A stretch of DNA of 23,412 nucleotides from a virus: positions 1 to 23,412 of the IMG/VR virus record IMGVR_UViG_3300042300_000923; one strand, given 5' to 3'. Shown here in pieces: positions 1-23,412 of the stretch (position 1 is the stretch's first letter; each line of letters starts with the position of its first letter). The position numbers were made by a program, and so were the translations under genes. Under the pieces are notes generated by a model. The model made no database searches. It saw only the letters and a program-made list of their open reading frames with translations, and had not been told where the DNA came from.

Positions 1-1
1 G

Positions 2-403
2 TGCCGTAAAGCAGCTGAAACACCAGATGGTGGTGAAATAGAAGTTTGGGGTGATGGTAAACAAACAAGATCGTTTTTATATGTTGACGAATGTGTTGAG
101 GCTGTTTTAAAGTTGATGGATAGTGATTTTGTTGGTCCTGTGAATATTGGGTCTGAAGAAATGGTAACAATAAATGAATTAGCACAAATGGCAATTGATA
201 TATCAAAAAAAGATATTACTATCAATAATATTGATGGTGAGAATTTTTTAGATAAATACGGTTTTAAATGCCCTGTAGGTGTGAGAGGTAGAAATTCCGA
301 TAATAAATTGTATAAATCTAAAGTTGGTTGGGTCGTTTCTGAACCACTAAGAGTCGGAATGGAAAAAACATTCAAATGGATAAATAAACAAGTAAATGGA
401 TAG
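2..403 (+). CDS. GDP-mannose 3,5-epimerase-like SDR protein, C-terminal part (5' truncated by window)
   Basis: The reading frame is open from the left edge, so the N-terminal Rossmann domain and catalytic Tyr-x-x-x-Lys lie outside the window. The visible 133 residues are the substrate-binding C-terminal part of an extended short-chain dehydrogenase. Segments such as EVWGDGKQTRSFLYVDECVE, PVNIGSEEMVTINELA and GVRGRNSDN are close to those I know from GDP-mannose 3,5-epimerases, which convert GDP-D-mannose to GDP-L-galactose or GDP-L-gulose. Other NAD-dependent sugar-nucleotide epimerases share the first motif, so the exact substrate is inferred. The stop overlaps the next start by 8 bases (ATGGATAG). 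With the nucleotidyltransferase and two glycosyltransferases downstream, it suggests phage-directed synthesis of an activated sugar. An internal ATG at 113 is not the real start because the family sequence continues upstream of it. Confidence 0.85.
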   Translation, partial: CRKAAETPDGGEIEVWGDGKQTRSFLYVDECVEAVLKLMDSDFVGPVNIGSEEMVTINELAQMAIDISKKDITINNIDGENFLDKYGFKCPVGVRGRNSDNKLYKSKVGWVVSEPLRVGMEKTFKWINKQVNG

Positions 404-842
404 ACAAAACAGAACTATCGGAATAACATGCTCAACATTTGATCTTTTACATGCAGGTCATATTATAATGTTAGAAGAATGTAAAAAATATTGTGACTAT
501 CTAATATGCGCACTGCAAGTAGACCCGACTATTGACAGACCAGAAAAAAACAAACCAATACAAACTTTGGTTGAAAGATACATTCAATTAGAGTCCGTTA
601 AACACGTAGATAAAATTATCCCATATAACACAGAAGAAGATCTTGAATCCATATTTTTATCTTTGGATTTAGATGTCCGAATAATAGGAGAAGAGTATAA
701 AGACAAAGATTTTACCGCAAAAAACATTTGTCAAAAAAGAGGTATAAGATTCGCCTATAACAAAAGAGATCATAATTTTTCATCTTCTAATTTGAGAAAG
801 TTGGTTTATGAGCAAGAATCTAATAAAAGGTTTGTTAAATAG
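396..842 (+). CDS. Cytidylyltransferase-like nucleotidyltransferase (TagD / RfaE-domain-II type)
   Basis: This 148-residue protein has the size and motifs of a single-domain cytidylyltransferase. The N terminus GITCSTFDLLHAGHI carries the HxGH nucleotide-binding motif (HAGH, residues 19-22). RYIQLESVKHVDKIIPY matches the conserved Arg-containing segment, and HNFSSSNLRK near the C terminus corresponds to the family's ISTS-x-x-R motif. Family members couple CTP or ATP to a phosphorylated small molecule such as glycerol-3-phosphate or a heptose phosphate, making an activated precursor for surface glycans. The substrate here cannot be read from the sequence. It overlaps the epimerase gene upstream and is followed after 3 bases by phoH, so it is surely co-transcribed. 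No Shine-Dalgarno is visible before the ATG. Confidence 0.85.
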   Translation: MDRQNRTIGITCSTFDLLHAGHIIMLEECKKYCDYLICALQVDPTIDRPEKNKPIQTLVERYIQLESVKHVDKIIPYNTEEDLESIFLSLDLDVRIIGEEYKDKDFTAKNICQKRGIRFAYNKRDHNFSSSNLRKLVYEQESNKRFVK

Positions 843-845
843 CAT

Positions 846-1577
846 ATGCAAAGAAAAAAAACACAACAATCAGAAGACAACTTCACAAAACCACAATCAA
901 AAAAAGAATTTATTAATTCTGTAATAAAGAAAAAACAAAGGAGTAAGTTTCTTACTGAAAATCAAAAAGAATATTACGATAAATTAATTTCAAATCAGAT
1001 CACAATATGTTCTGGACCTGCCGGTGTTGGCAAAAGTTTTATTGCAATGAAGGCTGCGGTTGATCTATTACTAGATCCAAATAATGGTTATGAAAAAATT
1101 ATTATCGTAAGACCGGCAGTTGAGGCTGAAGAAAAATTGGGATCACTTCCTGGTAATTTGGAAGAAAAATTGGACCCATACATATTTCCGTCTTATTATT
1201 TGTTAAATAAAATTATTGGAAAAGACGCTCGAGAAAAGTTGAAGGATTCTGAAATTATCGAAGTTTTTGCTCTTGCATATATGAGGGGTATGAATATAGA
1301 TAATTCAATATTAATTTTTGAAGAGGCTCAAAATTCAACTCCAAATCAAATGAAACTCCTTTTAACACGAATTGGTTTTTCTAGTAAGTTTTTTATTTCA
1401 GGCGACTTAGAACAAACCGATAGATATAAAGATAAAAAACAATCAGGTCTTTACGATGCAATAACAAGGTTTAATTTTATTAATGACATTGCAACCTTCG
1501 AGTTTAACGATAAAGACGTGGTAAGAAACCCATTAATTTCAAAAATATTAAAAAAGTATGATGAAGATAGGAATTGA
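846..1577 (+). CDS. phoH: PhoH-like P-loop ATPase
   Basis: The 243-residue protein contains a PhoH ATPase domain from about residue 35 to 225. The Walker A is GPAGVGKS (57-64). It is followed by the family-typical IIIVRPAVEAEEKLGSLPG (about 85-103). The Walker B region is ILIFEEAQNSTPNQMK, with EEAQN at 159-163 where most PhoH proteins have DEAQN. A conserved ISGDLEQTD segment follows. PhoH proteins are common in T4-like phages of many hosts; their role is still unclear, with RNA-related or phosphate-stress functions proposed. The first 34 residues are a Lys/Gln-rich extension. The gene overlaps the following one by 20 bases. Confidence 0.93.
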   Translation: MQRKKTQQSEDNFTKPQSKKEFINSVIKKKQRSKFLTENQKEYYDKLISNQITICSGPAGVGKSFIAMKAAVDLLLDPNNGYEKIIIVRPAVEAEEKLGSLPGNLEEKLDPYIFPSYYLLNKIIGKDAREKLKDSEIIEVFALAYMRGMNIDNSILIFEEAQNSTPNQMKLLLTRIGFSSKFFISGDLEQTDRYKDKKQSGLYDAITRFNFINDIATFEFNDKDVVRNPLISKILKKYDEDRN

Positions 1578-2220
1578 TGTGAATGGTGTTTTAAGGGACA
1601 CAATTCTTAAATTTGATTTAGTTTATCAAAAAAATTTAATAGAAAAAAAAGATGAGGAGTTTTTAGGTCAAACTTTTGAATTAGATCTATCTGGAAATAC
1701 GTCATTAATTGAGTCGGAAGAAAGTAATTTTGAATATAAAAAAATTTCGGAGGTTACGTCTTTAAATCTACAAAACCACTACTCTTTTCAATCGGATGAA
1801 GAATTGTTTAGTTTTTTGTATGAAGACTTTGCCATGGAGATTTTTGGTCACTCACCATCAACAGAAATGACAACATTCAATGTTCTAAACGACATCTACT
1901 TTGAATTTAGAGATGAATTTCAACTTACTATAGTATCAAACGAAATTGGAAAATCAAAACCATCAACCTTATTTTTTTTATCTAAGTTCGGTTGTTTATT
2001 GGAAAAAGTTATTTTTTACAGTGAATCAACAAAAAATAATATGTGGAATGAAGTTGATATTTTACTTACATCGAATCCTGAGTTATTATTAGATAAACCC
2101 GAAAATAAAATTGTTGTAAAATACAACACAAATTACAATAAACAAATTGAATCAAAATATGAAATAAATTCTATTTCTGAATTCAGTGAAATGATTAAAA
2201 AAATAAAAAATGTTATTTAA
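1558..2220 (+). CDS. HAD-like (5'-nucleotidase-type) phage protein with altered motif I
   Basis: The N terminus IGIDVNGVLRD resembles motif I of HAD-superfamily 5'-nucleotidases (DxDGVLRD), but the second acidic residue, normally the general acid/base, is Asn9. A later segment LTIVSNEIGKSKPSTLFFLS (about residues 123-142) looks like HAD motif II with its Ser and the following Lys region, and DILLTSNPELLL resembles the motif IV neighbourhood. Proteins of this kind occur in T4-like phages as conserved hypotheticals. The missing Asp suggests reduced or changed chemistry. There are two adjacent ATG codons (1558, 1561) and either could be used; the choice changes only one residue. It starts inside phoH and ends overlapping the next gene by 11 bases. 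Confidence 0.6.
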   Translation: MMKIGIDVNGVLRDTILKFDLVYQKNLIEKKDEEFLGQTFELDLSGNTSLIESEESNFEYKKISEVTSLNLQNHYSFQSDEELFSFLYEDFAMEIFGHSPSTEMTTFNVLNDIYFEFRDEFQLTIVSNEIGKSKPSTLFFLSKFGCLLEKVIFYSESTKNNMWNEVDILLTSNPELLLDKPENKIVVKYNTNYNKQIESKYEINSISEFSEMIKKIKNVI

Positions 2221-2467
2221 TACTTTTGGTGAAAATTATTATATCGATTTAGATAAATTAGAAAAAGAAATAGAACTAACAAATTCTACAGGAGAAACAC
2301 AAGTTCATTTAGTGAAATACGAAATGATAAAGATGATGTTAGAGACCGTTATGACCGAAGCCGAGTCTGTTGATGAAAAATTAGGTCCTAATAATAGCGA
2401 ATTAACTATTCCATTTAAAATTTCTTTTAATACACTTAGAGTAAAGAACATAATAAATAAACTATAA
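2210..2467 (+). CDS. Small conserved-type phage protein, function unknown
   Basis: I do not recognise a named family. The 85-residue product is acidic, with a central predicted helix (VHLVKYEMIKMMLETVMTEA) and a C-terminal segment ending PFKISFNTLRVKNII. Its start overlaps the HAD-like gene by 11 bases and the next start follows 6 bases after its stop, so it is a genuine operon member rather than a chance frame. Composition matches the neighbours. No signal peptide or membrane segment is visible. Confidence 0.7.
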   Translation: MLFNTFGENYYIDLDKLEKEIELTNSTGETQVHLVKYEMIKMMLETVMTEAESVDEKLGPNNSELTIPFKISFNTLRVKNIINKL

Positions 2468-2473
2468 TATATC

Positions 2474-3532
2474 ATGAGCACTGAAAATTACGAAAAATTG
2501 GAAAAATCCATAAATAATATGAAAGAAAAACTTTCAAGAATTTATTTTGTGGTTCAAGACACTAAAGGAAACGCAAAAGCGTCTGTTAGATACATTTATC
2601 AAATGGCACTAACATTAAAAAGAGGTGGATATAATTCTATCATTTTACACGAAAAACCCGAATACTTTGGTGTTTCTTCTTGGTTAGGTGAAGAGTATAT
2701 GTCAGAATTAGAACATAGAGCGATCGAAGGAACAAGTTTAGAAATTTCACCTGACGATTTAATTATCATTCCTGAAATCTACGGATTTGTAATGGATCAA
2801 ATTACAAAACTACCATGTGGTAAAATTGTATTATCACAAGCCTTCGACCATATTTTTGAAACTTTACAACCAGGTCAATCATGGTCTCAGTTAGGGTTTT
2901 ACAAGTGTATTACAACATCAAATAAACAAAAAGAATTAATCGAATCGGTAATGAGAAATGTTTCAGTGGATGTTGTTGAACCATACATCTCTGAATGTTT
3001 TGAAAGAAATCCATTCCCACCAAAAACTGTAATTAATATTCACACAAGAGACCAAAGAGACACCGCAAATCTTATCAAAACTTTTTATGTTAAATTTCCA
3101 CAATATAGATGGATTAGTTTTAGAGATTTAAGAGGTTTGTCAGAAAAAGAATTTAGCCAAGGAATGAAAGATAGCTTCATTTCAATTTGGATCGATCAAA
3201 CAAGTTCGTTCGGGACATTTCCACTTGAATCTATGAAAATGGGAATTCCTGTGTTAGGATTGGTTCCAGATGTAATTCCTTCTTGGATGAATGAAGATAA
3301 TGGTCTATGGATAAACAACAAAACTATAATTGTTGATGTATTGGCTGACTATATCCAAAATTGGTTAGAGGATAATTTAAATCCTGAACTTTTTGAAAGA
3401 ATGGAACAAACTATCAATTCAATTTCAACAAAAGAACAATTTGAAACTAACACTTTAAACCTATTTAATGAACTATTCGAAAAAAGATTACAATCTTTCG
3501 AAGATCAACTTTCTAAATTTGAAACAATATAA
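2474..3532 (+). CDS. GT-B-fold glycosyltransferase-like protein
   Basis: This 352-residue protein has a GT-B layout. An N-terminal Rossmann-like half begins RIYFVVQD at about residue 22, with a basic region and ALTLKRGGYNSIILHE. In the C-terminal half, SSFGTFPLESMKMGIPVLGL (about residues 241-260) corresponds to the GT4-type E-x7-E nucleotide-sugar-binding motif (compare EGFGLPPLEAMASGTPV). Such enzymes move a sugar from an activated donor to a lipid, protein, glycan or modified base. The acceptor is unknown. It sits directly upstream of a GT-A-like gene and downstream of sugar-activation genes, arguing for a joint role in glycosylation. The start lies 6 bases after the previous stop, without a Shine-Dalgarno. 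Confidence 0.7.
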   Translation: MSTENYEKLEKSINNMKEKLSRIYFVVQDTKGNAKASVRYIYQMALTLKRGGYNSIILHEKPEYFGVSSWLGEEYMSELEHRAIEGTSLEISPDDLIIIPEIYGFVMDQITKLPCGKIVLSQAFDHIFETLQPGQSWSQLGFYKCITTSNKQKELIESVMRNVSVDVVEPYISECFERNPFPPKTVINIHTRDQRDTANLIKTFYVKFPQYRWISFRDLRGLSEKEFSQGMKDSFISIWIDQTSSFGTFPLESMKMGIPVLGLVPDVIPSWMNEDNGLWINNKTIIVDVLADYIQNWLEDNLNPELFERMEQTINSISTKEQFETNTLNLFNELFEKRLQSFEDQLSKFETI

Positions 3533-3534
3533 TT

Positions 3535-4341
3535 ATGACAACAAAAAACCAAATATCAGTAATTCTTCCTATCAAAACAGGAAAAACTTTAGCCTTCACA
3601 GACTTTTTTGAAAAATGCATTCAGTCTGTAAGATACCAAGACGAATATTTAAAAGAATTAATTATCGTCCATGGAAATGAAGATTATTTGAACTCGTATT
3701 TGTATGAGTATGATTTCAGTGGTCTGACCGTGACCTTAGAACCATGGACAAGTAAACCCAACTTTTCAAAACAAGTAAACCATGGGGTTAGTATCGCAAA
3801 CTCTAATTGGTGTTCAATTTTAGAATTTGACGACGAATATTCAAACATTTGGTTCAAAAATGTTTCTAAATATATTGATATTTATAATGATGTAGATGCT
3901 TTTCTACCTATTGTTGTAGATGTTGATGATAAGTTAGTTTTTGCGGGTTTTACAAATGAAGCGACTTTTGCTGCGAATGTCTCATCAGAGATGGGTATTT
4001 TAACAAATGAAACTTTGCAAGGATTTCAAAACTTTCAAATTTCGGGTATGGTATTCAATAAAGAAAAGTATCAAGAAGTTGGTGGTTTGAAATCAAATAT
4101 GAAGTTGACTTTTGGTTATGAACTATTTTTAAGATTGACATATAACTCGGCAAAAATTATGACAATCCCTAAAATAGGTTATAAACATACAAATTTGAGA
4201 GAGGGGTCGATCTTTTGGAACTATAAAAATGGTGAAAACAAAATAACTCAAGATGAGGCTAAATTTTGGATTGATTCGGCTAAAAAAGAATATTTCTACA
4301 CCAGCGAAAGAGAAATAAAATATGAACCCCAAGAAGTTTGA
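3535..4341 (+). CDS. GT-A-fold glycosyltransferase-like protein (GT2 type)
   Basis: The N terminus ISVILPIKTGKTLAFTDFFEKCIQSV is the beginning of a GT2-like nucleotide-sugar domain. The segment NHGVSIANSNWCSILEFDDE ends in Asp99-Asp100-Glu101, in the position of the metal-binding DxD-type motif. Further on, ISGMVFNKEKYQEVGGLK (about residues 169-186) resembles the GT2 region that follows the acceptor site. The length of 268 residues fits one catalytic domain without membrane segments. It begins 2 bases after the GT-B gene and its stop overlaps the sigma-factor ATG (TGATG). Donor and acceptor are unknown; DNA-base, virion-protein or host-surface glycosylation are all possible. Confidence 0.72.
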   Translation: MTTKNQISVILPIKTGKTLAFTDFFEKCIQSVRYQDEYLKELIIVHGNEDYLNSYLYEYDFSGLTVTLEPWTSKPNFSKQVNHGVSIANSNWCSILEFDDEYSNIWFKNVSKYIDIYNDVDAFLPIVVDVDDKLVFAGFTNEATFAANVSSEMGILTNETLQGFQNFQISGMVFNKEKYQEVGGLKSNMKLTFGYELFLRLTYNSAKIMTIPKIGYKHTNLREGSIFWNYKNGENKITQDEAKFWIDSAKKEYFYTSEREIKYEPQEV

Positions 4342-5081
4342 TGTTAGAAAATGAAACTGAGTTATTAGCAGAAAAGAAAAAGAAAGGAAGAAAACCTAAG
4401 TTAAATAACTATTTTGATGAACGTGAGGAGACCGCTGTCAAACTTTTTTTGATAGCGGAAACCTTTGAAGAAAAAAATAAGATTTATAATGAGTTTTTAA
4501 GACATCCTTTAGATAAGATGATTTCTTCTATAATTAGAAGATATAAGTTGTATAGAAAAGATATGAATTATGAAGAAGTTCATGTTGATACACATTCCTT
4601 TTTGATGACCAAAATTGACAAATTTAAACCATCAAAAGAAAAAAAGGCTTATTCATATTTTGGAACAATTTGTAAGAATTATTTGATGGGTCAAATCATG
4701 AAAGACCAAAAAGAAATTAATAGAAAAATTTCTTATGAAGACATTTCTTCTGACTTATGCAATCGTCCTGAAATGTCTTACTTAATTGATAAAGATGAAA
4801 TTAGTTCAGAATATATTATAAAAAAGTTTTTAGAAAAACTTAGATTTGATTTAGAACAAGATGAACTTGATGAACAAGAAAAAAAATTAGGTTCGGCAAT
4901 TCACGATTTATTCGAAAACTACGGGACAATTTTTCCTGACACAAATAATAATAAATTCAATAAAAATATAATTCTTTTTGAACTTAGGGAAATGACTAAT
5001 TTATCTACAAAAGAAATAAGAAACTCTATTAAAAAATACAAAAAAATGTATTACGAGTTAGTCCAAGAATTACTAAAATAA
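4341..5081 (+). CDS. 55: T4 gp55-like late sigma factor
   Basis: The 246-residue product has a sigma region 2-like core at about residues 54-123: LRHPLDKMISSIIRRYKLYR, then a Tyr/Glu-rich helix, then FKPSKEKKAYSYFGTICKNY and LMGQIMKDQ. This matches late sigma factors of T4-like phages, which bind host RNA polymerase core and read a short -10-type late promoter without a -35 element. I chose ATG 4341 rather than the in-frame TTG at 4338, because the ATG gives a one-base overlap with the upstream stop. A Lys-rich stretch (EKKKKGRKPK, 11-20) precedes the core, and the C-terminal third is helical and charged. A T4-like system would also need gp33 and the sliding clamp, not recognised here. The candidate late promoters listed below are its likely targets. 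Confidence 0.8.
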   Translation: MLENETELLAEKKKKGRKPKLNNYFDEREETAVKLFLIAETFEEKNKIYNEFLRHPLDKMISSIIRRYKLYRKDMNYEEVHVDTHSFLMTKIDKFKPSKEKKAYSYFGTICKNYLMGQIMKDQKEINRKISYEDISSDLCNRPEMSYLIDKDEISSEYIIKKFLEKLRFDLEQDELDEQEKKLGSAIHDLFENYGTIFPDTNNNKFNKNIILFELREMTNLSTKEIRNSIKKYKKMYYELVQELLK

Positions 5082-5092
5082 AAAATATTGAC

Positions 5093-5464
5093 ATGCCAAG
5101 ACCACCAAAAAAAGAAATTAATTTAAGTAAGGATTCTATGTTGGCATTGATGCAAGAAATTTACAATGAACTTGTAGAACAAAGACAAACCGCAATTAGA
5201 ATTCAAAACAAAATGCTAACAATGATGAAAGAACCCGAGGATATGACATTGATCGGGCCGGTGATTGAAAAACAACAAAAAATTATTAACGATTGTGTTG
5301 AAAAAAAACTTACTTTATCAAAATTGCAAGCACAAATGTGGCAAAAAAACACAGATAAAGAAGAAGACTTTACTCTAACCGATTTAGATATTGACGATGA
5401 AACTTTTCAAAATTTGTTAAAAAAAGATATTAGCAAAGACACTACTTATAAAATGAAGAAGTAA
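5093..5464 (+). CDS. Small helical phage protein, function unknown
   Basis: The 123-residue product opens with a basic, Pro-rich MPRPPKKEI, continues with heptad-like helices (about residues 14-90) and ends in an acidic segment DFTLTDLDIDDETFQNLL followed by Lys residues. No family is recognised. Its place directly after the gp55-like gene would suit a transcription co-activator such as gp33, and its helical form would also suit a small terminase or assembly factor, but no sequence match supports either. It lies 11 bases after the sigma gene and 6 bases before the next structural gene. Confidence 0.7.
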   Translation: MPRPPKKEINLSKDSMLALMQEIYNELVEQRQTAIRIQNKMLTMMKEPEDMTLIGPVIEKQQKIINDCVEKKLTLSKLQAQMWQKNTDKEEDFTLTDLDIDDETFQNLLKKDISKDTTYKMKK

Positions 5465-5470
5465 TAAAAA

Positions 5471-7399
5471 ATGGCTGTTGATATAAATAACGAGTTAAGA
5501 AAGGCTACCGAAAAAACTAACGTTTATAAAACGTATAAGGACTTCAAGGAGGGTAGTGAAAAATTAAAGAAAAAAGCTGGAGACTCCCAAGAAATCGCCA
5601 ATAAGGCTATTTCACAACCTCTTGACAAATTTGTGAGTTGGAGAAAAAAACATACCACAAGCACTCAAACTCTAACAGACGAATTAATTAAACAATTAAA
5701 ACAAATTCGTGGTGCAGGACTTGATACCGACACTTTAATTAAAAGAATATTTTTAAATTCTCTAAAAAAAATTAAACCACAAATCAAGGAACTATTAACT
5801 TCCGAAGTAAAAAAAGCATTGGCCTGTAGTGACGAACAATCATATCAGTTTAATTTCACTTATTACATTCCGGTAAAATCGGTTGATTTATTTGGTATTT
5901 TTGAAAACTCTCCTGACGATAAAATCGGAAAGTTTTTTTATGAAAAAACAAATGCACCTTTCAATCAGTTTCCTTACTCAATGAATAGACAACTTTATGA
6001 AAGAATTCAAAACTTAAATCAACCGTATTCTGTAGTCGCTGGTTCTAACTATAATGGAACATCACAACAACAACTTTTTGATATAACATACGTTGACAAT
6101 TATTTAGATCCAATAACATTACAAACCGTTCAAGGTAGTTTTTTTAAAGTTGATTTAAAACCTAGACAAACATATCCCACCGTTGATGAATTTTTAAATG
6201 ATTATTATAGCACAATTGATATTTTAGAATACAAAACATTTTTCACAAATTTAGTTGATTACACTACAGGTGCAATTTCTTTTGGTCGAGGTGATGGAAA
6301 ATTAAAGTTGTCAGTAATACAAAAGAGTTTAATAATCATGCAACGAATTTTAGGTCTTTGTTCTGATAGAAATGAAGAAATCGAAGTTGGTGGGACTTCT
6401 AAACTCTCTGAGGTTGATAATGTTGATGAGTCTTTTTATGAGTTCAATGATATCGATTTAAGAGTTATCGACCAACTAACATCTAACATAAAAAAGGGAG
6501 TAATTGAATTTGAAGATTGTGATAATATACAAATCCCTTTGAATGTTGATGCGGTTGTAACGGCTTTAGACAATCTTAATTTTTTTGAAAATACATCTGA
6601 TCTTAATGAAATTAATGACGCTCTTGGAATAATTTATCCTGTTATAGACGAAGACCCGGCATTTAAACTATCTGTCGATACAAGCTTTTTCCAACAATTT
6701 ATAAAGGCGGTTATGAACACGGTTTTATCCCCAAAAACGGTTTTACCTGTTATGATTGCCGCTGGCATGGTCAATCAACCAATATTCAAAGACATTAGCA
6801 ATATAGAAGAATTTTTAAAAAAATTCAAAAACTTTTTCAACCAAGTTCTAACAAAAATATCTGCAATATTCACAAAGGCAGTTTTTGATGAATTAAAAAA
6901 AGAAATTAAACTTTTGGTGTCTTTGATTTTGAAAGATATTGTCACAGAAAAACAAAGAAAAAAATACCTTATGATTTTGTCAATTGTTGCAATCGTTCCG
7001 GCACTTGTTCAGATAGTTAAAGATTTTAGAGAGTGTAGAAGCGTTTTAGATGAACTTTTACAACTTTTAAATATTGGAGTGACGAAGAAAATTAGCTCAA
7101 TTGCCAATGCTGGCGGTGATGTTCCCTTACCACTTCTATTAACCTCAAGATTTTTGGATGGTTATTCACCCACCAGATCATTTTTAAATACGGTCCAAAA
7201 CCTACAAGAATTAGGAATACCAACAGGTCCGATGCCTGACGGTAGTCCAAATGAATTCTTGGCCGCAATTAAGGCCATGATTGACGGAAATTCCAAAGAA
7301 ATTGCCGAAAACAGCAAAGTTGCAATCGGTATTGGTCCATTAACAATTACACCTGCGGGTATTACAATTCCAAAAGACGCATATGGAAAATTCATTTGA
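5471..7399 (+). CDS. Large putative virion (baseplate-region) protein
   Basis: This 642-residue protein has no motif I can name. The N-terminal 120 residues are Lys-rich and helical. Residues about 120-280 contain aromatic, beta-type sequence. A helical part follows, with hydrophobic stretches near residues 416-438 (SPKTVLPVMIAAGMVNQPIF) and 497-517 (YLMILSIVAIVPALVQIV). The C terminus is Gly/Pro/Ile-rich (IGIGPLTITPAGITIPKDAY). It is the first gene of a run leading into a gp5-like baseplate hub gene, so a structural or tail-assembly role is inferred from context. Alternatives are a tape-measure-like or injected virion protein, given the hydrophobic helices, though it is short for a tape measure. 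Its 3' end overlaps the next gene by 17 bases. Confidence 0.6.
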   Translation: MAVDINNELRKATEKTNVYKTYKDFKEGSEKLKKKAGDSQEIANKAISQPLDKFVSWRKKHTTSTQTLTDELIKQLKQIRGAGLDTDTLIKRIFLNSLKKIKPQIKELLTSEVKKALACSDEQSYQFNFTYYIPVKSVDLFGIFENSPDDKIGKFFYEKTNAPFNQFPYSMNRQLYERIQNLNQPYSVVAGSNYNGTSQQQLFDITYVDNYLDPITLQTVQGSFFKVDLKPRQTYPTVDEFLNDYYSTIDILEYKTFFTNLVDYTTGAISFGRGDGKLKLSVIQKSLIIMQRILGLCSDRNEEIEVGGTSKLSEVDNVDESFYEFNDIDLRVIDQLTSNIKKGVIEFEDCDNIQIPLNVDAVVTALDNLNFFENTSDLNEINDALGIIYPVIDEDPAFKLSVDTSFFQQFIKAVMNTVLSPKTVLPVMIAAGMVNQPIFKDISNIEEFLKKFKNFFNQVLTKISAIFTKAVFDELKKEIKLLVSLILKDIVTEKQRKKYLMILSIVAIVPALVQIVKDFRECRSVLDELLQLLNIGVTKKISSIANAGGDVPLPLLLTSRFLDGYSPTRSFLNTVQNLQELGIPTGPMPDGSPNEFLAAIKAMIDGNSKEIAENSKVAIGIGPLTITPAGITIPKDAYGKFI

Positions 7400-7622
7400 T
7401 TTACAAGAAAAAAAAATTAAGTCTGGTGAAATTTTGATGATCATCAAAGAATATAAAGAAAGATCAAATAAAGATTTACAGTTAGCAATGGACTTTATAC
7501 AAGAGGACTTTAAGTTCACAAAAGAAAATATCATCAAACTAACTCACCATTTAGATAAATTAGAAAACACTTATAATTTATTACATAAAGAACATAGTGA
7601 AAGAAATAAAATAAATGGCTAA
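7383..7622 (+). CDS. Small charged helical protein, function unknown
   Basis: The 79-residue product is almost wholly helical and charged, with a leucine-containing heptad pattern (IIKLTHHLDKLENTYNLLHK, about residues 49-68) typical of a short coiled coil. It starts within the last 17 bases of the upstream virion gene and ends 8 bases into the following gp5-like gene. This is the tight overlap seen throughout the operon and supports it being real. It may be an assembly chaperone or a minor baseplate component, but that is only position-based. Confidence 0.65.
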   Translation: MENSFDLQEKKIKSGEILMIIKEYKERSNKDLQLAMDFIQEDFKFTKENIIKLTHHLDKLENTYNLLHKEHSERNKING

Positions 7623-9168
7623 TCCAAAGAAAATAATATTTCAGGGAATCGTTTTAAACAATCAAGATCCGTTAATGCTTGGTAGAATTAGAGCATTACC
7701 GATTGATGTCGTTGAGTCCCAAGTTTTACCTGAAGATTGGAACCCAACTGTTGATCCTTGGACAAAAAAAGACCCTTTAATTTATTTACCGTTATTACCT
7801 TATTATGTTAGTCAAGTTCCACAAGTGGACGAATACGTTCATATATTTCTATATAACTTAGACCAACAATTAGACAATAGTAAATTTTATGTTCAAGGAC
7901 CAATAACAAGACCCCAAAACAATTTATTTGAGTATTGGAGGAATAGCGAATCGTTACTTGCAAGTGGAGAGTTTTTGAAACAAGCAAATAACATTAAAGA
8001 CCCATTAACTTTTGAAAACAAGGACAATACTAAAGGTATTTACCCTGAACCTGGTGACAATTCTTTATTAGGTAGGGGAACTGCCGATGTTGTTGTTAAA
8101 AAAAGTGATGTATTAATAAGGGCAGGAAAAAATATACCGGTCCAAACGGCAGGATTTAATTTACCAAGCCCAAGACAAAATAGATCTTTTTTACAAATAT
8201 CTTTGTTTGATTTAGAAAAAGAATTTGCAGATCCCGTTAAAAAAAGATTTTTAGAAAACAAAACACAATTAGTCAAAAAATTAGTGGAGTGGGAAGTAAC
8301 CAACGAATTTACGATCACAGGTTTTACAAGCGGTGGTGGTGTTACTGGAACAACTGTGTATAATGGAAACATTAAATTATATTCTTTATTACCTAAAGAC
8401 GGAACTAAATCTAGTGAAATCAAAATGACAACACCTTTAGATACTTTCAAAAGTGGTGTTGAGTATTCATTAGATTTTACAGGAAAAACTTTGGATGAGG
8501 GGGTTAAAATTATAAATCAATTTATTGGGGGGATAAACCAAGGAAAAATAAATGTAGATGGATATCAACAATTTCCTTTTGAAAACTCAACAACATTAAA
8601 AAATCAATTTCCTTTTTATTTTAGACCCTCTAAAAATAATATAGATAAATTGTCGTCTTCCGCATCAACAGAATTCAATACGGTGAATAGTTTTTTTAGA
8701 AGAATAAAATTATTACCTTCCGATAAACAATTTGGTAGCGTCCTTGTTTGGCAAAAAAACGTAGTTGGAGAACAATTGACACCAACCACAGAAACTTTAG
8801 AACAACCAAGATATAAACCAAATCCTGTTTCTTATGGAACCGTTGGCGCAGACTTTGTTTATTTATTATCACACAAAACAGATATTCCATCCAAATCAAA
8901 AATTAACCTTCAACCAAAAGAAACTCTATACGGAATAGACCAAGAATATTTCACAAATCAAATATTACCAAATACAGATCCGATGGTAAGAGGTGATGAA
9001 CTTATGAAGTTATTGAAATTGATTGTAGATTTCTTAGGGTCTCACGTTCATAACATAAATAAAGCTCCAATACCAATTGGAACCGACGGAACAAAGTTAG
9101 AAGAAATAAGGAAAATTCTTCAAGACGCAGACAATTCAATTTTAAATCAAAATATTAGAATCAATTGA
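7615..9168 (+). CDS. Baseplate hub/spike protein, gp5-like N-terminal OB domain
   Basis: The N-terminal 100 residues look like the OB fold of T4 gp5-type hub proteins. IIFQGIVLNNQDPLMLGRIR (about residues 6-25) corresponds to the family's 'NNxDPLxxGRVRVR' strand pair. The following YLPLLPYYVSQVPQVDEYVH and KFYVQGPI match the remaining strands. A middle region of about 300 residues is beta-rich and not recognised, and I see no lysozyme domain. The C terminus contains LMKLLKLIVDFLGSHVHNIN, a helix-plus-SHxHN segment found in baseplate spike-type proteins. This would be part of the membrane-puncturing centre of a contractile tail. Length 517 residues compares with 575 for T4 gp5. The stop codon overlaps a candidate late promoter for the next gene. 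Confidence 0.6.
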   Translation: MANPKKIIFQGIVLNNQDPLMLGRIRALPIDVVESQVLPEDWNPTVDPWTKKDPLIYLPLLPYYVSQVPQVDEYVHIFLYNLDQQLDNSKFYVQGPITRPQNNLFEYWRNSESLLASGEFLKQANNIKDPLTFENKDNTKGIYPEPGDNSLLGRGTADVVVKKSDVLIRAGKNIPVQTAGFNLPSPRQNRSFLQISLFDLEKEFADPVKKRFLENKTQLVKKLVEWEVTNEFTITGFTSGGGVTGTTVYNGNIKLYSLLPKDGTKSSEIKMTTPLDTFKSGVEYSLDFTGKTLDEGVKIINQFIGGINQGKINVDGYQQFPFENSTTLKNQFPFYFRPSKNNIDKLSSSASTEFNTVNSFFRRIKLLPSDKQFGSVLVWQKNVVGEQLTPTTETLEQPRYKPNPVSYGTVGADFVYLLSHKTDIPSKSKINLQPKETLYGIDQEYFTNQILPNTDPMVRGDELMKLLKLIVDFLGSHVHNINKAPIPIGTDGTKLEEIRKILQDADNSILNQNIRIN

Positions 9169-9177
9169 TATTTATTA
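9167..9177 (+). promoter_or_regulatory. Candidate late promoter before the 9189 gene
   Basis: GATATTTATTA lies 11 bases upstream of the ATG at 9189 and overlaps the stop of the preceding gene. It is followed by TATAAAAA, one base from the T4 late promoter core TATAAATA. Nearly the same element recurs before six other starts in this window. No TTG-type upstream element is at the right spacing. Late function is inferred from recurrence and from the gp55-like gene. Confidence 0.5.
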
Positions 9178-9188
9178 TAAAAAGATAA

Positions 9189-10655
9189 ATGTCAATTAAT
9201 AATTCCTATTTTAGTAGAAATAACACCATAGTTTTAAATAGTTATGTAAATACCGGAAGAAATCCTGTAATGCAACTATATTACGGTGACGGTGGAGTTC
9301 AAAATCCAATTGGTTATTCAAGATTCATTTTTGACCTAGACTTAACTTTATTACGAGAAAAAATATTAACAGGAGTAATTTCTACAAGTTGTAATAATCA
9401 AATTACCCATACTTTAAAAATGACAAATACCTCAGCATTTAACGCAGAGTTATTAAATACGTCTATGCCTGACGGTAGTATGAGGGCTACTTCATTTGAT
9501 TTAATTTTATTTAGAATACCCCCAATTGATTTTGATAATAACCAACCACAAACATGGGACGAAGGTGTTGGTTATGATTTTTATGACTACGGAGACCCAA
9601 TAGGTCCAAACAGAGCATATTCTAACAGACCATCAAATTGGTATCAAAGATCGACAATTAAAAATTGGGAACAAGAAGGTATATATGATAATAGAAATTT
9701 GGGACCAGTTCCTTTTTCTGCTCTTACGATTGTTGATATCCAACATTTTGAATTTGGTAATGAAGATATTGAATTTGACATGACATATGAAATCAATATG
9801 ATTTTAAACAATACACTAACTGGATCCACAGGTTGGGGTATTGCTTATCTCCCTGAGGTAGAAAATTTAAGTGGAACTACAGGTAGTTATTCGGTTGGTT
9901 TTTTCACCCGTCATACTCAAACATTTTACGAACCTTATTTATTAACCAATTATAATGATTTAATCGAAGACGATAGAAACAACTTTTCAATGGGAAAAGT
10001 TAATAAGTTATACTTATACATTTATGAAGATGGGGATTTCAAAAACTTAGACCAAACACCTCGAGTTTCAATTTCCGATTCTTCAGGAACACCGATTATT
10101 GGACTTCAAAACTTATCAACTTGTCTTAGAACAAAAGGGGTTTATGAAGTCACATTACCACCACTTACAGGATACAAAACACCATGTATGTTTACGGATA
10201 CTTGGTCAAATATTAAATTAAACGGATTTTCTTTACCTAATCAGACTAATGAGTTTACGGTCTATCCAATACAAAAATCCATTCAAATTGGAGCATCAAC
10301 AAATGACCCATCTCAATATGGTTTTACCTATTATGGATTGAAACAAAATGAGAAAATCTTAAATACAGATGTTAGAAAAGTTGGGGTTATTATTAAACAA
10401 GCATACACAACAAACAAACAACTACCAAATGTTGATGGTCAATACAGAGTTTATGTTAGAGAGGGTCAAACTGAAGTTATTGTTCAAGATTGGACTCCTT
10501 TGAATAGAACACCAAATGAATATTATTTCATTTTTGATACAAGAGATAAAATACCAAATATGTATTTTGTCGATATTAAAGTTACGACTTCAGGTCAAAT
10601 TAATGTTTATAAAGAACAAATTAATTTTCAAATCGTAAACGAGAAAACAGAATAA
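9189..10655 (+). CDS. Putative virion structural protein
   Basis: The 488-residue protein is rich in Asn, Tyr, Thr and Gly, has little Lys-rich helix and appears mostly beta-strand, as expected for a tail, baseplate or decoration protein. The N-terminal portion includes NPVMQLYYGDGG and GYSRFIFDLDLTLLREKI (about residues 44-61), which is reminiscent of conserved virion proteins in T4-like phages, but I cannot assign a T4 gene number. It has its own candidate late promoter, followed by a 20-base leader without Shine-Dalgarno, which fits abundant late expression. No signal peptide or membrane segment is seen. A neck, baseplate or fibre-attachment role is possible. Confidence 0.6.
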   Translation: MSINNSYFSRNNTIVLNSYVNTGRNPVMQLYYGDGGVQNPIGYSRFIFDLDLTLLREKILTGVISTSCNNQITHTLKMTNTSAFNAELLNTSMPDGSMRATSFDLILFRIPPIDFDNNQPQTWDEGVGYDFYDYGDPIGPNRAYSNRPSNWYQRSTIKNWEQEGIYDNRNLGPVPFSALTIVDIQHFEFGNEDIEFDMTYEINMILNNTLTGSTGWGIAYLPEVENLSGTTGSYSVGFFTRHTQTFYEPYLLTNYNDLIEDDRNNFSMGKVNKLYLYIYEDGDFKNLDQTPRVSISDSSGTPIIGLQNLSTCLRTKGVYEVTLPPLTGYKTPCMFTDTWSNIKLNGFSLPNQTNEFTVYPIQKSIQIGASTNDPSQYGFTYYGLKQNEKILNTDVRKVGVIIKQAYTTNKQLPNVDGQYRVYVREGQTEVIVQDWTPLNRTPNEYYFIFDTRDKIPNMYFVDIKVTTSGQINVYKEQINFQIVNEKTE

Positions 10656-10658
10656 TTA

Positions 10659-10669
10659 GATATTTATTA
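10659..10669 (+). promoter_or_regulatory. Candidate late promoter before the 10684 gene
   Basis: GATATTTATTA, followed by AGAAAAAC, lies 14 bases upstream of the ATG at 10684 in the short gap between two virion genes. The 11-mer is identical to that before 9189. The same tail (AGAAAAAC) also follows the element before the scaffold gene on the minus strand. Confidence 0.5.
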
Positions 10670-10683
10670 AGAAAAACAATATT

Positions 10684-11076
10684 ATGGCAATTCAAAGTTT
10701 TGAATTATGTGATCAATCGGGAGTTTTTGTCAATGTAAATGACAATGGAACTCCTTTAGTTACAGGAGACACCTATTCCGTTATAAATGGACTTACTGGA
10801 GAAATATTATGTGCAACTTTTGTTAGTGGATCAACCATACCAGGACCCGTATATGAATTAGCAACATTATTTGATTCTTGTTTTGCTTGTAGTTCAAGTA
10901 TTCCTTTTTCTGCAGGAACAGAATATAATGGTTGTGTTATTTGTTGTCCATGTGGTCCAGGAACAACTGTAAATGAAGTAACATTACCACATCCAGAGTG
11001 GACTGGGTTGTATGGAAATCCAATTACACAATTAGGATCAGTTCAACTTGGAGGAAGAAACGGTTTAAACTCTTAA
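10684..11076 (+). CDS. Cysteine-rich small virion-region protein
   Basis: The 130-residue product has eight Cys (9, 43, 66, 69, 84, 87, 88, 90), including a CFAC pair and a CVICCPC cluster. It is otherwise Gly/Thr/Ser-rich and probably beta-structured. No family is recognised. The Cys pattern could bind a metal such as zinc or form disulphides in the assembled particle. It has its own candidate late promoter and lies 7 bases before the next gene, so it is likely an abundant late protein such as a decoration or small tail protein. A Cys cluster also occurs in the major capsid protein of this phage, which may be coincidence or may reflect capsid interaction. Confidence 0.6.
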   Translation: MAIQSFELCDQSGVFVNVNDNGTPLVTGDTYSVINGLTGEILCATFVSGSTIPGPVYELATLFDSCFACSSSIPFSAGTEYNGCVICCPCGPGTTVNEVTLPHPEWTGLYGNPITQLGSVQLGGRNGLNS

Positions 11077-11083
11077 AAAGATT

Positions 11084-11542
11084 ATGAAAAATTTAAATTA
11101 TATTATTAGAAAAGTTTTATTAGAAACGCACGACGAACAACACTCTTCGAGATATATGTTTTTCTCTAATTTAGAACAAATTAGAAGACAATGTGATTTA
11201 TTACTTGATTTAGACCAAAACATGATAGAAGAAATTTTAGAAGATGGTCATGATTGGGCTCAAGATCACATTGCTGAAGCAAAAAACAATATGGATCAAG
11301 TTTTTGATTTTTTAATGAATAGAACTAATTCTGAACATCATGAAAATGATATGGATGATAATATAATGATGGAAGGTAGAAAAAAAACAGGAACAAAATT
11401 ATGTGCAAGAGGTATTGCATCCGCCAAAGCAAAATACGAGGTCTACCCCTCAGCCTATAGTAATGGTCACGCTGTCCAAGTCTGTAAAGGAAAAATTAAA
11501 GGACTTGACGGGAAAAAAAGATGTTCAGGGGCTTTCTGTTAA
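11084..11542 (+). CDS. Possible packaged internal head protein with N-terminal targeting helix
   Basis: The product has 152 residues in three parts. The first is an amphipathic N-terminal helix, MKNLNYIIRKVLLE (1-14), ending in LLE before Thr15, a T4 prohead-protease-type cleavage site (L/I-x-E). A central acidic, His-containing helical region covers about residues 20-95. A basic C-terminal domain of about 50 residues contains CARGIASAKAKYEVYPSAYS and the later KGKIKGLDGKKRCSGAFC. I recall the 'AKxKYxVYPSAYxN' motif from conserved phage proteins without known function. The same N-terminal pattern occurs on the protein encoded at 12045-13037. Packaging inside the head followed by peptide removal is inferred. 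The stop ends the plus-strand virion run. Confidence 0.6.
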   Translation: MKNLNYIIRKVLLETHDEQHSSRYMFFSNLEQIRRQCDLLLDLDQNMIEEILEDGHDWAQDHIAEAKNNMDQVFDFLMNRTNSEHHENDMDDNIMMEGRKKTGTKLCARGIASAKAKYEVYPSAYSNGHAVQVCKGKIKGLDGKKRCSGAFC

Positions 11543-11557
11543 TTAGTTAAATCCAAT

Positions 11558-11588
11558 TTGTCTTATTAAATTTTCTTTCCTATATTTG
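11558..11588 (+). promoter_or_regulatory. Bacteroidota-type promoter for the 11614 gene
   Basis: TTG at 11558-11560 is separated by 20 bases from TATATTTG at 11581-11588. This is a full match to the Bacteroidota housekeeping promoter (TTG, 19-21 bases, TAnnTTTG). Transcription would begin about 5-7 bases further on, leaving a leader of roughly 20 bases. It is the clearest host-type promoter in the window, together with that of bS21. Confidence 0.8.
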
Positions 11589-11613
11589 TAGAACAAACAT
11601 AAACTACAAATAA

Positions 11614-12048
11614 ATGAAAAAAGCGTTTTTAAGATTTTACAAAAGATTCAAAGTATATTTAGGAAAACTCAACCGTAGTTCCGCAATGAAAACTCATGAG
11701 GAAGTAGAACTACACGAAAAAACCGCCTTTAAAATTTGTGTTAAAGTTATATCTCACAAAGATTCGGATTTTATGATTGCACCTATGTCTAACAAAAGAT
11801 ATATTCTTAATGAGACACTAAATCTTTTCATTATAATTGACTATGGTAGAGTAGAAATAACAAACCACGTATTTCACTATGATGTGAAACTTACAGGTAG
11901 AGATTTTGACAGGGTCATTTATTTATACGATAATGAAACCGAAAGAAGAAGAAGTAATGCTGAAATGGAAGTCAAAGGAAATATAAAAAATTCTTTACAA
12001 AAAGTTTTAGAAAAGATTGAACAAAAAATTAATTCTAATCCGAGTTAG
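11614..12048 (+). CDS. Unknown protein under a host-type promoter
   Basis: The 144-residue product begins with a strongly basic, aromatic segment (MKKAFLRFYKRFKVYLGKL). It continues with a mixed alpha/beta region (YILNETLNLFIIIDYGRVEI and YDVKLTGRDFDRVIYLYD) and ends in a charged helix with a heptad-like repeat (LQKVLEKIEQKI). No family is recognised. Unlike the virion genes next to it, it has its own Bacteroidota-type promoter and a 70-base intergenic leader region, which suggests expression by unmodified host RNA polymerase, perhaps early. It ends convergently with the minus-strand gene at 12045, the two stops sharing the four bases TTAG. Confidence 0.65.
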   Translation: MKKAFLRFYKRFKVYLGKLNRSSAMKTHEEVELHEKTAFKICVKVISHKDSDFMIAPMSNKRYILNETLNLFIIIDYGRVEITNHVFHYDVKLTGRDFDRVIYLYDNETERRRSNAEMEVKGNIKNSLQKVLEKIEQKINSNPS

Positions 12049-13037
12049 ATTTTTAGATTTCGAATGATTGATAAAACTGTGGTGTCTTCTTTAATATTCT
12101 TTTTTGGTTTATAAGAAGTCATCACAGGTTTTTGTCCTTTACCTCGTTGTGGATCTTTTTTCTCGGCTCTTCTTTTTTGAGCACAAGCAGCCTTTTTTTG
12201 TGAGTCAGACATTTTACCAGCAACACCTGCTGCTCTACACTTAGGATATGAACCCTTACTTGTATCACTTCGACCACATGGGGGGTGTTTTCCGTCGACT
12301 TTACGACAAATGTTTACCCAAGGACCTTTTGGTTGAGAAGATCCCTTAGGCTTCTTCTTTTTACCGAACCAAACGGCCAAGTCTTCATTAATTGTGTCGG
12401 GATAATCGATGTCTCTTTTATATGAGCCCTTTTCGTCTTTTTCCCACACACCAACATTTCTTTTAACATTTTTTTTAAGTGTATTTAAAAGAGATTTTTT
12501 GTTGTAATATTTATTACCATCATAAATGAATGGGGATAGTTCTGAGTTTTTCCATTTGTATGACCCAATTTCTAAAGGAGCATTATATATACCCGAGGTA
12601 ATTGAGGAATCCGCTTCTAACAAAAGATCATCCGTTAGCTCAACCCACTCGTTAAATTTCACTTTTTCTATGAATGGTGTCATTTTTTCTTTTATGTTTG
12701 GGTTGAATTTATCATTCATTTGTGGATTAATAACATTTCCATCTTCGTCACTAAATGTTGAAAATGGGTGGTGTTTGATATAGTCTTGAATTTTGGCTGC
12801 AGTCCTTTCTAATTCAATAATTTGGTTGTGTCTTAAGTCCCACTGTTTATCATAACTATCATATTGAACTAATGGGCTTTTATAGTCTGAAACCGCTTTA
12901 GTAAATGGTTGTAATGATTCTCCTGAAAATGGTCTCAAACCAGGTTGCACAGGTGGAATATAACTTCCTCTACTTCCTGTCATATCGCCAGTTGCTTCAC
13001 TTACGACTTTTTTAATTATTTTACTTAGTCTATCCAT
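12045..13037 (-). CDS. Possible packaged head protein with targeting helix and basic Cys-containing C-terminal domain
   Basis: The 330-residue product starts MDRLSKIIKKVVSEATGD, a helix that parallels the N terminus of the 11084 gene residue by residue and ends in VSE before Ala15, a possible gp21 cleavage site. The middle is polar and unrecognised. The C-terminal 90 residues are strongly basic and include WVNICRKVDGKHPPCGRSDT, SYPKCRAAGV and a later Cys. I know this 'ICR...PCGR...YPKCR' pattern from conserved phage and large-virus proteins of unknown function; it may bind nucleic acid or metal. It is preceded by a candidate late promoter and converges on the 11614 gene with a 4-base overlap of stops. 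Confidence 0.65.
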   Translation of the reverse strand: MDRLSKIIKKVVSEATGDMTGSRGSYIPPVQPGLRPFSGESLQPFTKAVSDYKSPLVQYDSYDKQWDLRHNQIIELERTAAKIQDYIKHHPFSTFSDEDGNVINPQMNDKFNPNIKEKMTPFIEKVKFNEWVELTDDLLLEADSSITSGIYNAPLEIGSYKWKNSELSPFIYDGNKYYNKKSLLNTLKKNVKRNVGVWEKDEKGSYKRDIDYPDTINEDLAVWFGKKKKPKGSSQPKGPWVNICRKVDGKHPPCGRSDTSKGSYPKCRAAGVAGKMSDSQKKAACAQKRRAEKKDPQRGKGQKPVMTSYKPKKNIKEDTTVLSIIRNLKI

Positions 13038-13067
13038 TGAATTATAATTATAAATATCTTATATTTT
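13037..13067 (+). promoter_or_regulatory. Possible host-type promoter for the 13072 gene
   Basis: TTG at 13037-13039, 20 bases, then TATATTTT at 13060-13067, one base from TAnnTTTG. If real, the transcript would begin almost at the ATG (13072), giving a leaderless message. The first TTG overlaps the start of the minus-strand gene, so this is weaker than the two full matches. Confidence 0.4.
13048..13058 (-). promoter_or_regulatory. Candidate late promoter before the 12045-13037 gene
   Basis: Reading the minus strand, GATATTTATAA ends 10 bases before the ATG at 13037. The plus strand of the same bases reads TATAAATATC, which contains an exact T4 late core TATAAATA, so the element could also serve the plus-strand gene at 13072. 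Orientation rests on comparison with the other copies. Confidence 0.45.
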
Positions 13068-13071
13068 AAAT

Positions 13072-13296
13072 ATGGAAAATGAAAATGAAATTTTTGGTAA
13101 TTTATTTGGTTCTATAAATCTTATTAGCGAAGACCATTTAGAAATACTTTTGTCGACTATGGATAATAACACTGCAAATTATTACCTAATAGAGGCGATA
13201 AAATCGGCATATAAAAAGGGTGCCTTTTCTATTGGTGAATCAGAAGTTATTTCTAAGGCGATTAGAATTCTTCTAAAAAATACTGATGACAAATAA
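13072..13296 (+). CDS. Small unknown protein, 74 residues
   Basis: The product is acidic at the N terminus (MENENEIFGNLFGSINLI) and helical afterwards, with LIEAIKSAYKKGAFSIGESE and VISKAIRILLKNTDDK. No family is recognised. It stands alone on the plus strand between two minus-strand genes, begins 34 bases from its divergent neighbour and is closed by a perfect hairpin terminator. Codon use and composition match the phage. Isolation plus a possible host-type promoter suggest regulation separate from the head genes. Confidence 0.65.
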   Translation: MENENEIFGNLFGSINLISEDHLEILLSTMDNNTANYYLIEAIKSAYKKGAFSIGESEVISKAIRILLKNTDDK

Positions 13297-13298
13297 AA

Positions 13299-13322
13299 AA
13301 AGGTCAGATTTCTCTGACCTTT
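13299..13322. terminator. Bidirectional terminator between the 13072 gene and gp23
   Basis: AAAGGTCAGA (13299-13308) and TCTGACCTTT (13313-13322) form a perfect 10-bp stem with loop TTTC. T-rich sequence follows on both strands (TTTCTTCTT on plus; seven T on minus). It lies between convergent stops at 13296 and 13345, so it can end both the small plus gene and the major capsid transcript. Confidence 0.85.
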
Positions 13323-13344
13323 CTTCTTATAAACCTTTAATTGA

Positions 13345-15276
13345 TTATCTCAATTCTCTTAAATCGAATGATCTAACACCATCCACGGTAATTCTTCCGT
13401 AAAAGCGATTATTTACCATCTTCTTCGCGTATCTTGTCATAATACCTTTGATAGGCGTGAAGTTGAATGGGTTATACATTGTAGGTGTCAATTGTAGAGG
13501 AACATACGGTGCGTAAATGTAACCTGTGTCTAACAATGAAGTTCCTTTGTGCCCAATCAAAACTTGGTTTGGTGGGAAGTAAGGATCACGATAAACTTGG
13601 TAACGACCAGATAGAGTTCCAACTCTTTCGATACCCATGTTGTATTGGTCTTGCTCAGGAGCCGCGTTAGATACGTGGAAGTATTCTAAATCGTCAAAGA
13701 TAGCAGAAACCTCAGAAGATACAACAATCCAGTTAGCTCCACCTCTCAAAGTAGATTTGTGGATTTGTGCTGACAATTGGTTGATTGCTGTGATCAAAGT
13801 TTGGTTCCAGTCTTTCTGAGTGTAAGATGTTGTTTGAGAAATTCTTCTCCATCCGTTGTAGTCCCAACGTAATTGCCAAGCCGCTCCTTTTCTCAAGTCA
13901 CGTAGAATTTCACGGTCGATCTCAGCCGCTATTTGTTCTGACAACAATGCTGTCAATTCAGCTTCAGCGTCGATGTTGTGGAATGCCGCAACGTCTTGAG
14001 CCAATTCAGGTGACCATTGAGCTCTTAGTTTTCTTTCAGTTACAGATACAGTTACTGACTGTAAATCAAAAGAAACCTCACCAATTTGATCTTCAAATTC
14101 TAAGTCAGCATATCTTCTATACCAAGCCATGAATGAAGTTCCAGAAGTTCCTGAATAGATAGTTGTTCCTGTGTAACCGTCAAGTGATGTAGAATCACAA
14201 TCAGCACATACAGGACAAGAAAGGTCTACTTCAAGATAAATACAACCATCAGCATCACAAATATCATAATAGTTTGATCCGTTTCCTGTTGGTGGGTTGT
14301 AAGCTGGTGAACCAGGGTTATCACCCGCATTTCTAAATTGTGTGTTTTGGTTGTTACCATACTTAACAATTCCTTTACCGTAGATTTGTGTTACAACTCT
14401 AAATAATAGAGGAACAAATACAGACTGTCCGTTGAAAGTTCCCCTAAGAACGTTACAAGGTGTAGTATCTGCAGAAATAACTGAAGTTCCGTAGATTCTT
14501 AAGTCAGACAAGAAAGCTTCTGTATCCATTTCGTTACCATCAGGTCCGATAAGTTTTCCAGCTCCTGAGTTAGCAAAACCACAAAGTTTCATGATAACTT
14601 TTCTTGTGTTTCCTGAGTAAGAGTTAAGTGAAGTATCTACTAAGTATCCACCTACCCAATGCTGAACAACGGTGTTTGCAGTTACTGCAGTCCACTTACC
14701 TTTAGAGTAGTCAAATAATCCTGGAGGATCTAAAGACGCTTCATTTCCTTCGTAGAACAAGTCATAAAGGTTTTTAGCGTAAGGATAACCACCAGCAGTT
14801 GCGTCATAACCTACGTTAGGGTTAGTTGGTCCGTTTGGTGCCCCTACAGGTGCAAAGTGCTCACCACCTGCATTTCCGTTATTGTCAGGTGTAGAGTTAG
14901 GATACAAGTTTGCAAATGTTGAACTTGCGTTTTCATATCCTTGGATTTTAGGCACAAAGTAGAACAATTTACCGATTGGTAAGTTCATAGCTTGCACTGA
15001 TACGATGTCATTAGCCAATAATTTAGAGAATACACGTCTTACGATTGGGAAAACAACTGTTTCAAATGCTCCGTTAGAAGTTCCATCTGAAGATGCTTCG
15101 TTAATCAAGAAAGATGCTTGGTTCTCATACAATTGAGCTACGTTTTCTTTAAGGTGACCTCTTAGACCGTCAAGAAAGCCTAATTTGTCCCATTTGTTAA
15201 TTGTGTCTTCTTTGATAACTTTAAGGTGCTTAAGACCGATGTTACCAACAAGACCTGATTCTAATAATGCTCCCAT
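13345..15276 (-). CDS. 23: Major capsid protein, T4 gp23-like, with large insertion
   Basis: Clear gp23 hallmarks are present: FPIVRRVFSKLLANDIVSVQ (residues 76-95), RKLRAQWSPELAQDVAAFHN (415-434), the following DAEAELTALLSEQIAAEIDR, and the C-terminal IYAPYVPLQLTPTMYNPFNF. An N-terminal pro-segment ends FLINE before Ala61, a good gp21 cleavage site (I-N-E) comparable to Glu65 in T4. The protein is 643 residues against 521 in T4. Much of the excess lies at about residues 115-390, which is Gly/Pro/Asn-rich and holds a Cys cluster (340, 345, 354, 357, 360). The coding sequence is visibly less AT-rich than its neighbours, as expected for the most abundant virion protein. It follows the scaffold gene by 32 bases and probably shares its transcript. 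Confidence 0.95.
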   Translation of the reverse strand: MGALLESGLVGNIGLKHLKVIKEDTINKWDKLGFLDGLRGHLKENVAQLYENQASFLINEASSDGTSNGAFETVVFPIVRRVFSKLLANDIVSVQAMNLPIGKLFYFVPKIQGYENASSTFANLYPNSTPDNNGNAGGEHFAPVGAPNGPTNPNVGYDATAGGYPYAKNLYDLFYEGNEASLDPPGLFDYSKGKWTAVTANTVVQHWVGGYLVDTSLNSYSGNTRKVIMKLCGFANSGAGKLIGPDGNEMDTEAFLSDLRIYGTSVISADTTPCNVLRGTFNGQSVFVPLLFRVVTQIYGKGIVKYGNNQNTQFRNAGDNPGSPAYNPPTGNGSNYYDICDADGCIYLEVDLSCPVCADCDSTSLDGYTGTTIYSGTSGTSFMAWYRRYADLEFEDQIGEVSFDLQSVTVSVTERKLRAQWSPELAQDVAAFHNIDAEAELTALLSEQIAAEIDREILRDLRKGAAWQLRWDYNGWRRISQTTSYTQKDWNQTLITAINQLSAQIHKSTLRGGANWIVVSSEVSAIFDDLEYFHVSNAAPEQDQYNMGIERVGTLSGRYQVYRDPYFPPNQVLIGHKGTSLLDTGYIYAPYVPLQLTPTMYNPFNFTPIKGIMTRYAKKMVNNRFYGRITVDGVRSFDLRELR

Positions 15277-15308
15277 TTTTTTTAAGGTTTTATTATTTTA
15301 GTTTATGT

Positions 15309-16793
15309 TTATTTTAACTTTGTCATCAAATCCTTCATTCTCAAGAATTGAGGATTCTCATAAGTTTTTGATTCGATCAAATTGACAGAAGATCCAGACT
15401 CAACAGTTCTGCTAATTTTTCTATCAACTGATTCATTTAGTTTAGTTTCATGTGTAGAACCTGAACCTAATTCTGATTTAATGGTTCTATACAAGTTTTT
15501 AGATTCTTTCAACGTATCAACGTTGTCAAATCTTCTTAAGATATTTATTTTTTCTTGTTTTGTGGTTGAGTGTTCAGTAAACAAACGTGTGGCGTAAGCC
15601 AAATTTGAATTGAAGATCGCAACTTCGTTAAGTTTTGTTCTGAAAACATCAAGTGCTTTTTTATATTCGTTGTTTTTTTCTTTCATCAATTCTAATTCTT
15701 CATTGATTGCCGTGTTAAAACTAGAATGTGCTCTTGGTTTAGGAAGACCACCTCTTCTGAAATTAGAACCACTACCTAGTGTTCTTGAAGCTTCTTTTGT
15801 TTCCATTTTCTTCACAGTGGTGTTTTTTCCTTTTTTCATGTTTTCACCTTCTTTATATTCAAATTTCGCCTTTCCTGTTCCCATTGCTTTGATACCTTTA
15901 CCAAAAGCTTCTTTTTTCTTCTCAGAAAAACCTCCACTCATATTTGGTTTTTTATCGTATCCAAACTTAGGTCCTCTACCGATTCCTACACCTTTTGGAG
16001 TTACAGATTTTTTGAACTTTTTGGACCTTTTAGATTCCATCATATAATCATCCATTTCCATCATTTCATCATCCGTTTCCATCATGTAATCATCCGTTTC
16101 CATCATGTAATCATCCGTTTCCATCATGTAATCATCAGATTCCATCATTTCGTCATCCATTTCGTCCATTTCAGAACCCATACCACTCATTTCAATTTCA
16201 TAAATTGTTTCGTCAGAATCCATCATTTCGTTAGTTTCATCATCCATTTCGATTTCATACATATTTTCCATGTCTTCTTCATCTAATTCATTATAGGACT
16301 CTCCTAGTTGTATCATGTAATCATCATCTTCATCTGTAAGATGGATGTAATCACCTTCTTTTTTCACAACGATTCCATCGTCGTCTCCCATAGCTTTAAA
16401 AACCCTTAAAACTTCTTCATCGGAAGCATCTGTCATATCGATAGCGTCTTCTTCATCGTCCATTTCCATATCATCCTCAGGCTCCATTTCCATGTCTTCA
16501 TCATCCATTTCCATGTCTTCATCATCCATTTCCATGTCATCTTCAGGTTCCATTTCCATGTCCTCATCGTCCATTTCTTCAGGACCCATGTCCATTTCAT
16601 CATCGACTTCGATTTCGTCATCGGTTGCGGGTTGTTCAATCTCATCTTGTTCTTTCAAAGATTCTTTTACCAATTGTCTGATTTCTTCACTCATTGTAGA
16701 CTGAAGTATTCCTTTTGCATTTTCTTGTAGAGTCTCTTCCAAATTCTTAATTTGAAATAGAGCATCTTCTACTACATTTTTGTTGTAACTCAT
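15309..16793 (-). CDS. 22: Prohead scaffold protein, T4 gp22-like, with acidic Met-rich repeats
   Basis: Position between gp21 and gp23 and the C-terminal third identify this 494-residue protein as the prohead core scaffold. KKALDVFRTKLNEVAIFNSN, ATRLFTEHSTTKQEKINILR and later RFDNVDTLKESKNLYRTIKS form the family-typical helical segment. Residues about 50-255 are extremely acidic and Met-rich with repeated DDEDMEM and DDYMMET units. Then comes a basic Gly/Lys-rich stretch (about 255-345). Several L-x-E sites (LNE/S, LIE/S) near the C terminus fit digestion by the prohead protease. T4 gp22 is only 269 residues, so the repeat region is an expansion. The gene has its own candidate late promoter after a strong upstream terminator. 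Confidence 0.9.
   Translation of the reverse strand: MSYNKNVVEDALFQIKNLEETLQENAKGILQSTMSEEIRQLVKESLKEQDEIEQPATDDEIEVDDEMDMGPEEMDDEDMEMEPEDDMEMDDEDMEMDDEDMEMEPEDDMEMDDEEDAIDMTDASDEEVLRVFKAMGDDDGIVVKKEGDYIHLTDEDDDYMIQLGESYNELDEEDMENMYEIEMDDETNEMMDSDETIYEIEMSGMGSEMDEMDDEMMESDDYMMETDDYMMETDDYMMETDDEMMEMDDYMMESKRSKKFKKSVTPKGVGIGRGPKFGYDKKPNMSGGFSEKKKEAFGKGIKAMGTGKAKFEYKEGENMKKGKNTTVKKMETKEASRTLGSGSNFRRGGLPKPRAHSSFNTAINEELELMKEKNNEYKKALDVFRTKLNEVAIFNSNLAYATRLFTEHSTTKQEKINILRRFDNVDTLKESKNLYRTIKSELGSGSTHETKLNESVDRKISRTVESGSSVNLIESKTYENPQFLRMKDLMTKLK
16069..16131 (-). repeat. Three perfect 21-base tandem repeats in the scaffold gene
   Basis: Three identical 21-base units at 16069, 16090 and 16111 encode the heptapeptide register DDYMMET. 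Decayed copies extend the array to about 16027-16172. Perfect DNA identity shows recent expansion by slippage or recombination. Confidence 0.9.
16453..16575 (-). repeat. Second acidic tandem repeat region in the scaffold gene
   Basis: Two identical 21-base units (16485-16505 and 16506-16526) encode DDEDMEM. They sit in a longer array of variants that also contain EPEDDMEM units. The period is again 21 bases, but the unit differs from the array at 16069. Confidence 0.85.
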
Positions 16794-16813
16794 TTTTTTT
16801 TAAATAGTTTTTC

Positions 16814-16824
16814 TAATAAATATT
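16814..16824 (-). promoter_or_regulatory. Candidate late promoter for the scaffold gene
   Basis: On the minus strand AATATTTATTA, preceded by G and followed by GAAAAAC, lies 20 bases before the ATG at 16793. It is almost the same 19 bases as upstream of the 10684 gene. It sits just downstream of a strong terminator, so scaffold and capsid genes need a promoter here. Confidence 0.55.
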
Positions 16825-16867
16825 CACATTTTTCAAAAAGTTCTGTATTTTACACGATTGGGCATAA

Positions 16868-16903
16868 AAAAAGGGAAAAAGATTTTTTTCCTTTTCCCTT
16901 TTT
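16868..16903 (-). terminator. Terminator after the 16923 gene, before gp22
   Basis: AAAAAGGGAAAA (16868-16879) pairs perfectly with TTTTCCCTTTTT (16892-16903), a 12-bp stem with a 12-base loop. On the minus strand the stem runs directly into a T tract. It lies 20 bases beyond the stop at 16923 and separates gp21 transcription from the scaffold/capsid unit. Confidence 0.8.
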
Positions 16904-16922
16904 AATTAAAATTTTCTTGAGT

Positions 16923-17135
16923 TTACCCTTCGATTACCTCATCAATTTTTGATTCAACAATAGCGGTAATTCGCCAATCCATAGTATAATTTTCATATAC
17001 CTTTGTAACTTTAGCCTCAACATCAGTCGGTGAATATCCTCTGACCAATTTTTCTTCTTTCATTTTCTTTACCTTTCCGGTGTTCTCATCAACAATATCA
17101 GTTGTGATTCTCGCAATAAAATACTTTTCGTCCAT
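16923..17135 (-). CDS. DUF4494-like small protein
   Basis: The 70-residue product (YFIARITTDIVDENTGKVKK, EEKLVRGYSPTDVEAKVTKV, then ITAIVESKIDEVIEG) follows the pattern I know from DUF4494 proteins: a strand, a Gly-Lys turn, 'xxLVxAxSxTEAEAKV' and a terminal strand with an 'sKixEi' end. That family is found mainly in Bacteroidota and their phages and has no known function. The match is from memory of the pattern. T4 has no gene here between 21 and 22. It begins 12 bases after the protease stop and is closed by a hairpin terminator. Confidence 0.6.
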   Translation of the reverse strand: MDEKYFIARITTDIVDENTGKVKKMKEEKLVRGYSPTDVEAKVTKVYENYTMDWRITAIVESKIDEVIEG

Positions 17136-17147
17136 AATTATTTTTTT

Positions 17148-17870
17148 TTATTTATTCAAATAATCGGATAATCTATTCATTAAGTCAAGTGATTTTGATC
17201 CAGCTTCACCAACATGTCTTTCTGCGTGCATTTTTTTCTCTTCATCTAAGTTTTCTTCAAACCGAGATCTTTCATCTTTATCTCTAAAAAGATATGCCCC
17301 TGGTGTTGATGGTGATGAAACTAAATCGAAACAAATTAATTCAAAATCATCCTGAACTTCATTTTGTTCACCAACTTTTTTAAGGGAACCTACTCCACGA
17401 GAAGAAATCCCCAATGTAACACCCTGACGAAGATAGTTTGCTGCTAAGTCACCTTTTGTTGATACAATCCCTCTTTCGTGAAAACCAGGACTTGTAAGAA
17501 GTTTTAATTTACCTAACAATACAGGACCTTCCCACCATATATCAGTAATTGCATGTGATACACGATCAAGATCTATAAGTGAAGATTCAGGGTGATTTAA
17601 CTCAGAAAGAGCCGTTCCCTTTTGAATCATTTTTTTATAATTCTCGGCTTCTCTTTTTAATATCTTTTCAGGATATATTCTTCCGTTTCTATTTGGTGTA
17701 TTATATTTTTGAAGAACCGCATAGAACTCAAATGGTTTGGAGTGATCCAACATATCTCGATTTTCTCTAATCATAGACAAGTTTCTTCTTTCGTTTGGAT
17801 CAATATATCCAGCGTCATATTCGACAAGGATCATTTTTTTATCTAATTCATTTGTTATATTGACTTTCAT
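17148..17870 (-). CDS. 21: Prohead core protease, T4 gp21-like
   Basis: The 240-residue protein shows the phage prohead serine protease layout. The motif with the catalytic His is ALSELNHPES (His93). The nucleophile region is GVTLGISSRGVGS (Ser156/Ser157). The acidic residue lies in DFELICFDLVSSPSTPGA (Asp182 probable). The N-terminal YNTPNRNGRIYPEKIL is also family-typical. In T4 gp21 cuts scaffold, internal proteins and gp23 after L/I-x-E within the prohead. Matching sites are present in the gp23-like and gp22-like proteins here. The C-terminal 35 residues are charged and probably removed by self-processing. The gene follows the homing endonuclease by 3 bases; a late-motif match within that gene's 3' end (minus strand, 17951-17961) might serve it. 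Confidence 0.93.
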   Translation of the reverse strand: MKVNITNELDKKMILVEYDAGYIDPNERRNLSMIRENRDMLDHSKPFEFYAVLQKYNTPNRNGRIYPEKILKREAENYKKMIQKGTALSELNHPESSLIDLDRVSHAITDIWWEGPVLLGKLKLLTSPGFHERGIVSTKGDLAANYLRQGVTLGISSRGVGSLKKVGEQNEVQDDFELICFDLVSSPSTPGAYLFRDKDERSRFEENLDEEKKMHAERHVGEAGSKSLDLMNRLSDYLNK

Positions 17871-17873
17871 TAT

Positions 17874-18551
17874 CTATTTAAATTTCCATTTATATCCTCC
17901 CGCACTTCGTCTTTGGTTATTACAAACCATCCTAATTGTGTTTCGGTTAATTAATAAATATTCAGATACTTCTTTTAATGACTTCCATTCAGCAACAAAT
18001 TCACCATCTATTGTAAGTTGAATAACTGGTTTATATTTAGACTCAACACAAAATAATGATTGTTTTTTACCAAACATAGGATTTTTACCCCCTGTTCTAC
18101 TTTTAGATAGTTTTTTTCTACCTTCTTCTGTTAATTTTCTTTTTTTCGCCGATTCCGACATCAATTTAATAGTTTCATCAGAAAATTTTCTATTTTTTAA
18201 TTTCTCGGATATTTTTCTATTTGATTCAGGGCCATAATTACCCCCATCACCACCGTTAGTTAAATTATATAAATTAAATCCCCACGATTTAAATAACCCA
18301 ATCCAATATTTTTCCCAAAATGACCATTCTGAAAACGGAATAACATCTAATATTTCTAAAATTGGTTTTTTATCTATCGAAATTAATTTTTTAATCCAAT
18401 TATTTTTTTTTGTAATAGTATGTTTGTGTTTTCTTATATGTTCAATATACCTTTTAGGTGGGTTATCCGATTTACCAATATATTTAATACTAAAGTTTAT
18501 AGGATCTTTCAAGCAATATATATAACTAATAATTGTTGATTGATCATTCAT
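17874..18551 (-). CDS. GIY-YIG homing endonuclease with NUMOD domains
   Basis: This 225-residue protein has a GIY-YIG nuclease domain at the N terminus. Tyr10-Ile-Tyr12 and Tyr24-Ile-Gly26 are the signature, Arg34 follows at the expected catalytic spacing, and Glu80 lies in FWEKYWIGLF. Next come NUMOD3-like DNA-binding segments (about residues 105-165, including KISEKLKNRKFSDETIKLMS and a GKNPMFGK turn). Last is a NUMOD1-like helix-turn-helix (about 172-225, with KSLKEVSEYLLINRNTIRMV and ending GGYKWKFK). It is a free-standing homing endonuclease, as found scattered in T4-like phages, that spreads by cutting related genomes lacking it, probably near gp21. It has its own candidate late promoter. 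No intron boundary is evident because adjacent genes are intact. Confidence 0.92.
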   Translation of the reverse strand: MNDQSTIISYIYCLKDPINFSIKYIGKSDNPPKRYIEHIRKHKHTITKKNNWIKKLISIDKKPILEILDVIPFSEWSFWEKYWIGLFKSWGFNLYNLTNGGDGGNYGPESNRKISEKLKNRKFSDETIKLMSESAKKRKLTEEGRKKLSKSRTGGKNPMFGKKQSLFCVESKYKPVIQLTIDGEFVAEWKSLKEVSEYLLINRNTIRMVCNNQRRSAGGYKWKFK

Positions 18552-18568
18552 ATTGACATGTATTTTTA

Positions 18569-18579
18569 TATATAAATAC
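18569..18579 (-). promoter_or_regulatory. Candidate late promoter before the GIY-YIG gene
   Basis: Minus-strand GTATTTATATA, followed by TAAAAATA, lies 17 bases before the ATG at 18551 and overlaps the stop of the upstream gene. The following TATAAAAA is shared with the site before 9189. Confidence 0.45.
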
Positions 18580-19046
18580 TAAAGAGTTTCAGTTTCTTTT
18601 TTAAGGGGTTTTAGATTTCCGTTTTTAGTTAGATAAAATTTGAAATATTTGTTTTTATTCATCACGTCTGAATATATACATTTAACCAAATTTTTTACAA
18701 GTTTTTTAAGTTTTGGTGATTTGAAATCAATTTCTTCTATTAAGAATAGATTCATTTCTAAGTTTAAAAATGATTTCTTTTTTGTTTGTAGACCACTTGT
18801 TCTCAGATCAAAATCTACAATAAATTTTGTGTCAAAAAATTCTTTGTTTATATTTTCTAAAATTGTGTGTTTAACCGACCTTGTCATGTTTAAAATTATT
18901 CGGTTCCAATTTTCGAATTCATCTTTTGGTTCTACCCAAGTTTGAATATTAATAAAGATTGATTTTAAGTTTGTGGAATCAATCGTTCCAAATTGTGATT
19001 TAAAGGATTTATATCCAACCAATTTTACGGTCTTCCCTTTTTTCAT
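18579..19046 (-). CDS. Unknown protein between gp20 and gp21
   Basis: The 155-residue basic product has no recognised motif. It contains alternating strand/helix sequence (GKTVKLVGYKSFKSQFGTID, a Trp-containing FENWNRIILNMTRSV, and FDTKFIVDFDLRTSG) and a Lys-rich C terminus. By position it falls where T4 has 67/68 (prohead core proteins), but its composition gives no support for scaffold function. It is divergent from the bS21 gene, with about 77 bases between starts. I see no full host-type or late promoter facing it in that gap, so its transcription start is uncertain. Confidence 0.6.
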   Translation of the reverse strand: MKKGKTVKLVGYKSFKSQFGTIDSTNLKSIFINIQTWVEPKDEFENWNRIILNMTRSVKHTILENINKEFFDTKFIVDFDLRTSGLQTKKKSFLNLEMNLFLIEEIDFKSPKLKKLVKNLVKCIYSDVMNKNKYFKFYLTKNGNLKPLKKETETL

Positions 19047-19075
19047 AAAAATTTTTCATATTTGTGTTGTTTATT

Positions 19076-19105
19076 TTGTTAAATTATAAACAAATATTAT
19101 ATTTG
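19076..19105 (+). promoter_or_regulatory. Bacteroidota-type promoter for phage bS21
   Basis: TTG at 19076-19078, 19 bases, then TATATTTG at 19098-19105: a full match to the Bacteroidota housekeeping promoter. The predicted transcript has a leader of about 14 bases with no Shine-Dalgarno before the ATG at 19124. The same TATATTTG octamer is used upstream of the 11614 gene. Confidence 0.8.
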
Positions 19106-19123
19106 AATCAAATATTTAATTGT

Positions 19124-19309
19124 ATGTTGAAAGTTGAGGTAAAAAAAGGAAATGTTGAAAAGTCAATTAAAGACTTAAAATCAAAGGTAAATAAGACGAA
19201 ACAAAATCTGATTCTTTTTGAAAGGAAAGAATTTGTAAAAAAATCTATAAAAAAAAGATTAAAATTAAAACGGGCAATTTTTAATCAAAAATTAAAGACC
19301 TTCGTTTAA
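19124..19309 (+). CDS. rpsU: Ribosomal protein bS21, phage-encoded
   Basis: The 61-residue, strongly basic product matches bS21 along its whole length: MLKVEVKKGNVEKSIKDLKS, then KVNKTKQNLILFERKEFVKK, then SIKKRLKLKRAIFNQ. The pattern agrees with 'kxGenIexALkrlKrKv.ktg...elreRkxFxKPSvkkr'. Phe53 in RAIFNQ stands where flavobacterial bS21 has a Tyr (KAAYIQ), a residue I recall as contacting the 3' end of 16S rRNA. I chose ATG 19124 over an upstream in-frame GTG at 19064, because the promoter -7 element lies between them and family homology begins here. It is the only plus-strand gene within the head cassette; its last 18 bases overlap the end of the convergent 19292 gene. Ribosomal proteins, chiefly bS21, are known in some phages. 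Confidence 0.88.
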   Translation: MLKVEVKKGNVEKSIKDLKSKVNKTKQNLILFERKEFVKKSIKKRLKLKRAIFNQKLKTFV

Positions 19310-20005
19310 ATTTTTTAATTTGTAATAATTAAGTTCTGAAAAAGATTCTGTTTGAATTTTACTTAACACTTGATCGATCGTGTTTATAGTTTCTTTATCT
19401 GTTTCATTTTGTTTTTTGTTCGATAATTTTTCTAAAACTATTTTTTTCTCTTTGTTATAGTTTTCTATCAAAGTTTCTTTTGGCGTTGATAACAAAACCT
19501 TCAATTCTTTTCTTTCATTTTCATTTAAAGAAGATAAAAAACTATCAATTGTTTTATTTGCAACATTCACCATAGATTTTAAAGGAACATTGATTATTTC
19601 TTTTTGGGTTTGTCCTTTTGATTTTAGACTTTCCAAGATTACTTTTTTACTTTTAATTTTGTTTTCTAAAGTTAGGACGTTCTTTGAGAAAAGATCATCA
19701 ATATTTTTGTATTTGTTTTCACATTTAACATGACCAACCCAAGCTTTTATTTCTCTAATTTGTGTTGGTGTTACTTTGTTAATTAAATTTTCGTATGCCG
19801 TTATTGATTCAAAAATAAATTCGTTGGCTAATGACTCAGACAAACCCTTTGGTTGTTGTAGTTCATCATATAAATAAAATATTTTGGAAATATTTTTGTT
19901 TTTAAGGACTAATTCCTCAAAGACAAATAAATTATCTTTTAAATTATTTTTTTTATAAGATTCCGTTAAATATTTTTCTATTTTTGATTTTAATTCCCCA
20001 ATCAT
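19292..20005 (-). CDS. Possible prohead core protein (position of T4 67/68) with targeting/cleavage motif
   Basis: The 237-residue product is almost all charged helix (Lys, Glu, Asn, Leu), as scaffolding proteins often are. The N terminus MIGELKSKIEKYLTESYK ends a short helix in LTE before Ser16, a prohead-protease-type site. Further L/I-x-E sequences occur inside (for example VILESL, TLIENY). It follows the portal gene in the place of the T4 prohead core genes 67 and 68, and has its own candidate late promoter. No sequence family is recognised, so the core-protein call rests on position, composition and motif. It converges with the bS21 gene with an 18-base overlap. Confidence 0.55.
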   Translation of the reverse strand: MIGELKSKIEKYLTESYKKNNLKDNLFVFEELVLKNKNISKIFYLYDELQQPKGLSESLANEFIFESITAYENLINKVTPTQIREIKAWVGHVKCENKYKNIDDLFSKNVLTLENKIKSKKVILESLKSKGQTQKEIINVPLKSMVNVANKTIDSFLSSLNENERKELKVLLSTPKETLIENYNKEKKIVLEKLSNKKQNETDKETINTIDQVLSKIQTESFSELNYYKLKNLNEGL

Positions 20006-20019
20006 AATTTCTTTTTGTT

Positions 20020-20030
20020 ATATAAATATC
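20020..20030 (-). promoter_or_regulatory. Candidate late promoter before the 19292-20005 gene
   Basis: Minus-strand GATATTTATAT, followed by AACAAAAAGA, ends 14 bases before the ATG at 20005 in the 36-base gap after the portal stop. It matches the other copies in order and spacing. Confidence 0.5.
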
Positions 20031-20041
20031 TAATAAAAAAA

Positions 20042-22810
20042 TTAATCACCTAAAAGTTTTGATAATTCATCGGTTACCTCACCTAAAGTGTTATTAACTT
20101 TTTGAAAATCTAAAAATTCGTCTTCATCAAAATCATCAATTTCTGATTCTAATATGAGTTTGTTTTTATCCTTTCTTATTGATTCAGGAATTGGGGGTGC
20201 TCCTCCTTCTTCTCCTCCCGCTGGTGGTGGAGGTGGTGCTCCTCCTTCTCCTCCCGCTGGTGGAGCGGCAGCTCCTCCTGCAGATGCAGTTCCTCCAGTT
20301 ACGGTTTTGTATAATCTATCAACCGTATCAAAAATACCTGTTTTTGTAATAATAGTTGCCGTATTATCAAGTTCAGCGGCAACTGCTCGTTCCATTCTGA
20401 TTTGGTTAAGTTCGACTTTGATTTCATCATCAGAAAAACCAAAAATATGTTTTTTCGCCCATGTTGCTGAAGTAGGCTGAATTGATTTAGCAATTTCAGA
20501 CACCATATCTTTATATAATATCACCTTTTCTTTCCAAACGTCAATCATTAATAAATCTGCTTGTTTAGATGGGTTTGTAAGTTGTAACGTAAAGTTTGAT
20601 AACTCATCCTCAAATCCCATAAGAAATAAGTGAATGATTGCAATTTTATTCATCTCAGCAATTGCCGATTTTTGAATTCTATTGATTGTTCTTGCAAAAC
20701 GAATATCCAATAGTGATAAGTTTTTACCATCACCTACAGGTTCCTCAAAACCTAAATACGCTTTAGGAATACGAAGTGCTGTAACCAATTTCTTTTGGAT
20801 ATACTCAATATCTGCGATTTCTGAAAGGTTAGTTGCTCCCGGTAATGTCTCAATTGGACTTGCTTGAGCGGCGTCTCTTACAGGAATAAAATAATCTTGA
20901 TCCACTGCCATTTGGTTAAATCTTAAATCCACATTTCCTGTTTTTCTATCAACAATTTGATCTCTTTTAAATTTGTTTGCAACTCTTTGAACATATGGCT
21001 CAACATCTTTGTCATCCATGTTACCAACGAAAACTTTGAAAACTCTCCTTTCGGGTGCTCTTGATGTTCTATAGATTAACATCGCATCTTCAGACAATAC
21101 TAATTGTTTCCAAATACGACGAGCCTTTTCTAACATTGATGTTCCATAAGGAAGTTTTCTATCATCACCCAACAATCTAAAGTGGGCAACCTCCCAAGTA
21201 TTAAATTCGGCTTCCCTTGCTTTCCACGCAAATTTCAAGGCCTTTCTATTAACATTAATTGTCGCGTTATATGTTCTTGAATCAATACCTCTTTCTAATC
21301 TTTCGATTTCGATGTTTGGTAATTGAAGGCATCCTGTAACCCCTTTTTCAGGGTCTAATTTCAGATAAACAAAATTATCACCATATTTACACATGTTTCT
21401 AATCCACATCGGTAAATTAGTGTTTATGTCTAATGTATTAACAAATAAATCAACTAAAATACTTTTGATTCTTTTTGATTCAGAATATACTTGTAAAATA
21501 TAACCATTTTGATCTGGGGTAGTTGATTCTTCAGCGTATATGTCAAGTGCGGTTGAGATTTCGGGAGTGTTATGTGAAAAAATTGAGTCTGTAGCAAAAT
21601 TTTTATATCCAGGAACAGTCAAATCATAAACAGGCACAACACCATGAGGTTCAATTGATACTATTTTATGGTTTAAGTTAATTATATCTTTTTTTGCTTT
21701 AGCTGTTGAGTATGGTGATTTCTGTATTCCGTATGCGGTTAAAAAAGTTCCCCAATCTTGATATCCATTTGAAACGATTTCTCTTTGTAACTTTCGGTAA
21801 GATACATTTAATTGTTTAGCGGTTCCCTTCAAGGTTTTTATTTTTCTTGCAGTTTCAATAATGTTATCCCAACCTATTTTTATGTAAGCTGGATTTTTAT
21901 CACCACTTCGTCTTCCACCCCAAACTAATTTACCCTTTCTTTTTGCGACTTCAGACATTTTGTTTCTATAATCAGGATTAGACCATAATTTTTCGTTATT
22001 TAGTCTTGCATGATATGCTCTGTGTTCAGATATCTTCATTATTTGTAGGTTTTCAGGTAAATTATTTTTACCATCAAAATCAATATGATGCACTTCCTCG
22101 TCTTCGTTTACTTTAACATCATAAAACCATTCAGCAACTAAATTGTGTTCTGAAACCCAACCATTATGACCCTCTACAGAATTACAAGTGTAAACCCAAT
22201 TATATTTCTTGTTATTATAAAAAGATTTACGATAAAATGGCATCATTGAATCTCCAGGCTTTAAATTCATAACCCGTTCAAATGAACCATCTCTTTTCAT
22301 AAATTGGTGTTCCCATGTTGCAATAATATGACTACCGTCATCAAACGTGACTTTATATGTCATTTCATCTCTAGTATAATGGGCGTTTCTAGCTACTGCG
22401 GGAACTACTTTTTTAAGGTTATGATCATATGCATAAGTAATAAATTCATAATCCCTACCTTTTTCCGATAACTCTTTAATTGTGATAAAACCGTTCGGGG
22501 TTGCAATTTTAGTATCTCCCGCCAAACAATATTCCATTGATTCGTAATCGTAAAACGCCGCCAATCTTGTTGGTTCATAATAAACCGCTTGGGTATATAA
22601 ATTGTTTTCAACTTTCGCCCAATTGGTGCTTAGATATAAAGATTGTTGATTTTGGAGTTTTGCCCTTTCATACTCAGCTTTATCTTGAGTTTTTAAAATT
22701 TCTTTTTTATCTAGTTTGTAGTCTGGTCTTCCTTGACCTAAGGTGCTATCAGGACCAAAAGTCTTGGAAAGTTTTTGCCAAACTGTTAGATTTTGATTGT
22801 TATTTTCCAT
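20042..22810 (-). CDS. 20: Portal vertex protein, T4 gp20-like, interrupted by an intein
   Basis: The 922-residue reading frame is a portal protein of about 602 residues split by a 320-residue intein (95-414). The join MEY + TPEISTALDIYAEESTTPD restores the conserved gp20 'PEVxxALDIxxDE' segment. Later portal hallmarks include MWIRNMCKYGDNFVYLKLDP, RAPERRVFKVFVGNMDD, the DLRFNQMAVDQDYFIPVRD region with GATNLSEIADIEYIQKKL, and ALRIPKAYLGFEE. The C-terminal tail has a Gly/Pro/Ala low-complexity linker and then an acidic end. The dodecameric portal starts head assembly and is the DNA channel. Correct splicing is needed for function. A candidate late promoter lies 20 bases upstream of the start. 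Confidence 0.93.
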   Translation of the reverse strand: MENNNQNLTVWQKLSKTFGPDSTLGQGRPDYKLDKKEILKTQDKAEYERAKLQNQQSLYLSTNWAKVENNLYTQAVYYEPTRLAAFYDYESMEYCLAGDTKIATPNGFITIKELSEKGRDYEFITYAYDHNLKKVVPAVARNAHYTRDEMTYKVTFDDGSHIIATWEHQFMKRDGSFERVMNLKPGDSMMPFYRKSFYNNKKYNWVYTCNSVEGHNGWVSEHNLVAEWFYDVKVNEDEEVHHIDFDGKNNLPENLQIMKISEHRAYHARLNNEKLWSNPDYRNKMSEVAKRKGKLVWGGRRSGDKNPAYIKIGWDNIIETARKIKTLKGTAKQLNVSYRKLQREIVSNGYQDWGTFLTAYGIQKSPYSTAKAKKDIINLNHKIVSIEPHGVVPVYDLTVPGYKNFATDSIFSHNTPEISTALDIYAEESTTPDQNGYILQVYSESKRIKSILVDLFVNTLDINTNLPMWIRNMCKYGDNFVYLKLDPEKGVTGCLQLPNIEIERLERGIDSRTYNATINVNRKALKFAWKAREAEFNTWEVAHFRLLGDDRKLPYGTSMLEKARRIWKQLVLSEDAMLIYRTSRAPERRVFKVFVGNMDDKDVEPYVQRVANKFKRDQIVDRKTGNVDLRFNQMAVDQDYFIPVRDAAQASPIETLPGATNLSEIADIEYIQKKLVTALRIPKAYLGFEEPVGDGKNLSLLDIRFARTINRIQKSAIAEMNKIAIIHLFLMGFEDELSNFTLQLTNPSKQADLLMIDVWKEKVILYKDMVSEIAKSIQPTSATWAKKHIFGFSDDEIKVELNQIRMERAVAAELDNTATIITKTGIFDTVDRLYKTVTGGTASAGGAAAPPAGGEGGAPPPPPAGGEEGGAPPIPESIRKDKNKLILESEIDDFDEDEFLDFQKVNNTLGEVTDELSKLLGD
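20192..20297 (-). repeat. GC-rich Gly/Pro/Ala low-complexity segment of the portal tail
   Basis: This stretch encodes GGAAAPPAGGEGGAPPPPPA-type sequence and contains direct repeats: GGTGCTCCTCCTTCT at 20196 and 20235, and TCTCCTCCCGCTGGTGG at 20211 and 20247. It is far more GC-rich than its surroundings. The encoded linker is likely disordered and variable in length among relatives. Confidence 0.85.
21569..22528 (-). mobile_element. Intein with HNH homing endonuclease in gp20
   Basis: The intein begins at Cys95 (CLAGDTKIATPNGFITIKEL, block A). Block B has Thr165-x-x-His168 in HIIATWEHQF. An HNH endonuclease sits at about residues 220-270 (VHHIDFDGKNNLPENLQIMK, His241/His242). After a linker come block F, VPVYDLTVPGYKNFATDSIF, and block G, SHN, with terminal Asn414. 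The +1 extein residue is Thr415. All residues required for standard splicing (Cys1, TxxH, terminal His-Asn, Thr+1) are present. The site is the most conserved part of the portal, typical for inteins. I see no damage to the frame, so it looks active both for splicing and possibly homing. Confidence 0.93.
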
Positions 22811-22829
22811 ATTAATAATTTAACTATAG

Positions 22830-22840
22830 ATATAAATATT
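22830..22840 (-). promoter_or_regulatory. Candidate late promoter for the portal gene
   Basis: Minus-strand AATATTTATAT (preceded by GA) lies 19-20 bases before the ATG at 22810, in the 49-base gap after the Thr/Pro-repeat gene. The downstream half of the element is less like the other copies. Confidence 0.45.
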
Positions 22841-22859
22841 TCAATAGTGTTTTATATAA

Positions 22860-23412
22860 TTATGGTGCGGGTGTTGTTGTTATTGGATTTGAAATTTTAT
22901 ATGTTTTACTACTCGAACTTGGGCTTCCCATAGAAAAACCGTCTGTATAAGGTGTAGTAAACGATGGGAATAAACATGGATTCGAACTCGTAAAGTTATT
23001 TGTTGTCAAATATATATTAGTTCCTGAACTATCTCTTACTTGGACATAAACAAACGAACCAACAGGAACCGTTATTGTTCCATATAAAGTGTTAGATGGA
23101 CAAAAAGGTAAAGTTTGTGATAAGCCTAACTGTAACCATGTTTGTCCAAGTGGGAATGGTTGCGTTCCGTCATATGTTGCAGATATTGCATACCATACAG
23201 TCGCATCTGTGGATGGAATAAATGAGTCCGCGGCAACTCGAACACTGAGATATCCTACAATAGGGCTTGGTGTTGGTGTGACTGTATTTGTTGGTGTGAC
23301 TGTATTTGTTGGTGTAATAGTTGGTGTAACTGTATTTGTTGGTGTAATAGTTGGTGTAACGGTTGGTGTATTTGTTGGTGTTAATGTAACGGTTGGTGTT
23401 GGTGTAAGGGTC
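22860..23412 (-). CDS. Thr/Pro-repeat protein, C-terminal part (5' truncated by window)
   Basis: Reading the minus strand from the right edge, the frame is open for 183 residues to a TAA at 22860-22862. The first 45 or so residues are a Thr/Pro/Val/Asn repeat (TPTVTPTITPTNTVTPT-like). A compact, beta-type domain follows of about 135 residues: VGYLSVRVAADSFIPSTDAT, then VWYAISATYDGTQPFPLGQT, later VPVGSFVYVQVRDSSGTNIY, and a Ser/Thr/Pro-rich end. The layout of repeat linker plus small beta domain is common in phage surface-exposed or adhesin-like proteins, and Thr/Pro linkers are often glycosylated in other systems. No named family is recognised. It lies upstream of the portal gene on the same strand. 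Confidence 0.7.
   Translation of the reverse strand, partial: TLTPTPTVTLTPTNTPTVTPTITPTNTVTPTITPTNTVTPTNTVTPTPSPIVGYLSVRVAADSFIPSTDATVWYAISATYDGTQPFPLGQTWLQLGLSQTLPFCPSNTLYGTITVPVGSFVYVQVRDSSGTNIYLTTNNFTSSNPCLFPSFTTPYTDGFSMGSPSSSSKTYKISNPITTTPAP
23269..23412 (-). repeat. Thr/Pro-coding tandem repeat, running off the window
   Basis: Units such as GGTGTGACTGTATTTGTT (perfect tandem copies at 23275 and 23293) alternate with GGTGTAATAGTT and GGTGTAACGGTT variants, all multiples of 6 bases, so the frame is kept. The array continues beyond the right edge. Confidence 0.9.

Follow-up and report, generated by a model that had tools for sequence, protein, structure and literature searches.

The window, that is, the whole stretch of DNA analysed here (a virus fragment of 23,412 bases with a GC content of 31.5%), carries a gene that, judged by its sequence, is a phage-encoded bS21 of the kind reported from Bacteroidetes-infecting myoviruses, and the leader of this gene lacks the extended Shine-Dalgarno (SD) sequence found in all the Flavobacterium-type rpsU leaders compared. 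The reading that we favour, with a slight lean in its direction, is that the phage protein replaces or tops up the bS21 of the host and that its SD-less mRNA would escape the control loop of the host. The gene is the following:

19124..19309, plus strand: bS21 (rpsU-like) gene, ATG to TAA, 61 aa, with Phe53 as the aromatic residue at the anti-SD-contact position.

The minus-strand neighbours of this gene include the portal, the prohead protease and the Gp23 capsid protein of a T4-like head cassette, so that the 61-residue bS21 lies on the plus strand and opposite to the head genes, as an earlier note on this DNA had described. Its two immediate neighbours are conserved:

18579..19046, minus strand: divergent conserved neighbour of 155 aa (MKKGK...), 77 nt from bS21.
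19292..20005, minus strand: convergent conserved neighbour of 237 aa, overlapping the 3' end of bS21 by 18 bp.

This arrangement has a published counterpart. Chen et al. (2022, PMC9723584) reported bS21 genes that lie within the head region of Bacteroidetes-infecting myoviruses and are encoded on the other strand, together with an aromatic position 54, late expression, likely Bacteroidetes hosts and the idea of ribosome substitution. Their phages and the window are alike in that bS21 lies opposite to the head genes, between two conserved hypothetical genes and near the portal, protease and MCP genes, as well as in the aromatic position 54 and in GC content (~31-34% against that of the window). 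The window bS21 therefore joins an already known group, and its 155-aa neighbour very likely corresponds to one of the two conserved hypothetical genes that flank bS21 in that study, perhaps the one denoted bS21_CN. The main text of Chen et al. (2022) makes no mention of a promoter, of autoregulation or of a ribosome binding site; what is added here is the SD contrast, a late motif, a GTCAAAA box and a promoter difference in the clade of the window.

The conservation of the divergent neighbour extends well beyond the window, as an ORF of more than 100 codons starting 40-140 bp upstream of bS21 was found in 171 of the 181 viral loci examined, and 81 of 82 distinct divergent-neighbour proteins begin with MKKGK. 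The AlphaFold model of the 155-aa protein (mean pLDDT 86.9) shows a beta-alpha-beta-beta-alpha-beta order after two short strands. A bS6-like identity was considered for it and rejected: no Foldseek match had an E of 0.001 or lower, and the maximum VIA-align Z, 7.5, lies within the range usual for models that match nothing clearly. The absence of bS6 from the 50 rows listed by Foldseek and by VIA-align for this model proves nothing either way, and the Pfam matches of the protein are scattered and weak. The 237-aa neighbour is predicted to be all-helical. In the phages of Chen et al. (2022) the large terminase gene is nearby; no terminase was found among the scanned window proteins, and the window ends beyond the portal.

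Some further observations concern the same region. The T4-like portal gene (20042-22810, minus strand, 922 codons) is split by an intein with an HNH endonuclease domain, and the longer ORFs at the portal site in L008, L038 and L039 suggest inteins there too, many relatives having ~600 codons. A GIY-YIG homing endonuclease with NUMOD motifs (17874-18551, minus strand) lies between the 155-aa gene and the prohead protease; it is present in L003 as well, and the other clades compared do not show it at this site. The cultured Flavobacterium phage immuto (MW353176) resembles the window in its T4-like portal, protease and capsid genes, which occur in the same order. Searches of the phage collection gave no bS21 match in immuto, and in its 19.6-kb stretch the 155-aa neighbour has no match and the 237-aa neighbour a weak one only (best E 0.22).

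The assignment to bS21 comes from several searches. The window ORF matches Pfam Ribosomal_S21 (PF01165) at E 1.8e-5 and 24.8 bits over positions 1-50 of 55, slightly below the curated cut-off of 27 bits, and TIGR00030 at E 0.0043, also below the cut-off; a PHROGs search returned no family. The top PDB chains found by phmmer are both bS21, namely 9i5v_9 (1.5e-4) and 7jil_z (3.9e-4), the latter belonging to the F. johnsoniae ribosome (7JIL; Chen et al. 2022, PMC9723584). A profile built from 14 relatives, 14/14 of which match Ribosomal_S21, reaches 1.1e-19 against 7jil_z. Profile searches thus return the family that the earlier note had named, below the cut-off for the single sequence and at this much lower E value for the profile.

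Relatives were drawn from a viral-contig protein search (88 relatives, the best 80 of 88 used), from a search with the 7jil bS21 (21 viral relatives) and from an alignment search (the best 80 of at least 493 used, 79 of them new locus ids). The viral set, with the window included, amounts to 181 loci in which some contigs recur; for the counts, loci with identical leader sequences were reduced to one. When the phage collection was searched, the window bS21 gave nothing and a group-C bS21 gave six uncultured records; four huge phages were fetched from these, and one of the two remaining matches shares its length and match position with LR756501. One locus listed as viral, L162, looks like a Bacteroidota chromosome, with bS21 beside a recombinase-like ORF and a neighbour that is presumably HPF. 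This locus was excluded from the tree and the promoter tally and is included in the 76 leaders and 85 proteins considered below.

The tree comprises 187 bS21s and 64 columns, and the program cautioned that the columns were few, that the bootstrap had not settled and that several branches were long. One side holds 82 phage bS21s and two from huge phages, and the other holds 101 host sequences (88 Bacteroidia and 13 Flavobacterium-type) and two from huge phages. The phage/host split is supported at 99/68, and the grouping of all 82 phage rows with one huge-phage row at 100/96. Together with L008 and L009, the window bS21 forms a group (100/99) that sits well within the phage side on a long branch, so that the phylogeny, which the earlier note had named as a check, places it among phage bS21s. 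When compared with L008, the gene has accumulated 13 synonymous and 4 non-synonymous changes (dN 0.028, dS 0.51), and it is thus under purifying selection.

The presence of an SD was assessed from the pairing of the 25 nt before the start with the 13-base 16S tail. The host loci were the best 80 of at least 547 relatives of the 7jil bS21, with titles mostly Flavobacterium, and yielded 60 distinct leaders of Flavobacterium-type rpsU, 60/60 of which fall between -21.6 and -18.4 kcal/mol. In contrast, 0/76 distinct viral leaders from the 181 loci examined reach -7 kcal/mol, the strongest standing at -5.1 (by set, 0/29, 0/8 and 0/47). The window leader, at -0.9 kcal/mol, has no extended SD, defined as pairing below -13 kcal/mol as in Flavobacteriales rpsU. 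The view that the phage bS21 lacks an SD was thus confirmed, and the comparison with the host rpsU leader that the earlier note had suggested separates the two sets completely. This note had also taken the host rpsU to be SD-dependent and self-regulating, which agrees both with these host leaders and with the work of McNutt et al. (2023, PMC9976891). These authors reported that F. johnsoniae rpsU has an extended SD and is autoregulated through it. In their work, ribosomes of this species without bS21, or with a bS21 shortened at its C terminus, showed faster initiation on rpsU and slower initiation on mRNA that has no SD, and rpsU rose 3-fold or more in the strains with depleted or shortened bS21. 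They also speculated on an exchange of bS21 by phages and its replenishment by the host, and the passages of their work on phage bS21 do not treat phage leaders. Among the titles and abstract openings listed from the open literature, no comparison of phage bS21 leaders with host SDs was found.

These observations could be integrated as follows. In the host loop, bS21-free ribosomes would be the good translators of rpsU. The phage bS21 would replace or supplement host bS21 on the 30S platform and keep the anti-SD tail hidden, and the ribosomes would thereby stay efficient on the SD-less messages of the phage. Since the phage bS21 mRNA has no SD, it would be translated by ordinary bS21-containing ribosomes and would not be throttled by the host loop, and translation of host rpsU would fall as phage bS21 accumulates. 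Every step past a bS21 gene without SD is what we infer.

The same gene might, however, have no regulatory meaning, the phage simply making more bS21 late and the missing SD mirroring its general SD-lessness, an account that we consider possible but on the whole rather improbable. Indeed, among the window genes predicted by a simple ORF finder, 0/23 carry an SD of -7 kcal/mol or stronger (3/23 in a mock region), as the earlier note had held for the messages of this phage; SD-lessness is thus the default for window genes, and the missing SD of bS21 does not have to be adaptive. That related genes are expressed late (Chen et al. 2022, PMC9723584) is equally in keeping with this account. Against it, the SD is kept in all the Flavobacterium-type rpsU leaders, and a bS21 gene lacking it would therefore be under a changed control in such hosts. 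This account and that of escape differ mainly in whether the escape was selected.

How widely escape could apply depends on the host. In a non-random sample of Bacteroidia (the 30 best-scoring and 60 picked among the matches listed, 276 of the 295 searched genomes having matched), 15/90 leaders carry an extended SD (-13 kcal/mol), in agreement with the lineage-specific occurrence of the extended rpsU SD reported by McNutt et al. (2023, PMC9976891). Escape from the SD-dependent autoregulation of the host is the best reading of the sequences, for a host that is itself deduced, and, the extended SD being lineage-specific, it holds only if this host is Flavobacteriales-like. As for the four huge phages fetched, one has an SD, LR756501 (-12.1 kcal/mol), and the others stand at -5.1, -2.4 and 1.6. 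In this 735-kb uncultured phage (L359, LR756501.1), and unlike in the family of the window, AGGAGG precedes the bS21 start at 3001; 4/67 genes called in the 49 kb around its bS21 also reach -12, and none does in the mock.

The residues of the protein bear on what it might do in the ribosome. Phe53 of the window aligns with Tyr54 of the 7jil bS21, the site at which bS21 stacks on the 16S tail, so that the host Tyr is replaced and the aromatic character kept, just as had been claimed. Position 54 is Tyr, His or Phe in 82/85 distinct proteins called viral (the cellular-looking L162 included), the other three being two truncated proteins and one with Arg. Phage and host agree in the C-terminal half at K40, S42, R46, A52, aromatic 54 and Q56, whereas residues 18-37 show a strong phage versus host difference, part of which was already described by Chen et al. 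(2022, PMC9723584). Lys or Arg occupies position 27 in 83/85 viral, 0/49 Flavobacterium-type and 3/89 other Bacteroidia proteins, and Gln occupies position 28 in 83/85, 0/49 and 0/89, respectively. The phage bS21 may therefore not be a plain substitute. These phage-specific residues, those at positions 27 and 28 among them, speak for the proposal of Chen et al. (2022) that phage bS21 makes a specialised ribosome, its divergent first helices shifting the choice of mRNA towards phage messages, and Francisella bS21-2 offers a reported precedent for leader-dependent selection. However, phage messages and most host messages are alike in being SD-less, and we regard such a shift as unlikely.

The pelagiphage HTVC008M is like the window in that its bS21 is encoded by a myovirus and unlike it in that the host belongs to a different phylum, for which no role of bS21 in hiding the anti-SD is known. 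Mizuno et al. (2019, PMC6375957) showed that this bS21 enters E. coli ribosomes, and that purified E. coli ribosomes carrying it are ~5% active. Such a value would fit a translation poison that lowers host protein synthesis and does not support that of the phage. We deem this quite improbable, considering that, according to the same authors, the foreign host may explain the ~5%, and that related bS21 genes are expressed along with the head genes, at a stage of high protein demand (Chen et al. 2022, PMC9723584). A non-ribosomal role, for instance as a basic RNA- or DNA-binding virion protein, would suit the conserved position in the head cassette and the virion packaging raised by Chen et al. 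(2022, PMC9723584), but it is very improbable given that the ribosome-binding C-terminal residues listed above are kept, which a new role would not need.

Escape from the host loop is thus favoured by the family membership, the tree, the purifying selection, the SD contrast and the aromatic position 54, as well as by the biochemistry of the host system (PMC9976891) and the entry of pelagiphage bS21 into E. coli ribosomes (PMC6375957). Weighing against it are the general lack of SDs in the window, the presence of an extended SD in a minority of the Bacteroidia leaders, the SD kept by LR756501, the divergence of residues 18-37 and the ~5% activity, which fits poisoning or incompatibility as well as it fits support (PMC6375957).

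The intergenic region ahead of bS21 contains the following features:

19075..19078, plus strand: -33 element, TTTG.
19098..19105, plus strand: -7 element TATATTTG, of the host TAnnTTTG type, 19 nt after TTTG.
19110..19123, plus strand: probable 5' leader of ~14 nt without SD, starting ~5 nt after the box.
19047..19114, no strand: identical intergenic block, 68/68 bases common to the window, L008 and L009, covering the promoter elements of both divergent genes.
19069..19076, minus strand: AAATAAAC motif upstream of the 155-aa gene, overlapping the -33 element of bS21.

The promoter-like pair TTTG-N19-TATATTTG is the putative promoter of the window bS21. Positions 19075-19105 match exactly the consensus of Bacteroidota housekeeping promoters (TTTG, 19-21 nt, TAnnTTTG), and TAnnTTTG is present in 60/60 distinct Flavobacterium-type rpsU leaders. 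The host box ends 29 nt before the ATG in 51/60 of these, and the F. johnsoniae rpsU leader is predicted to be 25 nt long; from both figures follows the estimate of ~14 nt for the window leader, which differs from its F. johnsoniae counterpart in this length and in the lack of an SD. The 68-base block is identical although 37% (L008) and 32% (L009) of the synonymous sites in bS21 differ from the window and although, of the nine bases at the end of the leader, four or five are variable. This conservation is not due to bS21 alone, because the promoter side of the divergent gene, where the AAATAAAC motif overlaps TTTG, falls within the block as well. Nor is the match significant by itself, as two-box matches number 3 in the window and 1.6 on average in shuffles (maximum 4). 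The host-type promoter claimed by the earlier note therefore stands as regards the exact match and the block shared with L008 and L009, that is, for the small clade of the window, and does not stand as a count above chance or beyond that clade, many other close relatives having a late motif and the sister group another box, as described below. A palindrome over the -7 box (19099-19115) was discarded, as palindromes of this kind number 6 in the window and 5.1 in shuffles, and one is present in 9.6% of intergenic regions after shuffling. A further TTTG-N-TATATTTG match lies at 11557-11588 (plus strand), ahead of a 144-aa gene at 11614.

The late motif, with the core TATTTAT, was seen as ATATTTAT in 61/212 distinct intergenic versus 1/61 operon-internal regions, the genes being those of a simple ORF finder, spurious ORFs included. 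Its matrix at 6 bits or more marks 68/163 non-redundant regions (which are also the training set), 4.7% of shuffles and 2/49 operon-internal regions. An example of the motif and a candidate for the factor that may read it are found in the window:

20019..20030, minus strand: late motif GATATTTATATA, ahead of the 237-aa gene.
4341..5081, plus strand: candidate gp55-like late sigma factor of 246 aa (PHROG late sigma family, PDB gp55).

The PHROG late sigma family is matched by 18/18 relatives of this candidate that were scanned (best 1.8e-4; 0.084 for the window member), and gp55 is its weak top PDB match (E 0.15). If the candidate is indeed such a sigma factor, TATTTAT would be a late promoter of the T4 type in phages of Bacteroidota. 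Phage immuto shares the motif before TerL (6.0 bits) and portal (10.7 bits), and not before its protease or capsid gene. In the window, the AAATAAAC motif stands ahead of the 155-aa gene and of the capsid gene (13345-15276, minus strand) instead of a well-placed late motif, and it is perhaps a second promoter class.

Three promoter states can be told apart at phage bS21 genes. In the distinct leaders from L010 to L032, L040 and L043, the box is TATATTTA, the phage late motif, at 8-11 bits. TTTG lies 19-20 nt ahead of the box in 16/32 distinct phage bS21 leaders with TATATTT[AG]; as a control, TTTG or TTG occurs at 18-21 nt in 23/99 late-motif sites of other genes. The TATATTTG box of the window, L008 and L009 scores -0.5 bits on the late-motif matrix, and no late promoter of the ATATTTAT type well above background was found at the window bS21, whose best nearby site (5.6 bits) lies directly against the ATG and has no counterpart in L008 and L009. 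In the sister group (L034 onward), a GATATTTG-type box lies so near the ATG that only 5-8 nt separate its end from the start codon, and GTCAAAA precedes this box, in most cases by 23-24 nt (range 20-24). The bS21 leader would then be ~1-4 nt long and the mRNA nearly leaderless. Among 75 distinct leaders (L162 excluded), 40 contain GTCAAAA, 34 of these 40 with a box within 12 nt of the ATG, and 12 have no recognisable box. GTCAAAA occurs once in 212 intergenic regions of other genes. In 12 viral records (~0.78 Mb), GTCAAAA...ATATTTG is found four times, in 4/12 records and always at bS21, so that within these records the pair is peculiar to bS21; across the phage collection, outside this count, it is found in many contigs among the matches listed. 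In the L164, L165, L055 and L066 leaders, GTCAAAA and a TTGAC or TGAC together make up an inverted repeat, a possible operator.

Considered together with the host loop, these promoter states suggest a further and more tentative idea, namely that the sign of bS21 control is reversed in the phage. Host rpsU would be made mainly when ribosomes lack bS21, a negative feedback via the SD, whereas the phage message, SD-less or nearly leaderless and with its own dedicated promoter elements, would be made best by bS21-replete ribosomes. Phage synthesis of bS21 might then sustain itself while host rpsU is shut off, a self-reinforcing lock that would keep the ribosomes SD-blind.

In Bacteroidota, it is known what bS21 does, namely hide the anti-SD, and how it is controlled, namely by a loop that acts through the SD in rpsU, and the phage may supply this protein outside the control of its host. 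The contrast between 60/60 host and 0/76 viral leaders makes the otherwise vague idea of hijacking testable in the existing F. johnsoniae system.
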